Assembly (NCBI RefSeq): GCF_001565895.1
Contig: NZ_LSNE01000009.1
Span: 1-64,000 of the forward strand
Source: Paraglaciecola hydrolytica
GTDB lineage: Bacteria > Pseudomonadota > Gammaproteobacteria > Enterobacterales > Alteromonadaceae
Direction: 5' to 3'
Length of the DNA: 64,000 nt
Below, piece by piece: positions 1 to 64,000 of the stretch (positions are counted from its first letter, which is position 1; each line of letters begins with the position of its first letter). A program made the position numbers and the translations under genes. The notes beneath the pieces are model-generated. The model was given only the letters and a program-made list of their open reading frames with translations. It searched no databases and was not told the origin of the DNA.

Positions 1-57
1 AGGAAAGAGCTTACCCAAGATGGATAAAGCCCAAAACAAGTCGATACCCCCACAAAC

Positions 58-91
58 AGAAAAATGCCAGTCAGCTTAACTGACTGGCATT
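58..91 (-). terminator. Rho-independent terminator
   Basis: A 12-bp perfect hairpin (AATGCCAGTCAG, loop CTTAA, CTGACTGGCATT) is followed on the minus strand by a run of T (plus-strand A run at 58-62). It lies 49 bp past the stop of the minus-strand response regulator, so it most likely ends that transcript. Bases 1-57 hold nothing I can assign. They may be the tail of a gene outside the window. Confidence 0.8.
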
Positions 92-139
92 ACGCACAAG
101 GCGCCGTTTTTATTACTTTTTAATACTACAAACCATTAC

Positions 140-1762
140 TTAACCTACGCCATCCAATACACTGCGCACTTTGTGATAACGTTCTTGTTGATCTTCGTTT
201 AAGACACTGTTTTCAACGGTTTTAATGCATTTTTTAACCAGTTGATTGGCACTCTTAGTCGCGCCGATATTATGGGATTTTGCCGCGATAAGTTGTAATA
301 AATTCAAGGCAATAGAGGCATTTTTAGGCATGATGGTAAAGGCCTGAGTAAAGGACTCCATGGCGTTTTCGATGTCGCCACGACGATAGAAGTTAACCGC
401 ATTGTTGTTCAATTCTCGCGAACTGTATTTGATTGAGGACTTTTCTTTAATTTCTTGCTGGATGTATTGTAAAAATATTTCACCCTGATCAGATTGGTTT
501 TTACAACGAAACTCAATTTGTTCAAGTACCGCTTGTGAGCGTTCATGTAAACCTAGTTCGTGAAAAGCTTTGGCTTTATCGAGCAGGGCATCTACGCCTT
601 CATTTTCCCAGTTTTCTTCATCCAGTTGTTCTATGAGGGCGCGTGCTTTTTCTTTTTCATTTTCTAAGTAATGCAGGCGGATATTGATGACTTTTAATTG
701 CTCCTGCAACTCGGCTTTAGGGAAGGCAACTTTGAGCTGGCGCACATATTCATTGGCTTGTTTAATCAACTTGTCGGTGTCTTCTTCATCGGCAGTCATG
801 GCGTAATCAATACCTGCTCTGGCAACATTGAGATAGTTTTCTGGCTTATCGTGTATAGAGTTTTTTGCAAAACGTACGATTTTTTTTGCGGCGTCAAACT
901 GAGTTTCATAGTCGTGGGTAATTCGAGATAAATCGAGTGCAGTTTTATGTCGGCGAATATTACGCGGCGAAATTTCGGTGGCCATCAGCACGCATTCTAA
1001 AGCCGTTTCAAAATCATTTTGTTTGATTTGCAGAGCGGTTAATAAATCGTAGGCGGCAAGTTGAGAATCCGATTTGAAAGCTAAACGTAATACTAGTTTT
1101 TCAGCTGATTCATCTTCATCTAAACGTAAATAGGTATTAACTAAACCCAGTTGTGCCCAGCTAAAGGTTTGCACTTTTAAAATCGCCAGATAAAAGTCTT
1201 TAGCCTGCGGAAAGTGGCCACAAGCACAGAGCATTTCGCCTTTTATTTTTAGTGCCAGTGGAAAAAACTCTGAGTTTTTAGGATTGGCTAAAAATAATTC
1301 AACTTCCGATAAGGCGCGAGGATACTGGCTCTTTTCGATGCAAACATACACTTCATGCAGGGCTTTTTTACGTGCTAATACTCGACTTAAACGTCGGTCT
1401 AACTCTTTGACAGTAAAGGGTTTTGCTAAAAAATCATCAGGCTGTAATTCAATAATACTTTGTACTAAATCAGAATTGGTATCGGCACTGATAAAGACAA
1501 AAGCAGTGCTCGAAGGCAACTCGCCATTGGTTCTTATTTCATCGTAAAAGTAGTAACCATCTTGTTCGCGTTTAAGATTGTAAGAGCAAATGATCAGATC
1601 ATAACGTTGGCTGCGAATAGTAGTAAGTGCCAGACTGATTTTGTCGACATAGGTAATATTACTGAAACCCAGCTCTTCCAGCGAGTACTTCATATAACCT
1701 TTTGCCAGTACTTGATCGTCGACGATCAGCACTTTGCTGTCTTTAGCGAGTTGAGAATTCAT
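140..1762 (-). CDS. Response regulator (pseudo-receiver) with TPR-like region
   Basis: 540 aa. Residues about 8-125 form a CheY-like receiver: the acidic pair D15-D16 is present, and so is the conserved Lys in the LAKPF motif. The rest is helical, with tetratricopeptide-like repeats (for example the segment around NNAVNFYRRGDIENAMESF near residue 450). The position that should be the phosphorylated Asp at the end of strand beta-3 reads Ser60 (IICSYNL, codon TCT on the minus strand), so canonical phosphorylation looks impossible. Receiver-TPR proteins are common in Alteromonadales and presumably act by protein-protein contacts, since no DNA-binding domain is seen. The gene is monocistronic, ends at a strong terminator and has no kinase gene beside it. 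Confidence 0.85.
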   Translation of the reverse strand: MNSQLAKDSKVLIVDDQVLAKGYMKYSLEELGFSNITYVDKISLALTTIRSQRYDLIICSYNLKREQDGYYFYDEIRTNGELPSSTAFVFISADTNSDLVQSIIELQPDDFLAKPFTVKELDRRLSRVLARKKALHEVYVCIEKSQYPRALSEVELFLANPKNSEFFPLALKIKGEMLCACGHFPQAKDFYLAILKVQTFSWAQLGLVNTYLRLDEDESAEKLVLRLAFKSDSQLAAYDLLTALQIKQNDFETALECVLMATEISPRNIRRHKTALDLSRITHDYETQFDAAKKIVRFAKNSIHDKPENYLNVARAGIDYAMTADEEDTDKLIKQANEYVRQLKVAFPKAELQEQLKVINIRLHYLENEKEKARALIEQLDEENWENEGVDALLDKAKAFHELGLHERSQAVLEQIEFRCKNQSDQGEIFLQYIQQEIKEKSSIKYSSRELNNNAVNFYRRGDIENAMESFTQAFTIMPKNASIALNLLQLIAAKSHNIGATKSANQLVKKCIKTVENSVLNEDQQERYHKVRSVLDGVG

Positions 1763-1992
1763 GAATGGCCGATTTTCCTTACTTCCATTAGGTTATCGTG
1801 TTTTCTACTGAAATATTAAGGGCTTAAATGCAAAAAAGCCTAATACTGAGCCAGAACCAATGAGTTAGTTTAACAATTTGATAAAAGTAGCACGCCTAAC
1901 ATGCCTGAAAAATAAGCTAATGAAAAGGTTGAAATAAAGGTGCGAGGGTATTATCGGGTAAGATAAGCAAATAATGATTGGTGTTTGAAAGC

Positions 1993-2028
1993 AAAAAGCC
2001 CGCAGTAATAAATTACTGCGGGCTTTTT
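1993..2028 (-). terminator. Terminator after tRNA-Val genes
   Basis: Hairpin AGCCCGCAGTAAT / ATTACTGCGGGCT with a short loop, flanked by five A upstream and five T downstream, so it could work on both strands. It begins 4 bp after the CCA end of the proximal tRNA-Val on the minus strand and so closes the tRNA-Val transcript. The rest of 1763-2031 shows no gene. Confidence 0.85.
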
Positions 2029-2031
2029 AAT

Positions 2032-2107
2032 TGGTGGGCGGTACCGGGCTTGAACCAGTGACCCATGCCTTGTAAGGGCATTGCTCTCCCAACTGAGCTA
2101 ACCGCCC
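2032..2107 (-). tRNA. tRNA-Val (anticodon UAC)
   Basis: 76 nt including encoded CCA. The acceptor stem GGGCGGT pairs with ACCGCCC. The anticodon stem ATGCC/GGCAT encloses the loop CTTACAA with anticodon TAC, and the T-arm contains GGTTCAAGCCC. It is identical to the neighbouring copy at 2165-2240 and is co-transcribed with it. Confidence 0.97.
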
Positions 2108-2164
2108 GTTTTTAAAACGGTAACTTGGGTGTCACAAGTAAGTAAATTACTTATCACTAAAATT

Positions 2165-2240
2165 TGGTGGGCGGTACCGGGCTTGAACCAGTGACCCATG
2201 CCTTGTAAGGGCATTGCTCTCCCAACTGAGCTAACCGCCC
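2165..2240 (-). tRNA. tRNA-Val (anticodon UAC), second copy
   Basis: 76 nt including CCA, same sequence as the copy at 2032-2107, with anticodon TAC in the loop CTTACAA. It is the promoter-proximal member of a two-gene tRNA operon, with a 57-bp spacer between the two genes. Confidence 0.97.
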
Positions 2241-2313
2241 AAATTTCAATCTACACATTACTAAATGTGGGTTAAACAGTTGCCTGTTTGGCCTCCCTAG
2301 TAAGTGGAGCGCT

Positions 2314-2341
2314 ATTATAGGGAGGCACTTAAGAGTGTCAA
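2314..2341 (-). promoter_or_regulatory. Consensus sigma-70 promoter of the tRNA-Val operon
   Basis: On the minus strand TTGACA (2341-2336) and TATAAT (2319-2314) are separated by 16 bp, both hexamers perfect. The discriminator AGCGCTCC is GC-rich, as in stringently controlled stable-RNA promoters. It points at the tRNA-Val pair, whose first base is at 2240. Confidence 0.9.
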
Positions 2342-2503
2342 CACAAAACTTAAAAATAATGTTTAAGTGATTAAAAACTCAGCGTCTAGGCTGATTTATA
2401 ATCAGCTGCAGGCTCTTTTTACCTTGATTAGTACTTAGGCTTTTTATTCAGCTTGATAGACTGGTAAAATACCGCCAATTTTTAGATTAGGAAACTTAGT
2501 CAC

Positions 2504-3913
2504 ATGACAGTGGTAACTCGATTCGCTCCCAGCCCAACCGGCTTTCTTCATGTTGGTGGTGCCAGAACCGCCCTTTATTCGTGGTTATATGCCAAAAGTC
2601 AGGGTGGAAAATTTGTATTGCGTATCGAAGATACTGATATTGAACGCTCAACTCAGGAAGCCATTGATGCCATTCTAGAAGGTATGCAGTGGCTTGGTTT
2701 GGAATGGGACTCTGGCCCTTTCTATCAAACTAAACGTTTTGAGCGTTACAACCAAGTTATCGATCAACTACTCCTAGAAGGTAAAGCGTATAAGTGTTTT
2801 ATGCCTGCGGCTGAGTTGGATGCGATACGCGAAGAGCAAATGAATAAAGGTGAAAAACCGCGTTATCCCGGCACTTGGCGTGACAGAACAGATCATCCAG
2901 AAGGTCAGCCTTTTGCTATTCGTTTTAAAACACCTCAAACAGGCTCGGTCATCGTAAAAGATCATATTCGTGGCAACATAGAAATCGCCAATACTGAATT
3001 AGATGATTTGATAATTAGACGCAGTGACGGTGTGCCCACTTACAATTTTTGTGTGGTTATCGATGATTGGGACATGGATATTACTCACGTAGTAAGAGGT
3101 GAGGACCATATTAACAACACCCCAAGGCAGATTAATATTCTGCAAGCCCTAGGCGCCCCCATTCCAGAATATGCCCATGTATCGATGATCCTAGGTGATG
3201 ATGGTAAAAAGTTATCAAAACGCCATGGTGCGGTAAGTGTGATGCAATACCGTGATGACGGTTATTTACCTCAAGCCTTATTAAATTATTTAGTACGCTT
3301 AGGTTGGTCACACGGTGATCAAGAAATTTTCAGCTTAGATGAAATGATCAAATTATTTGATTTAGACTCTATTGGTCAATCTGCCTCCGCTTTTAATACT
3401 GATAAATTAGTCTGGTTGAATCAGCATTATATTCGCAGCTTACCTGTCTCTGAAGTGGCGGGCTATGCTAAGTGGCATTTTGCTGAGCAGGGCATTGATT
3501 TAAGCCAAGGGCCTGCACTTGAAGACGTGATTGCCGTACAAGCTGAACGAGTTAAAAATTTAAAAGAGCTCGCGCAAATTAGCCGCTACTTTTATGAAGA
3601 CTACGAAGAGTTTGACGCTGACGCGGCGAAAAAACACTTACGCCCAGTAGCCAAAGACGCCTTAGTCGCTGTGCAGGCCAAATTGGCCGCGTTGACACAG
3701 TGGAATACTCAAACTATTCATGATGCCATTAATCAAGCGGCCGAAGATCTCGGCGTTGGTATGGGCAAAGTAGGTATGCCTTTGCGTGTTGCTGTCACAG
3801 GTAGTGGTAATTCACCCTCCTTAGATGCGACTTTAAATCTGCTAAAACCTGAGCAAATTGAACAACGTATAAACAAAGCGCTCGAATATATAGCAATCAG
3901 AGCAAATTCCTGA
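2504..3913 (+). CDS. gltX: Glutamate--tRNA ligase
   Basis: 469 aa, the usual length for bacterial GluRS. It charges tRNA-Glu with glutamate in the cytoplasm. The class I signatures are clear: HVGG at residues 16-19 (HIGH equivalent) after APSPTGFL, and KLSKR near residue 237 (KMSKS equivalent) in [12 protein letters not shown]. The E. coli zinc site (Cys-x-Cys ... Cys-x-His in the segment after AYKC) is mostly missing. Only the first Cys survives, in [11 protein letters not shown], so this is a zinc-less type. The ATG at 2504 has an AGGAAA ribosome site about 10 bp upstream. The downstream tRNA operon carries two tRNA-Glu genes, a fitting but possibly accidental neighbourhood. Confidence 0.97.
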
Positions 3914-3921
3914 AAAAAGCG

Positions 3922-3950
3922 TTGACAGGAAAACAGCAGATGCCTAGAAT
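3922..3950 (+). promoter_or_regulatory. Promoter of tRNA-Ala/Glu/Glu operon
   Basis: TTGACA (3922-3927), 17-bp spacer, TAGAAT (3945-3950), then a GC-rich discriminator GCGCCCCGC. It starts 9 bp after the gltX stop and reads toward tRNA-Ala at 4028. No separate strong promoter is visible before either tRNA-Glu. Confidence 0.85.
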
Positions 3951-4027
3951 GCGCCCCGCTGTCAAGGAACGACGCGATAACTGATTTTCAAAACCTTCTT
4001 TTCAAAGAATGGTGGTGAATTAAAGTT

Positions 4028-4103
<76 letters not shown>

Positions 4104-4264
4104 AATATCAGGGAACACCAGTTTTAAACCTAGTTAAAATTGGTAGAAAGAATATAGACGGGGTTTGGTAACTTAATACGTACTGAGCTTTGCAGTTGAA
4201 TTGTTTAAGTGTTGTTTTAATAGTGTAGGATTCGGTCGCTCGGTTCGCAGGCTCACCTCTCCTC

Positions 4265-4307
4265 ACAGAAAATTATTAAAGCTGCGCTTCAATGACAAAT
4301 TTTCTGT
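4265..4307 (+). other. Leader stem-loop before tRNA-Glu, copy 1
   Basis: Arm ACAGAAAATT (4265-4274) pairs fully with AATTTTCTGT (4298-4307), whose last two bases are the first two of mature tRNA-Glu. Inside, ATTAAAGC (4275-4282) pairs with GCTTCAAT (4286-4293) with one A-C mismatch and loop TGC. Compared with copy 2 at 4580-4623, two base pairs differ in a compensatory way, which supports a real RNA structure, perhaps guiding 5' processing of the precursor. Confidence 0.65.
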
Positions 4308-4381
4308 CCCCATCGTCTAGAGGCCTAGGACACCGCCCTTTCACGGCGGTAACAGGGGTTCGAATCCCCTTGGGGACGCCA
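4306..4381 (+). tRNA. tRNA-Glu (anticodon UUC), copy 1
   Basis: 76 nt including CCA. Acceptor GTCCCCA pairs with TGGGGAC. The anticodon stem CCGCC/GGCGG encloses the loop CTTTCAC with anticodon TTC. It is identical to the copy at 4622-4697. Confidence 0.97.
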
Positions 4382-4579
4382 TTTTTATTGAAGTTTATGG
4401 ATTAACTTCAACTGCCTGTAAAAAGGTAAACAAGGAAAGTCTGATTAGTCCTAGATAGTCAGATAAACAGTGTAGACGGGGTTTGGTTGCTTTCAGCACC
4501 TGACTTTGCAGAAAGTTATTTTAGTGTTGTTTCGATAGTGTAGGATTTGGTCGCTCGGTTCGCTAGCTCACCTCTCCTT

Positions 4580-4623
4580 ACAGAAAACTATCAAAGTTTC
4601 GCTTCGATAAACAAGTTTTCTGT
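4580..4623 (+). other. Leader stem-loop before tRNA-Glu, copy 2
   Basis: ACAGAAAACT (4580-4589) pairs with AGTTTTCTGT (4614-4623), and ATCAAAGT (4590-4597) pairs with GCTTCGAT (4601-4608). Relative to copy 1, the T-A pair 4273/4299 has become C-G (4588/4615) and the T-A pair 4277/4291 has become C-G (4592/4606). Both changes preserve pairing. Confidence 0.65.
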
Positions 4624-4697
4624 CCCCATCGTCTAGAGGCCTAGGACACCGCCCTTTCACGGCGGTAACAGGGGTTCGAATCCCCTTGGGGACGCCA
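4622..4697 (+). tRNA. tRNA-Glu (anticodon UUC), copy 2
   Basis: 76 nt including CCA, sequence identical to the copy at 4306-4381, anticodon TTC. It is the last gene of the tRNA-Ala/Glu/Glu operon, followed after 6 bp by a terminator. Confidence 0.97.
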
Positions 4698-4703
4698 AAT
4701 AAC

Positions 4704-4734
4704 AAAACCGCATAAGCAATTATGCGGTTTTTTT
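4704..4734 (+). terminator. Terminator of the tRNA-Ala/Glu/Glu operon
   Basis: Hairpin AACCGCATAA / TTATGCGGTT followed by a run of seven T. It lies directly after the second tRNA-Glu. Confidence 0.9.
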
Positions 4735-4801
4735 ATGTCTAAAAATAACCTTGAACCCAAGGGGGCGGGAGAAGCCCCGCGGTTCGACCTAATAAAACTT
4801 T

Positions 4802-5827
4802 TTATAAAGCTTTACGGGCATTTTCTATTCTTTCGCGCATAAGGGGATGTGATTGGATTAAATGCTGGAGTTTTGATTCTTCAGGCATGGTGGCTGCGAG
4901 TTTTTCCATCGCCAAGGCAAAACTATCCGGCTCTAAACCTAAAGCCGGAATTTTACTCAGCGCAAAATTATCAGCCTCCCATTCGAGCTTTTGTGAAAAT
5001 TGGTTTTGCACTATGGTATTTGAAAGTCCGGCAAAGGCTTCAATTAGCGCGCCTAAATCCCCAAAAAAATAATCGATTGCTAATGAAGTCGCCATGGTTT
5101 CTGCGATCAAGCGCATGGAGTGTTTGTGTGTGACGTGACCAATTTCATGGAGCAGAATAGCAGTGAGTAAATCGGTATTGTGTTCTAACAATTCAACCAA
5201 CTCGTCGGTTATCACTATAGTGCCATTGGGTAGGGCAAAGGCATTGGCGCCCATGGTTTTAGATTGGCGAAATTGAATATTAAAATCAGAACTCTCAAGG
5301 TTTAACTGTTGGCTGATGTGAGCCCAATGATCTTGATACTTATCTTGAGTTTCCACCGGTAGTTCGGAAGCATCTAAGACGCTTTTATCTAAGGCCACTA
5401 AGGTATGTCGAGAGGCGATTTCTACCATGTTTTGTGGCACATATTCAGCAAACGTAATGGCCGCACTCGGTATACCAAATTTGAAAAACAGATAAAGTAC
5501 CGCAGGCACCAATATGCTACTGGCTAGAATTAAGGTCGTATTAGATTCTAGTTTGGCAATTTTTGATTGTGTAGCACTTTGGGTTAACCAAGTATTGACT
5601 GCAGGGTTGGCGTCAATCATCAATAGACCAATGTCAGGCAATACTATTTCTCGAGGTATTGAGCCCAACTTATCATTAACCACAACGTCCTTTATGGTTG
5701 TTGTGGCTATTAGGTTTTGCTCATTATCAATAATAGAAAACTGTGCATCAGCATGCAGTTGAATACTTACAGGAAGGCTTTCAGACCTTCCTGCGGGATA
5801 AAAATAAGCACCAGTTAATAAGGTCAT
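4802..5827 (-). CDS. M48-family membrane metalloprotease
   Basis: 341 aa. The zinc protease motif HEIGH lies near residue 227 (LLHEIGHVTHKH), and a downstream Glu ligand lies in KLEWEADNFAL. This places it in peptidase family M48. One hydrophobic segment around residues 98-118 (LILASSILVPAVLYLFF) probably anchors it in the inner membrane. No signal peptide is evident. The ATG overlaps the stop of the upstream DUF898 gene by one base (TAATG), so the two are translationally coupled and probably work together, for instance in envelope quality control. That role is inference. The substrate is unknown. Confidence 0.88.
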   Translation of the reverse strand: MTLLTGAYFYPAGRSESLPVSIQLHADAQFSIIDNEQNLIATTTIKDVVVNDKLGSIPREIVLPDIGLLMIDANPAVNTWLTQSATQSKIAKLESNTTLILASSILVPAVLYLFFKFGIPSAAITFAEYVPQNMVEIASRHTLVALDKSVLDASELPVETQDKYQDHWAHISQQLNLESSDFNIQFRQSKTMGANAFALPNGTIVITDELVELLEHNTDLLTAILLHEIGHVTHKHSMRLIAETMATSLAIDYFFGDLGALIEAFAGLSNTIVQNQFSQKLEWEADNFALSKIPALGLEPDSFALAMEKLAATMPEESKLQHLIQSHPLMRERIENARKAL

Positions 5828-6912
5828 TAACCTAGCCCAACATCCATATCAAAGATATTCGCGACTTCTTCACCAATGGCACTGCTTGATTGTGAATATT
5901 GTCCTATCACACCGGCTATTCCTGGCAAGATATTCACTTGGGTTACTTGCGCATAAACTCGGGCGGTGCGAATTTTAATCCAGGGTAGGGCAAAACCAAG
6001 ACTCAGGACCAAAGCCAAAAAATTAGTGACTCGCAGCCATACTAAGGTTGAAATGCTCAGATTAGACTCAAAACTCGCCACGTCAGACAGGCGCATAGTA
6101 TTAAAAATGTGATTACGGATCCGCGCTGCGTAAAAGCTAGAACTCAATAATATGACCAGCACATACGCCACCATAAATATGATGGTTGAGCCGGTGAATT
6201 GAGAAGCAGATTCGGGATCGGCGAAAGCTGACATCGATGCTCCAAAACCAAATATGGCCACTAACAATAAAGCCACCCCAATAAAAAAAGCACCAAATGC
6301 AGCTAAGTAGTATTCACCGGTAGCAAGCTCGGTTTGCATCTTTTTATCGCCGTAGGTGATGTTGCTATAAATAAAGTCATCGATTTTTTTCAGTACCCAT
6401 GGCAGCGCTAGGTACAGTGTGAATATACTCATGATGGGTAACAAAACAAACACCAAAAAGGCGCGCCCATATTGTCCAGTAAAATTAAATCTGATATTGC
6501 GATAGGCGCTGACTTTCATGCGAAAGCGTAGACTCATACAAATAAATATTGGCGTCGCTAAAAACAACACGAGTGCCACAATGGCTGCTGCGAGTGGGCT
6601 AAACGCGACGGCTAGAAAATACAGTGCTAATAAGAGCACACCAATAATACGCCCCTTTAGTATCTGTAAGGGTTGAGCTAGATAGCTAAAACGGTGGCCG
6701 TCAATATCAGTATTGGCATAGAAGTAACGATGGGTGCGCACTGTCGCCCACGCTGAATAGATACCTAGGGTAACTATGGTTAGCAGTAAGTTGACGATCC
6801 AGATGGCAAAATATTCTCCGGTTTTACCATGAAAATTCACTGCAACTTTACGTGGAGTTTGTGGTTCTGTATGAATTGGAGCCTTATTACTATTATCTAT
6901 TTCTTGATCCAT
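5827..6912 (-). CDS. DUF898 (YjgN-type) inner-membrane protein
   Basis: 361 aa with about six to eight hydrophobic segments and the family hallmark near the N-terminus (GEYFAIWIVNLLLTIVTLG, then YSAWATVRTHRYFYANT). DUF898 proteins are inner-membrane proteins of unknown biochemical function. It is first in a two-gene operon with the M48 protease, one-base overlap. This DUF898/M48 pairing suggests the membrane protein partners with or is handled by the protease, which remains a guess. Confidence 0.85.
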   Translation of the reverse strand: MDQEIDNSNKAPIHTEPQTPRKVAVNFHGKTGEYFAIWIVNLLLTIVTLGIYSAWATVRTHRYFYANTDIDGHRFSYLAQPLQILKGRIIGVLLLALYFLAVAFSPLAAAIVALVLFLATPIFICMSLRFRMKVSAYRNIRFNFTGQYGRAFLVFVLLPIMSIFTLYLALPWVLKKIDDFIYSNITYGDKKMQTELATGEYYLAAFGAFFIGVALLLVAIFGFGASMSAFADPESASQFTGSTIIFMVAYVLVILLSSSFYAARIRNHIFNTMRLSDVASFESNLSISTLVWLRVTNFLALVLSLGFALPWIKIRTARVYAQVTQVNILPGIAGVIGQYSQSSSAIGEEVANIFDMDVGLG

Positions 6913-7029
6913 TTTATTATTCTCTCGTTCTTCCGTAGCCTAACAAGCAGATAAGGCAACAGCACATTATGGTTAGTCCGCTAAAGTCGAGAGTAAAGTA
7001 AGTTGTTACAATTGAAAACCACATTTTGC

Positions 7030-9135
7030 CTAATCTTGAGAAAAAATACTCCCGCAGATTTCTCGGATAGCCTGTTCAACTTTTTTCGCACTTGTTAGTC
7101 CAAGTGATTTAGCAACTTGAGCTTCATTGTGATTTTGTAATAACACACTAAGTAGAGGTGTTATTGCGCTGTGATCTAACAATTTGAATTTGACTATCTG
7201 CGCTAAATAAAAGTCTCTTAATTGGCGTTTACATAAACCAAGGGGGCGTGTGCCTTGAATAAATTGGGCGACAACCTTTAAGCTGGTAGGGCTTTGTGTT
7301 TGAGAAAGGCAAATTGGCAACAAAATCAAATGCAGGATGGCAGGATCAATCTTGTTGTAGGCTTTATCACACTGATAAATAACTTCCTGCATGAACTCAG
7401 TTATTAAGGCTTGTTGGAGTGTTTTTGCTGTTTCGTTTAAGGGCATCAGTAATTGTGCACTGTGCTGGGCACTGGATGTTTCCGGTTTTTTACTTAAATT
7501 TACCAGAGTAAATCCTGCTTCTTGCCAAAAACGCAAAAGCCGTTGATTGACCCCAAAAGAGCTGGTCAAAAAGCTACAACCTTGTGTTTTTGCTGCTTTG
7601 GCAATGTGTGTGAGTAAGTTGCTACCTAAACCTTGCCCCTGATAATCGGCCGCTATGGCTAAACGTGTGACACGCCATTGTTTTGCTACGCTAAACGTTG
7701 GCATGGCATAATGAAAAGCGACATTTTGCGCTACTAAATGGCCTTTAACTCGCCTTTCACCTGATGCTATATCATGTTTTAGCGAGCTCAGCAACTCTCC
7801 GCCTTCTTCGATGATTAAAGCTACACCGACGATCACATCTCCTTGTTGTAAAACATAACAATCTTGTTCTGGGGAGTCTAAGAGCCTAATGAGATCGTCA
7901 GGACTGGTTTGGTAATGGGCATCAATCAGTAATTGGAATATCGTGTAACTTAGCTGGGTATCATTGGCCAATGTTGTTTTAGGGATATGCTTAAAAGTCA
8001 GTGGTGTTTGTTTGGTGATGAGAGGAGTTTGAGTCTTGGTTTGCATACACAATAATTCAAACCAGAAGGCTTCAAGGCAATCATCCTGATACCAGCGCAT
8101 AGCTTGGTTGAGATGAATACTGCGCCACTCAGGTTTGTTGTGGTTTAAATAGTGTTTTACGCGTAAATCAAAGCCCCGACCACTTCCTTCGTAACCGTGC
8201 AATGTCGTACTAAAAACGATGCGTGAAAAACGATCTATTAGGTTAAAAAGCAAGTGAGCAGGCAGTGCGGCTGCTTCATCAATTAATAATAAATCAATAT
8301 CGAGATTGCTATTAAGAATGGCATCTGGCGCCACATATTGTAGATAGCCATCATCTAAACTCAGTTTATTTTTAGTGATTATTGCTTGTGGTAATAGGTT
8401 GCCTGCATGTTTGAATACCTGTTGTACGGTGGCAGGAGAGGGGGCGACTATGACGATTTTTTTGCCGGCAGACTGAATCAGTTGTGCAGCCGCAAGGCCA
8501 AGTGCTGATGATTTTCCACGGCCGCGATCAGCACTTAATACTAGAGGGCGGTTTCTATGTCCACTGGCTACTTTAATGACTGCGTTAATCGCAAGCTGTT
8601 GCTCTTGCAAAGCTTGTGTAGAAATTAATGCTGGAGTTTGTATTGCTGCCCAACTTATGGCCCCTTTAAAAGCCGTTTCTGTAAGCAGTGCAACATTAAG
8701 ATCGTTAGTGACAGCATTAATGAATTTTTTGACAAAGTGGCTTTGTGTCAATTCAAAACCGTAAGAAACACGGTTTAACCATTCAGGATCGGCAAAACGT
8801 GGCCAAGTATCAAAAGTGGGGCAAATGATAATCATCAAGCCGCCTGCTGTGATGGTGCCACTTAACGCGATGGCAGCATTGGCTCTGAATCCGCTATAAC
8901 AATTTAGCACCACAGCCTCAAACTCTTGACCTAAATAGCTCTGATATTGCTGATTAGTGATTGTTTTGCTGTCGCTATGCCCGTTGCCTAACCATAAAAA
9001 AGCGCTTTGTTTGCTTAGGTTAATAGCTTGCTCAATTGCCCATGATTCTGCACCACTGATGATAAGCAATTGGCGATGTACTTGTTTCGTTTGTCTGGCA
9101 ATGAGCCAATTTTCAATTTGATGGTACAAAGTCAC
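7030..9135 (-). CDS. tmcA: tRNA(Met) cytidine acetyltransferase
   Basis: 701 aa, close to the length of E. coli TmcA. It makes N4-acetylcytidine at the wobble position of elongator tRNA-Met, using acetyl-CoA and ATP/GTP. Domains in order: N-terminal DUF1726-like region, RNA helicase-like ATPase with Walker A RGRGKSS near residue 204 and Walker B LLIDEAAALP near residue 285, GNAT acetyltransferase with VTRLAIAADYQGQGLGSNLL near residue 490, and a C-terminal tRNA-binding region. The start codon is GTG (GTG ACT TTG TAC). Monocistronic. Confidence 0.95.
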   Translation of the reverse strand: MTLYHQIENWLIARQTKQVHRQLLIISGAESWAIEQAINLSKQSAFLWLGNGHSDSKTITNQQYQSYLGQEFEAVVLNCYSGFRANAAIALSGTITAGGLMIIICPTFDTWPRFADPEWLNRVSYGFELTQSHFVKKFINAVTNDLNVALLTETAFKGAISWAAIQTPALISTQALQEQQLAINAVIKVASGHRNRPLVLSADRGRGKSSALGLAAAQLIQSAGKKIVIVAPSPATVQQVFKHAGNLLPQAIITKNKLSLDDGYLQYVAPDAILNSNLDIDLLLIDEAAALPAHLLFNLIDRFSRIVFSTTLHGYEGSGRGFDLRVKHYLNHNKPEWRSIHLNQAMRWYQDDCLEAFWFELLCMQTKTQTPLITKQTPLTFKHIPKTTLANDTQLSYTIFQLLIDAHYQTSPDDLIRLLDSPEQDCYVLQQGDVIVGVALIIEEGGELLSSLKHDIASGERRVKGHLVAQNVAFHYAMPTFSVAKQWRVTRLAIAADYQGQGLGSNLLTHIAKAAKTQGCSFLTSSFGVNQRLLRFWQEAGFTLVNLSKKPETSSAQHSAQLLMPLNETAKTLQQALITEFMQEVIYQCDKAYNKIDPAILHLILLPICLSQTQSPTSLKVVAQFIQGTRPLGLCKRQLRDFYLAQIVKFKLLDHSAITPLLSVLLQNHNEAQVAKSLGLTSAKKVEQAIREICGSIFSQD

Positions 9136-9173
9136 GTATAGTTATTCTTAGAATGTATAATAGCGTCAGTAGT

Positions 9174-9344
9174 CTATACCCAAGCCATTTGAAAATGTAG
9201 GATTCAGTGGGAATTAAATTCGTTTTAGACAAGGCAAATGATTGTAGGTCTAGTGGACCTACATCAACATCATTTAACGCGATATAAAACGAATTTAAAC
9301 TCTCAGAAACGCTGAAACTCGCGTTTCCAAGCGGTTTGGTAATA
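9174..9344. repeat. Imperfect palindromic intergenic element (about 170 bp)
   Basis: The gap between tmcA and the thioesterase gene is almost filled by one large inverted repeat. The centre is TGTAGGTC/GACCTACA (9243-9250, 9256-9263). The middle arms are TTAAATTCGTTTTA (9214-9227) and TAAAACGAATTTAA (9285-9298). The outer arms are imperfect (ACCCAAGCCATTTG... against ...CCAAGCGGTTTGGT). It encodes nothing. Its size and shape resemble dispersed MITE/REP-type repeats. Copy number elsewhere cannot be seen here. Confidence 0.75.
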
Positions 9345-9357
9345 TCCCCTAAACCAT

Positions 9358-9777
9358 GTGGAATTACGAATGCGCTTTTTGTCTAGAAGATTAGTTATGC
9401 CCAGTGATCTTAATTATGCCAACTCACTCTTTGGTGGGCGAGCTCTTGAATGGATTGATGAGGAAGCGGCGATATACGCTATTTGTCAGTTAGAAACTAA
9501 TGTATTAGTCACCAAACATATTGGTGAGATTAGTTTTGAATCACCTGCTATGGTTGGTGATGTCGTGGAATTTGGTTTAGCAACCAAAAAAGTAGGTAAG
9601 ACATCCATTACGGTCAGTTGTCTGGTGAGAAATAAAATCACCAAAAAAACGATCTGTTTTGCAGATGATATTGTGTTTGTTAAGCTGGATCCGGAAACCC
9701 GTTTACCTTTACCTCATGGTAAAACATTGGAAGGTTTAGAATTACAGACTAAACAGGAAATTAGTAGACTCGTTTAA
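9358..9777 (+). CDS. Hotdog-fold acyl-CoA thioesterase
   Basis: 139 aa. The segment SDLNYANSLFGGRALEWID matches the hotdog thioesterase core (YciA-like, with N-x-x-x-x-LFGG and an acidic residue on the central helix). It presumably hydrolyses acyl-CoA to free acid and CoA in the cytoplasm. Substrate length cannot be read from sequence. The start is ambiguous: GTG at 9358 or ATG at 9370, the latter with a weak GGA 7 bp upstream. The promoter region is occupied by the palindromic element at 9174-9344. Confidence 0.85.
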   Translation: MELRMRFLSRRLVMPSDLNYANSLFGGRALEWIDEEAAIYAICQLETNVLVTKHIGEISFESPAMVGDVVEFGLATKKVGKTSITVSCLVRNKITKKTICFADDIVFVKLDPETRLPLPHGKTLEGLELQTKQEISRLV

Positions 9778-9821
9778 TGAGTTCGTATTAGTTTGTACAA
9801 GTGCCAGTCTGGAGTTTAATA

Positions 9822-10688
9822 ATGATTAATCAAGGAATAGGGATTGTGATTAAGATATTAGTGTTTACTGGCGTATTGTTAGTTACAGCATGTAGCTCAT
9901 TCGCTGATAATAGACCGGGTTATACGGTAATCAAACAGTTTAATTTACCCCCCGAATTGGCGGAGACCTCAGGGCTTTATTGTCCAGAACAAAATACGGT
10001 GTATACCATTAATGACTCTGGCAACAAACCTATTCTCTATCAACTAAATTTGCTTGGAGAAATCCAACAGCAGTTTGAAATTGATGCTAAAAATCGAGAT
10101 TGGGAATCCCTTACGGGTGACGATAAGAGCTTTTATATTGGTGATATTGGTAATAACAACGGCAAACGTAAAGCCGTTGAAATTTATGTAGTGGATAAAA
10201 ATACTGATAAAACTCAGCTGACTCGCACTTTAGAGATTTCGTATTTATACAATTCCATTAATAAGAACGAATATCTGAATCACGATTTTGACGCAGAAGC
10301 CTTTGTCAGCGTGGACGACAAACTCATCTTGTTTTCCAAAAGCTGGCAAACGACCAATCTGCATATTTATGAATTAAGTAAAACTGAATTGAAGCAAAAA
10401 GTAGAACCGGTCGCTACGTTAGAAGGGCTTCCTGGTTTAGTGACTGGGGTCGATTATAATGTTTTAACTAAAGAGTATGTATTGGTTGGTTATAGCTTGT
10501 ACGGTTTAGGCAGTTTTTCGCCCTTTATTGCTAAAATGGATAAGCACTTCAAACTAATTGCTAGTTACCCACTTACGGGTTTTAATCAAGTTGAAGGTGT
10601 GTGTGTGAGCCCTAATGGCGAAGTGTGGATCAGCCAAGAAAGTTCGTTTTTCTCAACACATAAATTGGCTAAACTTTTGTTGCGTTGA
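9822..10688 (+). CDS. Lipoprotein, possible beta-propeller (SdiA-regulated-like)
   Basis: 288 aa from the ATG at 9822, chosen because GGAG lies 7 bp upstream. A GTG at 9801 is in frame but lacks a site. The N-terminus is a lipoprotein signal ending in LLVTAC, with the lipobox Cys about 24 residues in. The body has motifs such as NDSGNKPILYQL, DWESLTGDD and IGDIGNNNGKR, which recall SdiA-regulated or esterase-like beta-propeller proteins. The family assignment is tentative. It ends about 110 bp before the TPP riboswitch and is probably not part of the thiamine operon. Confidence 0.7.
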   Translation: MINQGIGIVIKILVFTGVLLVTACSSFADNRPGYTVIKQFNLPPELAETSGLYCPEQNTVYTINDSGNKPILYQLNLLGEIQQQFEIDAKNRDWESLTGDDKSFYIGDIGNNNGKRKAVEIYVVDKNTDKTQLTRTLEISYLYNSINKNEYLNHDFDAEAFVSVDDKLILFSKSWQTTNLHIYELSKTELKQKVEPVATLEGLPGLVTGVDYNVLTKEYVLVGYSLYGLGSFSPFIAKMDKHFKLIASYPLTGFNQVEGVCVSPNGEVWISQESSFFSTHKLAKLLLR

Positions 10689-10795
10689 AACTAACGTAAA
10701 TAATGTATAGCAAAAAAATTAACAAAGTTACTTGCACTGCATAAACAGACTGATAGACTGCCGCCGCTATTTTACTGTTGTTACAGTAACTAGTA

Positions 10796-10903
10796 AGCCA
10801 AGGGGTGCCGCAAGGCTGAGATTTGTTAGTTACTTCTGTATCGATGGAGTAGACAACAAGAACCCTTACACCTGATCCGGATAATACCGGCGTAGGAATG
10901 GTA
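10796..10903 (+). ncRNA. TPP riboswitch (THI element)
   Basis: The conserved thiamine-pyrophosphate aptamer is plain: AAGGGGTGCC, GGCTGAGA, ACCCTT, then CCTGATCCGGATAATACC followed by GGCGTAGG. P1 closes GCCA with TGGT. The P3 arm is extended: TTGTT/AACAA and TACTTC/GGAGTA around 10823-10859. It precedes the TonB receptor of a thiamine uptake operon and should repress it when TPP is abundant. Confidence 0.95.
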
Positions 10904-10935
10904 AGAGAGTCATCCCCCATTTACCTGCCGTAATG

Positions 10936-10965
10936 CCGGATCTTTTCATAAAATTGAAGAGATCC
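10936..10965 (+). promoter_or_regulatory. Riboswitch expression platform (sequestering hairpin)
   Basis: GGATCTTTTCA (10938-10948) pairs with TGAAGAGATCC (10955-10965), with one U-G pair. This hides the purine-rich ribosome site 3-13 bases before the ATG at 10968. The overlapping CCGGATC (10936-10942) is also the exact complement of aptamer bases GATCCGG (10874-10880). Ligand-free RNA could therefore use it as an anti-sequester. The arrangement implies control of translation start rather than termination. Confidence 0.7.
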
Positions 10966-10967
10966 TT

Positions 10968-13070
10968 ATGAAACAATATTCCAAAAAAGCCTTAAGCTTA
11001 GCGATAAGCTCCTTATTAGTAAGCCCATTAACGAGTGCACAATCCGCGCCTTCTTCAGACGTTGAACGCATCGCAGTTTATGGTGCTTTGACTACTACAC
11101 CATTAGTAGAAATGGCCAGTAGCATTGATGTTATTTCCTTATTTGATATTGAACAACGTCATGCTCAACATTTAGATGAAATCCTTAATAAGGCCGCCAA
11201 TGTTAACTTTGCTACTGGTGCTAGCCGTGGCAGATTTGTACAAATTCGAGGCATTGGTGAGCGCAGTCAATTTGTTGATCCGGTTAACCCTTCAGTAGGT
11301 TATTTAGTCGACGGGATCAATTATTCTGGCATGTTAGCTGGTGCTAGTACTTTTGATATTAGCCAAGTGGAAATATTCAAAGGACCTAATAGCGCGCGTT
11401 TTGGCGCCGATGGTTTAGCGGGCATGATTAATGTGATTTCTACCCCAACCAGCGAAACAACTAACGGCAACTTGCAGTTAGGCTTAGCTAATTACAATAG
11501 CTGGTTTGCCGGTGCTGCTTTGGGCGGTGCATTAAGTGACAGTGTTAACTACCGTTTTTCAGTTCATCAAAATAGCAGTGATGGTTTTATCAATAATACT
11601 TGGTTGGGGCGTGAAGATACCAACAATCAGGATGAGTTAACTGCACGGGTAAAATTAGACTGGCAAGTTAACGCAGATTTTAAACTTAATACCTCAGTAC
11701 ATTTAATAGATGTTGATAATGGTTATGATGCTTTTTCTATCGACCGAGATCGTACTACCTTATCCGATGAACCTGGTAAGGATACTCAGCAAAGTGAAGC
11801 CATCGCTATCACTGCTGATTACCAAGGACTTAGTTGGGCCAATGTGCAAGTGCAAGGCACTTATCTGCAAGCTGATTTAGCTTACGGTTTTGATGAAGAC
11901 TGGACTTATGTAGGCATAGCGCCAGGTTGGGAATATTCATCTACCGACTATTATTACCGCGATAAACAAGACTCCAGTGTTCAGCTAAAACTCAGCAGTA
12001 AAGAACAGGTTAATAACGATTGGGTTGTCGGGTTTTATTACGCAGATAAAGATGAAGATCTTGAGCGTGATTATTCATGGGATAGTGCGGCATTTTTAAG
12101 TGGTGTAAGCAGACAAGATAGTGCGGTTTTTGCCCAGTACAAACAAGATATCAGTGATACTCAATGGTTAACGGCCAGTGTCCGTCTGGCTTCGCAACAA
12201 TTTGACTACAGTGATAGCCTTGGTATTGCCAAAGAAATTGACGACAATGACTGGGGCGCAGAATTAAGTTATCAGCAACAAGCCAGCGCCAATACCATGT
12301 TGTATTTGAGTGTATTGCGTAGTTACAAAATGGGCGGGGTAAACGCCTCATCTTTAAGTAAAGCCAATGATGAAGGTTTAGAAGCTTTCCGCCAAATCAT
12401 TTTGGACAACAGTGAGTTTGGTGCTGAGTCCTTAGTCGGCACTGAATTCGGCCTTAAAGGTGCTAACCAAGACGGTAGCTTAGTAGTTGATTTTAATGTG
12501 TTTTATCAATGGCGTGACGACGTTCAATATAAAAATTCGTTTGTCATAAATCAGTCGTTTGTGGATTTTTATAATAATGCCGCCAGTGGTCGTAACTACG
12601 GTTTGGAAGCGAATTTACGTGCCGTAATTTCGCCTAGCGTGGATGTGTTTCTTAATTTAGGTTGGTTAGAAACCGAGATAAAAGGCATTACCCGTCGTGT
12701 GGATGATGTGTTTGAAAATCTGCAAGACAGAGAACAAGCACATGCGCCTAGCTATCAAGTTAATGCGGGGATCAACTGGCAGCTTAGTGAAAATCTTACG
12801 TGGTTAGTCGAGGTCGATGCTAAAGATGATTTTTATTATTCTTTTGGTCATGACCAACGTTCAGACAAACAGTTAATTGTGCACAGCAATGTGAGCTATA
12901 GCCATGGTGATTGGCAGTTTAGTGTGTACGTACGTAACCTCTTTGATGAGCAATATGCTAACCGCGGATTTGCGTTTGGCAATGATCCACGTGACGAGTA
13001 TGAATTCCATACTTACGAGCAATTTGGTGAGCCACGCCGCATAGGCGCCAGTGTTAATTATCACTTTTAA
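10968..13070 (+). CDS. TonB-dependent receptor, probably for thiamine
   Basis: 700 aa outer-membrane receptor. Signal peptide at residues 1-26 (ends near PLTSAQSA). The plug domain is at about 45-155, with RGRFVQIRGIGERSQF and IFKGPNSARFGADGLAGMINV. The 22-strand barrel follows, ending with the terminal aromatic in VNYHF. Energy comes from TonB-ExbBD. The TPP riboswitch directly upstream and the PnuC-like permease and kinase downstream point to thiamine or a thiamine precursor as substrate, as predicted for TPP-regulated receptors (omr1) in comparative genomics. Substrate assignment is by context only. Confidence 0.9.
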   Translation: MKQYSKKALSLAISSLLVSPLTSAQSAPSSDVERIAVYGALTTTPLVEMASSIDVISLFDIEQRHAQHLDEILNKAANVNFATGASRGRFVQIRGIGERSQFVDPVNPSVGYLVDGINYSGMLAGASTFDISQVEIFKGPNSARFGADGLAGMINVISTPTSETTNGNLQLGLANYNSWFAGAALGGALSDSVNYRFSVHQNSSDGFINNTWLGREDTNNQDELTARVKLDWQVNADFKLNTSVHLIDVDNGYDAFSIDRDRTTLSDEPGKDTQQSEAIAITADYQGLSWANVQVQGTYLQADLAYGFDEDWTYVGIAPGWEYSSTDYYYRDKQDSSVQLKLSSKEQVNNDWVVGFYYADKDEDLERDYSWDSAAFLSGVSRQDSAVFAQYKQDISDTQWLTASVRLASQQFDYSDSLGIAKEIDDNDWGAELSYQQQASANTMLYLSVLRSYKMGGVNASSLSKANDEGLEAFRQIILDNSEFGAESLVGTEFGLKGANQDGSLVVDFNVFYQWRDDVQYKNSFVINQSFVDFYNNAASGRNYGLEANLRAVISPSVDVFLNLGWLETEIKGITRRVDDVFENLQDREQAHAPSYQVNAGINWQLSENLTWLVEVDAKDDFYYSFGHDQRSDKQLIVHSNVSYSHGDWQFSVYVRNLFDEQYANRGFAFGNDPRDEYEFHTYEQFGEPRRIGASVNYHF

Positions 13071-13142
13071 GGTTACTTATTAGCCCAAAAGGCGAGTCAT
13101 AGTGTACTCGCCTTATGTCGACAACGTTTAAGGAACAACCCA

Positions 13143-13400
13143 ATGAAATTAGTTGCTGAGATTTCTCTTTATCCTCTCAATCTTGATTATATTCCGCCTA
13201 TTCAAGCTTTTATCGATAGGCTCAATACTTACCCACAAATAGAGGTTAATACCTCGACAACCAATACTTTGGTCAGCGGCGAATATTTGCCGACTATGCA
13301 AATATTGGCGGAAGAAATGCAACGCAGCCACCAAGAAATTGGTCAGGCGATATTTGTATGTAAATTTCTAAATGGCGACAAGATGAGCGGTAGGTCTTGA
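13143..13400 (+). CDS. Small MTH1187/YkoF-like thiamine-binding protein
   Basis: 85 aa with no signal peptide, so cytoplasmic. The pattern (AEISLYPLN at the start, then EVNTSTTNTLVSGEY, then a helix and IFVCKFL) fits the small ferredoxin-like fold of the MTH1187/YkoF family, members of which bind thiamine or its pyrimidine moiety. It lies between the receptor and the permease in a TPP-controlled operon. Its stop overlaps the next start (TGATG at 13398-13402). It may act as a cytoplasmic thiamine carrier or store. The family call is moderately sure. Confidence 0.65.
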   Translation: MKLVAEISLYPLNLDYIPPIQAFIDRLNTYPQIEVNTSTTNTLVSGEYLPTMQILAEEMQRSHQEIGQAIFVCKFLNGDKMSGRS

Positions 13401-14017
13401 TGCAGGAGTTATTGCATCAATTGCTGAGCCAACTGAGTGAACAATCTTATTTAGAACTGGTCGCGGTAGTGTTGGCCTTAGCTTATGTATGGCTGGCGGC
13501 CAAACAAAATAGTTGGTGTTGGCCCTGTGCGTTGGTAAGCACGTCGATATACACCTATTTGTTTTGGGAAGTGACTCTGCCATTTCATGTCTTACTCAAT
13601 GCTTATTATATCGTGATGGCTATTTATGGTTGGCGACAATGGCAGGGCCCAGCATCAAGGGCTGCTCAAGTCAGCTCATGGCGGGGAAAGCAACATGTAA
13701 TGTGTATTGTTTTGCTAGTTGTGGGCAGCTTGTTATTGACTAAAGGCGCGAGCTCAGTATTTGATGACAAACATCTATATTTAGATGCGTTTATTACGGT
13801 ATTTAGTGTGTTTACCACGGTTTTGGTTGCTCACAAAGTACGGGAAAACTGGCTGTATTGGATCGTCATTGATGCGGCATCGGCTTACCTGTTTTTTGTT
13901 AAAGATTTGGTTTTGACCAGTGTATTGTTTGTACTTTATACCTGCTTTGCTTTATATGCCTATATCCAGTGGGGTAAAGAGCAGCCAGCCACTACACTAG
14001 CAGCAGTTGAGTCCTAG
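13400..14017 (+). CDS. pnuT: PnuC/PnuT-family thiamine permease
   Basis: 205 aa, about seven membrane helices, typical of the PnuC family of facilitators that move vitamins (nicotinamide riboside, riboflavin, thiamine) and rely on phosphorylation inside the cell for trapping. ATG at 13400 overlaps the previous stop. AGG stands 6-9 bp upstream, and the in-frame TTG at 13397 is less likely. Conserved helix features include NAYYIVMAIYGWRQW and the C-terminal SAYLFFVKDLVLTSVLFVLY. The TPP riboswitch and the adjacent kinase identify it as the thiamine version (PnuT). Confidence 0.85.
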   Translation: MQELLHQLLSQLSEQSYLELVAVVLALAYVWLAAKQNSWCWPCALVSTSIYTYLFWEVTLPFHVLLNAYYIVMAIYGWRQWQGPASRAAQVSSWRGKQHVMCIVLLVVGSLLLTKGASSVFDDKHLYLDAFITVFSVFTTVLVAHKVRENWLYWIVIDAASAYLFFVKDLVLTSVLFVLYTCFALYAYIQWGKEQPATTLAAVES

Positions 14018-14020
14018 CCA

Positions 14021-14815
14021 ATGCACAGCGATTTTAGTCTGGTAAAACAGGAACTAAAACAGCTATTAGGTGGCAACATCCAAATAGCACCACTGCCAAG
14101 TGGTGCTATTAATCGCAGTTTTTGTGTAAGCCAAGGTGATAAGGGAGAACAGCGTTATTTCCTCAAATTGTTTGATAATGTTAGTGCACAAAAACTAGAT
14201 AGGCCGATGTTGTTTGCCCAACAAAAATACCTCGCAACTGCAGGATTGGCGCCATCGCCTGTTTATCTATCGCGTAATAGGGATTTTCAACTTGATCAGT
14301 GGATTGACGCCACAAACTTAGTGCAAAGTGATTTAAGTCGTATTAAAAAGTGCCAGCATCTGGCAAGGACGATGAGTAAGATCCATCAACTAGAGATACC
14401 CCTCACTCCGCTGGATCTTGCCTACGATTGGCAATATTATTTAGGTCACTGCGCGAAAACAGTGTCAGTGGCAGAGCAACAGCAATTGTCGGCTATGCTG
14501 GACTACTGGCAGCAGGAATGTCGACATTCGAGTGTGGTTTGCCACAACGATCTGGCGTTCGCTCACGTAACAGAATCACCAAATACTGTGGTTTTTGATT
14601 GGGAATATAGCGCCTTTTCTAATCCATTTTTTGACTTAGCATCTTGTATTACGATTAATCAAATGAGTGAGCCAGAGCAGCTTAGTTTTATGCAGGCTTA
14701 CGCAAAAGAGAGGGGAATGACAACGGCTTATGTGGCACACAAGGTCTGCTTAATGTTACCCTTGGTAGCTAAAACCAATGAGTTATGGTCGTTGGCTTTT
14801 GTTGGTTTAGCTTAA
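14021..14815 (+). CDS. Thiamine kinase-like phosphotransferase
   Basis: 264 aa, aminoglycoside-phosphotransferase/choline-kinase fold. N-lobe Lys in YFLKLFD. Catalytic loop CHNDLAFAH around residue 175. Metal-binding Asp in VFDWEYS near 195, a motif shared with E. coli thiamine kinase (IDWEYA). It is 3 bp behind the permease, so it probably traps imported thiamine as the phosphate. Oddly, the residue five after the catalytic Asp, normally Asn (HxDxxxxN), is His here. This could alter metal binding or mark a divergent clade. Confidence 0.8.
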   Translation: MHSDFSLVKQELKQLLGGNIQIAPLPSGAINRSFCVSQGDKGEQRYFLKLFDNVSAQKLDRPMLFAQQKYLATAGLAPSPVYLSRNRDFQLDQWIDATNLVQSDLSRIKKCQHLARTMSKIHQLEIPLTPLDLAYDWQYYLGHCAKTVSVAEQQQLSAMLDYWQQECRHSSVVCHNDLAFAHVTESPNTVVFDWEYSAFSNPFFDLASCITINQMSEPEQLSFMQAYAKERGMTTAYVAHKVCLMLPLVAKTNELWSLAFVGLA

Positions 14816-14882
14816 GATCTTCAAGTGTTGGATAAAAAAACAGCGCTTAGCACCCTTAAAAGGAAAAGCGGCGTAAAAGCGC

Positions 14883-14910
14883 TTTACCTTTAACCTCTCA
14901 TCAGTATAAT
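14883..14910 (+). promoter_or_regulatory. Promoter of tRNA-Trp
   Basis: TTTACC (14883-14888), 16-bp spacer and a perfect TATAAT (14905-14910), with the tRNA starting at 14924. Confidence 0.7.
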
Positions 14911-14923
14911 TCAGCGCTTCAGC

Positions 14924-14999
14924 AGGGGTGTAGTTCCAATGGTAGAACAGCGGTCTCCAAAACCGATGGCTGGGGGTTCGAATCCCTCCACCCCTGCCA
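14924..14999 (+). tRNA. tRNA-Trp (anticodon CCA)
   Basis: 76 nt including encoded CCA. Acceptor AGGGGTG pairs with CACCCCT. The anticodon loop CTCCAAA carries CCA. The T-arm contains GGTTCGAATCC. It stands alone between the thiamine operon and holD. Confidence 0.97.
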
Positions 15000-15072
15000 A
15001 TTATTCTGCAAGTAATGTTACACACAAATCCACACTTTATTTCACTCATATCCATGGTAATCTTGCAGATAG

Positions 15073-15600
15073 ATGAGCAGTGAACTAAGTCATATGAATA
15101 CAGCAACAAATCAATTATCAGACTATCAACGAGCCGTATTAAACGAGCTGGGTATTTCCTGCTGGAAAAAGCAGGGTGATGATAATGTTGCAGTAAGTAC
15201 AACAAGTGAAAAAGAAGCTAAACATCAAACCAGTGTTTTACATACACCTCGCACAGAGACCTCAAGTAAAGAAGCCGCCCTCAGCAAACTACAACAACTT
15301 AAAACTCAACAAAGCAGTGTGTCTTATGCTGGAAAAGTGCTTTGTGAATTTACGCCATCTGTGGATTATTCAAGGCTGGTAAAGGATGTTATGACTGCCC
15401 TTGAATTAAGCGATTGCCCCTTAGTCGCTTTGACTCAGGCTGAGTTGGCACAAGCTAAAGATTATGCTTTAGTGTGGCAGTTTGGAGATACCGTGGGCCT
15501 AGAATCCAAACAACTTACTACGCCCCAGTTAAGTCAATTTAATGATCCAGCACTGAAAAAACAGCTATGGCGGCTTATACATAGCCAGCTAATAAAATAA
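15073..15600 (+). CDS. holD: DNA polymerase III psi subunit
   Basis: 175 aa. The N-terminal motif YQRAVLNELGISCW and the C-terminal segment ALVWQFGD fit HolD. Psi binds chi and bridges the clamp loader to single-stranded DNA-binding protein. The middle (about residues 35-95) is low-complexity and longer than in E. coli psi (137 aa). rimI follows after 14 bp, the classic holD-rimI order, which supports the call. The start could be ATG 15073 or ATG 15094. Neither has a strong ribosome site. Confidence 0.85.
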   Translation: MSSELSHMNTATNQLSDYQRAVLNELGISCWKKQGDDNVAVSTTSEKEAKHQTSVLHTPRTETSSKEAALSKLQQLKTQQSSVSYAGKVLCEFTPSVDYSRLVKDVMTALELSDCPLVALTQAELAQAKDYALVWQFGDTVGLESKQLTTPQLSQFNDPALKKQLWRLIHSQLIK

Positions 15601-15614
15601 AAGATCCTTTCAAC

Positions 15615-16070
15615 GTGAAAATACTTCCTTTGACGCTAGAGCATCTAGCACAAGCTTATAGGGTGCATAGCACTGAGCAACCTGGAGCGTGGTCACAAGC
15701 GGTTTTTAGTGATTGTTTAATTGAGCCCTATTTTGCCTATCAACTGGTCTTGGATGGGGAGCTACAAGGCTATTACATTGGCCTGCAAGTACTTGATGAA
15801 ATAACCTTAATGGATATCGCTATCTGTTCACATTATCAAGGGCAGGGATGGGGTAAATTCTTACTTGATGACTTTATCGAACAATGCCGAGGTAGGAATG
15901 GGCATGAAGTGTGGTTGGAGGTCAGAGAGTCTAACATTCCAGCGATTAATCTGTATTCGAGTATAGGATTTGAGTTAATTGAAAAACGCAAAGCCTATTA
16001 TGAAACAAATGTCGGCTCAGAAGCGGCCTTAGTTATGCGATTGGCACTGCGTGGCAGACGCAGTAAATAA
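15615..16070 (+). CDS. rimI: Ribosomal protein S18-alanine N-acetyltransferase
   Basis: 151 aa GNAT enzyme. Acetyl-CoA loop HYQGQGWGKFLL near residue 80, and the RimI-type C-terminal motif EVRESNIPAINLYSSIGFE (residues about 102-120). It acetylates the N-terminal Ala of S18 in E. coli. Start codon GTG at 15615. It forms an operon with holD. Confidence 0.93.
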   Translation: MKILPLTLEHLAQAYRVHSTEQPGAWSQAVFSDCLIEPYFAYQLVLDGELQGYYIGLQVLDEITLMDIAICSHYQGQGWGKFLLDDFIEQCRGRNGHEVWLEVRESNIPAINLYSSIGFELIEKRKAYYETNVGSEAALVMRLALRGRRSK

Positions 16071-16105
16071 TTTATTGTTTTTTTATCTAGTTGAAACGCT
16101 AAATC

Positions 16106-16137
16106 TACGGAGTCTGCAAATTATACAAAACTCCGTA
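16106..16137. repeat. Inverted repeat between rimI and the HTH gene
   Basis: TACGGAGT (16106-16113) and ACTCCGTA (16130-16137) are perfect 8-bp arms 16 bp apart. It sits between two convergent genes without a clear T-run, so it could be a weak terminator. The spacing matches the inverted repeat upstream of the HTH gene at 16442-16473, and both hold an AGTCTG string. Confidence 0.5.
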
Positions 16138-16153
16138 TGACTGACACACCTGA

Positions 16154-16408
16154 TTAACGGCGCGCAGCGCTGATGTTTAAAGGTTCAGTACTGTCTTGTC
16201 TGTCGATGGCTAATTTTACAAACTTTGATGAATTGAAATTACAGCCTACACACATGGCGATAAATTGATTCATGCTTGGACTACCTACGTTCTTCTCCCA
16301 ATTTTCATAAGTTTTACGTGTTTTAACATTTGCTAACTTGGCCATTTTTACAGTAGTTAAGCCAGCATCAAGACGCATTTTTCTAAGATCGCTACCAGTG
16401 ATATACAT
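16154..16408 (-). CDS. Small XRE-like HTH protein
   Basis: 84 aa. A single helix-turn-helix domain (about residues 6-60; DLRKMRLDAGLTTVKMAKLA, then NWEKNVGSPSMNQF) resembles Cro/XRE regulators. The short tail ends in AARR. AGGAAC stands 6 bp before the ATG. It lies 285 bp downstream of the repeat-peptide gene on the same strand and is probably the last gene of a small accessory module. No effector domain. An inverted repeat 34 bp upstream of its start may be its operator. Confidence 0.7.
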   Translation of the reverse strand: MYITGSDLRKMRLDAGLTTVKMAKLANVKTRKTYENWEKNVGSPSMNQFIAMCVGCNFNSSKFVKLAIDRQDSTEPLNISAARR

Positions 16409-16441
16409 ATTTAGTTCCTATTTTATTATTGAAACAACAAC

Positions 16442-16473
16442 AGAGTCTGTATATCTGATTTTCAGCAGACTCT
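16442..16473. promoter_or_regulatory. Inverted repeat upstream of HTH gene, possible operator
   Basis: AGAGTCTG (16442-16449) and CAGACTCT (16466-16473), perfect arms with a 16-bp spacer, 34 bp upstream of the HTH start at 16408. Autoregulation is plausible but unproven. A third copy of AGTCTGCA occurs singly near 16620. Confidence 0.45.
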
Positions 16474-16507
16474 ATTTTCTTTCTCGCTAGGGATTCTAGA
16501 ACAACAA

Positions 16508-16527
16508 ATGTGGATTGAATTCCACAT
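16508..16527 (-). other. Palindrome between repeat-peptide gene and HTH gene
   Basis: ATGTGGA (16508-16514) and TCCACAT (16521-16527) around TTGAAT. On the minus strand the hairpin is followed by TTTGTTGTT, so it may be a weak terminator for the repeat-peptide transcript. The rest of 16528-16692 shows nothing recognisable. Confidence 0.4.
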
Positions 16528-16692
16528 GGTAAAAAAATGCGGCTAAAAATGGTAAGTTATTGAATCGTATAGGTAAATAAATTTCCACCATCTAAAGATA
16601 AAATCAGCACGGTCTCACCCAGTCTGCAAAACACGTTGCCAATCTGAATAACTTTGGGATGACATCCGTCACCCCTTTTGTACTTAGCCGTA

Positions 16693-17187
16693 TTAAGCCA
16701 TTGATATTGGTGGTTTTTGTGTACCTTTAGTCATAGCCAACAAAGCCATAGGTGGTTTTTGAGTGCCTTTAGTCATAGCCAATAACGCCATAGGTGGTTT
16801 TTGAGTGCCTTTGGTCATAGCCAATAACGCCATAGGTGGTTTTTGAGTGCCTTTAGTCATAGCCAACAAAGCCATAGGTGGTTTTTGAGTGCCTTTGGTC
16901 ATAGCCAACAAAGCCATAGGTGGTTTTTGTGTACCTTTAGTCATAGCTAACAAAGCCATAGGTGGTTTTTGAGTGCCTTTAGTCATAGCTAACAAAGCCA
17001 TAGGTGGTTTTTGAGTGCCTTTAGTCATAGTCAACAAAGCCATAGGTGGTTTTTGAGTGCCTTTGGTCATAACGACTATTGAGTCATTTTTCTCCTTAGC
17101 TACTAACATTTCTTGGGTGGTCGCAATTGCTGTTGTACATAGAGCAGAAGTTAATAATGCTAGGCTAGTAGTTTTTAAAATGTTCAT
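16693..17187 (-). CDS. Secreted 14-residue-repeat peptide precursor, unknown function
   Basis: 164 aa. Residues 1-22 are a Sec signal peptide (MNILKTTSLALLTSALCTT, then AIA) with probable cleavage after the AIA. A 17-residue linker follows, then nine tandem repeats: eight of MTKGTQKPPMALL(A/T) and a terminal MTKGTQKPPISMA. The repeats have two Lys and no acidic residue, so the mature protein is strongly basic (about +17). DNA copies differ at synonymous positions (ACT/ACC, GGC/GGT, ACT/ACA, GCT/GCG, TTG/TTA) while the protein stays constant. GAGGAAT precedes the ATG. No family recognised. It could be a multi-copy peptide precursor, a fibre-like surface protein or an antimicrobial. No maturation enzyme is next to it. 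Confidence 0.8.
   Translation of the reverse strand: MNILKTTSLALLTSALCTTAIATTQEMLVAKEKNDSIVVMTKGTQKPPMALLTMTKGTQKPPMALLAMTKGTQKPPMALLAMTKGTQKPPMALLAMTKGTQKPPMALLAMTKGTQKPPMALLAMTKGTQKPPMALLAMTKGTQKPPMALLAMTKGTQKPPISMA
16696..17070 (-). repeat. 42-bp tandem repeats inside the repeat-peptide gene
   Basis: Nine in-frame units of 42 bp (last 39 bp before the stop) encode the 14-residue repeats. Unit length is a multiple of three, so gain or loss of units by slippage or recombination keeps the frame. Third-position variants are shared between non-adjacent units (for example GGT ACA in two separate copies), which suggests exchange between units. Confidence 0.9.
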
Positions 17188-17253
17188 AATAATTCCTCAT
17201 GGGTAGGTAAAAAAATTGGCGAAGAATAACGCCAATCCCATTATGAACATTTT
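17177..17253 (-). promoter_or_regulatory. Structured leader of the repeat-peptide gene
   Basis: A perfect 14-bp inverted repeat joins ATTATGAACATTTT at the gene start (minus strand 17190-17177, containing the start codon) to its complement 50 bases upstream (plus 17240-17253). GGG (17201-17203) can pair with CCC (17237-17239) just inside. The ribosome site GAGGAAT falls in the bulge and a terminator-like hairpin sits at the core. Folded RNA would bury the start codon. Alternatively the arms are a DNA operator for one of the nearby HTH proteins. Confidence 0.6.
17209..17235 (-). terminator. Intrinsic terminator or attenuator before the repeat-peptide gene
   Basis: On the minus strand TTGGCG (17235-17230), an 8-base loop and CGCCAA (17221-17216) are followed by seven T (17215-17209). 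It lies 37 bp after the stop of the membrane-protein gene and ends only 21 bp before the next ATG. Read-through from upstream would be attenuated. A dedicated promoter would have to overlap the hairpin. Confidence 0.7.
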
Positions 17254-17271
17254 GTATACAGATGTAGAGCT

Positions 17272-17982
17272 TTAAGCTTTTAGTAGTCGAGGTAATAGTT
17301 GTTTGTAGCTTTCATGAAAAGTCGCCCATATGGAAAAAGTGGCGATACCATGCACGATGTACGGATAGGCATAATAGATTACAAGAACTTGAGACAGTCC
17401 TAATATATGTCTTAGGAGATATTCGAAAATTGCTGCAGCTTGCACTATGGCTGTGGTGCCGAAGAGTTTGTAATAAATCCAGTCTAAATTGGTTGATTCA
17501 CTTGTTCTGGTTAAATAACGCTGGACTAAGTCAACCCGCGAGAAAATCATATAACGTGTTAATAAACAGCTTAGTAGCAAAATTAGATGCCAAAATAATT
17601 CTGGGGCAGGGTAGTCACTAATATTCCAGTATATTTCCGCGGAAATTGCCATGGCTATAATAATTGCCATCCATTTTACTAACGGGTCGTGACGTAAAGC
17701 ATAAATCATGATGATGGCTAAGCAATACAGTAGTTCTTTCAATACATCACTGTCACTAAGGCCAACCCAGGCTAATTCCTGACTTATCCGCTGTATAAAA
17801 ATAATGGCTAATAAGCTAACAATATCGATATTCTTTCGGCAAATGATCAGCGTAAAAATGAGGATGCCAACAAACAAACGATCAAATGTATCCGCATCAC
17901 CAAAGGTTGATATACCTATGGCGATAAAAAGCCCTCCAAAGAGGGCTGTGATAAATGGAGGAAGGTATACACGAGCAAACAT
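17272..17982 (-). CDS. Polytopic membrane protein of unknown function
   Basis: 236 aa with about seven or eight hydrophobic helices (for example PPFITALFGGLFIAIGIST at 8-26, LFVGILIFTLII, AIIIAMAISAEIYW, LFWHLILLLSCLLTRYMI). A polar loop follows the fifth or sixth helix (RVDLVQRYLTRTSESTN), and a basic C-terminus ends in LLPRLLKA. I do not recognise a family or catalytic motif. Its ATG overlaps the stop of the upstream XRE gene by one base (TAATG), so the two are translated together. It could be an exporter or sensor for the secreted repeat protein encoded next. This is inference from position alone. Confidence 0.7.
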   Translation of the reverse strand: MFARVYLPPFITALFGGLFIAIGISTFGDADTFDRLFVGILIFTLIICRKNIDIVSLLAIIFIQRISQELAWVGLSDSDVLKELLYCLAIIMIYALRHDPLVKWMAIIIAMAISAEIYWNISDYPAPELFWHLILLLSCLLTRYMIFSRVDLVQRYLTRTSESTNLDWIYYKLFGTTAIVQAAAIFEYLLRHILGLSQVLVIYYAYPYIVHGIATFSIWATFHESYKQLLPRLLKA

Positions 17983-18248
17983 TAGCTTAGATTAAAGCCA
18001 AAATAATCCATGATGCTTGAAAAAAATGTTTCACGGGTTTGCTGAGATGCTTTTTGTCTGCATACCGTCCACCATTTGCTTATGATCTCTACACCAATAT
18101 TACTCATGGTTTCAGGTTTTTCATTTTCTATTGCTGATACGGTTTCACGACTAATGCCAATTCTTATTGCCAGTTCTCCTTGAGTAAAACCGGCCTCCTT
18201 GCGCAAGGCTTTTAGTTGGACACCACTAAACTGCTTTCTGCGTGACAT
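17982..18248 (-). CDS. XRE-family transcriptional regulator
   Basis: 88 aa. Cro/C1-type HTH at about residues 9-60 with the typical LKALRKEAGFTQGELAIRIG and SRETVSAIENEKPE core. Short C-terminal tail. No ligand-binding or protease domain. First gene of a coupled pair with the membrane protein. A candidate sigma-70 promoter lies at 18314-18342. Confidence 0.8.
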   Translation of the reverse strand: MSRRKQFSGVQLKALRKEAGFTQGELAIRIGISRETVSAIENEKPETMSNIGVEIISKWWTVCRQKASQQTRETFFSSIMDYFGFNLS

Positions 18249-18313
18249 ATGATAGTTCCGAATTAACTGATTACTGAAGAGATGGTTAGTAGTAAAAAAA
18301 TTACCATATTTTG

Positions 18314-18342
18314 ACTATAAATTAAACCGCAAATTGAGTAAA
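18314..18342 (-). promoter_or_regulatory. Candidate promoter of the XRE/membrane-protein operon
   Basis: Minus strand TTTACT (18342-18337), 17-bp spacer, TATAGT (18319-18314), start codon at 18248. Directly upstream lie two head-to-tail octamers TAACTTTG and TAACTTTA (plus 18353-18368), which could be regulator sites. Confidence 0.5.
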
Positions 18343-18463
18343 TAGAAAATTTTAACTTTGTAACTTTACTAAGTTTGAACTGGTTACCCTGTACATGGTG
18401 TTAAGATCCCACATTACACACTCAATAGCTGGCATAACGTGAGTTTAAAACCGCGTGTGTTTT

Positions 18464-18676
18464 TCAATCCTTAAGCAAGGGGGCTACAAGGGATTCAAGC
18501 CCATTCAGTTTAACTTCGTAGATTAAAGCTAGTTGTTGACCGAGTTTATTTTGTGGAAACCCTTTTTGCTGAAACCACACCAGATAAGGCTCGGGTAGGT
18601 GAAAAAGTTTACGACCGGCATATTTTCCAAAGGGCATCTTTTGGTTAATGGCGTCGATAAGTGCAGCATTATCCAT
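18464..18676 (-). CDS. DUF3820 family small protein
   Basis: 70 aa from the ATG at 18676, chosen because it overlaps the ABC transporter stop in the usual ATGGATAA manner. A longer reading to 18748 would overlap the upstream gene heavily. The core MPFGKYAGRKLFHLPEPYL and WFQQKGFPQNKLGQQL are hallmarks of DUF3820, a small domain of unknown function, sometimes fused to exonuclease domains. It is co-transcribed with the ABC exporter. Confidence 0.8.
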   Translation of the reverse strand: MDNAALIDAINQKMPFGKYAGRKLFHLPEPYLVWFQQKGFPQNKLGQQLALIYEVKLNGLESLVAPLLKD

Positions 18677-20483
18677 GGGTATTATCCAAAACTGTGTTTT
18701 GTGAGTGACTTCGTTGTTGCGTATGCCACAAAGCGGCATAGGCACCATTTAGTGCGAGCAGTTGAGAGTGTGTACCTTGTTCGAGGATACGACCTTGACC
18801 CATAACAACAATTTTGTCGGCATCGACTACAGTCGATAAACGATGAGCAATGACTAAGCTGGTGTGGCCTTGGGCAATTTCACGTAAGGCGTTGAGAATC
18901 GCTTGTTCAGATTGACTATCTAATGAGGAAGTCGCTTCATCAAAAACCATAATGGGGGGGCGTTTTAGGATCGTTCTAGCAATGGCTACCCGCTGTTTTT
19001 CGCCGCCGGATAACTTTAAGCCACGTTCTCCCACTTGAGTGTTATGGCCATCAGGTAGAGATTGAATAAAGTCATTTAAATGAGCAAGTTCAATAGCTTG
19101 TTGCACTTCACTATCACTTGCTTCGGGCCTCCCATAACGGATGTTTTCAAAAATACTATCATTAAACAGCACGGTATCTTGAGGGACTATGCCAATGGCT
19201 CTGCGTAATGAATGGGGATCGACAGAGCGAATGTCCTGCCCGTCTATTAATATTTCGCCTTGACTCACATCATAAAACCGAAATAACAGCTTAACTAAAG
19301 TGGATTTCCCCGCGCCACTTTCGCCTACCACGGCGACTTTTTGGCCAGGCTCAATAACAAAACTCACATCCTGCAAAATAGCTCGGTCAGCGCGATAATA
19401 AAATCCCAGTTGTTTAAATTCGATTTTACCCTCAGTAACACTCAGTTTGTTGCTGGTAGTTGTTATTATTGCGCTTTGTTTTGCCAATAAATTAAACAGG
19501 TTTTCAATATTGGCTAAGGAACTACGGATCTCCCGATAAACAAAGCCTAAAAAATTTAAGGGCATAAAAATCTGCATGGTAAAGGCGTTGATTAAGACAA
19601 AATCCCCTATTGTCATTTTATCATGAGCAACTTGATAGGCGGCAAGTGCCATCATGCTGGTCATGGCAATCGCAATGATCGTGGCTTGCCCCCCATTTAA
19701 TACAAACAGTGATAGGCGGTTTTTGCGTCTAGCGAATTCCCAGTTAGCCAGCTCTTGATCATAACGCTGGGCTTCATAGGCTTCGTTATTAAAATATTTA
19801 ACGGTTTCGTAGTTGAGTAAACTGTCGATGGCTCTTGAATTGCTGCTTGAGTCGGCCAGATTAGCTTGGCGTACATACTGAGTACGCCAATCGGTCGCTT
19901 TGACTGAAAATGCGATATAGGCGAAGACAGAGCTTAAAATAATCAGTGCGAAACTCAGACCATAGTTGTAAAACAATACCCCGATGACTACCGCTATCTC
20001 AAAAAGAGTGGGCACGATATTAAATACCAAAAAACGCATCAAAAAGCTGATGCCACTAGTGCCACGCTCCATATCGCGGGACAAACCACCGGTCTGACGA
20101 TTTAGATGAAAGTCCAAATCGAGGGCATGTAAATGTTCAAACACCCGCAAACCTAATCTGCGCATGGCGCGTTCAGTGACTCGGCCAAACAAGGTATCGC
20201 GAATTTCCCCAAACAAAACATTGCTCAAGCGCAACAAACCATAGGCGGCAACTAAAGCAAAAGGCACTAAAATCAACGTATTTTGCGTATCTTTGGTATT
20301 GAGTTGATCGACAGTATGTTTAAGGACAAAAGGTAATCCAATACTGGCTACTTTAGCGGCGATTAAACACAGTAATGCGAGTGCAACCCGTTGTTTAAAT
20401 TCAAGTAAGTAGGGCCATAATTGCTGGAAAATTTTCCAGTTTACTGGCCCATCGTTTAAGTGTGCATGGTGTCGTGACGACAT
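18669..20483 (-). CDS. ABC transporter, fused permease-ATPase (ATM1/HMT1-like)
   Basis: 604 aa half-transporter. Six-helix exporter domain at about 25-320, then the ATPase: Walker A GESGAGKSTLVKLL near 390, signature LSGGEKQRVAIARTIL near 495 and Walker B IMVFDEATSSLD. The phrase YFNNEAYEAQRYD in the intracellular loop and the overall pattern match ABCB7/ATM1/HMT1-type exporters, which move glutathione- or sulfur-linked compounds or metal conjugates out of the cytosol. Homodimer expected. Substrate unknown here. Confidence 0.88.
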   Translation of the reverse strand: MSSRHHAHLNDGPVNWKIFQQLWPYLLEFKQRVALALLCLIAAKVASIGLPFVLKHTVDQLNTKDTQNTLILVPFALVAAYGLLRLSNVLFGEIRDTLFGRVTERAMRRLGLRVFEHLHALDLDFHLNRQTGGLSRDMERGTSGISFLMRFLVFNIVPTLFEIAVVIGVLFYNYGLSFALIILSSVFAYIAFSVKATDWRTQYVRQANLADSSSNSRAIDSLLNYETVKYFNNEAYEAQRYDQELANWEFARRKNRLSLFVLNGGQATIIAIAMTSMMALAAYQVAHDKMTIGDFVLINAFTMQIFMPLNFLGFVYREIRSSLANIENLFNLLAKQSAIITTTSNKLSVTEGKIEFKQLGFYYRADRAILQDVSFVIEPGQKVAVVGESGAGKSTLVKLLFRFYDVSQGEILIDGQDIRSVDPHSLRRAIGIVPQDTVLFNDSIFENIRYGRPEASDSEVQQAIELAHLNDFIQSLPDGHNTQVGERGLKLSGGEKQRVAIARTILKRPPIMVFDEATSSLDSQSEQAILNALREIAQGHTSLVIAHRLSTVVDADKIVVMGQGRILEQGTHSQLLALNGAYAALWHTQQRSHSQNTVLDNTHG

Positions 20484-20540
20484 GAGTTACCTGTTTTAAT
20501 ACACTATATAGATCAACTGAAGACGAATAAGACCTCAGTA

Positions 20541-21140
20541 CTAATGCTGACTTGTCGTTACATTCCACTGATCAAGTTCTAATTGAATATCCTTAGCTAA
20601 TAAACTTAGTAATTGCCGTTGCTGCGAGATCGCATGTGAATAGCCATCTTGCTCCAAGGTTAAACTGAAATAGAAGGGTTTTTCGAGCTTTTTGGGTTTA
20701 ATTGGATCAAACAGCCAATATCGACCAGAGCTCACTACTTTAGACTTATCCGAAGCATGAAAACTCTCAATGTGTATGGTTAAGCTTATATTATCAGTAT
20801 GGGTGTCGGGACTTTGGTAACTACTATATTGGATAGTTGTATTTTGATTTAGATCCCTTAGCAGGGCACTTAAAATAGCGGTTTCTAAACTTTCAGCCCA
20901 CACATCCTGACGAGAAAAATACATTTGGTTTTCAGCAACCTGCATGGCGATACTAGATTGCCTGAGATAGTCGGCTAGCATAATTTTGTTAAGTTTAACC
21001 TGTCTCACATCATCCTTATGCTTGATGTGCTCAACAGGTTTTGGGGGCGACAGTACATAATAATTCACGTCCAAAGGTTTTGTGCTGCAGGCACTCAAAC
21101 CGACCACTAAAATGCTGAGTAGAACACGCTTAATGTTAAT
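20541..21140 (-). CDS. pqiC: PqiC-like envelope lipoprotein with ATT start
   Basis: 199 aa if started at ATT 21140. The ABC-transport auxiliary lipoprotein PqiC sits in the outer membrane and works with PqiA and PqiB in lipid traffic across the periplasm. Reading from ATT gives INIKRVLLSILVVGLSAC, a normal lipoprotein signal with lipobox LSAC. AAGGAG stands 6-7 bp upstream, and the start overlaps the pqiB stop (ATTAA). No ATG, GTG or TTG exists in this stretch. The next in-frame start, GTG at 21107, would leave only six residues before the Cys and no positive charge. The body contains DVNYYVLSPP, typical of the family. Confidence 0.85.
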   Translation of the reverse strand: MNIKRVLLSILVVGLSACSTKPLDVNYYVLSPPKPVEHIKHKDDVRQVKLNKIMLADYLRQSSIAMQVAENQMYFSRQDVWAESLETAILSALLRDLNQNTTIQYSSYQSPDTHTDNISLTIHIESFHASDKSKVVSSGRYWLFDPIKPKKLEKPFYFSLTLEQDGYSHAISQQRQLLSLLAKDIQLELDQWNVTTSQH

Positions 21141-22830
21141 GTGACTCTCCTTGTTTTGCGGCTTTGGGGCTGAGTTTTGTACCTTGACCGTCTGTAAATA
21201 TCAAACTATTTGGACTACTGTTTAACTGCAACAATAATGGCTGCATATCACTTAATGTTTGCTGTACAGCGCGTAAAGCTTGATTGATTTCTTGATAACT
21301 ATCTGAGCCTGATGAAAAATCCTGGGTCAGTTTATTTAAGTTTTCAATAGCCAAGAGCAGTTTATTGTTGATTTTTTCGCCCTCAACACTTGCCAGTAAT
21401 TTATCCATATTTTGACTGGTTTGACGCAATGACTCAGCAGTTTGGCTAATATCAACTAAAGTTTTGTTAGTATTATTGGCCAGATTTTTTAGTTTCATTT
21501 GGTTGATACTGTCGAGCACGGCGGAGATTTTGGCGGTAATTTGTGCAAATTCGTTGCCGACGGTAGGAATAACGTCGTAGTTAGCTAAACGTGTTGTCGT
21601 GGCTGGCTCGGTATTTTGGTAATGTTGCAAATCTACAAATAATGCGCCAGTTAAAAGATTACCCATTTTTAAAGAGGCGCGTAAGCCTTCGTCTACCCAA
21701 TTTAAGGTTTGTTGTCTGATGTAATCTAAACCTTGCTGATTATCGGGTTGCTGCACCCTGCCTGGTTGAATGCTGATGACCACAGGTATATCAAAGCGTT
21801 TGTCTATTAATGAGGTTTGTGCCAACTCAGGTGGGTTAATGGCCAATACTTTTCCTACCTCTAGGCCTCGATATTCAACAGGTGCACCAATATGCAGGCC
21901 ACGAACGGTATCTTTTACCAAAATCACAAATTCTGCACTTAATTTATAACGTTGTTCTGAGGCTTGTTCGTAGGAGCGATGAATATCAAAAAAACGGCGT
22001 TCGCTGATAGGCTCTCCCGCTGGAATACCTTCAGGTAGACCAAATGTCACCCCATTAGTTATCAAACTTTCAAGGCTGCCAGTATCAAATTTAAGACCAC
22101 TGGCATTGAGTTCAACGGACAGTCCACTGGTGTCCCAGAACTTAGTGTTTTCGGTGATGAGCTTATGATAAGGCGCATTGATAAACGTATTGTAATAGAC
22201 TACTCGTTCTTCAAAATTAAAATAAGTATCTTCAATTTCGCCCACTTTTAAACCTTTATAGATAACCGCATCCCCTTCTTTGTAGGCAAATTCAGCATCA
22301 CTGTTTAAGGTGATATGCAGTCCGGGTGTACCTGCAGGTGTCACTGGTGGACCTTCGAGAGCCTCAAATTGTATGCTGGTGTCACCCGCCATACCTAGTG
22401 CCATGTTAATGTAAGGCCCTGACATTAAAGTGCCTAATCCTGAGATACCATTAAGTGTGACTCTAGGTGATACGATCCAAAACTGGTTATCTTTATGTAG
22501 TAAATTTTTAACGCTAGCGTTCATTCTAGCGGTCACCGTCACGCCTTGTAGATCTTCCGATAGTTCTATTTTTTTAACCAGTCCTACATCGACATTGCGG
22601 GTTTTTATTTTAGTTTTTCCAGCTTCGAGACCGGTGGCAGTAGGAAAAGAAATCGTAATGAGGGGCCCTTGGTTACTCCATTGTTGGTAGACCATCCACA
22701 CTGCAATACTTAAGGCGATCAAAGGAATAAACCAGATCTTGGAAATACGTCTGAGCGGTTTTAGTTCGGCTTGGCTAGGCCCAACAGCAGGCTCTGTTGA
22801 TTGTGGCAGTGGAGAGTTATGTTCACTCAT
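21136..22830 (-). CDS. pqiB: PqiB, MCE-domain lipid-transport protein
   Basis: 564 aa. One N-terminal membrane helix (about 30-48, IWFIPLIALSIAVWMVYQ), then three MCE/MlaD domains in tandem (starts near 58, 172 and 296, each with a GL.xG.xV..KG-like strand), then a helical needle region to about 530. PqiB forms a hexameric tube linking inner and outer membranes. Start overlaps pqiA (ATGAGTGA). Confidence 0.93.
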   Translation of the reverse strand: MSEHNSPLPQSTEPAVGPSQAELKPLRRISKIWFIPLIALSIAVWMVYQQWSNQGPLITISFPTATGLEAGKTKIKTRNVDVGLVKKIELSEDLQGVTVTARMNASVKNLLHKDNQFWIVSPRVTLNGISGLGTLMSGPYINMALGMAGDTSIQFEALEGPPVTPAGTPGLHITLNSDAEFAYKEGDAVIYKGLKVGEIEDTYFNFEERVVYYNTFINAPYHKLITENTKFWDTSGLSVELNASGLKFDTGSLESLITNGVTFGLPEGIPAGEPISERRFFDIHRSYEQASEQRYKLSAEFVILVKDTVRGLHIGAPVEYRGLEVGKVLAINPPELAQTSLIDKRFDIPVVISIQPGRVQQPDNQQGLDYIRQQTLNWVDEGLRASLKMGNLLTGALFVDLQHYQNTEPATTTRLANYDVIPTVGNEFAQITAKISAVLDSINQMKLKNLANNTNKTLVDISQTAESLRQTSQNMDKLLASVEGEKINNKLLLAIENLNKLTQDFSSGSDSYQEINQALRAVQQTLSDMQPLLLQLNSSPNSLIFTDGQGTKLSPKAAKQGESH

Positions 22831-24001
22831 GTGGCGTATTTTCCTTGTGCCAGATTAATCTTGTATCAAATGACATGGCGGCTAACATAGTGACAATAAC
22901 CACAGCGCAAAATGCGATAGCAGCGTAGCCTGGATGAATACTCATGACATTACCTAATTGAATAAGACTGACTAACACAGCCACCACAAATACATCGATC
23001 ATCGACCAACGCCCAATAAATTCAGTGAGCCGATACCAACGCATACGCTCTCGATTTAGTTGTTGATGACCTTGTTGCACACTGTAATTAAGCCAACATA
23101 ATATGACAATTTTAGCGACGGGCACCAGCACACTGGCTACAAAAATAATTAAAGCGATAGGGTAAGAGCCTGATTGCCACAATAAGATCACCCCACCAAT
23201 GATGGTACTGGCTTTTTCATCCCCTAAAGTTTTGGTGACCATGATGGGTAATACATTGGCAGGAATGTACAATAACACCGAGCTAATGAGTAAGGCCCAT
23301 GTGGTTTGTATACTTTGGCTGGCATTGATGGGTTTTTGTGTTATACGGGATTTTTGCTGAATGGCGATACGCAGTTGATGCTCATCAAAAAACATTAACA
23401 TGGCACTCATGCTTAAAGTAAACAGCAAAAATGCATAAAATGATGGGCCTACGGCAATATCTGCCAGTGAGCTAATTTTGACGAGGCTGACCAATACCCC
23501 AATTAGAAATATTTCTGCCATGGACCAAGGCAATAAATGCAAGATAAATTGTGTAATGTAGTCTGCTTTGGGCATGACTATGCCAAACTGCAAGGGTATA
23601 AGTATCACTAAAATACTAATTAAAATCAGACCGGGCAGGATCAATATTGCCATGATCTGCAACAGACCTAAGATTGCATAATCTTCTATAAATAATACAT
23701 CAATGCCTGCTAACAAATCGATGTTTTGAGTTTGTCCACCTGCGCTAAAAGATAAAAACTCAAAAGGTAGAGCAGCGAATAGAAAAATGAGGGCTGAAAC
23801 CGCCAAGGCACAAATCCATTGCAAGGCATGCTGGCGGTGCATGGTAAGTTTATAACCACAACGTGGACACAATGCCTTATGTTTATTAGGGATGGCGGGC
23901 AAATGCACAACATAAGCACATTCATGGCAGCTCACAATATTGTGCGAAGCTGCGCCTGAAAAGTGTCGAGATGATCGTTCTGGGGGATTAGCTGGCATCA
24001 T
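22823..24001 (-). CDS. pqiA: PqiA, paraquat-inducible inner-membrane protein
   Basis: 392 aa. A zinc-ribbon-like CHEC...CPRC pair at about residues 25-47, then two four-helix PqiA domains. It is the inner-membrane partner of the MCE protein PqiB. The pqiA-pqiB-pqiC order with 8-base and ATTAA overlaps is the standard operon. The start ATG ATG is at 24001. A rare fused second zinc ribbon seen in some homologues is absent. Confidence 0.9.
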   Translation of the reverse strand: MMPANPPERSSRHFSGAASHNIVSCHECAYVVHLPAIPNKHKALCPRCGYKLTMHRQHALQWICALAVSALIFLFAALPFEFLSFSAGGQTQNIDLLAGIDVLFIEDYAILGLLQIMAILILPGLILISILVILIPLQFGIVMPKADYITQFILHLLPWSMAEIFLIGVLVSLVKISSLADIAVGPSFYAFLLFTLSMSAMLMFFDEHQLRIAIQQKSRITQKPINASQSIQTTWALLISSVLLYIPANVLPIMVTKTLGDEKASTIIGGVILLWQSGSYPIALIIFVASVLVPVAKIVILCWLNYSVQQGHQQLNRERMRWYRLTEFIGRWSMIDVFVVAVLVSLIQLGNVMSIHPGYAAIAFCAVVIVTMLAAMSFDTRLIWHKENTPHE

Positions 24002-24102
24002 TCACTAATTACATCATTCAATCTAATTTTTTACCTAACTTGTACCCCCAGAATACACCAAATATGGCTTTACAGCACTCTCATTAATATTGAACAACAG
24101 GC

Positions 24103-24759
24103 CTAAAACTGCATTTCAGGCGTGTGTTCAGCTACAACCAGTTTACCGGCGGTTTTACTGATTATTTCTTCAACCGATACCCCTGGTGCTCTCTCAAGTA
24201 GGTGAAATGCACCTTGTTTTACTTCAAGTACGGCTAGATCGGTAATAATGCGATTGATGCAATTAACCCCAGTTAAGGGCAGGGTGCAGGCTTCGAGTAA
24301 TTTAGAGTTGCCGTGTTTATCGGCGTGGGTCATAGTCACAATAATATTACGTGCGCCTGCGACTAAATCCATGGCGCCACCCATGCCTTTGATCAATTTC
24401 CCAGGGATCATCCAAGACGCAATATTGCCCTTAGCATCCACTTCAAATGCGCCCAGTACGGTGAGATCAACATGACCACCACGGATCATAGCAAAGCTTT
24501 CTGCTGAGCTGAAAATAGAAGCCCCAATGGCAGCAGTGACGGTTTCTTTGCCAGCATTGATCATATCGGCATCGACCTGCTCTTCTGTTGGATAGGGGCC
24601 CATGCCTAACAGTCCGTTTTCCGACTGCAGCATCACCTCCATGCCGGCGGGTACATAATTAGCGGCTAAGGTAGGTATACCTATGCCTAGGTTAACGTAA
24701 TCACCATCGTTAAATTCTTGGGCGACACGTTGTGCGATTTGTTCTCTGTTTAATGCCAT
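24103..24759 (-). CDS. scoB: 3-oxoacid CoA-transferase subunit B
   Basis: 218 aa. The catalytic Glu motif [12 protein letters not shown] lies near residue 47 and [15 protein letters not shown] at about 98. With subunit A it moves CoA between succinyl-CoA (or acetyl-CoA) and 3-oxoacids such as acetoacetate. ScoB and AtoA are hard to tell apart by sequence alone. 11-bp gap behind subunit A. Confidence 0.92.
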
Positions 24760-24770
24760 TGTGTTTACCC

Positions 24771-25475
24771 TTAAAGTGAAGTGGACAGTACTTTACGTTC
24801 AATACGTTTTTCAAATTGGCCGACGATAATGCGGTCAACATATATTCCTGGTGTATGGATTTGACTCGGTTCGAGTTGTCCCGGTTCGACCAGCTCTTCA
24901 ACTTCAACGACAGTAATTTTGCCAGCCGTCGCAGCCAAAGGATTAAAGTTTTGTGCAGTATGTCGATAAACACAGTTGCCATAACGGTCAGCTTTCCACG
25001 CTTTTACTATGGCAAAATCGCCGGTAATCGATTCTTCCATAATATAAGGGCGACCATTAAATTCGCGTACTTCTTTGCCTTCAGCAACGGGGGTACCATA
25101 ACCAGTAGCGGTAAAAAATGCTGGTATACCTGCGCCGCCAGCGCGCATTTTTTCAGCTAAGGTGCCTTGTGGTGTCAGCTCTACTGCTAACTCACCACTG
25201 AGTAGTTGCTGTTCAAACAAGGCATTTTCACCCACATAAGATGAAATCATCTTTTTGATCTGTTTTTTTTCTAATAACAAGCCAAGGCCAAAACCATCCA
25301 CCCCGCAGTTGTTGGAGACGATGGTAATGCCCTTAGTACCCATAGTTTGGATTTGTTTTATCAGACCTTCTGGAATGCCACATAGGCCAAAACCTCCGGC
25401 TATGATTGTCATGTTATCGCTAAGACCTTCCATCGCTGCTGCGTAAGAATGAACCACTTTATTGAAACCAGCCAT
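24771..25475 (-). CDS. scoA: 3-oxoacid CoA-transferase subunit A
   Basis: 234 aa. The CoA-binding motif [16 protein letters not shown] is at about residues 25-40, followed by [11 protein letters not shown]. It pairs with subunit B downstream for ketone-body or short 3-oxoacid use. Transcribed away from a LysR-type gene starting about 110 bp upstream, the likely regulator. Confidence 0.92.
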
Positions 25476-25587
25476 TTGTATGCCTTTATGAAGTAATTGT
25501 TATAACAGTGTAAATATAAATCAATCATAGTAAAATTGAATTAATATGGGTATTAATAAATTAAATCTATTAATTGGGTGGGTAGTG

Positions 25588-26499
25588 GTGAATATTTCCT
25601 TTCGACAAGTTCAGGCTTTTATCTGTATTGCACGCAGTACAACCTTTGCCGAAGCCGCTGAAAAAATGTTTATATCGCAACCTGCTTTATCTAGTGCCAT
25701 AAAAAAAATGGAAACACAGTTAGGTGGTGTTTTGTTTTCTAGAACCACACGTAAGGTTGAACTGAGCCCTGAAGGTGCTTTATTTTTACCTGTGGCTTTG
25801 CGTTTAATGAATGAATGGGATGAAGCTTTTAGTGATTTACATCATCTGTTTGCCATGGGACGGGGGAAGCTATCGATAGCAGCCATGCCTTCTTTTGCGG
25901 CCGGTCAACTACCACTTATTTTACAATTGTATCAGGCTGAATTTCCTAATATCAAAATGTCGGTAGCGGATATCGTCATGGAAGAAGTATATAAAGAAGT
26001 ACGCGAAGGGCGAGTAGAGATTGGTTTTACTTTTGAACATGAGCGCCAAGAAGGCACTATTTTTCATCCCTTGTTTACTGATCACTTTATGTTGATATTG
26101 CCCAGCGAACATCCTTTGAACAGTTTAAAGTCGATTCAATGGCAGGATATTGTTGCTTATCCTTTTGTGGCGATGAATAAAAATTCGGCCATGCGTGGCT
26201 GGATAGAAAACCACATACAGCGCTTAGGTTACCAACTCAATGTGGTGGCTGAAGCAGGGCAGTTAGCTACCTTAGGGCAATTTGTTAAACATGGCTTAGG
26301 AGTGTCGGTTGTACCAGGATTGTGTCAGGAACAAATGTCAGGCAAAGGGTTAACCTGTATTCCTTTACAACATAACTTGCAGGATAGCGGCCTGAGTAAA
26401 AAGGTGGGAATGGTTAAAATAAGTCGCAGCAATTTATCTGTCGTAGCGGATACTTTTTGGCATTGGGTGGTAGATAATCAGCATAAGTTTAAACAGTAA
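25588..26499 (+). CDS. LysR-family transcriptional regulator
   Basis: 303 aa from GTG 25588 (VNISFRQVQAF). A longer reading from ATG 25546 adds 14 residues that do not fit the family start. N-terminal winged HTH (FAEAAEKMFISQPALSSAIK, then LGGVLFSRTTRKVELSPEG), then a periplasmic-binding-protein-like effector domain. Divergent from scoAB, so probably its regulator. Ends 2 bp from the convergent gene, with no terminator between. Confidence 0.88.
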   Translation: MNISFRQVQAFICIARSTTFAEAAEKMFISQPALSSAIKKMETQLGGVLFSRTTRKVELSPEGALFLPVALRLMNEWDEAFSDLHHLFAMGRGKLSIAAMPSFAAGQLPLILQLYQAEFPNIKMSVADIVMEEVYKEVREGRVEIGFTFEHERQEGTIFHPLFTDHFMLILPSEHPLNSLKSIQWQDIVAYPFVAMNKNSAMRGWIENHIQRLGYQLNVVAEAGQLATLGQFVKHGLGVSVVPGLCQEQMSGKGLTCIPLQHNLQDSGLSKKVGMVKISRSNLSVVADTFWHWVVDNQHKFKQ

Positions 26500-26501
26500 A
26501 A

Positions 26502-27266
26502 TTACCACTTCTTCTTCTGCGCAAATAATTCGTCTAACTCGTTGCGCTCTGAGTCTTGTTTCTTTTTAACGTCCATACTATTGGCGTTTTTCAGGTTATC
26601 TTGAATATTGCGTAGTTGCTCTTCTAATTGGGCTTGTCTAGCTACCACATATTCATCTGGATTAGGCTGAGCAGATAAGGCACCTATGGCTTTTTCGAGA
26701 CATTGGCGAGCAGAACCTAATTGATTGTTTTTCAAGGCTAAATCACCACGGCGAATTAGCGTATCAACGTTAGCCCTGAGTTGCATACGTTCTAGTAGTT
26801 TGTCTTCAATTACAAAGACCCGGCTATCGACTTTGCCTTTTTTGAATTCGGAGCGCAGTACCGCACGCATATTTTTGATACCACGAATAAATTGAATAAC
26901 CTGCTTATCATTTTGTGGCAATTGAAAACTATCTTCGGCAGGAGGCGGCTGCTCAACGTTAATGGCTTTTAGCGTAGTTTCGTAGGATTTGATTCGTTCT
27001 TTGATATCACCGACACCGGGACTAAGTTGATTCACAACTTTTAAACTGTCGAGCGCCCGTTTTTGTAAAATAAAGACAAGTCGCTGGGTGACTGGAATAT
27101 GTTGAGCAGCCATTAAAGTTGTTTCGGTATCATCAACCACAGATTTGTGTTTGGCTATTTCGTTGCGTCGCTCTAGTTCGAGTTTATTACGATGTTGCTG
27201 CACCGCGTTCACCACGACAGCGATCAGCACCAGAGCTAGGATCAATATGATTATTAAGGCAAACAC
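26502..27266 (-). CDS. Membrane-anchored coiled-coil protein, unknown
   Basis: 254 aa. Residues 2-22 are one hydrophobic helix (FALIIILILALVLIAVVVNA). The rest is charged, largely helical and probably cytoplasmic. The segment RRGDLALKNNQLGSARQCLE at about 175-195 resembles a single TPR-like hairpin, and the tail is rich in Lys and Glu (NELDELFAQKKKW). I do not recognise a named family. It seems to be a conserved Alteromonadales protein. Downstream of the histidine kinase at a 55-bp gap, so possibly in one transcript with it. Confidence 0.6.
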   Translation of the reverse strand: MFALIIILILALVLIAVVVNAVQQHRNKLELERRNEIAKHKSVVDDTETTLMAAQHIPVTQRLVFILQKRALDSLKVVNQLSPGVGDIKERIKSYETTLKAINVEQPPPAEDSFQLPQNDKQVIQFIRGIKNMRAVLRSEFKKGKVDSRVFVIEDKLLERMQLRANVDTLIRRGDLALKNNQLGSARQCLEKAIGALSAQPNPDEYVVARQAQLEEQLRNIQDNLKNANSMDVKKKQDSERNELDELFAQKKKW

Positions 27267-27321
27267 TGCTTATTTATCTCTCACTTTAAGCTAACTACTA
27301 AGTTAAGTTATCGTTGTCAGG

Positions 27322-28017
27322 CTAAGGTAACTTTAACGTAAATACGCTACCACCTAAGCTACCACCATTTTGTAAGCTGATACTACCTTGCTTTTTGTCA
27401 TTTGTATGCGCCTGTGCAATTAAACGCGCAAAGTACAAACCTAGCCCTGTACGGCCATGACCAATATCATAGTTTTGCATGTTCATATCAACAGCTTCTA
27501 ACATGGCAAGTGGATAACCAGGACCGTCGTCTTCTACTTTAAATATCAAGTAGTCGTCTTGGGTATAAACACTTAACAGAATATTTTTATGGCTGTAACG
27601 CATAGCATTGATCAACATATCGTTCAGCAGGATACAAATTAAATCCAGATCAAGGTACCACGCCAGTTCTTTGTTTTGCTGCACCTTAAGTGTCATGTTT
27701 TTATGTTGAAGATAACGTTCATTGGTCGCTTTAAGCTCGTCAATGACGTCTTCAATGTAATGTTGGTCAATATTTAAGGGTAAACTATTCAATCCGGCTC
27801 GGTAGAGCGACAGTAACTGCACTAAACCGGTATTTAAGCGCGAGGCCTCATAGTGAGCCGAAGCCAGATGATCTTTGGTGAGTTGGTTTTCTGCTGCACT
27901 AGTCTGGGTTAGATTTTCAATAGACTGCAATAACAGGCATAAAGAATTCTTCATGTCATGTACTGCAGAGCCGAGGACTGTGGCGAAATCTAAGCTGTTT
28001 TCATTATTATTTTTCAT
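27322..28017 (-). CDS. Soluble sensor histidine kinase
   Basis: 231 aa from ATG 28017, preferred over the in-frame TTG 12 bp upstream. H-box SAVHDMKNSLCLLLQSI places the phospho-His near residue 20. N-box NDMLINAMRYS, G1 VEDDGPGYP and G2 GRTGLGLYFARLI show a complete HATPase. There is no membrane helix and no sensor domain, so the input must come from another protein. No response regulator gene is adjacent. Confidence 0.85.
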   Translation of the reverse strand: MKNNNENSLDFATVLGSAVHDMKNSLCLLLQSIENLTQTSAAENQLTKDHLASAHYEASRLNTGLVQLLSLYRAGLNSLPLNIDQHYIEDVIDELKATNERYLQHKNMTLKVQQNKELAWYLDLDLICILLNDMLINAMRYSHKNILLSVYTQDDYLIFKVEDDGPGYPLAMLEAVDMNMQNYDIGHGRTGLGLYFARLIAQAHTNDKKQGSISLQNGGSLGGSVFTLKLP

Positions 28018-28249
28018 TAACACAATCAACTATTTTTAATATCTTGAATACACCAACACGTAACTAGAGTATTCTTTGCGTAACAACGGGTTATAACACT
28101 TTTTAACACAATAAATGTATTCCTTGATGGCTTTTTTTACAATCAACAATAATTATTTCTGAATAAATAGGATGATTTGTTAAAATAGTATGGAATTCAT
28201 TTTCTCGTCGTTATATAACCTTTAAATATAAAGAACTCTCGCAGGTTAA

Positions 28250-29239
<990 letters not shown>

Positions 29240-29271
29240 TGTTATTTTTTACGAGCTAAAAATGCTACAAA

Positions 29272-29296
29272 AGAGGCTTAATTAAGCCTCTTTTTT
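29272..29296 (+). terminator. Terminator after cysB
   Basis: AGAGGCTTA / TAAGCCTCT hairpin followed by six T. Confidence 0.9.
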
Positions 29297-29369
29297 GTTG
29301 GTAGTATTTTTGAATGATGGGTGCTATCTATATAAAAAAGGCACTAATTGATTTTAGAAGGAAGATGTC

Positions 29370-30686
29370 ATGTTGTGGTCGTTTTTAAGGAAAGTAAAAG
29401 CTACTCAAGCAGAACTATTGAAGTGTCAGCAGGATAAACAGGCTTTGGAAAGTTCATTGGCCGCCTTGTCTGATTCGTTATGCTTAGTCGAGTTTAGTCC
29501 TGAAGGGGATATTCTGTCTGCTAATGCCAGTTATCTGGAAATGATGGGCTATCAAGCCAATGAGCTACTTGGCAAAAACCATAGTGTGCTGTGTCTTAAA
29601 AAGGATGTCCTAGCCAATGAATATACCCAGTTCTGGCGTAGATTGCGTGAGGGCGAAACGGTAAAAGGCATGAATTTACGATTGACCCGCAATAAACAGG
29701 AAATCTATATTGGTGGCACCTATTGCCCGGTATTAGATAGCCATGGCAAAGTGAGTCGAATCTTAAAAATCGCCTCTGACATCACCCGACGCATTAAAGA
29801 AAATGCTGAAATGGATGGCATTTTTGCAGCGGTTAATCGCTCTATGGTAGTGGTTGAATATAACCCTGCTGGGGAAGTGATAAAAGCCAGTGATAATTTT
29901 CTGTCTGCCATGGGTTATAGCCCACAAGACGCTATCGGTTTATCCCATAAAGTGTTTTGCCAATCTAACTATGTGCAATCTGGTGAATATCGGAGCTTTT
30001 GGTCGCGTTTAGTGGGTGGCGAATACATTTCGGGTAAATATCCACGAGTCAGCAAAACCGGTCAACAAGTGTGGCTTGAAGGGACTTACAATCCTATTTA
30101 TGACAATCGTAAACAGTTAGTCAAAATAGTTGAATTTGCGACCGATATTACCTCTTCAGTGACTCAAGCTCAGCAAACCAATGAGTTGGCTTTTGAGTCA
30201 ACCAAACGTACCGATAGTATTTCTAGCAATGGCATCGAAATCGCTAATCAAGCGATGAAATCTATGCAAGATGTGTCCCTTGGTTTGAATGCCGCAGCCA
30301 AAGATATCAATGCCTTGAATGAGCAATCGGAGCAGATCAGTAATATCGTGAATACGATTTCGGCCATTGCTGATCAAACCAATTTACTCGCCTTAAATGC
30401 TGCCATAGAAGCGGCTAGGGCTGGAGAGCAAGGCCGTGGTTTCGCGGTTGTCGCGGATGAAGTAAGACAACTAGCCGGTAGAACCAGTAAATCTACGGCA
30501 GAGATAGGCGCAGTCGTTAAGCTTAATAATGAATTTGCCAGTAATGCGGTTAAATCCATTGAAAAGATTGTGATAGATGCACAACATAGTGTGGAGTTAG
30601 TCGAACAAACTGGCGATACCATTAAAAAGATTAACCAAAGTACTAAAGAAATGGTTGATGTGATCAGTCAGATGACTAAAAATTAA
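29370..30686 (+). CDS. Soluble PAS-PAS methyl-accepting chemotaxis-like protein
   Basis: 438 aa. Two PAS domains (about 30-145 and 150-265, each with a xxxNFLxxMGYxxxxxxGxxH-type core and a PAC tail ending in ATDIT), then an MCP signalling domain with the conserved tip around [20 protein letters not shown]. No membrane helix, so cytoplasmic. The layout and length match BdlA of Pseudomonas aeruginosa (biofilm dispersion) more than classic receptors. The first domain starts [20 protein letters not shown]. No chemotaxis genes nearby. Ligand or cofactor (haem or FAD) unknown. Confidence 0.88.
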
Positions 30687-30703
30687 TACCAAGGGATAAA
30701 TAT

Positions 30704-30738
30704 AAAAAGGGCATAAATCTAAGGATTTATGCCCTTTT
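30704..30738. terminator. Bidirectional terminator
   Basis: AAAAAGGGCATAAATC / GATTTATGCCCTTTTT hairpin between the MCP-like gene and the convergent sdaA gene, with A and T runs on both sides. Confidence 0.9.
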
Positions 30739-30761
30739 TAACATAATGGAGTTGGTAAAAG

Positions 30762-32135
30762 TTAACACTCAATTATGTTGACTGCCAAACCGCCTCGAGC
30801 GGTTTCTTTGTATTTAGACTTCATATCATTGCCTGTATCCCACATGGTTTTGATTACTTTATCGAGGGACACTTTGTGCTGACCACTACCTCGAAGAGCA
30901 AGGCGCGAAGCATTAATGGCTTTAATTGCACCCATGGCATTACGTTCGATACAGGGTACTTGCACGAGTCCGCCGACCGGATCGCAGGTTAAACCTAAGT
31001 TGTGCTCCATGCCGATTTCGGCGGCGTTTTCCACCGCATCTACCGAGCCACCGAGAATCTCAGTTAAGGCGCCAGCAGCCATCGAACAGGCAACACCCAC
31101 TTCGCCCTGACAACCCACTTCGGCACCAGATATCGATGCATTCTTTTTATATAAAATGCCGATAGCTGCCGCAGTTAATAAATAGCGACTGACAATTTCT
31201 TGATCGACGGGGCGTACAAATTTATTAAAATAACACAGCACCGCAGGAATAATGCCTGCAGCACCATTGGTCGGTGCCGTTACCACTCTGCCACCTGCGG
31301 CATTTTCTTCGTTAACCGCCAAAGCAAAGAGGTTAACCCAGTCCATGGCAACCATGGGATCTGCGGTTTGTTCACTTTGCAAACGACGGTAAAGTCCAGG
31401 TGCTCGGCGCGTGACTTTTAAACCACCGGGTAATATACCCTCGCTGTTAATCCCCACTTGTACACATTCATACATCACTTGCCAGATATGCCAGAGTTTG
31501 CTGACAACTTCAGCTTTGGGCTGAAATACTTGCTCGTTTTTCATCATCAAAGAGCTGATGGTAAAACCGTTTTCTTTACACAGAGTTAATAACTGGGCGG
31601 CGCTGGAAAAATCAAAAGGCACACTTTGTTCTTCATGGAGTAAAGCGGCAACTTTTTGCTGAGCAAAGTCTTGTTCACGAATAACAAAACCGCCACCAAT
31701 CGAAAAATAGGTCTGTGAAAAGAGCACTTCAGTGCCATTTAAAGCATGAATCGTCATGCCATTGGCGTGTTGTTTAAGGGTTTTACGACGATGAAAAATA
31801 ATCGCATCTTCATCAGGAAATTTTATGGTTTTTAAACCCGCCAGTTGCAAACTTGCGGTTTTTCTAATTTCTGCCAAATAACCATCTACCAAGCTGCTAT
31901 CTATGGTTTCAGGTGCATGACCTAACAAACCTAAGATGACGGCTTTACCCGTTCCATGACCTTTTCCGGTTTGGCCTAAAGAGCCAAAAAGCTCGGTTTT
32001 AACGGTGGTGGTAAGCTCAAAATGGCCACTTTCTTGTAGAGCATCACAAAAGGTTTTGGCCGCGCGCATAGGGCCAACGGTATGTGAACTAGAAGGGCCG
32101 ATACCAATACTGAACATGTCAAAAACGCTGATCAT
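30762..32135 (-). CDS. sdaA: L-serine ammonia-lyase, iron-sulfur type
   Basis: 457 aa, single-chain SdaA/SdaB type. Deaminates L-serine to pyruvate with a 4Fe-4S cluster. Start [20 protein letters not shown] is the family signature. Cluster cysteines occur in [16 protein letters not shown] and [15 protein letters not shown], in the alpha domain, and the N-terminal beta domain is complete. The pabB-nudL-sdaA order is the same as in E. coli. Confidence 0.95.
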
Positions 32136-32299
32136 AACTTTTCTTACTAAGTGTGAATGGGGTAATTGTGCGCGTAATAATGAGCTTCGACAATGACTTA
32201 TGCCATTCCTTTGCTCTGCAAAAGTGATGGATGCGTAAAGAATTGTTGCAACATTGTTGCTTAAAAGAGCGGTGTAAAAATGCAGTTTAAAAGGAGTAC

Positions 32300-32866
32300 T
32301 TAAAAATGATTTGCCAAATTACGCACAAATGCCGCAGTTGCGCCCCAGATGTTTTTGTCTTGCCATGGAATAAAATAGATGGGGTACTGCGTATCTTTGC
32401 GTTTTACCCAATGGATTAAATGATTATTTTTATCAAGTAAATAGGCTAGTGGCACTTCAAAGGTTGCAGCGACTTCATTGGGATCTAGAAGGATATTGAT
32501 TGGGCCGCGCACAAAACCAATGTAGGGCACAACTTCGTAACGGCTGATAGTGCGGTAACGGGGTAATTGCCCAATGATTTCGACCTGTGCTGGCTCAATG
32601 CCTATTTCTTCGTGAGTCTCACGTAGAGCAGTAAAAATCAAATCGGGATCGCTAGTTTCCTGTTTACCACCCGGAAAACTGATCTGGCCGCCGTGGTGTT
32701 TTAAATGGCTGGCTCTGACGGTAAATAATACCGACATATCCGTTTCATGTTCGATAATGGGGACCAGCACCGCCGCGGGACGCGCAATATCCCGTAGCGG
32801 ATAATCATGCTCAGGAATAATCTGCCGTGCATGGTGAAATTGATTTAAAAACTGCAGCTTGTTCAT
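32300..32866 (-). CDS. nudL: NUDIX CoA pyrophosphatase-like hydrolase
   Basis: 188 aa. The Nudix box is complete: [20 protein letters not shown] followed by EEIGI. The preceding [13 protein letters not shown] is the extra signature of the CoA pyrophosphatase subgroup (UPF0035/NudL). Predicted to cleave CoA to phosphopantetheine and 3',5'-ADP. Between pabB and sdaA, as in enterics. Confidence 0.92.
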
Positions 32867-32898
32867 CGGGTGGAATGCTCTTTAATTGATGACTTACC

Positions 32899-34302
32899 TT
32901 ACGCTAATTGGCTGAGTAGAGGCAATATCTTCGCGACCTTGTCGAGACTTTCTTGATATTCCTCACTGGCAACAGAATCGAGCACAATGCCACCACCAGC
33001 CCAGCAGTAAATATTTTGCTTTTCACACAACAAGGTGCGAATACAGATACTGCTGTCCATATCCTTGCGTATGCCAAAGTAGCCAATACTGCCACAATAT
33101 ATATTACGTTTGTGAGGTTCTAATTCATCAATTATTTGCATCGCACGGATTTTTGGGGCACCGGTAATCGAACCGCCGGGAAAGGCGCCTTGAAACAAAG
33201 AATATGCGCTGCTGTGTCCATCAAGCTCACCCGTTACTGTACTGACTAAATGATGTACTGCGGCAAAACTTTCGATGTTAAACAGCGCAGGAACTTGCAC
33301 CGTATGTGCTTTGCAATGTTTGCTTAAATCATTGCGTAATAAATCCACTATCATCAAGTTTTCGGCTCGATCTTTTTCTGAATTAAGCAGTTCATCTATG
33401 GCTTGTTGATCACGTTGTGGATCGGAAAAGCGGGGACGGGTGCCTTTAATCGGTTTACTTTGTACTTGGCCATTTTTTAATGATAAAAAACGTTCAGGAG
33501 AAATACTCAAAATTCTGCTGTTGGGCAAATTAATAAAAGCCGAAAAGGGCGCCTGATTGGCTTGTCTAAGCGCGATATAAGCTTGCCATTCATCACCTTG
33601 ATATTGAGCACTAAAACATTGAGAAAAATTAATTTGATAACAATCGCCAGCTCGCAGGTATTCATCTATCTGCTGCAACTTTTTGTGATACAGCTCTTCG
33701 CTGACATTGGCCCGCCAAGATGAGCTGAGACTAAATGTTGTGGCGGTTTTAGTTTTTAATGCCAATTTTTCAAAATATTGGGCTGCAAAATCAGCCTTGT
33801 TTTCTAGGCGGCAATAATAAAACTGACCACTGTGGCGGTCTTTTATGATGCTCCAGCTGTAAAGCCCCACGGCCATATCTGGGCTGTCATATTCTGGTTT
33901 GTGTAACTCGGTTAAGGCTTCAAAATGTCTACCTAGATCATAGGCAAAATAACCCAATGCACCGACTAAAAATGGCAGTTCAGGATAAAGTTCTTCACTG
34001 GCGCTACAGTCTGCAAATAATTCAGCCTGTAAATCTTCAAGCAAGGTTAAAGGATTAGCTGTGCTCGAATAGGCAGGTTCATCTTGTTGCCATACAGTAC
34101 TCAGTTGCTGATGGGTAGTGATGGTGGCTATGGGCGCAGCCACCATAATATCGAAACGTGCATCGATGTGCTGGCTATTGGCTGAATCGAGCAACATCGC
34201 CCAAGGTTGATGGGCAAAGTGCTGAAACAGCTCGCTGAGTTCGCAAGAAGACGCTATGGCCAAGGGGTCTATTATAACCTTGGCATTACAATGCTGGTTC
34301 AT
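32899..34302 (-). CDS. pabB: Aminodeoxychorismate synthase component I
   Basis: 467 aa, chorismate-binding enzyme family. Makes 4-amino-4-deoxychorismate for folate synthesis with a PabA glutaminase. Motifs: ILSISPERFL, KPIKGTRPRFSDP with the PabB-type catalytic Lys, and GAFPGGSITGAPKIRAMQII. TrpE-type feedback signature is absent. Followed by nudL after 32 bp. Confidence 0.93.
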   Translation of the reverse strand: MNQHCNAKVIIDPLAIASSCELSELFQHFAHQPWAMLLDSANSQHIDARFDIMVAAPIATITTHQQLSTVWQQDEPAYSSTANPLTLLEDLQAELFADCSASEELYPELPFLVGALGYFAYDLGRHFEALTELHKPEYDSPDMAVGLYSWSIIKDRHSGQFYYCRLENKADFAAQYFEKLALKTKTATTFSLSSSWRANVSEELYHKKLQQIDEYLRAGDCYQINFSQCFSAQYQGDEWQAYIALRQANQAPFSAFINLPNSRILSISPERFLSLKNGQVQSKPIKGTRPRFSDPQRDQQAIDELLNSEKDRAENLMIVDLLRNDLSKHCKAHTVQVPALFNIESFAAVHHLVSTVTGELDGHSSAYSLFQGAFPGGSITGAPKIRAMQIIDELEPHKRNIYCGSIGYFGIRKDMDSSICIRTLLCEKQNIYCWAGGGIVLDSVASEEYQESLDKVAKILPLLSQLA

Positions 34303-34501
34303 GAATGAAGTTGTTTACCTGAATAGAAGGTGTTTACCGAACATTAATCAATCACAACAAGTACTTAGACAGTAAGTTAGTACAGGGATGTTACGATTAT
34401 ACCGATTTATCATGGAGCTAATAAGCTGCAAAGGTTATCATAGGATAATCTCGTGAACGACCTTTGTTACACAATTAACCCGCTCAAATTAAGAGGCAAC
34501 T

Positions 34502-36019
34502 ATGGCTGTTATCCGTCAACAAGATTTTATCGATAGCATTGAAGATTCTTTGCAATATATTTCTTATTACCATCCCCTTGATTACATCAAAGCGGTAGAA
34601 AAAGCCTATAACATGGAGCAGAGTCAGGCAGCAAAAGATGCCATGGCACAGATTTTGATAAACTCACGTATGTCGGCAGAGGGTAAACGTCCTCTGTGTC
34701 AAGACACCGGGATTGTGACCTGTTTTGTTAAAGTGGGTATGGCAGTGCAGTGGGATAAGACCGATATGACGGTGCAAGAAATGGTTGATGAGGGCACTCG
34801 TCGTGCTTATTTGAATCCTGATAATCCCTTACGTGCTTCTATTGTTAGCGATCCTGCTGGCAAACGAATTAATACTAAAGACAATACCCCAGCCGTGGTG
34901 CATGTTGATTTAGTGGCCGGTCATCACATCGAAGTCATGATTGCAGCCAAAGGCGGCGGTTCAGAAAATAAATCCAAAATGGTGATGTTAAACCCCAGTG
35001 ATGATATTGCTGATTGGGTAGTAAAAACCCTGCCGACCATGGGCGCTGGCTGGTGTCCGCCGGGCATGCTCGGTATAGGCATTGGTGGTACGGCGGAAAA
35101 AGCCGGCGTATTAGCCAAAGAAAGTCTGATGGATCCTGTTGATATTCAAGAACTGATGGACAGAGGGGCCGTCACTACTGAAGAAAAACTGCGTTTAGAT
35201 ATCTTCAAAAAAGTGAATGCCCTAGGCATAGGTGCACAAGGTTTAGGTGGTTTAACTACCGTGGTAGACATCAAAATAAAGTCTATGCCGACTCATGCTG
35301 CGTCTAAACCGGTAGTGATGATCCCTAATTGTGCAGCGACTCGTCATGCTCATTTTCATTTAGACGGCTCTGGCCCCGCAGTATTTGAACCACCAAAGTT
35401 AGAAGATTGGCCCAAAGTGACATGGGAAGTGAGCCAAGATACGCGTCGAGTCAACTTAGATACCGTCACTAAAGAAGACATCAAACAGTGGAAAGTAGGC
35501 GAAACCGTATTGTTATCTGGCAAGATGTTAACCGGTCGTGATGCTGCGCATAAACGCATTCAAACCATGTTAGACAATGGTGAAGGCTTGCCAGAAGGTG
35601 TGGATTTAACCAATAGGTTTATCTATTACGTGGGGCCAGTTGATGCGGTTGGCAGTGAAGTCGTTGGCCCTGCAGGCCCGACTACGGCAACTCGTATGGA
35701 TAAGTGGACTGACATGATGTTGGAAAAAACCGGGCTTATCGGCATGATCGGTAAAGCCGAACGGGGACCAGCTACGGTTAAAAGCATCGCTAAACATCAG
35801 GCCGTGTATTTAATGGCGGTAGGCGGCGCAGCCTATTTAGTATCTAAAGCCATCAAAAAGTCTCGGGTAGTGGCCTTTGCCGATTTAGGCATGGAAGCTA
35901 TCTATGAATTTGATGTGGTCGATATGCCAGTGACGGTTGCAGTAGATAGCACAGGCGCTAACGCCCATGAAACCGGCCCGGCTATCTGGAAAGTAAAAAT
36001 CCAAGAAGCTTCTGTATAA
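34502..36019 (+). CDS. fumA: Fumarate hydratase, class I (iron-sulfur)
   Basis: 505 aa. Interconverts fumarate and malate with a 4Fe-4S cluster. Cysteine motifs: RPLCQDTGIVTCFVK, PNCAATRHAHFH and GAGWCPPG. Alpha and beta regions are fused in one chain as in FumA/FumB. AGAGGC stands 5 bp before the ATG. A strong hairpin follows the stop. Confidence 0.94.
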   Translation: MAVIRQQDFIDSIEDSLQYISYYHPLDYIKAVEKAYNMEQSQAAKDAMAQILINSRMSAEGKRPLCQDTGIVTCFVKVGMAVQWDKTDMTVQEMVDEGTRRAYLNPDNPLRASIVSDPAGKRINTKDNTPAVVHVDLVAGHHIEVMIAAKGGGSENKSKMVMLNPSDDIADWVVKTLPTMGAGWCPPGMLGIGIGGTAEKAGVLAKESLMDPVDIQELMDRGAVTTEEKLRLDIFKKVNALGIGAQGLGGLTTVVDIKIKSMPTHAASKPVVMIPNCAATRHAHFHLDGSGPAVFEPPKLEDWPKVTWEVSQDTRRVNLDTVTKEDIKQWKVGETVLLSGKMLTGRDAAHKRIQTMLDNGEGLPEGVDLTNRFIYYVGPVDAVGSEVVGPAGPTTATRMDKWTDMMLEKTGLIGMIGKAERGPATVKSIAKHQAVYLMAVGGAAYLVSKAIKKSRVVAFADLGMEAIYEFDVVDMPVTVAVDSTGANAHETGPAIWKVKIQEASV

Positions 36020-36040
36020 TTAGTTTTAATCATTGTTTAG

Positions 36041-36075
36041 TACCCTGAATTGCCTTGTTGTGGCAATTCAGGGTA
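36041..36075 (+). terminator. Strong hairpin after fumarase gene
   Basis: TACCCTGAATTGCC (36041-36054) pairs perfectly over 14 bp with GGCAATTCAGGGTA (36062-36075), loop TTGTTGT. There is no T-run after it, so it may stabilise the fumarase mRNA or block rather than end transcription efficiently. Confidence 0.6.
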
Positions 36076-36119
36076 ACGTCAGTTTTATCTTGTTGTTCTA
36101 AACCTAAAAGAGTTAATCC

Positions 36120-37634
36120 ATGCCCTTATTGCATACCCTGAGTGAGCCTGTTCTCTATATTATTATGGCGGTGTTGTTATGTGTTGGTTGTTTGCTTGGG
36201 GCCTTTATTGTCCAGCGCAAAGCCAAAACTCAACTAAGCGAAAAACTGGCACAAAGTCAGCTTTTTAGTGAACAACAACAAACTTATTTGCAACAGCAAG
36301 TTACTAAACTTGAAAATCAATTGGATGATTTGCAGGATGAACAACGCAGTGCCAGAGAAAAGCAGTTAGTTGAGCAAAATCGTATAGGTCAGTTAGCTCA
36401 ACAAGTAGAAGGCCAAGTCGAGGTGATTGCACAGCTTGAGCAGCAAAAAAATCAATGGCAGCAACAATATCAGCAGACTAATCAGCAAGCCGCAGAACTG
36501 CGTACTCAGTTAGAATCTCAATCAGCACGCTTTGAACAAGAACAAATCGCCAGTAAAGAAAAACTAGTGTTATTGGAGTCAGCAGAGCAACGTTTACAAC
36601 AGCAATTCGAAAACCTTGCGAATAAAATTTTTGAACAAAAACATGAAAAATTTGCCCAGTCGAGCAAAGCCGGACTGGATAGTTTGTTGTCGCCACTCAA
36701 AGAGCAAATCGAAGGTTTTAAACGCCAGGTGACGGATCAGTATGTTAAGGAGGGGCAGGAGAGAGCCTCACTTAAAACCGAAATCATGGGGCTAAAAGAA
36801 CTCAATCTGCAAATCACTCAGGATGCCGCAGCTTTGACTAAAGCCTTAAAAGGCGACAATAAAACTCAGGGTAATTGGGGTGAAGTGGTACTGGAGCGCA
36901 TCTTAAAAGAATCTGGTTTGCGTGAAGGCCACGAATTTGATACTCAGGTAGCGCTTAAAAATGCCGAGGGAAAAAGCTATCAACCCGATGTGGTAGTGCA
37001 TTTACCCAATGACAAAGATGTAGTGATTGACTCCAAAGTTTCTCTGGCAGCTTACGAGCGTTATTTTAATCAACAAGAAGACGACGTAGCGCGCGCGTTG
37101 CATCTAAAAGAACACGTTAATTCACTGCGAAACCATATTAAAGAGTTAGGTAAAAAGGATTATCAAGACCTACAAGGTTTACGTTCACTGGATTATGTAT
37201 TGTTGTTTATCCCTATCGAGTCGGCATTTTTACTCGCTGCCGATCACGCGCCAGACATACTTAAACTGGCTTTTGATAATAATATCATGTTGGTTAGCCC
37301 GACTAATTTGCTGGTGGCACTGCGTACCATTAACAATATCTGGCAGTACGAATATCAAAACCAAAATGCGCAGAAGATTGCCGATCATGCCGCCAAACTT
37401 TATGACAAGTTCCATGGTTTTGTCACCGATATGGAAAAAGTCGGTAAAGCTATTGAATCGACGCAAAAAAATTATGAAGGCGCCATGAATAAACTCAGTT
37501 CAGGCAAGGGCAACTTAGTGCGGCAAGTTGAGCAGTTCCGTAAACTAGGTGTGCAAACCAATAAAAAGCTAGATAACCAGTTGGTGGATAATGCCCAGTT
37601 GGATGATGAAGAGCTCGATGACGACGAGGTTTAA
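36120..37634 (+). CDS. rmuC: DNA recombination protein RmuC
   Basis: 504 aa. N-terminal membrane helix (about 10-29), a long Gln-rich coiled coil (30-200), then the RmuC core with LKGDNKTQGNWGEVVLERIL and PDVVVHLPNDKDVVIDSKVS, a PD-(D/E)xK-like nuclease fold. It limits certain DNA rearrangements such as inversions in E. coli. The acidic tail ends in LDDEELDDDEV. Nramp-like gene follows after 45 bp. Confidence 0.93.
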   Translation: MPLLHTLSEPVLYIIMAVLLCVGCLLGAFIVQRKAKTQLSEKLAQSQLFSEQQQTYLQQQVTKLENQLDDLQDEQRSAREKQLVEQNRIGQLAQQVEGQVEVIAQLEQQKNQWQQQYQQTNQQAAELRTQLESQSARFEQEQIASKEKLVLLESAEQRLQQQFENLANKIFEQKHEKFAQSSKAGLDSLLSPLKEQIEGFKRQVTDQYVKEGQERASLKTEIMGLKELNLQITQDAAALTKALKGDNKTQGNWGEVVLERILKESGLREGHEFDTQVALKNAEGKSYQPDVVVHLPNDKDVVIDSKVSLAAYERYFNQQEDDVARALHLKEHVNSLRNHIKELGKKDYQDLQGLRSLDYVLLFIPIESAFLLAADHAPDILKLAFDNNIMLVSPTNLLVALRTINNIWQYEYQNQNAQKIADHAAKLYDKFHGFVTDMEKVGKAIESTQKNYEGAMNKLSSGKGNLVRQVEQFRKLGVQTNKKLDNQLVDNAQLDDEELDDDEV

Positions 37635-37679
37635 AGCACAGTTGTGCAATCAAAAGCTTAATTAAGTAAGGACTAAGGC

Positions 37680-38897
37680 ATGCTAAAACGTATTAAAAAT
37701 GTTGGCCCAGGTGCCTTAGTTGCGGCGGCCTTTATTGGACCAGGAACAGTTACAGCCTGCACTCTAGCAGGAGCAAACTATGGTTATGTACTTTTATGGG
37801 CCTTATTGTTTGCCACTATTGCCACCATCATTTTGCAAGAGATGTCAGCACGTTTAGGATTGGTGAGCCAACAAGGTTTAGCAGAAAATCTGCGGGTCTT
37901 ATTGCAAAACTCCTTATGGAAATGGCCCTTGTTTGTTTTGATTATTGTCGCTTTATATGGTGGTAATGCGGCCTACGAAGCAGGTAACTTGTCAGGTGCG
38001 GCGCTGGGTATGAGTGCCATAGTGCAAAACCAAGACTCGCTTTTTCACTATGTTGTTTTAGTTATTTCAAGCTTAGCTGCTGGCTTGTTGTGGTTTGGCT
38101 CTTATCGCTATATTGAAAAGATATTACTCACATTAGTCATATTAATGGCTTTGGCTTTTATCATGACCTTTGTATTGGTTAAACCTGATATGGCAGCGCT
38201 ATTTCAGGGCTTGTTTAGTCCACAAATTCCCTCTGGTAGTTTACTTACGGTGATTGCCTTAATAGGTACTACTATCGTGCCCTATAATCTGTTTTTACAC
38301 GCTTCAGCGGTAAAAGCTAAATGGTGCTCTGTGGATCAACTTAATACCGCACGCACCGACACGGCAATTTCCATAGGTTTAGGTGGTTTAATTACCATAC
38401 TGATAGCCTCTACAGCCGCGGCTAACATGTTTAGTCTTCAATTATCTGTGTCAGGTGTGGCGGATATGGCTTTGCAACTTGAACCGGTATTTGGTGGGTT
38501 TTCTAGCACTATGTTAGGCCTAGGCTTATTTGCCGCGGGTTTGAGTAGTGCACTGACAGCCCCGTTAGCTACTGCCTATGTGATGACAGAGATTTTGGCA
38601 CTGAATAGCAAACCTGGCACCGTAGGTTTTCGCTTGATTGCCTTAAGTGTGGTGTTAGTTGGCACAGCACTGTCACTCACAGGCATTAAACCTTTAACTA
38701 TTATTGTGGCGGCACAATTTGCAAATGGTTTATTACTGCCTGTGATAGCGGTTTTTTTACTCTATGCCATGAATCAAAAACCTTTGCTTGGTGAATATAC
38801 CAATTCTTGGTTAGTGAATATATTAGGCTTGGCTGTAGTGCTTATTACTGCCGGACTGGGGGGGAGAATGATCTTAAAAGCGTTGGGGATTTGGTAA
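37680..38897 (+). CDS. Nramp-like transporter with atypical metal site
   Basis: 405 aa with about 11 membrane helices, LeuT fold of the Nramp family. The frame GPGALVAAAF at residues 9-18 and later VPYNLFLHASAV clearly match Nramp helices 1 and 6. The canonical DPGN of helix 1 is GPGT (residues 20-23), and the helix 6 Met-Pro-His is Val-Pro-Tyr. The metal-coordinating Asp, Asn and Met are therefore all gone. Classic Nramp moves Mn2+ or Fe2+ with protons. This protein must have a different substrate or site. It may be co-transcribed with rmuC. Confidence 0.82.
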   Translation: MLKRIKNVGPGALVAAAFIGPGTVTACTLAGANYGYVLLWALLFATIATIILQEMSARLGLVSQQGLAENLRVLLQNSLWKWPLFVLIIVALYGGNAAYEAGNLSGAALGMSAIVQNQDSLFHYVVLVISSLAAGLLWFGSYRYIEKILLTLVILMALAFIMTFVLVKPDMAALFQGLFSPQIPSGSLLTVIALIGTTIVPYNLFLHASAVKAKWCSVDQLNTARTDTAISIGLGGLITILIASTAAANMFSLQLSVSGVADMALQLEPVFGGFSSTMLGLGLFAAGLSSALTAPLATAYVMTEILALNSKPGTVGFRLIALSVVLVGTALSLTGIKPLTIIVAAQFANGLLLPVIAVFLLYAMNQKPLLGEYTNSWLVNILGLAVVLITAGLGGRMILKALGIW

Positions 38898-38930
38898 GAA
38901 AAAAGACTGAGAGTCATTTTGTTGAATACT

Positions 38931-38965
38931 AAAAAGGCCAATATCTTTAAGGATATTGGCCTTTT
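38931..38965. terminator. Bidirectional terminator
   Basis: AAAAGGCCAATATC / GATATTGGCCTTTT hairpin between the Nramp-like gene and the convergent symporter gene. Confidence 0.9.
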
Positions 38966-39001
38966 GCATTAGGATGTTATTACTTTATTAATTGACTCGG
39001 T

Positions 39002-40579
39002 TTACCACCAAGTAGCGTATAAAGCACACAAAATTACAATGACACCAACTGACAGTAAATTGAATGAAGGTTGGGTTGAGAAATCTACTTCATTCAAGGC
39101 TACAACGCCTTTTTTACCTTCAACGTCATTGGTTTTAGTGGATAAAGAAGCCACTACCGCCAAGACGACACAAGCTAAAAAGACTAAACCTACTCTGTCC
39201 ATAAACGGCACTTCTGGTAGTGTTATTTTTAATACAAATGAAAGCGCAGCAGAGCCTACAGCGGCTAATATTGCTCCTGTTGCATTCATCTTTTTCCAGA
39301 ACATACCTAACAAGAAAATCACTACGATACCTGGGGTAAAGAAGCCAGTAAATTCCTGAATATATTGGAAAGCTTGGTCAAAATTACCTAATAAAGGCTT
39401 GGCACAAATCATCGCGATAACCAGCGCAACAACACTGACAATGCGGCCAACTTTGACATAGTGAGTCTGACTTTCGTCTGGCTTAAATTTACTATACAAG
39501 TCCATGGTAAAGATGGTTGATACGCTGTTACACATAGAGGCCAGTGATGAAACGATAGCCGCAACTAAGGCTGCAAAGACTAAACCTTTTAAACCTACAG
39601 GCATTAAATTCATTAGGCTTGGGTAGGCTTGATCAGGGCGATCTAAATCAGCAAACAAAATGGCCGCTGCGATACCTGGCACTACTACAAAAAATGGTAC
39701 TAATAACTTTAAATATGCAGCAAAGGCTAAACCTTTTTGTGCTTCTGCTATGTTTTTAGCCGCTAAAGCGCGTTGAATAATATATTGGTTAAAACCCCAA
39801 TAGGAGATATTCATGATCCACATACCACCAACTAATACCGATAAACCGGGTAAGTTAGCATAGTGGGGGCTGTCTGAACTGAAGATCATGTCAAATTTCT
39901 CAGGCATGGTTTCGGTTAAGATAGAGAAGCCAGCCATGACGCCGTTACCTTCAGAGACTAAATCTAAGCTGATATAAGTCAGTATCAAACCACCAAACAC
40001 TAAAAATATCACTTGGATAATATCGGTATAGGCAACGGCTTTTAAACCACCGTAAGAAGAATAAGCAATTGAGAATATGCCTAAAAATAACATGCCATAG
40101 GCCAGTTCAACGCCGGTAATAGTGGTGATGGCTAAGCCGCCTAACCATAATACGGCGGTTAAATTAACAAACACATAAACTGCTAACCAGAACACCGCCA
40201 TAATCGTTTTCACTCGGCTATCGAAACGCTGCTCGAGATATTGGGGCATGGTGTAAATTTCATTTTTAAGAAAAATAGGCAGAAAGTATTTACCTACAAT
40301 AAGTAGGGTAATGGCGGCCATCCATTCGTATGAGGCGATAGCCAATCCGAGTACATAACCAGAGCCCGACATGCCAATGATTTGTTCAGCGGATATATTT
40401 GACGCAATTAATGAGGCACCGATGGCCCACCAAGGTAAAGACTTACTGGCTAAAAAGTAATCTTTAGTGTTTCGTTCGTGATTTTTCTCTGCCCTAGAAA
40501 TGTACAAAGCTAAGGCTAATAAGCCAAGTACATAGGCGATAAAAATACTGATGTCTAAAGTTGATAAATTCATCCGCAA
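39002..40579 (-). CDS. Sodium/sugar symporter, SSS family (SGLT-like)
   Basis: 525 aa, about 14 membrane helices. The early segment KSLPWWAIGASLIASNISAEQ and the EWMAAITLL region resemble Vibrio SGLT (543 aa), a Na+/galactose symporter. NQYIIQRALAAKNIAEAQKG is another family mark. Likely takes up a monosaccharide or related solute with Na+. No catabolic enzymes adjoin it, so the substrate is open. Confidence 0.88.
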   Translation of the reverse strand: MRMNLSTLDISIFIAYVLGLLALALYISRAEKNHERNTKDYFLASKSLPWWAIGASLIASNISAEQIIGMSGSGYVLGLAIASYEWMAAITLLIVGKYFLPIFLKNEIYTMPQYLEQRFDSRVKTIMAVFWLAVYVFVNLTAVLWLGGLAITTITGVELAYGMLFLGIFSIAYSSYGGLKAVAYTDIIQVIFLVFGGLILTYISLDLVSEGNGVMAGFSILTETMPEKFDMIFSSDSPHYANLPGLSVLVGGMWIMNISYWGFNQYIIQRALAAKNIAEAQKGLAFAAYLKLLVPFFVVVPGIAAAILFADLDRPDQAYPSLMNLMPVGLKGLVFAALVAAIVSSLASMCNSVSTIFTMDLYSKFKPDESQTHYVKVGRIVSVVALVIAMICAKPLLGNFDQAFQYIQEFTGFFTPGIVVIFLLGMFWKKMNATGAILAAVGSAALSFVLKITLPEVPFMDRVGLVFLACVVLAVVASLSTKTNDVEGKKGVVALNEVDFSTQPSFNLLSVGVIVILCALYATWW

Positions 40580-40985
40580 TGGTTCCGTGGTATCAAGTGT
40601 TATGGTTAATGTTTTATAACTAGCATGTTGTTAATTTTTATTGTTTATGATTGAACATCGGTCGATAGTGCAATGTACTGAGCGCTGTAGACTAAATTCT
40701 TTCATATGAAATCAGCTATCTGAAGTGTTTTACGTAATTAAACTACATTTGTAATTTGTTTCATGAGCCAACTGGCGCAATGTTTTATCATATTTTTTAC
40801 ATTTATGAGACGTAAAATAACATTTAATTGCTATACGTAGCTAAAAACAGCAAATTTAAAACGTTAACGCGCGACTTATCTTTGTTCTATTTAAGTAATG
40901 GCTAGCTTTGTGCCGCTAGCCATGTATTTTGTACTTGGTAAGTAAATTACAGAAATAAGTTCCAACATTTACCCTGAGGAAAACA
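40580..40985. promoter_or_regulatory. 406-bp divergent intergenic region
   Basis: Lies between the divergent symporter and flavin-reductase genes and is AT-rich. It contains AAAACGTTAACGC near 40858, a half-palindromic LacI/GalR-like string, and a perfect inverted repeat ATGGCTAGC (40898-40906) / GCTAGCCAT (40915-40923) 63 bp before the flavin-reductase start. No gene is visible. Operators for sugar control are plausible but not shown. Confidence 0.4.
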
Positions 40986-41606
40986 ATGCCAAACAGTTCA
41001 TCCTATTTTTATCAACCAAAAGAAGGACATGGTTTAGCCCATGATCCTTTTAACAGTATTATTGCACCGCGTCCTATTGGCTGGATCTCGTCACAGGATA
41101 GTGAGGGCAGGGTCAATCTAGCGCCTTACAGTTTTTTTAATGCCTTTAACTATCATCCCCCATTGATTGGATTTTCCAGCGTTGGTTACAAAGACTCTGT
41201 GCGTAATATTGAACAAACGGGAGAGTTTTGTTGGAGTTTGGCGAATCTCACTCTTGCTCAGCATATGAATATCACTAGCCAGTCTGTTGCTGCTGCAGTA
41301 GATGAGTTTGAGTTAGCGGCGCTAGGTAAACAAACCGGCAAGATTGTGAGCGTGCCTTTTGTAGCACAAAGCCCAGTGGCGATGGAGTGTAAATTGAGTC
41401 AGATTATGCAACTTAAAAGTGCGACGGGGCAATTGTGTGATACGTGGTTAGTTATCGGCGAAGTGGTAGGTGTGCATATCGCTCAGGAGTTATTGCATGA
41501 TGGTGTTTATCAAACTGCATTAGCAGAGCCTATATTGCGTGGTGGCGGACCTGGCGACTATTTTTCTATTAGTGAAGCACTTAAATTTGTGATGCCCAGA
41601 CCTTAA
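40986..41606 (+). CDS. Flavin reductase-like FMN-binding protein
   Basis: 206 aa. Split-barrel flavin reductase domain with the signature PRPIGWISSQDSEGRVNLAP followed by YSFFN, and YKDSVRNIEQTGEF. Family members bind FMN and reduce flavins or act as small NAD(P)H oxidoreductases. Partner and substrate unknown. CTGAGGAAAAC precedes the ATG. Ends at a bidirectional hairpin. Confidence 0.88.
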   Translation: MPNSSSYFYQPKEGHGLAHDPFNSIIAPRPIGWISSQDSEGRVNLAPYSFFNAFNYHPPLIGFSSVGYKDSVRNIEQTGEFCWSLANLTLAQHMNITSQSVAAAVDEFELAALGKQTGKIVSVPFVAQSPVAMECKLSQIMQLKSATGQLCDTWLVIGEVVGVHIAQELLHDGVYQTALAEPILRGGGPGDYFSISEALKFVMPRP

Positions 41607-41632
41607 ACTTAGATTAAACAAAAATTAGACAT

Positions 41633-41660
41633 AAAAAAACGGCCTCAAGAGAGGCCGTTT
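41633..41660. terminator. Terminator shared by convergent genes
   Basis: AAACGGCCTC / GAGGCCGTTT hairpin with seven A on the left (T-run on the minus strand) and a short T-run on the right. Ends the flavin-reductase gene and the DUF3718 gene transcribed toward it. A diverged copy occurs at 42500-42526 after the second DUF3718 gene. Confidence 0.85.
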
Positions 41661-41705
41661 TCTAAGGAAAGGCGTTTAGACCTTACCCACCATGTTGAAC
41701 GTTTC

Positions 41706-41815
41706 ACGCAGCTTCGAGCTAGTAGCGTCGAGTTGCGAGCTAAAGCCATTGAAGACTTCAGCATAATTCTTAGGTTTTTTCTTTAAGCTCGAAACTCGTC
41801 GCTCGAGCCTCGCCG
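41706..41815. repeat. REP-like inverted repeat downstream of DUF3718 gene 1
   Basis: Arms around 41710-41741 and 41786-41811 are imperfect complements built from CTTCGAG/CTCGAAG and GTCGAGTTGCGAGC-like pieces. Non-coding, between the stop at 41822 and the terminator. A related palindrome lies in the same place beside the second copy. Confidence 0.55.
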
Positions 41816-41821
41816 CTCTTG

Positions 41822-42217
41822 TTAGATACGTTCGTTTAAGGCAGCAACGATAGGTGAGCTGTCTAAACCATTTTCTGAGGCCCAAGCAGCAATGGTTTTG
41901 CCATCTGCTTCTGGTGTATTTAAATCACCTTTAGGCATTTTTTTAACTATCATGGTGCCGGTTTCAACAGCGTTGTTTAACATCGCAGTGCGGATTAAGC
42001 TTTGGCCACCACATGACACACCAGAGTAATAATCTTTTAACTGTAAACGGAAGTCAGATTCAACCATTTTCATTTTTTTACGTAATTCGCCTTTATCGTC
42101 AGCTTTTACGATAGTACAGATATTTTGCAAAGCTTCGTTGACATCAGCGTGAGCATTGCCAGCAACGATGAAAGAAGCGGCGGCTAAAGCGATAGAAGTT
42201 TTAACAATTTTCAACAT
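41822..42217 (-). CDS. DUF3718 secreted small protein, copy 1
   Basis: 131 aa from the ATG at 42217 (GAGG 9 bp upstream). A TTG two codons earlier is less likely. Signal peptide ends in AGNAHA around residue 25. Mature part has two conserved Cys (ICTIVKADDKGELRKKMK and SGVSCGGQSLIR), probably a disulfide in the periplasm, and ends in ALNERI. DUF3718 function is unknown. About 75-80 percent identical by eye to the tandem copy at 42662-43057. Confidence 0.85.
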   Translation of the reverse strand: MLKIVKTSIALAAASFIVAGNAHADVNEALQNICTIVKADDKGELRKKMKMVESDFRLQLKDYYSGVSCGGQSLIRTAMLNNAVETGTMIVKKMPKGDLNTPEADGKTIAAWASENGLDSSPIVAALNERI

Positions 42218-42499
42218 GGTCAAATTCCTCAGGGATTAAAATTAAGTAGGTTTAGTTTGGAAGCGAAGCTGGTTTAGGTTTGCTGCGTTTCGATGGGATT
42301 ATTAAACAACAGAGGAAGAGATTTGAAAATCTACCAACTAATACTTAGGTATGTTGGTGCATACTAATATTTTTATTTTATAGAAATAACTAATATAAAA
42401 CAAATAGATAGAAGTAATTTAAAAAATCTGTATTGAGTGTGACACTTAGATATAAGTATTAAAAGTGACAGTTTAATTAAGCTAAAACACTTTGAAGCA

Positions 42500-42526
42500 A
42501 AAAAACAACCTCAAATGAGGTCGTTT
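42500..42526 (-). terminator. Terminator of DUF3718 gene 2
   Basis: Minus-strand hairpin ACCTCA/TGAGGT with flanking pairs, followed by seven T. Homologous to the terminator at 41633-41660, including the shared flank TTTTCTAAGGAAAGG. Confidence 0.75.
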
Positions 42527-42573
42527 TCTAAGGAAAGGTGTGTAGATCTTACCCATCATGTTGAATGGTCATG

Positions 42574-42655
42574 GCAGTTTCGAGGGACGAGCCACTAGCT
42601 TCGAGCGTAAGATAAAAACTAAATCGCTTTTTCTTTCGCTCGCTGCTCGTAGCTA
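42574..42655. repeat. REP-like inverted repeat downstream of DUF3718 gene 2
   Basis: CGAGCCACTAGCTTCGAGCG around 42588-42607 pairs imperfectly with CGCTCGCTGCTCGTAGCT at 42637-42654. Same position and style as the element at 41706-41815, so it was probably duplicated with the gene or inserted at the same target type. Confidence 0.5.
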
Positions 42656-42661
42656 TCCTTT

Positions 42662-43057
42662 TTAAATACGGTCGTTAAGCGCTTCTACTATTGCAGAATC
42701 ATCTAAGCCATTCTTCGATGCCCATGCGATAACCGTAAGGCCATCAGATTCTGGAGAGTTCAAATCACCTTTGGGCATTTTTTTTATCAGCATGGTACCT
42801 GTTTCGACAGAATCATTTAACATCGCAGTACGGATCAAACTTTGCCCACCACAGGTAATTCCTGAATAATAATCTTGTAACTTTAAGCGATAATCAGATT
42901 GCACTTTTTTCATTTTTTTACGTAGTTCACCTTTATCATCAGCTTTGACGATAGTGCAGATGTTTTGCAGGGCATCGTTAATGTCCGCGTGAGCATTACC
43001 AGCAAAAATAAAAGTAGCGGCGCTTAGAGCTATTGAAGTTTTAACAATATTCAACAT
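42662..43057 (-). CDS. DUF3718 secreted small protein, copy 2
   Basis: 131 aa from the ATG at 43057 (GAGG 8 bp upstream). Signal peptide, two-Cys pattern and C-terminus (ALNDRI) parallel copy 1, with changes such as MKMVESDFRLQ to MKKVQSDYRLK. Arose by tandem duplication of a roughly 600-bp unit including the downstream terminator. Confidence 0.85.
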   Translation of the reverse strand: MLNIVKTSIALSAATFIFAGNAHADINDALQNICTIVKADDKGELRKKMKKVQSDYRLKLQDYYSGITCGGQSLIRTAMLNDSVETGTMLIKKMPKGDLNSPESDGLTVIAWASKNGLDDSAIVEALNDRI

Positions 43058-43233
43058 GGTCAATTCCTCGTATGTTGGGTTAGTTGGATTACCTTAAAAT
43101 GTTACACTTGTGTGTGCCATTTCGATGACTCCATTAAACCCCAAAGAAAGTGATTAAAAAACATACAATATGATGCTTGCGTATGATATTTTATAACATA
43201 AACTTTTTGATATTTTGTAAGCTGTTGAAATTA

Positions 43234-46146
43234 CTAGTTAATTTTGTGGTTATTTATTCGCCGCTGATAGAAAAAAGCAGAAATAATCATAAATACGCCT
43301 ATGCCTAGCAACAATGCCACTTTTTGCCACAATAAGGCGTTGGCAGCATCGATCAAACCCAGTTTTAATAAACCACTGAAGACAAAACCCAAGGCAAACT
43401 TGGAGACTAAAGGACTTTGCTTTTGAGCAAAAAATAGATAACTACCTTGCAGTATTAACCATGGGGCAATTAATAAACTTAATTGCCAGTCTGCTAATAA
43501 AAATATCAGACTGAAAGTGACTAACAAGTGATGACACAGGTAGCGTTTTTGTGTTTGGTTTATTAGTTTAAGCTGTAATGCTGATTTGTTTCTGTCAGCA
43601 ATAAGCTGGCTTAGTAGGATCAATAAATTGCTACCAAGCCACACACTTGCGCTAACAAGGTCGTCATGAGTTGAAAATGTTAGACAGAACCATGACAGGG
43701 GGATATTTAGATAGAGCAGGGTTTGGAGGCTATTGAGGTTGCGTTTGATAGTTGGATGCCGAGTTTGCAAACACAATAATGTAAACGCAAAAACGACGGT
43801 TATAGCCGCAGCTAAATAAATATTAATGATGGCCATAGTTAATTTAAACAACACTGCAACACCAAAATACATCCCGATAGACGCTATTTGTTGTTCCAGC
43901 ATGGGTCTATGTCTTTGGGATACCAAGCGTAAAAAGAAACCAAAATAGACCAAGCCTAGGACTAACGAAAGATTAATCGTCAGATTGAAGAATGACTGAT
44001 TAATCAAGGCGTTTAAAACACAGTAACAAGCAGCAATTAAGCTTAAGTATAAAGCCTCAGTGCGGATCATCGGATGTTTTACGATGCGCGCTAAAGTGTA
44101 GGCAATAACACTCGACAACCATAAAGCCAAGCTTAAAAACTCGCCATAATGTTTGACAACTGATGGGATAAACAAAATAGGACATAAGAGGTAAGCGATT
44201 AGACGCAAGGATTCTGCAAATTCAGCCATTGTCCCTGATTGGCCTATACGTCGATAAAATTCGCACAGTGCCCATAATTCAATAAATAGCAGTGCCAGTG
44301 CGGTTTGTGCGTAGCTAGGCAAATCTCTGAAGGAAAAGGACTGCACTTGCAGTGCAGCCAACAGTACAATTAATCCCATAATCAAGCCGCTAAAAAACAC
44401 CAGTGTTTCGCTAGCCTGACATTGCTGGCGTTGGCTTTTGTATAAGAGTATGAGCTGCAAAGGGATAAAAACCACAAAACACCAATTGGCTAAATATACC
44501 CAAGCTGTGGCGATGACAAATATTGCTAACCACAGTGACTCAAATTGACGCAATGAATAACTGAGGTTGAACTCCCATTTGAACTGAGTCTCTGTTTGGG
44601 TTAGAGGAGCGTGTTGTAATAACTTGCGGCTGGTTAATAACAAAATACCGATACTGCAAAATACCATCAGACCCTTGATATTTAAAAAGGCTGGAGAGGG
44701 GAAATAAGGTGCAATGGCAAATAGCGCATGCAAAATTGCGAAGATAATTAAAGCATAAGCTTCAATCTGTAAATTTTTATCTCGGTTTTGTAGGGCAAAA
44801 TACAACAAAAATAGGCCTTCTAAACCCACTGCTATGCCCCAGTAGTCTGCTGCCAGACTACTAAATATTGCCACCAACAGCCATACACTACTTACCATGG
44901 CATATAAGCTTTTTGTCATGTCAGGCATCTGTGCGGCTTTAAATCTGGCTCCCGCACTTAACAGGGCATTGAACAACGCGATGAGGGGCAAAAACCAAGC
45001 AGAAAAATCACTTTGGTATAACAGCCCAATACTGCTAAACAAGGCCAGAGAAATAAAGATGATGCGGCTATTAGTGAACTGAGTGTTTGGCGGAGTTGAT
45101 TGTTTTAACTCTTGCCACATTACGGCAAAATATAGGCAGTAGAATAATTGGCTGAATAGACCCATAACTTGAGGTGAGTCACCAAATAACAGCAAGTATT
45201 CAAGACTGGCACTGCAGACCGTTACCGTTACAAAACTTAACCACAGCCAAGCTTTAGTGTTGGCTTGATAAAAACTGCCTATCGCCAGTATCGCCAGTCC
45301 ACATAAATAAAACGTTGTACCTGAGCTATCTAGCAGAGAAATCAGCGGAATAGTGGCTCCTCCTATAATCGCCAAAGCACTGACTACTTTTGTTGAATGC
45401 CAGTTAGCCAGTATGAAGCCGCTTAATCCAATAAGCACATAAGCAAATAATACAAGCCAGTCAGCTAACAAATGATAATAACTGCCGGCCATATAAATGG
45501 TGACAAAATTGAGTAATAGACCAAGGCTGATGGTGGCAGAGCCTAAGTCCTCAAAGGTCTTTTGTCTCGCCAGTTTATGCCCACCATAGGTGACACTGAT
45601 GCTGACTATAAATAACAGCAGGCTTTTGCTACCTGCGCCCAGTTCACCGACTAGTAACTGGGTTAAATAAGCAAATCCACAGACAAGTAGCGCGATGCCT
45701 ACCAGCATAAAAATAAAAATCGGCCCCTGACCTTTGGTTTGACAATGCTGATACCAGTTAATTAGCGGGGAAAGCGCTTTGCCAAAAGGTGATAATAAAG
45801 TGCCTAAACCGTCACGAAGCAGTGGACTGAATGTATTTTCTGCTGGTGTTGCTGGTGTTGCTGGTTTGTCAGTTAAGGTGGTAACACGATATTGGCGGTC
45901 TTCTTGAGATGCATATTGCTGTGGTTTTTGCTCAATATTTATTTGTACTTGCGGAATTTGCAGAGTGCCTGTTTTTGTGGAATCTGCAGTGATGTTTGAA
46001 ATTTGCTCAACAGGTGCATTGGTTTGTGTGACATCAGCCAGCGATTGCAGGCGTTGCTCTAGATTATGCAAACGCTTCGAAAATGCTTCACGCAGCAGCT
46101 TTATTTCTCTGCCGATATCTTCAATTTCCTGATCCCTGTGCGCCAT
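43234..46146 (-). CDS. DUF2339 giant membrane protein
   Basis: About 970 aa. N-terminal coiled coil (DIGREIKLLREAFSKRLHNL and on), a Thr/Pro-rich linker, then some 25 or more hydrophobic helices to the end. DUF2339 proteins are uncharacterised inner-membrane proteins. Start uncertain: ATG 46146, ATG 46158 and TTG 46182 are all in frame and none has a clear ribosome site. Monocistronic, divergent from pnp. Confidence 0.82.
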   Translation of the reverse strand: MAHRDQEIEDIGREIKLLREAFSKRLHNLEQRLQSLADVTQTNAPVEQISNITADSTKTGTLQIPQVQINIEQKPQQYASQEDRQYRVTTLTDKPATPATPAENTFSPLLRDGLGTLLSPFGKALSPLINWYQHCQTKGQGPIFIFMLVGIALLVCGFAYLTQLLVGELGAGSKSLLLFIVSISVTYGGHKLARQKTFEDLGSATISLGLLLNFVTIYMAGSYYHLLADWLVLFAYVLIGLSGFILANWHSTKVVSALAIIGGATIPLISLLDSSGTTFYLCGLAILAIGSFYQANTKAWLWLSFVTVTVCSASLEYLLLFGDSPQVMGLFSQLFYCLYFAVMWQELKQSTPPNTQFTNSRIIFISLALFSSIGLLYQSDFSAWFLPLIALFNALLSAGARFKAAQMPDMTKSLYAMVSSVWLLVAIFSSLAADYWGIAVGLEGLFLLYFALQNRDKNLQIEAYALIIFAILHALFAIAPYFPSPAFLNIKGLMVFCSIGILLLTSRKLLQHAPLTQTETQFKWEFNLSYSLRQFESLWLAIFVIATAWVYLANWCFVVFIPLQLILLYKSQRQQCQASETLVFFSGLIMGLIVLLAALQVQSFSFRDLPSYAQTALALLFIELWALCEFYRRIGQSGTMAEFAESLRLIAYLLCPILFIPSVVKHYGEFLSLALWLSSVIAYTLARIVKHPMIRTEALYLSLIAACYCVLNALINQSFFNLTINLSLVLGLVYFGFFLRLVSQRHRPMLEQQIASIGMYFGVAVLFKLTMAIINIYLAAAITVVFAFTLLCLQTRHPTIKRNLNSLQTLLYLNIPLSWFCLTFSTHDDLVSASVWLGSNLLILLSQLIADRNKSALQLKLINQTQKRYLCHHLLVTFSLIFLLADWQLSLLIAPWLILQGSYLFFAQKQSPLVSKFALGFVFSGLLKLGLIDAANALLWQKVALLLGIGVFMIISAFFYQRRINNHKIN

Positions 46147-46406
46147 GCTGCAATCCATAATAAGCAATAATCGTTTAGACAACAGTAAGTTAACATAGAG
46201 TAAAGTAATTCGCTATTACTCTGGTTGGAGGTGCAGAGACTGAAATGGTGGAGGGAAAATTTAATCGGCGTTCAACGGTTCCATAAAATCTGCGGGACTG
46301 TTTTGCGTTTTAATTCCATTGACTTGCTGTTTTTCATAACGCTAACCGCTATACTATGCGCCGCATTTGAAAGCGATAAATAAAATAAGCAAATTGAAGG
46401 AAAAAA

Positions 46407-48518
46407 ATGACTCCTATTACAAAATCTTTTCAGTATGGTCAGCATACTGTTACTTTAGAAACTGGCGTAATTGCCCGTCAAGCCACTGCTGCTGTTATGG
46501 CAAGCATGGATGATACTAGTGTACTGGTTACCGTTGTTGGTAAAAAGGATATGAAGCCTGGCCAAGACTTCTTTCCGTTAACCGTAAACTATCAAGAAAG
46601 AACTTATGCTGCTGGTAAAATCCCCGGTGGTTTTTTCAAACGTGAAGGTCGTCCTTCTGAGTTTGAAACCTTAACTTCACGTTTGATTGACCGTCCAATT
46701 CGTCCATTATTCCCAGACGGGTTTATGAACGAAGTACAAATCATCGTTACCGTATTATCAGCTAACCCTGAAATTCCTACCGATATCATTTCATTGATTG
46801 GTGCTTCTGCTGCTTTAGCAATCTCTGGTTTGCCTTTTAATGGTCCAGTTGGTGCGGCGCGTGTAGGTTATACCGATGGTCAATATATTCTAAATACTTG
46901 TACTTCTGAATTAGCAAGTAGTGACTTAGATTTAGTGGTTGCTGGTACTGAAGGTGCGGTATTAATGGTTGAATCAGAAGCCGCTGTGCTGTCTGAAGAA
47001 GTCATGTTAGGTGCTGTGATGTTTGGTCACGAGCAAATGCAAGTTGTGGTTGGTGCTATCAATGAATTTGCCGCTGAGGTGAATACCCCTAAGTGGGATT
47101 GGCAGCCAGTTGCAGAAAACACTGCATTAAAAACCAAAGTAAAAGAATTAGCTGAAGCTGGCATTACTGCTGCTTACCAGATTTCTGACAAAATGGAGCG
47201 TAAAGACGCCATTGTTGCTGTTACTGAACAAACTGTCGCTGCTCTTGTTGCTGCTGATGCAACTCAAAATGCCAAAGAAGTATCTGAGATGGTACACGCG
47301 CTGGAAAGTGACGTAGTTCGTTCACGCATACTTGCTGGCTCACCACGTATTGATGGTCGCGACCCTGCGATGATCCGTGCCTTAAACGTTGCTACTGGCG
47401 TATTGCCACGTACTCACGGTTCAGCGGTATTTACTCGTGGTGAAACACAAGCAATCGTGGTTGCTACCTTAGGTACTGAGCGTGATGCACAGATGATTGA
47501 TGGCTTAAACGGTAAATCTGATAGCCGTTTTATGCTGCACTATAACTTCCCTCCTTACTGCGTGGGTGAAACCGGCATGGTTGGTTCACCTAAGCGTCGC
47601 GAAATCGGTCATGGCCGTTTAGCCAAACGTGGTATTCAAGCCGTTATGCCAAGTGAAAAAGAATTCCCTTATGTGGTTCGTGTGGTTTCTGAAATCACTG
47701 AATCAAATGGTTCTTCTTCAATGGCGTCTGTTTGTGGTACTTCTTTAGCGTTGATGGATGCTGGTGTACCGATTAAAGCTTCTGTTGCGGGTATCGCGAT
47801 GGGCTTAGTGAAGAGCGATGAAAACTTCGTAGTATTGTCTGACATCTTAGGTGATGAAGATCACTTAGGCGATATGGACTTTAAAGTTGCGGGTACCACT
47901 AAAGGTATTACTGCACTGCAAATGGATATCAAGATTGAAGGTATCACTAAAGAAATCATGCAGGTTGCTTTAAAACAAGCTAAAGAAGCCCGTTTGCATA
48001 TTCTTGGCGTAATGGATCAAGCGATTACTGGCCATCGTGAAGAGATGTCTGAATTTGCTCCACGTATTTACACCATGAAAGTTGATCAAGATAAAATCCG
48101 TGACGTTATTGGTAAAGGCGGCGCAATGATCCGTGCTATTACTGAAGCATCTGATTGTAATATCGAAATCTCAGATGACGGTACGGTTAAGATTTTTGCT
48201 ACTGAAATGGCTAAAGCCAATATCGCTATCGAAAAAATCAAACAAGTTACTGCTGAAGTTGAAGCTGGTAAAACTTACTCAGGTAAAGTAACTCGTATCG
48301 TTGATTTTGGTGCTTTTGTTGAAATCCTACCAGGCAAAGAAGGCTTGGTACATATTTCTCAAATCGCCCACGAGCGTGTGAACAAAGTAGGTGACTTCCT
48401 ATCTGAAGGTCAGATTGTTGACGTAAAAGTGGTTGAAATTGACCGTCAAAATCGTGTTCGTCTAAGCATTAAAGACTTAGTTGAAAAACCTGCAGGTGCA
48501 CCTGCTAGTGACGAGTAA
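46407..48518 (+). CDS. pnp: Polynucleotide phosphorylase
   Basis: 703 aa, full length. Two RNase PH domains, then KH ([19 protein letters not shown], about 570) and S1 ([20 protein letters not shown], about 630). Degrades RNA 3' to 5' phosphorolytically in the degradosome. GAAGG lies 6 bp before the ATG. A possible -10 (TATACT, 46350-46355) is seen without a good -35. Unusually, rpsO is not immediately upstream. A divergent DUF2339 gene is there instead. Confidence 0.97.
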
Positions 48519-48554
48519 TATCGGCTGGTAGATACACAAATTGATGTTATCAAG

Positions 48555-48582
48555 GAACCCTGCTTAGTCAGGGTTCTTTTTT
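48555..48582 (+). terminator. Terminator after pnp
   Basis: GAACCCTG / CAGGGTTC hairpin with loop CTTAGT, followed by six T. Confidence 0.92.
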
Positions 48583-48693
48583 GTCTGAAATACTCCTCAT
48601 CCTTGAGGCTCAACATTTGTTGGCTGTAGTTATCCGCTAGGGTCGTTTTAATGAGAAGCCGTATATTTCGTTTTTTATAGCTATTGACAGGTA

Positions 48694-49791
48694 TTATAAA
48701 AGCTGTTGCTGTCTAGATGATTCGGTGTATTTACACACCTTGTTGCGGCCTTGATCTTTTGCATCGTAAAGCGCTGCGTCCGCTTTTTCAATCAGTGAGT
48801 TAGAGTTTACCCCTACCATAGGCAATACACAGGCTACGCCAATACTGGCGGTGAGTGCTAATTCGTTTTGTTGGTATGAAAATGGTTGAGATGCAATCTG
48901 TTCGCGTACTTGTTCGGCTATATCAACGGCGTTGTGTTCATCAGTATCTGGCAATAAGATTACAAATTCTTCACCACCAAAACGAGCAATGAGATCGGTT
49001 TTACGTTTTGCTGTCGCACTGATAGTTTGCGCGATATGGTTCAAACATTTGTCACCAAAAAGATGTCCATGAGTATCATTGATGGCTTTAAAATGATCGA
49101 TATCGATTAATAAGACCGAAAGCATCTTCTTTTGTCGAATACTACTGTGCCATTGGATATCAAAGGCAGTATTGAAATATCCACGATTATAAATATGGGT
49201 AAGAGGATCAATTTTATTTAGTTGTTCTAATTCTTGGCGCTGTTTTTCAAGCTGGGCTTCAATCACAAAACTACGTAAATATTCTTTATTGGAACGCATG
49301 CCGACTACCACTAAATAACCACTGTAAATACAGATCATAAAGCCTACAGGCAAGCTGTCTTCGATAACAAAAAATGACACAAAAATGCTAGGTGTCACTA
49401 AACACAGCAAGTTGAATAGGGCGATGGAAATGCGCGGACTGAGAGAAATTAGGGCAGCTGCACAAACACCTCCAATAGTCATAAAAGAGATGGTTTTTAT
49501 AGGCTCCAAAATAGGGTCGTACATGGTCATCGCAAAAAATATTCCCAAAATTATCGCCTGCGACAGCGATAAACACTGAAACATGTGTCGCCAGAGCTTA
49601 GGTTTTTTGGGATAAATTACTGAGGTATAAACACGATGTACCAAACGCAAACTACTAACGAGTAACATGCTAGTGGCAAACAACCAGCTTATTTCGGGTT
49701 GTAATTTGTTAAAGCCTAAGGGAAAAAATATGACTGGAAATATTAGACCATAAATAAATATACCGGGCATGGAACGGCTTAATAAATCCAT
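48694..49791 (-). CDS. Membrane diguanylate cyclase (GGDEF)
   Basis: 365 aa. Six hydrophobic helices in residues about 8-165 form an unclassified membrane sensor, then a short coiled linker, then a GGDEF domain with active-site GGEEF (ARFGGEEFVILLPD near residue 275), and DHFKAINDTHGHLFGDKCL. Should make c-di-GMP. No inhibitory-site RxxD is obvious five residues before GGEEF (the sequence there is RKTDLIARF, where RKTD fits RxxD), so product inhibition is possible. Confidence 0.9.
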   Translation of the reverse strand: MDLLSRSMPGIFIYGLIFPVIFFPLGFNKLQPEISWLFATSMLLVSSLRLVHRVYTSVIYPKKPKLWRHMFQCLSLSQAIILGIFFAMTMYDPILEPIKTISFMTIGGVCAAALISLSPRISIALFNLLCLVTPSIFVSFFVIEDSLPVGFMICIYSGYLVVVGMRSNKEYLRSFVIEAQLEKQRQELEQLNKIDPLTHIYNRGYFNTAFDIQWHSSIRQKKMLSVLLIDIDHFKAINDTHGHLFGDKCLNHIAQTISATAKRKTDLIARFGGEEFVILLPDTDEHNAVDIAEQVREQIASQPFSYQQNELALTASIGVACVLPMVGVNSNSLIEKADAALYDAKDQGRNKVCKYTESSRQQQLL

Positions 49792-50095
49792 ATCTATGCG
49801 GTGTTCGATAGTTTTATCTTTATTTTTAATGCTTTTATGTTTAATGAGAACAACCTTACGATTTTTTGATGATTATTATTCAGATGTCAGAAATAACAAC
49901 AAGTTTTTAATTTTTGTAAGGCTTTTTTTAAACGCTTCATTATACAAATCTGATACTTAGCAGAAGATTCAACTTAGTATAAAGTAATTACCATCACAAC
50001 TTAAACTACTAGTTTTAATTAATATTCCCCGCCATCTGGTGGCAAAAGCCGGCTTTGTGTTAACGTCTTACAAACACCTTATTTTGTATACTCAC
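49792..50095. other. 304-bp AT-rich gap
   Basis: Between the divergent cyclase and aminotransferase genes. No gene is supported. TATACT at about 50085-50090 lies only 6 bp before the ATG at 50096, which would give a leaderless or nearly leaderless mRNA if used as a -10. That is speculative. Confidence 0.4.
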
Positions 50096-51010
50096 ATGAA
50101 AACAGGCACCCACCGCTATCAAACTGATCCAAGAAATCAATCCATTCTTATCAATATCAACGGAGAGCTCTTCCCCCGCGCTGAGGCAAAAATATCGGTA
50201 TTTGATAGTGGGTTTATATTGGGAGATGGTGTGTGGGAAGGGATCCGCTTACATCATGGAAAACTAGCTTTTATCGATCAGCATATCAAACGTTTATATG
50301 CTGGAGCTAAAGCGCTAGATATGGACATTGGAATTACTCCGCAAGCATTGGTACAACGGCTAATGGATACCTGTAATGCCAATGACATGTTTGATGGTGT
50401 GCATATTAGGCTGATGGTTACTCGCGGTGAAAAGTCCACTCCTTATCAAGATCCACGCGCTACTATTTCTGCTGCTACTATCGTCATAATTGCTGAACAT
50501 AAAACCCCCGTTAAGATCGATAACAGTGAAGGTGTATCGTTATTCACCAGTCATGTGCGTCGTGGTTATCCTGATGTACAAGATCCAAAGCTTAATACTC
50601 ACTCAAAGTTAAATTGCATTTTTGCTTGTATACAAGCCACAAAAGCATTGGCCGATGAAGCCTTAATGCTTGATCCTCACGGATTTGTGGCGACCTGTAA
50701 TTCAACCCACTTTTTCATAATACGTGGTGAGGAAGTGTGGACCTCAACGGGAGATTTTTGTCTCGATGGCATCACAAGGCGTAATGTTATCAATTTATGT
50801 AAAACCAATAACATTCCAGTGTTTGAAAAGAATTTTTCTTTAGCTGAAGTTTACAGTGCCGACGAGGCCTTTATTACTGGCACTTTTGCCGGTTTAACGG
50901 CGGTTAAATTAGTGGATGGCCGCTTGATCGAACCCGACAGTAGTCAGCCTTCTTTATTACTGCGCCTGCAAACGCTTTATTTGGAATTGATTGAAAAGTC
51001 AGGGGAGTAA
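50096..51010 (+). CDS. Class IV aminotransferase (BCAT/DAAT-like)
   Basis: 304 aa from ATG 50096 (MKTGTHRYQTD). The upstream extension to 50039 does not look like the family. PLP fold-type IV features: FDSGFILGDGVWEGIRL, catalytic Lys in PKLNTHSKLNCI, and EAFITGTFAGLTAVKLVDGR near the end. Could act on branched-chain or D-amino acids. Six bp before a sulfotransferase-like gene, so one operon. The pairing hints at joint action on an unknown metabolite. Confidence 0.87.
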   Translation: MKTGTHRYQTDPRNQSILININGELFPRAEAKISVFDSGFILGDGVWEGIRLHHGKLAFIDQHIKRLYAGAKALDMDIGITPQALVQRLMDTCNANDMFDGVHIRLMVTRGEKSTPYQDPRATISAATIVIIAEHKTPVKIDNSEGVSLFTSHVRRGYPDVQDPKLNTHSKLNCIFACIQATKALADEALMLDPHGFVATCNSTHFFIIRGEEVWTSTGDFCLDGITRRNVINLCKTNNIPVFEKNFSLAEVYSADEAFITGTFAGLTAVKLVDGRLIEPDSSQPSLLLRLQTLYLELIEKSGE

Positions 51011-51016
51011 GGTTTT

Positions 51017-51745
51017 ATGACTATTCGAATCGCCATGTGGTCGGGACCGCGTAATATCTCAACCGCTATGATGCGTAGCTTTGAAAATCGCGCAGATACC
51101 CTTGTGGTAGACGAACCTTTTTATGCTTTTTACCTATCGCAAACCAATAGCCCGCATCCTATGTTTGATGAGGTGATTGTCAGTCAAAGTCAGGATTATG
51201 CAGAGGTAGTGAGCCAGCTTACTCAGGCAAACCAAGCCCTTGCTATTGAGTACCAAAAACACATGACTCATCACATGTTGCAAGGTGTAGATATGCATTG
51301 GACTAAGCAACTCAAAAATTGCTTTTTAATCAGAGAGCCTAAAGAAGTGGTGCAGTCTTATACTCAAAGCCGTGGTGTATGCAGCGCTGAGGATATTGGC
51401 ATTATTCGCCAGCTCGAGCTCTATCATGAGATCAGTGCTTTAAGTGAACAGCCAGTACCAGTGATTGAAGGCAAAGATATTTTAGCCGCGCCACAAGATA
51501 TGCTGAGTAAACTTTGTGAGGCACTAGGAATTCCATTTGATAGCAATATGCTGCATTGGCCTACCGGTTTACGTGATTCAGATGGGGTATGGGCGCCACA
51601 CTGGTACCACAGTGTGGCAAACTCAAGGGGATTTGCTGCTGCAAGTTCGTCAAATATTCAACTCAGTCCAGAGCAGCAGCGGGTGGTAGATGAAGTCACC
51701 CCTGCTTATGAATATTTGCGTCAGTTAAAAATTCAAGCAGAATAG
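51017..51745 (+). CDS. Sulfotransferase-like protein
   Basis: 242 aa. The N-terminal loop MWSGPRNISTAMMRSFENR matches the 5'-phosphosulfate-binding loop, and FLIREPKEVVQSY the 3'-phosphate motif, of PAPS-dependent sulfotransferases. Acceptor unknown. Could also be a nucleotide-binding relative without sulfotransfer activity. Translationally close to the aminotransferase (6-bp gap). Confidence 0.8.
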   Translation: MTIRIAMWSGPRNISTAMMRSFENRADTLVVDEPFYAFYLSQTNSPHPMFDEVIVSQSQDYAEVVSQLTQANQALAIEYQKHMTHHMLQGVDMHWTKQLKNCFLIREPKEVVQSYTQSRGVCSAEDIGIIRQLELYHEISALSEQPVPVIEGKDILAAPQDMLSKLCEALGIPFDSNMLHWPTGLRDSDGVWAPHWYHSVANSRGFAAASSSNIQLSPEQQRVVDEVTPAYEYLRQLKIQAE

Positions 51746-51759
51746 TTTAATATTCAGCC

Positions 51760-52437
51760 TTATTGGTCTGCATAATGACGTTCGATTTTTGCCAGTAATG
51801 CCGGATTTTCTATTTCCAGCACAACTTGACGGTGCAAGATAATTTTCCCTTGTACATTTGAACTGGCATCAATGCTCAGGGTAGGCAGTTCACCTTTAAA
51901 CCCGCGTTTTTCATCTTTCGCTTGAAAAATAATATCGCCTTGCACTTGAGTGGTATCACGTAAGTCAATGTCGCCATTTTTGGTTTCTATATGTCCACCA
52001 ACGTTAGCGTTGAGCAAAGCAATATTGCCGTTTACAGTGTTTATGTCACTACCGATTTGAGCATTTGCTTTTAATTCAATATTACCATTAACGGTGCTCA
52101 ATCCTTGGTTAACTTTAAGGCCATGTTTGGCCTCGATACTGCCGTTTACGGTAGAGGCTGATTTAATTTGCGCATTGCTGCCTATCTCAATATTGCCATT
52201 TACTGCATCAAGCTCGTTGGCTTTGACGTTGTTTTTGATGGTGATATTGCCGTTTACCGTTGATACATCACTGACTTCACTGTGGGCATCCACCACAATA
52301 TTACCTAGTACGCTGCTTAGGTCACTTTGCTGATGGTTACTATCACCTTTGTGGCCGCCAATGTGGATAATACAACCTGTAATGGAAAGTGTGAGTAGGC
52401 TAACTAATGCAATTTGAGCGAGGCGTGATGTTTTCAT
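51760..52437 (-). CDS. Repeat lipoprotein, bactofilin-like beta-helix
   Basis: 225 aa. Lipoprotein signal with LSITGC (Cys at 22). Residues 40-175 are a series of about 18-residue repeats centred on (T/A)VNGNI, e.g. VSTVNGNITIKNN, DAVNGNIEIGS, STVNGNIELKA, which should form a right-handed beta-helix like polymer-forming or DUF4097-type proteins. Envelope-located. Function unknown. Monocistronic. Confidence 0.75.
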   Translation of the reverse strand: MKTSRLAQIALVSLLTLSITGCIIHIGGHKGDSNHQQSDLSSVLGNIVVDAHSEVSDVSTVNGNITIKNNVKANELDAVNGNIEIGSNAQIKSASTVNGSIEAKHGLKVNQGLSTVNGNIELKANAQIGSDINTVNGNIALLNANVGGHIETKNGDIDLRDTTQVQGDIIFQAKDEKRGFKGELPTLSIDASSNVQGKIILHRQVVLEIENPALLAKIERHYADQ

Positions 52438-52738
52438 GGTTGTCCTTAGTGAAATAAATAATCAATTCTTAAAACATAATAAGAGCAGGCACTGTGCCAA
52501 TAATTTAACTGTTTGATTTTTATAACTTTAAGTTGATTTTAAATAAAATGGTTTGAACATAAAAACGACAGCTTTGGCGAGAATTACAAAATAATGGTGA
52601 TTTTGCCTTGAGCCACTTATAGATAAATAGTGGTAACGTCGCAATTGGTATTTATACCCAAAGGACTTGGAAATACATTTTTAATCATGCTAAATAAGCT
52701 GCAGTTATAAAGCAAATAAACCCATAAGAAGAGTAGCC
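52438..52738. other. 301-bp gap
   Basis: Between the divergent lipoprotein and PhyH genes. No gene is supported. TATACCCAAAGGACTTGGAAAT near 52653 weakly recalls the outer arm of the palindromic element at 9174-9344, but no complementary arm follows. Confidence 0.4.
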
Positions 52739-53569
52739 ATGTTATCGACAGCACAACAACAGCACTATGCCAAACACGGATACTTGGTGCTAGATGAGTT
52801 ATTTTCGACTGAGCAGATGGATAAACTGCAAAAAGCAGCGGAGAAAATAGTAGAACAGTTTGATCCGAACTCAAGCCGTGCAGTGTTTTCGACTCAGGAT
52901 CAGAGTAAAACACGAGATGATTATTTTTTAGGGTCGGGTGACAAAGTACGTTGTTTTTTTGAAGAAGATGCTTTTGATCAAACGGGGGAATTGAAACAAG
53001 CTAAATCCTTAAGTATCAATAAAATTGGCCATGCTCTACATGTGCTGGAGCCAGAATTTAAGGCATTTAGCCATAACCAAACAATTACCCAATTGGCATT
53101 TGATTTAGGTTTAGTGAAACCGCAAATTCACCAGTCTATGTATATCTTCAAACAGCCTAAAATTGGTGGAGTGATCCGTTGGCATCAGGATGCCAGTTAT
53201 TTTTATACTACACCGATTACCGTGATCACTTTCTGGCTGGCGGTAGAAGATGCCACTATTCACAACGGTTGTTTACAAGTGCAGGGCAGCAATGATCCTT
53301 ATCCACTGATTGAGCAATTTAAACGTTATAAGGATGACAGCACTGAGTTGCTTAAACTTAATGCTAAACCTTGGCCCAAAGATGAGGATGCCGTAGCACT
53401 GGAAGTAAAAAAAGGCACCTTGGTGGTGTTTAATGGCTTACTACCGCACTTCAGTGCGCCTAATTTATCCGATAAGTCTCGTCATGCTTTCACTTTGCAT
53501 ATGACCTGTGCAAACAGTAATTATGCAAATGAGAACTGGCTACAGGCCAAAGCCAGTCCTCTTTATTAA
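52739..53569 (+). CDS. Phytanoyl-CoA dioxygenase family protein
   Basis: 276 aa, Fe(II)/2-oxoglutarate oxygenase of the PhyH family. Metal ligands: HQD in RWHQDASYF (about 147-149) and His in LLPHFSAPNLSDKSRHAF, with a downstream Arg for 2-oxoglutarate. Bacterial members hydroxylate varied small molecules. Start of a group of sugar-acid-type genes, though on its own strand position. Confidence 0.85.
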   Translation: MLSTAQQQHYAKHGYLVLDELFSTEQMDKLQKAAEKIVEQFDPNSSRAVFSTQDQSKTRDDYFLGSGDKVRCFFEEDAFDQTGELKQAKSLSINKIGHALHVLEPEFKAFSHNQTITQLAFDLGLVKPQIHQSMYIFKQPKIGGVIRWHQDASYFYTTPITVITFWLAVEDATIHNGCLQVQGSNDPYPLIEQFKRYKDDSTELLKLNAKPWPKDEDAVALEVKKGTLVVFNGLLPHFSAPNLSDKSRHAFTLHMTCANSNYANENWLQAKASPLY

Positions 53570-53577
53570 GGTGTGTA

Positions 53578-54669
53578 TTACAGCAATATCCGTTTATTTT
53601 TTGCCGCAGATTCAAATATTGCCTGTACTACGTGAATGTCTTTTAAACCTTCTTCACCGGGCACCAGTAACTGACCTTGACCTTGTAAAGCTAGGGCATC
53701 ATTGTCCATTTGGATTGCTTGTTGGATCTGTTTTATCGCGGCAAATTCTTGTTTGTCACTGGTATAACCGGTCACACCAGTGTAGTTAGACATAGGGCGT
53801 AGTTGATACCAACCTTTTTCACACTGCATGGTTAATTGGCTAAAACTTTTAACCATACTGGTGCCACATTCGGCGATCAAGCCATTGGCAAACTCAAGGT
53901 CAAAATAGGTAGTTTCATCGACTTCTTTAAAAATATCGGGGTGGGATTTGTCGTGTCTGGCAGTAACGGCAATGGGCTCCAGACCTGTCATATAACGCAC
54001 ACCGTTTAGCGGATAAACACCCATATCGTACATAGCACCACCGCCCATGGCTTTTTGCATGCGCCAGTTGGACGCGGGCAAACCATTGCCGCCATAACCC
54101 GCCTGAGCAATGATATGTTGAATTTTTCCATAAGGTTGGGTTGTACGATATTGCATAAAGCGCTGTGTATTGGGTTCGTGTTGCATACGATAACCAATCG
54201 ATAACTTAACTTTGTTTTGTTGGCAAACATCAATGATGCGCTGGCATTGTGCGGTAGACATAGCCATGGGTTTTTCACACCATACATGTTTACCGGCATT
54301 GGCCGCAATTTCACAATATTGCAGATGCAAAGAAGTGGGTACCACCACATACACCACATCAATGTCGGGATTATTCGCTAGTTCATGCATGTTTTGATAG
54401 GAATAAACATTTTTGTCTTGGATACCGTACCTTTGTTGCCATTCAGGGATTTTTTCAGGGCTACCTGTGATAATACCTCTTAGTTCACAGTGCTGGGTTA
54501 ATTCAAGAGCAGGCGCCAATAATCCACGGCTATAACCGCCTAAACCTAACAGTGCTACCCCGATTTTTGTAGAATTTGACTTGGCCATTGCTTGCTGATT
54601 ACTGATTGCCGATGCGAGTCCTAAACCTGCTGCCATCTGCATAAAACGCCTACGGTTTAAGTTATTCAT
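53578..54669 (-). CDS. Tat-exported Gfo/Idh/MocA oxidoreductase
   Basis: 363 aa. Twin-arginine signal NRRRFMQMAAGLGLASA at the N-terminus, cleavage likely after QQAMA. Rossmann domain VALLGLGGYSRGLL, catalytic motif CEKPMAMS, then a C-terminal alpha/beta domain. Resembles periplasmic glucose-fructose oxidoreductase, which carries tightly bound NADP. Sugar substrate not known. Convergent with the PhyH gene (8 bp apart). Confidence 0.87.
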   Translation of the reverse strand: MNNLNRRRFMQMAAGLGLASAISNQQAMAKSNSTKIGVALLGLGGYSRGLLAPALELTQHCELRGIITGSPEKIPEWQQRYGIQDKNVYSYQNMHELANNPDIDVVYVVVPTSLHLQYCEIAANAGKHVWCEKPMAMSTAQCQRIIDVCQQNKVKLSIGYRMQHEPNTQRFMQYRTTQPYGKIQHIIAQAGYGGNGLPASNWRMQKAMGGGAMYDMGVYPLNGVRYMTGLEPIAVTARHDKSHPDIFKEVDETTYFDLEFANGLIAECGTSMVKSFSQLTMQCEKGWYQLRPMSNYTGVTGYTSDKQEFAAIKQIQQAIQMDNDALALQGQGQLLVPGEEGLKDIHVVQAIFESAAKNKRILL

Positions 54670-54845
54670 GTGTTTTTCCTTGAGAGATGAGCGGGATGGG
54701 ATAAGTGTTGGTTAAAAATCAAACGCTTTCAAGCATAAAACTAAAGCTAGTAAAGGCTTTGATAGATATCTTTAAGCGCTAACTTAGCGGAGCTACAATA
54801 ATCATGTAGACTTAGTCGCATTGGTCTTAGATACAAAATATAAAT

Positions 54846-55622
54846 ATGAACAATGATTACCAATTAGCAACTTTCAGCCTTAAAGACAAAGTGTCTGCCA
54901 GTGAGTGGCAAACGCGAATAGATTTAGCGGCTTGTTATCGTTTAGTGGCAAATTTAGGTTGGGGAGATCTAATCTACACCCATATTTCTGCACGAGTGCC
55001 TGACAGTGACGATTATTTAGTTAATGCATTTGGCCTTACTTTTGAAGAAGTTACAGCCTCAAATTTGGTTAAAGTGGATCTGGCAGGAAAGGTTCTCGAT
55101 GGTTCGCCTTATCAGATTAATCCCGCTGGTTTTACTATTCACAGTGCTATTCATGAGGTACGCCATGATGTGCAGTGCGTGATCCATTTGCACACCAAAG
55201 CTACTATTACCGTGGCAACAGTAGAAGGGGGCTTACAACCTTGGAGCCAGTATGCTTTATTTGCCCTGCCATCTTTAAGTTATCATGGCTATGAAGGTTT
55301 GGCGGTTAATGCCGATGAAAAGGCGCGTTTGCAAAGTGACCTAAGTAGTAATAATTATATGTTGTTACATAACCATGGTGGTTTGACCGTTGGGCCTACA
55401 GTGGGTGATGCTTTTATGCGTTTTTACGACTTGCAACGTGCTTGTGAAATCCAGCTAGAACTCATGCAAAGTGGTAAAGCGGTTATTTCTATTCCACCTA
55501 GTATTGTCGAAGGTATTTATCAACAAGCGAATGTTGTGCACAGCGGTATTAGTGGCGGTCAAAAGGCTTGGCCCGCCATGCTACGTAAAGCCTACAAGCT
55601 TGATCCTGCATTTTGTCAGTAA
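54846..55622 (+). CDS. Class II aldolase/adducin family protein
   Basis: 258 aa. Zinc-binding His pattern in VIHLHTKAT and LLHNHGG, with THISARVP and VNAFGLTFEEVTASNLVKVD early on. Members are aldolases or epimerases of sugar phosphates, or decarboxylases. Length fits. Pairs with the following enolase-superfamily gene (40 bp). Confidence 0.85.
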   Translation: MNNDYQLATFSLKDKVSASEWQTRIDLAACYRLVANLGWGDLIYTHISARVPDSDDYLVNAFGLTFEEVTASNLVKVDLAGKVLDGSPYQINPAGFTIHSAIHEVRHDVQCVIHLHTKATITVATVEGGLQPWSQYALFALPSLSYHGYEGLAVNADEKARLQSDLSSNNYMLLHNHGGLTVGPTVGDAFMRFYDLQRACEIQLELMQSGKAVISIPPSIVEGIYQQANVVHSGISGGQKAWPAMLRKAYKLDPAFCQ

Positions 55623-55662
55623 TCCAAATATTTAGTCAGTTCGTGTGTTTGTCAGGAGAATT

Positions 55663-56838
55663 ATGAAAATAAACCGTGTAGAAATTTTTGATATCCATTG
55701 CCCTAAACGTGCAGTTTGGAACCCGGTGTTTGTGCGTATTCATACCGATGAAGGTATAAGCGGGGTAGGTGAGGCAGGGCTTGCTTACGACCTCGGCCAC
55801 AGTGCGGCGGCACACATGATCAAAGAAATTGCCGAAGCCATGTTAATCGGCTGGGATCCGTTTAGAACGGAAGCCTTGTGGACTCGCATGTTACGGGAAA
55901 GTTTTTGGGGTTTGGGTGGTGGTCCGATTATTTATGCGGCAATGAGCGCAATTGATACGGCTTTGTGGGACATTCGTGGTAAAGCCTTAGGTGTACCGGT
56001 TTATCAATTATTAGGTGGTAAAACTAACGGTAAATTACGTACGTATGCCAGCCAGTTACAGTTTGACTGGGATAAAGAAGTCACTCGTTTAAATAACCCA
56101 ATCGATTATGGTAAAGCCGCAGAAAAGGCTGTAGCCGAAGGTTATGATGCAGTGAAGGTCGATCCAATCGTGTATGACAAAGACGGAGTGAGCCATTTTG
56201 ATCGTACCAAATTATTCACCCAGCCAGAGTTACGTTTATTCAAAGCTCGCTTGCAAGCTATCCGCGATGCAGTGGGTGACGATGTTGACATTATCTTTGA
56301 GTGCCACAGCTTAGCCGGCGCAGCATCAGCCATTCAGCTGGGTGAAATGATTGAAGATATCGGCTGTTTATTTTATGAAGAGCCCGTCAATTATCTTAAT
56401 TCCAAAGTGCACGATAAAGTTGCCAAACGGGTGAATGTGCCGATTGCAGGCGGTGAGCGTTTATATAACCGCTGGGGTATCAGGCCTTATATGGAAGACC
56501 AGTCCATTGATGTCTTACAACCGGATATTGGTTTATGTGGTGGTTTTACCGAAACTAAAAAAGTTTGTGATTATGCTGACGTTTATGACGTACGCATTCA
56601 GGCTCACGTTTGTGGTGGCCCAGTAGCAACTGCCGCAAGTTTGCACTTAGAAACAGCCATTCCTAACTTTTTAATCCACGAACACCATACTTATGCGATT
56701 AAAGATTGGAACCGTGAATTATGTATTCAGGATCCACAGCCAGTTAATGGCTTTTTTGAAGTGACTGAAGTGCCAGGTATTGGTATCGATTTAAACGACA
56801 AAGTGGTGTATCGCTCACCGCATATGGAAGTGAAATAG
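55663..56838 (+). CDS. Enolase-superfamily (mandelate racemase-like) dehydratase
   Basis: 391 aa from ATG 55663 (CAGGAGAATT directly upstream). Features: lid loop IHTDEGISGVGEAGL, AVKVDPIV at about 167, metal ligands in FECHS, YEEP and GGERLY, and a His motif QAHVCGG. This fits sugar-acid dehydratases or cycloisomerases. The catalytic Lys in KVDP is a K-x-D type rather than KxK. Substrate undecided. A terminator follows. Confidence 0.85.
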   Translation: MKINRVEIFDIHCPKRAVWNPVFVRIHTDEGISGVGEAGLAYDLGHSAAAHMIKEIAEAMLIGWDPFRTEALWTRMLRESFWGLGGGPIIYAAMSAIDTALWDIRGKALGVPVYQLLGGKTNGKLRTYASQLQFDWDKEVTRLNNPIDYGKAAEKAVAEGYDAVKVDPIVYDKDGVSHFDRTKLFTQPELRLFKARLQAIRDAVGDDVDIIFECHSLAGAASAIQLGEMIEDIGCLFYEEPVNYLNSKVHDKVAKRVNVPIAGGERLYNRWGIRPYMEDQSIDVLQPDIGLCGGFTETKKVCDYADVYDVRIQAHVCGGPVATAASLHLETAIPNFLIHEHHTYAIKDWNRELCIQDPQPVNGFFEVTEVPGIGIDLNDKVVYRSPHMEVK

Positions 56839-56852
56839 CGTTGAGCTAAAGC

Positions 56853-56887
56853 AAAAATAGGGAGAGCTTGGGCTCTCCTTATTTTTG
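56853..56887. terminator. Bidirectional terminator
   Basis: GGGAGAGC / GGCTCTCC hairpin flanked by AAAAATA and TATTTTT. Overlaps the last codons of the convergent MFS gene. Confidence 0.85.
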
Positions 56888-58312
56888 CTCTTTTTTTGAC
56901 GTTTTACTTTTCTTAGTGACAGTTAGCCAATCGAAATTCACCCCTGAAATCGCATTAAAGCGCGACACTCTGAGCACTAAATCGAGCATTTTGGGACGCT
57001 GCCTGATATGTGGCTCTTTAAGGCGTGGAATAAAATAAGTAAATACCGCAAAACGTCCAAGGCTAGAGGCAAAAAATACTACAAATAACGCACTGGATAG
57101 CAGCGAATCTAAATGGGTAAATTGCACAAAAACTAAGGCATAAGATGCGATAAAACCACCTATAATCGAGCCGATAAACACTAAGGCGGCACTTAAGCCT
57201 GCTTGCATGGCGGCGTAAGTAGCAAAATCAGCTTGATGAGGGCGAATATCGTAAAGGTAGTTCGCGGTGCTCAAAGTAAAGCCACTCCACCACAAACCTG
57301 ACACCGCTTGAATAATTAAAATATAAGTAAAGTCACCTGAAAATAGCCATAACAAAGGTACAAAGGGGATCATGCCGCAAGTGATCACCATCACTAAACG
57401 ATTACCAAATTTGTCGCTAAATACCCCCCAAAACTTGAGGGTCATAAACTGGGTCGCAATTGACGCGACTCCCGATAAGACAAATTCAAGATAGGTAAAT
57501 TTTAATTCGTTAAGCATATAAACCGCAAAAAATGGCGCGGAAATCGCCACCATGGATTGCATACTGGCAACTAACAAACTGTATTGTTTAAATACAGGAT
57601 CTTGCCATGCGACTCTTAACTTTTGCCAAGTATCACTAATGACTTTTTGGGGAGTATGAATTTGTGGATCATGCATCTTCCATAATAACCATGCTGAACA
57701 AAAACGTCCCACCGCAGCGATCAAAAATAACAAACTAAAGCCTAACCAAGCCAACTCATAATAATTGCTTAAGGTTAGTAGGGCACCACCGAGTAAAAAC
57801 ACACACAAAGAAGCCAGCATGGTTATGCGACTGCGTGAAGCAAAAAATTTTCCACGCCGTCTTGCTGGTACAATATTACCCATCCATGCGCGCCAATGGG
57901 GCTGAATTAAATTCAGTAAACCATGGTGTAACATGGCTAAAGCAATGAATATCCACACCGCACCTTCAGACCTAACTAAGCCTAGGCCTGACATGGCGAG
58001 CAGGCCAACACCTTGTATGACCGCGCCTGTGACTATGATGTTTTTACGGCAGAAATAGTTGCCTAAGCCAACTGACAAAAACTGCATCACGGCACCAAAT
58101 AATTGAGGTACCCCAGTGAGTAGGCCAAGTTGACTCATACTGGCTTGGATAAAAATTGCAAAAGCATTAAAAAAGTTATCACTGGTGGCCGTCATCGCCG
58201 ATGACGCTAATGCTTCTTTTTGCGAGTAACGTAAGGTCGAGCGTAACCAGATGCGTCGTGCAGTGCGACGGTTGGTTAACTCAGAACTGGGGGCTTGCTG
58301 GTTTGCCTGCAT
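56879..58312 (-). CDS. MFS transporter
   Basis: 477 aa, 12 membrane helices, cytoplasmic extensions at both ends (RRTARRIWLRSTLRYSQ at the start, KKSKTSKKEQK at the end). Major facilitator fold with the loop 2-3 region around NIVPARRRGKFFASRSRITM. Likely imports the substrate of the adjacent sugar-acid enzymes. Substrate not predicted by motif. Confidence 0.82.
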   Translation of the reverse strand: MQANQQAPSSELTNRRTARRIWLRSTLRYSQKEALASSAMTATSDNFFNAFAIFIQASMSQLGLLTGVPQLFGAVMQFLSVGLGNYFCRKNIIVTGAVIQGVGLLAMSGLGLVRSEGAVWIFIALAMLHHGLLNLIQPHWRAWMGNIVPARRRGKFFASRSRITMLASLCVFLLGGALLTLSNYYELAWLGFSLLFLIAAVGRFCSAWLLWKMHDPQIHTPQKVISDTWQKLRVAWQDPVFKQYSLLVASMQSMVAISAPFFAVYMLNELKFTYLEFVLSGVASIATQFMTLKFWGVFSDKFGNRLVMVITCGMIPFVPLLWLFSGDFTYILIIQAVSGLWWSGFTLSTANYLYDIRPHQADFATYAAMQAGLSAALVFIGSIIGGFIASYALVFVQFTHLDSLLSSALFVVFFASSLGRFAVFTYFIPRLKEPHIRQRPKMLDLVLRVSRFNAISGVNFDWLTVTKKSKTSKKEQK

Positions 58313-58434
58313 GGGATAAAAATTGGGTGGTCCATCATTAATTTATGCCTTAGTTAAAAGCATTAGTGCCAATTGAACAAGTGATTCAGTAGATTAATTA
58401 AGCTTTAGTTTAGTATCTCAGTTTTGCCACAAAC

Positions 58435-58470
58435 AAAAAGGGCGATAAATCAACTTTATCGCCCTTAAAA
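58435..58470. terminator. Bidirectional terminator
   Basis: AAAAAGGGCGATAAA / TTTATCGCCCTT hairpin between the MFS gene start region and the fadE-like gene end. Oriented to end the minus-strand acyl-CoA dehydrogenase gene. Confidence 0.85.
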
Positions 58471-58492
58471 AACAATGTTACTAACTTAAACG

Positions 58493-60748
58493 TTAAGCTG
58501 CATTGGCCTGTTTCGTTGTCGGTGATTTAACCAACTGTTGATTGGTATCGAGTAGTTCTAAATCAAAGTTATATTCATCTACTCGCACGGCCATCTTACG
58601 TTTTTCGTTGTAATCCATTACCAAAGCCACATCTTCGGCACTTAAACTGCCAGCCGCATGTAATTGCGTAACCGCATGCTCAAAGGAAATAAACGGGATA
58701 ACTGGGGTCGCTTTCAGTGCCTGATGAATTTTTTTCAATTGTGGCATTACCGCATGTTTGGCGGCAAAAGCTTGTTGATTAATATCATGGCCATCACCCG
58801 GCGTGACTTTAATCAAATGGGTTAGTTCAGCCATAATCGAACTTTGTTGCATAGTCGCATCGGATAATTGACGCTTAAGTTCATCACTAATAATGGGGAC
58901 TGAACGTGTGTAAGTATTGGTTAATATCCGCATCAAACCACGTGTTGCTGTATGCGGAAAGTTGCCAACAAAATCAACCAAGGCTTGTTCACCTTGTTGT
59001 AAACACCATTGAATAGCGTAGTCAAAGAAGGGTTTAGCTTCGCTGCGATTACTGACTTTTTGTTCGTAAAAACGCACAACCGCCATAGATGCATAAAGGT
59101 AGCTCATCACATCACCTAAACGAGCAGAGAGCATTTCGGCTTTTTTAAGGTCGCCTCCTAATACTAGCAAAGACAAATCTGCTAAAGGTGCTAATTTAGC
59201 GGATAAGGCATTCATACGTTTTTCGTAGGCTTTCACTTCCGGTAAGGCAGTTTGAGCGCCACGGGTGAAAGTGAAATAACTTTTACTAAAGCTGCGTAGG
59301 GCATTTTTAACGCTGAAACCAATGGTTTTCATCAGTACTTTGTTAAATTCAGCATCGGCTTTAGCGTCATCGCTGTGGATTAAGTCCACCATGTCTTTGA
59401 GGTGGGGGTGACAACGCATGGCACCTTGACCAAAGATCATCAAACTGCGAGTTAAAATATTCGCACCTTCCACCGTAATTGCGATAGGTTGGGCGGTATA
59501 ACCGTCAGATAATACATTTTGTGGGCCACGCTGAATCGCTTTACCCGCTTGGATATCCATGGCGCTGTTGTTTACGTCACGGCCTAGTTCCGTCATATGA
59601 TATTTGGCCATAGCCGTTACCACAGAAGGTTTTAAACCTAGGCCTAGACCTTCAGTCGTTAATACACGCATGGCTTCAAGTACAAAGGTTTTGCCTGCCA
59701 TGTCGGCCAGTTTTTCTTGAATACCTTCAAAACGACCAATGGGGACACCAAATTGCTCACGTACAAAGGAGTATTCAGCGGTTGATTTGAGTGAAGACTG
59801 ACCAGAAGCTACGCCCATAGCCGGTAGGGAAATGCCGCGCCCCGCACCTAAACAACTCACCAGCATTTGCCAACCGCGGCCAATATTCTTTTGGCCACCA
59901 ATAATGAAGTCCATGGGGATGAAGACGTTTTCGCCTCGAGTAGTCCCGTTATAAAAACGTTGTCCCATTGGGTCATGACGATTGCCCAACTCAACGCCAG
60001 GATGGGATTTAGGAATAAGGGCACAGGTAATGCCTAATTCGAGTTTGTCACCCAATAAGTGCTCAGGATCGAATACTTTAAAAGCTAAACCTAATACCGT
60101 AGCGATGGGGGCTAAGGTGATATAACGTTTATCCCAAGTAACCGATAATCCTAGTACTTCTTTGCCATTCCACATGCCTTTAGTCACTATGCCTGCATCA
60201 GGAATCGCCCCAGCATCAGAGCCAGCTTCTGGGCTAGTTAAAGCAAAACATGGGATATCTTTTCCTATTGCAAGATTGGGTAACCATTGCACTTGTTGAG
60301 CTTGGGTGCCGTAATGCATGAGTAATTCACCTGGACCTAATGAGTTAGGTACCATAACGGTGACTGCAATAGCGCCACTTTTAGCCGCAATAGTGGCGAC
60401 TATGGTGGAGTTGGCATAAGGAGAAAATTCCATGCCACCAAATTTTTTCGGAATGATTAGCGCAAAAAATTTGTTAACCGACAGATAATCCAACAAATGC
60501 TGTGGAATATGTTTGCTGTTTTGTAATGCAAAGTCGTCGATCATATTTATTAATGTGGTGACTGGGCCATCTAAAAAAGCTTGTTCTTCGGCGCTTAATT
60601 TGGCTGCAGGAATAGCACGTAAAGCCTGCATATCAGGTTTACCCTGATAAATAGAGGATTCAATCCACACATCACCCGCGTCTAAGGCTTCTTGTTCAGT
60701 TAAAGAAATTGGGGGCAATACTTTTTTAAGGCTTGTTCTAATACTCAT
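58493..60748 (-). CDS. fadE: Large acyl-CoA dehydrogenase (FadE type)
   Basis: 751 aa, FadE-like with a C-terminal DUF1974 extension. FAD domain motifs: FALTSPEAGSDAGAIPDAG, GLSVTWDKRYITLAPIATVLG and REQFGVPIGRFEGIQEKLA. Catalyses the first step of fatty-acid beta-oxidation. Slightly shorter than E. coli FadE (814 aa). Monocistronic. Confidence 0.9.
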   Translation of the reverse strand: MSIRTSLKKVLPPISLTEQEALDAGDVWIESSIYQGKPDMQALRAIPAAKLSAEEQAFLDGPVTTLINMIDDFALQNSKHIPQHLLDYLSVNKFFALIIPKKFGGMEFSPYANSTIVATIAAKSGAIAVTVMVPNSLGPGELLMHYGTQAQQVQWLPNLAIGKDIPCFALTSPEAGSDAGAIPDAGIVTKGMWNGKEVLGLSVTWDKRYITLAPIATVLGLAFKVFDPEHLLGDKLELGITCALIPKSHPGVELGNRHDPMGQRFYNGTTRGENVFIPMDFIIGGQKNIGRGWQMLVSCLGAGRGISLPAMGVASGQSSLKSTAEYSFVREQFGVPIGRFEGIQEKLADMAGKTFVLEAMRVLTTEGLGLGLKPSVVTAMAKYHMTELGRDVNNSAMDIQAGKAIQRGPQNVLSDGYTAQPIAITVEGANILTRSLMIFGQGAMRCHPHLKDMVDLIHSDDAKADAEFNKVLMKTIGFSVKNALRSFSKSYFTFTRGAQTALPEVKAYEKRMNALSAKLAPLADLSLLVLGGDLKKAEMLSARLGDVMSYLYASMAVVRFYEQKVSNRSEAKPFFDYAIQWCLQQGEQALVDFVGNFPHTATRGLMRILTNTYTRSVPIISDELKRQLSDATMQQSSIMAELTHLIKVTPGDGHDINQQAFAAKHAVMPQLKKIHQALKATPVIPFISFEHAVTQLHAAGSLSAEDVALVMDYNEKRKMAVRVDEYNFDLELLDTNQQLVKSPTTKQANAA

Positions 60749-60995
60749 AATTTATGCATCCACTCATCAGACCAGTTGTATCTATCATACTGATTTTTGC
60801 GTGAAGGTCAAAAAAGTTTTGTTCTAGTGTTAAAAAAATGCAGGAGTAACTAACTTTTATTTGCAGAAAATATTATAAATTTCAAACAAATAAGCTATAA
60901 ATGTCTGGTGGTTTTTGCTTACGCAGATAGGTAGTTGTAAGTAACGAATTTTAAATATACCTGTGGGAAGTTTATTGATAATGGAGGGGACAAAC

Positions 60996-63278
60996 TTGAA
61001 TAATTCGTTACTTAGTCTGTCAGTTACACGACCTAAAAGAGTTTTGTTAATTGGCTTTATGATCGTGGTTTTGGCCGCAATAGGTGGCAAATCTCTGTAT
61101 TTTCGCGGTGACTACAAAGTATTTTTTGCCCAAGATAATCCTGAGCTACAAGCTTTTGAGCAGATGCAAAATAGCTTTAGCAAAAACGAAAGCGCCAGCA
61201 TCATTATTGCTCCTCATTCGGGGGAGGTTTTCAATCCACAAACCTTAAGTCTAATACGAGAGTTGACCGAAGAGTCGTGGCAAACGCCGTTTTCAAGCCG
61301 AGTCGATTCGCTCAGTAATTTTCAATACATTCACGCAGACGAAGATGATCTTATAGTTGAAGACTTGGTTGATAAAAATAACCAACTAGCAACGACTGAA
61401 CTCCTTAGAATTCGTCAAGTAGCGCTCAGTGAGCCTGATTTAGTCGGGCGCATGGTCTCGCCACAAGGCCATGTGACTATGATCAGTATCACAGTCAATT
61501 TGCCTGAAGGTGACCAAACGGCTGAAGTTGAAGAAATAACCGCTTTTGTTAAAGCCATGACGGATAAATACAAGTTAAGTTATCCCGAGCACGATTTTTA
61601 TCATACCGGCGTAGTATTGATGAATGATGCGTTTGCGGCATCGGCCAAACACGACGCTTCTACTTTAGTCCCTCTGATGTTTGCCACCATCATCATAATT
61701 ATGTGGTTAGCCTTACGCACTTTTGTTGGCACTTTTGCCACAGTTATAGTGATCGTTGGCAGTATAGCCACCACGATGGGGTTGTCGGGTTGGATGAATA
61801 TGTTTTTAAGCACAGCCACGGTTAATGTACCCACTATGGTGATGACGTTGGCGGTGGCAGATTGTATTCATGTGGTGTCGTCGATGTTATTTGCCATGCG
61901 TGAAGGCAAAGATAAAAAGGATGCCTTGCTTTATAGTTTGCAACTGAATGTCAAACCCATATTCATTACCAGCGCGACAACTGGGGTGGGGTTTTTAACC
62001 CTTAATTTTGCTGAAGTCCCGATTTTGGCTGATCTAGGTAATCTTACTGCCATCGGCGTGATCTTTGCCTGCCTCTTTTCGCTTACCTTGTTACCCGCCT
62101 TAATCATGTTATTGCCGATGAAGTCGATTCCTGTACAGAAAGAAAATTCTGGTCGTACTGAAAAATTTGGTGAGTGGGTGATTAATAATCATCGTCGATT
62201 ATTACCGGTGAGTTTGTTGGTCGCAGTGGTTGCGGTGTTTTTTGCCTTTCAAAATCAACTGAATGATGTGGCAACCGCATATTTTGAAAAATCTAGCCCT
62301 TTTAGACAATCTACTGATTTTCAACAAGAAAATCTAAGTGGCATGACCAACATTGATTTTGCAATTTATACAGAGCAAGAAAGTGGCATTAATGCGCCTG
62401 AGATATTGATGCTGATCGAAAATTTCAGTCAATGGTTACGCACTCAGCCCGAGGTTGATCACGTAGTGGCTATCAGTGAAACGTTTAAACGTCTCAATAA
62501 AAACATGCACAGGGATGATCCCGCTTATTATGTGCTGCCTGATGACAAAGAATTGGCTGCTCAATATCTATTGTTATATGAAATGTCCTTGCCCTATGGA
62601 CTTGATCTTAACAATCAAATGAATACGGATAAGTCTGCGACCCGAATTGTTGCTACTGTGCAAAATCTCGGAAGTAAAGAGCTTACCGGTCTGGAAAGTA
62701 GAGCAAAAGATTGGTTTACGCAGCGCGCACCGGAATTAACCGTCACTGCAGCAAGTCCAGGTTTAATGTTTGCGCATATTGGTGAGGCCAATATGGCTAG
62801 CATGATAGAAGGGACGGCCATTGCGTTGTTATTAATTTCTGGCTTGCTGGTCTTTGCGCTTAAATCATGGCGAATGGGCGTGATTAGTTTGTTGCCAAAC
62901 CTACTGCCTGCCGGCATAGGTTTTGGTATCTGGGGTATTTATTCGGGTGAAATTAATCTGGGTTTGTCTATTGTATTGAGTATGACGTTGGGCATTATTG
63001 TGGATGACACAGTGCACTTTTTGAGTAAGTATCAATATGCTAGAACCGCTGGCAAAGATGCTGAACAAGCTGTTAGATTTGCCTTTGCCAGTGTTGGAAG
63101 GGCCCTATGGATTACCACAATTGTACTGGCCTTAGGTTTTTCTGTTTTAATGCTGTCGCCTTTTGCGTTAAATGCCGATATGGGCATGTTGACCAGTATT
63201 ATCATATTGGTTGCATTGGCGGTGGATTTTTTGTTTTTACCACCGTTTTTGATGATTTTTGACAAAAAGACAGTTTGA
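60996..63278 (+). CDS. MMPL/RND-family exporter
   Basis: 760 aa from TTG 60996, chosen because GGAGGGG lies 6 bp upstream. ATG 60981 contains that site itself. 12 helices in two halves with large periplasmic loops, sterol-sensing-like core (VVSSMLFAMREGKDKKDALL, IIVDDTVHFLSKYQ). The MMPL family moves lipids or hydrophobic solutes. Followed after 13 bp by a LolA-like gene, a recurrent pairing for envelope lipid or pigment transport. Confidence 0.87.
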   Translation: MNNSLLSLSVTRPKRVLLIGFMIVVLAAIGGKSLYFRGDYKVFFAQDNPELQAFEQMQNSFSKNESASIIIAPHSGEVFNPQTLSLIRELTEESWQTPFSSRVDSLSNFQYIHADEDDLIVEDLVDKNNQLATTELLRIRQVALSEPDLVGRMVSPQGHVTMISITVNLPEGDQTAEVEEITAFVKAMTDKYKLSYPEHDFYHTGVVLMNDAFAASAKHDASTLVPLMFATIIIIMWLALRTFVGTFATVIVIVGSIATTMGLSGWMNMFLSTATVNVPTMVMTLAVADCIHVVSSMLFAMREGKDKKDALLYSLQLNVKPIFITSATTGVGFLTLNFAEVPILADLGNLTAIGVIFACLFSLTLLPALIMLLPMKSIPVQKENSGRTEKFGEWVINNHRRLLPVSLLVAVVAVFFAFQNQLNDVATAYFEKSSPFRQSTDFQQENLSGMTNIDFAIYTEQESGINAPEILMLIENFSQWLRTQPEVDHVVAISETFKRLNKNMHRDDPAYYVLPDDKELAAQYLLLYEMSLPYGLDLNNQMNTDKSATRIVATVQNLGSKELTGLESRAKDWFTQRAPELTVTAASPGLMFAHIGEANMASMIEGTAIALLLISGLLVFALKSWRMGVISLLPNLLPAGIGFGIWGIYSGEINLGLSIVLSMTLGIIVDDTVHFLSKYQYARTAGKDAEQAVRFAFASVGRALWITTIVLALGFSVLMLSPFALNADMGMLTSIIILVALAVDFLFLPPFLMIFDKKTV

Positions 63279-63291
63279 TAAGGACGCTATC

Positions 63292-64000
63292 ATGTTGATA
63301 CAACGCTTTTTTAAAGCCCCACATTCTATATTAGTCATTTCACTTATGTTATTGACATGGTGTTTTTCGAGCCAGGTTTTAGCCCAAAGTGCAGAGGAGA
63401 AAGGTTTAGCCATCGCTAAAGAACGTAAGTTACGCGATCGCGGTTGGTCTGATAGTGTGGGTGAAACGAGTATGATTTTACGTAGCCCAAGAGGTGATGA
63501 AACTGAGCGTAAAATGCGTATCAAATCGTTGGAAGTACAAAGTGATGGTGATAAAGGGCTGACCATCTTTGACCAACCCTTAGATGTTAAAGGTACGGCT
63601 TTTTTAAGTTTTTCTCACCCATTGCAAGCGGATGAACAGTGGATGTATTTACCTAAAATTAAGCGTGTAACTCGCATTCAATCAAAAAATAAATCAGGCC
63701 CTTTTATGGGCAGTGAATTTGCTTTTGAAGACATGAGTTCTTTTGAAATTGAAAAGTTTAAATTTAAATATCTACGTGACGAAAAATATCAAGGCCAAGA
63801 TTGTTTTGTGATTGAACAAACGCCAATTGACGAAGATTCTGGTTACAGTAAAAACATAACCTGGGTAGATAAAGAACACTACCGAGCCTTAAAAGTTGAG
63901 TATTACGACCGTAAAAATAGTTTGTTAAAAATACTGACTACCCATAATCATCAGCTATATCTCGACAAATACTGGCGCCCCATGGAAATGCGTATGGAAA
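63292..64000 (+). CDS. LolA-like outer-membrane lipoprotein-sorting protein, 3' cut
   Basis: At least 236 residues, stop outside the window. Signal peptide (LLTWCFSSQVLAQSA), then segments ETSMILRSPRGDETERKMRI, LQADEQWMYLPKIKRVTRIQ and YWRPMEMRME that match the outer membrane lipoprotein-sorting protein family (LolA-like fold, PF17131 type). AAGGAC precedes the ATG. It probably collects cargo from the adjacent MMPL exporter in the periplasm. Confidence 0.8.
   Translation, partial: MLIQRFFKAPHSILVISLMLLTWCFSSQVLAQSAEEKGLAIAKERKLRDRGWSDSVGETSMILRSPRGDETERKMRIKSLEVQSDGDKGLTIFDQPLDVKGTAFLSFSHPLQADEQWMYLPKIKRVTRIQSKNKSGPFMGSEFAFEDMSSFEIEKFKFKYLRDEKYQGQDCFVIEQTPIDEDSGYSKNITWVDKEHYRALKVEYYDRKNSLLKILTTHNHQLYLDKYWRPMEMRME

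What the first reader, a model, noticed from the sequence alone, without database searches (positions are those of the whole stretch)
16154..18342. Accessory module built around a secreted nine-repeat peptide
Four minus-strand genes sit between ordinary housekeeping operons: an XRE regulator coupled (TAATG) to an unrecognised seven- or eight-helix membrane protein, a Sec-exported protein of nine near-identical 14-residue basic repeats (MTKGTQKPPMALLA), and a second HTH gene. Seen: layout, coupling, signal peptide, repeats. Known: multi-copy secreted precursors are used for peptide signals, bacteriocins and fibres in other bacteria. Inferred: the membrane protein exports, senses or resists the repeat product, under XRE control. 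No RiPP maturase is present, so an unmodified peptide, surface fibre or proteolytically released multi-peptide is more likely.
Basis: partly seen in the sequence, partly recalled or inferred. Interest (0 to 1): 0.78.

Follow-up and report, generated by a model that had tools for sequence, protein, structure and literature searches.

The report
Hypervariable secreted-peptide and membrane-sensor gene cassette
A marine bacterium carries a conserved gene cassette that encodes many copies of a short secreted peptide beside an eight-helix membrane protein and a DNA-binding switch; peptide and membrane protein change together between species while the switch stays nearly the same, which suggests an undescribed peptide-recognition, probably signalling, system.

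Summary
In detail: four genes, TAATG overlap, nine 14-residue repeats, a Sec-type signal. The membrane protein occurs in 21 of 22 genus genomes and in 11 of 52 sampled genera of the family. Of 41 membrane-protein loci examined, 40 have a secreted-peptide gene just downstream (control 21 of 142). Other genera carry the same G/S-x-K-x-PP-like motif once per short precursor, sometimes in tandem genes, so the repeat is a multiplied peptide rather than a fibre. Unit length and sequence differ between most species, yet copies within arrays are under purifying selection (pN/pS 0.03-0.29, 11 arrays). Membrane-protein trees conflict with the species tree; the adjoining XRE gene does not share that conflict. 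One relative has HTH and membrane domain fused. An exact palindrome lies almost only in cassettes (21 of 24 exact sites in 17 genomes). Best reading: a pherotype-like peptide signalling system in a Gram-negative bacterium, with membrane protein plus XRE as receiver. Toxin plus immunity remains possible. No function has been tested.

The parts
17982..18248 (-). XRE-type HTH regulator, 88 aa, strongly conserved in the genus
   Evidence: HTH_31 5e-9, HTH_3 9e-9; 75-86% identical to 13 relatives; AF2 pLDDT 81
17272..17982 (-). Eight-helix membrane protein, N-in/C-in, proposed peptide receptor (or immunity protein); start overlaps XRE stop (TAATG)
   Evidence: No match in Pfam, NCBIfam, PHROGs or PADLOC at the limits used, none in PDB sequences, no confident fold match; model pLDDT 81; topology
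17215..17236 (-). Perfect inverted repeat (7-base arms) between membrane gene and peptide gene, after a CATAAT box that looks like a -10 element (by eye)
   Evidence: an inverted repeat lies at about this place in many relatives, but the arm sequence changes
16693..17187 (-). Secreted repeat precursor, 164 aa
17122..17187 (-). Predicted signal peptide MNILKTTSLALLTSALCTTAIA
   Evidence: Read from sequence; hydrophobicity rule
16696..17070 (-). Nine tandem units, consensus MTKGTQKPPMALLA
   Evidence: TRF score 628; nine units in register, pN/pS 0.18
16509..16526 (.). Palindrome TGTGGA-N6-TCCACA upstream of the second HTH gene, likely operator
   Evidence: One of two exact sites in the 5.2 Mb genome, the other being in the second cassette; 19 of 22 exact sites in 16 chosen relatives lie in cassettes
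16154..16408 (-). Second small HTH protein (HTH2, 84 aa), conserved partner downstream of the array
   Evidence: HTH_3 4e-4, below the gathering score; 74-95% identical orthologues in 28 other genomes of the 72 searched

Best explanation
The cassette is a self-contained peptide-recognition circuit, most likely cell-to-cell (pherotype-like) signalling. The precursor is exported by Sec; proteolysis near the [hydrophobic]-x-A boundaries would release about nine copies of a linear 14-mer with a basic-x-PP core (release is inferred, not shown). The eight-helix inner-membrane protein would bind its own species' peptide on the periplasmic side and pass the state to the XRE regulator on the cytoplasmic side (inferred; supported by fused HTH-membrane relatives). 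XRE would act on the TGTGGA-N6-TCCACA palindrome that precedes the second HTH gene and, in some loci, the peptide gene, giving feedback and a relay to the cell through the second HTH protein (inferred). Peptide and membrane protein diverge and are exchanged together as a specificity cassette, while XRE and HTH2 stay conserved (from sequence comparison).
For: (1) 40 of 41 membrane-protein loci examined (of 80 places) have a secreted-peptide-like gene directly downstream, 36 with the K..PP/PD/PK motif; control 21 and 7 of 142 ORFs (the motif rule was widened). (2) Short-precursor forms put the motif right after the signal peptide: PP begins at mature residue 6-9 in 13 of these and in 14 arrays, boundaries chosen by eye. 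(3) Copies within arrays are under purifying selection, pN/pS 0.03-0.29 in 11 arrays. (4) Membrane-protein and repeat similarity correlate in 18 Paraglaciecola: rho 0.30, p 0.002; given PNP distance 0.25, p 0.0075. (5) Membrane-protein data reject two PNP clades (AU p 0.003 and 3e-7) and join G009/G012/G015 with G019 (100/99); XRE DNA rejects that join (p 5e-5). (6) HTH plus membrane-domain fusions in G087. (7) Palindrome: 2 of 2 exact sites of the own genome and 19 of 22 in 16 chosen relatives lie in cassettes. (8) G018 lacks the peptide and its XRE has diverged, recognition helix included.
Against: No expression, peptide or phenotype data. The step from periplasm to outside is unexplained: no outer-membrane exporter is encoded in the cassette, so the peptide might act only inside its own envelope. 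The protease is unknown and several array boundaries (FIA, MIA, ETA) are not textbook signal-peptidase sites. Linked inheritance alone can make membrane protein and peptide co-vary; over all 24 genomes XRE also correlates with the unit given PNP (0.18, p 0.041), against 0.19, p 0.032 for the membrane protein. The G019 unit is known for six residues before PP only, and the GSKQKPP core also occurs in another genus, so its likeness to G009/G012/G015 may be old or chance. XRE does not fully follow PNP: its tree lacks the 5-genome clade, though it does not reject it (p 0.077). Toxin plus immunity could show the same co-diversification, and G018 keeps the membrane protein without peptide. Which HTH protein binds the palindrome is not shown; most Paraglaciecola main loci lack an exact site before the peptide gene, and nine further own-genome sites exist at one mismatch (three for the reversed control). 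The G087 fusions have no peptide gene beside them.
Confidence: 0.55

Rival explanations
1. The peptide is a narrow-spectrum bacteriocin or kin-exclusion toxin; the membrane protein is its immunity protein and XRE regulates production.
For: Secreted, often basic peptides in high copy number (up to 31 units in register; five tandem genes); peptide and membrane protein diversify together and the membrane gene conflicts with the species tree; G018 keeps the membrane protein without peptide.
Against: An immunity protein need not be fused to a DNA-binding domain, nor XRE be so conserved. A second regulator is kept in the cassette. No PADLOC match for the repeat protein or membrane protein; no toxin family in Pfam for the 7 peptides sent (two matches above cut-off for the G014 array, N_formyltrans_C and LAL_C2, have no stretch that passes alone and I read them as repeat artefacts).
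Confidence: 0.24
2. A cell-internal envelope circuit: the peptide stays in the periplasm and reports on secretion or proteolysis (autocrine), with the membrane protein-XRE pair reading it.
For: No outer-membrane export gene in the cassette; Sec-type signal only; many copies would give a strong signal; resembles regulator-plus-membrane-inhibitor pairs such as LytTR regulatory systems (abstract and outline of PMC6193735).
Against: A purely internal signal gives no obvious reason for species-specific turnover of the peptide together with the membrane protein.
Confidence: 0.13
3. The repeat protein is a structural or surface polymer (fibre, adhesin, ice- or matrix-binding).
For: Tandem repeats, secreted.
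Against: The same motif occurs once in 38-76-residue precursors in other genera; unit length and sequence change freely.
Confidence: 0.03

Closest known systems
ComQXPA quorum sensing of Bacillus (pherotypes)
   Same: Signal and receptor genes highly polymorphic among close relatives (passages of PMC4408185); that the output regulator ComA is conserved is recalled, not read here
   Different: No isoprenyl transferase, histidine kinase or response regulator among the four genes; Gram-negative host; multi-copy Sec precursor; XRE regulator
LytTR Regulatory Systems (HdrRM, BrsRM)
   Same: DNA-binding regulator encoded with a membrane protein, autoregulated operon (abstract and outline of PMC6193735)
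   Different: XRE-type HTH instead of LytTR; a dedicated secreted peptide gene; inverted rather than direct repeat as likely operator
RRNPP systems (Rgg-SHP, ComR-ComS, PlcR-PapR)
   Same: Regulator gene adjacent to a small communication propeptide gene (search listing of PMC10075063; that these regulators carry XRE-type HTH domains is recalled)
   Different: The 88-aa XRE is too short for a TPR receptor domain; the proposed receptor is a membrane protein; Gram-negative
Yeast alpha-factor type multi-copy pheromone precursors
   Same: Signal peptide followed by tandem copies of a short peptide (recalled; only the search listing of PMC10182648 was seen)
   Different: Bacterial; no Kex2-like site seen by eye; receptor not recognisably related (GPCR rows are at noise level)

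Membership tests
ComQXPA / agr-type peptide two-component signalling | Histidine kinase receptor and response regulator in the locus | tested here: not met
   The four genes have HTH hits or nothing relevant in Pfam and NCBIfam
ComQXPA / agr-type peptide two-component signalling | Polymorphic signal and receptor beside a conserved output regulator | tested here: met
   Membrane proteins of the types G002/G006, G008 and G009 are 42-64% identical to each other with XRE 100% identical; tree conflict
RRNPP | HTH fused to TPR peptide-binding domain | tested here: not met
   XRE is 88 aa with HTH hits in Pfam and a short helical tail in the model
LytTR regulatory system | LytTR DNA-binding regulator | tested here: not met
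   Regulator matches HTH_3/HTH_31
LytTR regulatory system | Membrane protein inhibits the regulator; its loss triggers positive feedback | not testable with these tools
   Needs deletion and reporter
RiPP with multiple cores | Modification enzyme in the locus | tested here: inconclusive
   None of the four cassette genes is one; flanking genes were looked at only as ORFs and not scanned against family libraries
Bacteriocin plus immunity protein | Peptide kills cells lacking the immunity protein | not testable with these tools
   Needs growth assay
Phage, plasmid or known defence gene | Homologues of the membrane protein on phages or plasmids, or a PADLOC match | tested here: not met
   No match in plasmids, phages or viral contigs at the sensitivity used, nor in PADLOC

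The most novel reading that the evidence does not exclude
A new class of Gram-negative peptide pheromone system: Sec-exported linear peptides with a basic-x-PP core, amplified as in-frame arrays (yeast alpha-factor style) or as tandem small genes, read by a new family of eight-helix receptors that hold or act on an XRE regulator. Peptide and receptor turn over together as pherotypes while the regulators stay fixed.
Probability: 0.48. Interest if true: 0.92.

Novelty: new variant of a known kind. Interest (0 to 1): 0.8.

Why it matters
Peptide pheromones with matched, rapidly diversifying receptors are best known from Gram-positive bacteria; as far as I recall, few if any are established in Gram-negative ones. 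In the rows listed by ten paper searches I saw none like this. If true, it gives a simple two-gene specificity pair with natural alleles, copy-number variants and fused receptors, in which peptide-receptor co-evolution can be tested directly. The membrane protein has no match in the family and structure libraries searched, so it would be a new receptor or immunity family.

Tried and rejected
Fibre or matrix protein: disfavoured because the motif is single-copy in other genera. Chance ORF: rejected by purifying selection. Mobile or defence gene: no plasmid, phage, viral-contig or PADLOC match for the membrane protein. Known membrane fold: Foldseek best E 0.7, with GPCR and rhodopsin rows at TM-scores of about 0.2-0.3; no PDB sequence match. 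A direct search with the repeat protein in genome contigs found no relative; the weak hits in G001, G019 and G020:C5 lie on or opposite repetitive coiled-coil-like genes (by eye) and were dropped.

I first took the G009 array (type B units, then two units like type A) as a switch within that genome. The PNP tree puts G009 with G012/G015, so the change is probably older than that clade; the two last units suggest only that the older array was type A. I first took the inverted repeat before the peptide gene as the XRE operator everywhere; its arms differ even where XRE is identical, so there it may be an RNA hairpin. Part of the membrane-protein divergence is ordinary: XRE dS is often above 1 or not computable, and the flanking GNAT gene is also divergent (median identity 46% against 44%). 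Peptide C-terminal tails resemble the XRE tail above plain shuffles and above 1000 hydrophobic-pattern-preserving shuffles, and four of eight distinct XRE tails beat all 325 control tails; the other four do not (4-39% of controls score as high), and own-locus pairs are no closer than cross pairs (p 0.25). Left unexplained.

On re-checking I corrected the HTH2 count (29 genomes including the own one, not 30) and added the XRE correlation over 24 genomes and the GSKQKPP core of the other genus as counter-evidence; for these two I lowered the main odds from 0.58 to 0.55, and the novel case from 0.50 to 0.48.
Full report
WHAT IS THERE. Four minus-strand genes are as described: XRE 17982-18248, membrane protein 17272-17982 (start overlapping the XRE stop, TAATG), repeat precursor 16693-17187 and a second HTH gene, HTH2, 16154-16408. 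The repeat is nine units of 42 bases. XRE matches HTH_31 and HTH_3; HTH2 matches HTH_3 below the gathering score; the membrane protein matches nothing, and the repeat protein has only sub-threshold or short repeat-type matches in Pfam, NCBIfam, PHROGs and PADLOC.

THE CASSETTE IS CONSERVED, THE REPEAT IS NOT. A search of 395 genomes of the family found the membrane protein in 45, in 11 of 52 genera; within the genus 21 of 22 genomes match, one of them (G011) only as a contig-end fragment. Samples of 394 genomes of the order and 369 of the class gave 5 and 2 matching genomes, all in the same family. In 13 of 20 Paraglaciecola loci XRE, membrane gene and HTH2 are all present in this order; in the other 7 the contig ends before HTH2. 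The repeat unit differs between most species: MTKGTQKPPMALLA in the window, MTSSKRKPPVAQLA, ATSRRTPPVIETA, SSRRVPPAPELIA, AIGAKTKPPVNNVEFIA, MVSGKMKPPVIA (G006; nearly the same in G007), QSSRQIPPMLA, VGSKQVPPSLLA (G012; nearly the same in G015 and G009), GTAKKTPPMIA and others. The lengths are 11-17 residues, with longer periods of 24 and 36 in two cases. The common core is basic-x-PP. Opposite contig ends supplied units for G005, G008 and G009.

IT IS A PEPTIDE, NOT A FIBRE. In other genera the gene after the membrane protein encodes a short precursor whose signal peptide is followed at once by the same motif, for example AMA-VNSKVKPPVADTVSL (at least three genes in G029), AHA-GSKQKPPIAETTQASSWYDSILSFFSF (G203: four such genes after a fifth, slightly different one) and ASA-TVGGKLPPDGQ.. 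(five in G184). Loci that my first filter missed have variants such as GSKQKPKV and GGKRPDP. With one fixed rule, 40 of 41 membrane-protein loci have such a gene within 320 bases downstream and 36 have the motif, against 21 and 7 of 142 control ORFs. The rule was set after seeing the peptides, and the loci are related, so this is not a formal test. The 41 are part of the 80 places: five main loci are cut by contig ends, six are the G087 fusions (no peptide gene seen), one is the G011 fragment and 27 were not fetched. The exception among the 41 is the main locus of G018: peptide absent, XRE only about 45% identical with an altered recognition helix, membrane protein intact. The own genome has a second cassette on contig 3 with five TNGTKTPPLMS-type units.

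SELECTION. Within arrays pS is 0.09-0.55 and pN 0.01-0.09; pN/pS is 0.03-0.29 in 11 arrays (the twelfth crashed the script). Each unit is therefore under selection to keep its peptide. In 14 arrays and 13 short-precursor forms PP starts 6-9 residues after an A that could be the cleavage point (boundaries chosen by eye). Eight of the 11 array proteins end in A, like their internal boundaries; of three array ends read from opposite contigs, one ends in A (G005) and two do not (G008, G009).

PEPTIDE AND MEMBRANE PROTEIN AS A SPECIFICITY PAIR. G002, G006, G008 and G009 have identical XRE proteins, but the membrane proteins of the three types G002/G006, G008 and G009 are 42-64% identical to each other (G002 and G006 are 97%). 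Ordinary fast evolution explains part of this: XRE dS is often above 1, and the GNAT neighbour is also divergent. The membrane protein is the least conserved aligned neighbour in G016-G001 and G016-G017, but not in G006-G012 or G006-G007. Among 18 Paraglaciecola, unit similarity follows membrane-protein identity (rho 0.30, p 0.002; given PNP 0.25, p 0.0075), while XRE given PNP is not significant (0.13, p 0.13). Over all 24 genomes both are weaker and alike: membrane protein 0.19, p 0.032; XRE 0.18, p 0.041 (ten positions around PP, chosen by hand; genomes without known units left out).

TREES. PNP supports a 7-genome and a 5-genome clade. Membrane-protein data reject both (AU p 0.003 and 3e-7) and join G009, G012 and G015 to G019 with 100/99 support. 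XRE DNA rejects that join (p 5e-5; tested after seeing the tree), recovers the 7-genome clade at 92/87 and neither shows nor rejects the 5-genome clade (p 0.077); G018 was left out of the XRE tree. The G019 unit, known for six residues before PP (AGSKQKPP), is most like those three (VGSKQVPP; 0.67, against 0.17-0.50 for ten other Paraglaciecola compared), but the same GSKQKPP occurs in another genus. The simplest reading is that membrane gene and peptide move together while XRE stays. The G009 array ends with two units of the other type (KMKPPVIA, GKSKPPVIA), probably relics of an older array.

LINK TO DNA. Genome G087 encodes six tandem proteins of this membrane family, four of which carry a recognisable N-terminal HTH on the same chain; Pfam sees the HTH in all three sent. 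This needs the N-terminus inside, as the charge count gives (mean K+R 1.4-2.8 in inside loops and 0.6 in the C-terminal stub, 0.1-0.5 in outside loops). In the wide family 24 of the 40 most conserved positions lie in the periplasmic half or outer loops (E116, Y118, W119, P127, W131, E187 and R191 among them), whereas within the genus the outer half is the more variable (0.65 against 0.68). That would fit a binding site with a fixed core and a variable rim, but the difference is small and untested.

PALINDROME. TGTGGA-N6-TCCACA has two exact sites in the own genome, one in each cassette, and nine more at one mismatch; the reversed control gives three in all at up to one mismatch. In 16 relatives that I chose because they carry cassettes, 19 of 22 exact sites lie in cassettes, before HTH2 or before the peptide gene; the reversed control gives 3 in all, and one genome (G033) has none. 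The pattern was first noticed in several of these same loci. In most Paraglaciecola main loci the place before the peptide gene holds no exact site, and in several an inverted repeat of other sequence, possibly an RNA hairpin. Because the second cassette has the site but no HTH2 in the 8 kb viewed, I favour XRE as the binder; this is inference.

HTH2. Of 72 genomes that I chose, 29 (own included) hold an orthologue of 74% identity or more; 28 of these 29 have the membrane protein, G021 being the exception. At E 1e-5 HTH2 matches 37 of 44 membrane-protein-positive and 3 of 28 negative genomes (G021, G034, G064). HTH2 is therefore a stable partner and a plausible relay to the rest of the cell.

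MECHANISM AND CONFIDENCE. From sequence: Sec-type precursor, selected repeats, linked change of peptide and membrane gene, conserved regulators, fusion, cassette-bound palindrome. Inferred: cleavage, release, binding, signal direction, operator binding. I give 0.55 to a peptide signalling circuit, 0.24 to toxin plus immunity, 0.13 to a cell-internal envelope circuit and 0.03 to a structural polymer. The fusions, the conserved HTH2 and the palindrome tilt me from toxin to signal; no experiment was available.

COMPARISON. It works like pherotype systems (ComQXPA: passages of PMC4408185) and like regulator-membrane-protein pairs (LytTR systems: abstract and outline of PMC6193735), but fails a defining feature of each. 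Ten searches of the paper library showed no description of such a system in the rows listed; absence there is not proof of novelty.

Noticed in passing
G000:C3:465191-466490 (L052:3192-4491): A second, diverged cassette in the same genome: XRE, membrane protein and a five-unit array of TNGTKTPPLMS type, with the exact palindrome between membrane gene and array; no HTH2 in the 8 kb viewed.
   Followed up: partly
L056:3567-10862 (G087 contig 13): Six tandem proteins of the membrane family, four with a recognised N-terminal HTH, with a transposase-like ORF pair (by eye) among them and no peptide gene seen beside them: possible orphan receptors.
   Followed up: partly
L069, last small peptide gene and its XRE gene: C-terminal tails of several single-copy peptides resemble the XRE C-terminal tail (VMDYFGF in both here, with different codons); above shuffles, but not locus-specific and not for the distant XRE tails.
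   Followed up: partly
G088 and G125: The HTH2 family has 13 and 18 matches per genome.
   Followed up: no
window:17215-17236 and the same place in relatives: Inverted repeat before the peptide start whose arms change between species; could be a 5' RNA hairpin or an operator of changing specificity.
   Followed up: partly
G001:C1:1855867, G012:C1:1296445, G014:C8:165655: Three exact palindromes outside the cassettes, possible outside targets.
   Followed up: no
L014:76-1419 (G004): Longest array seen, 31 units in register (AATSRRTPPVIET).
   Followed up: no
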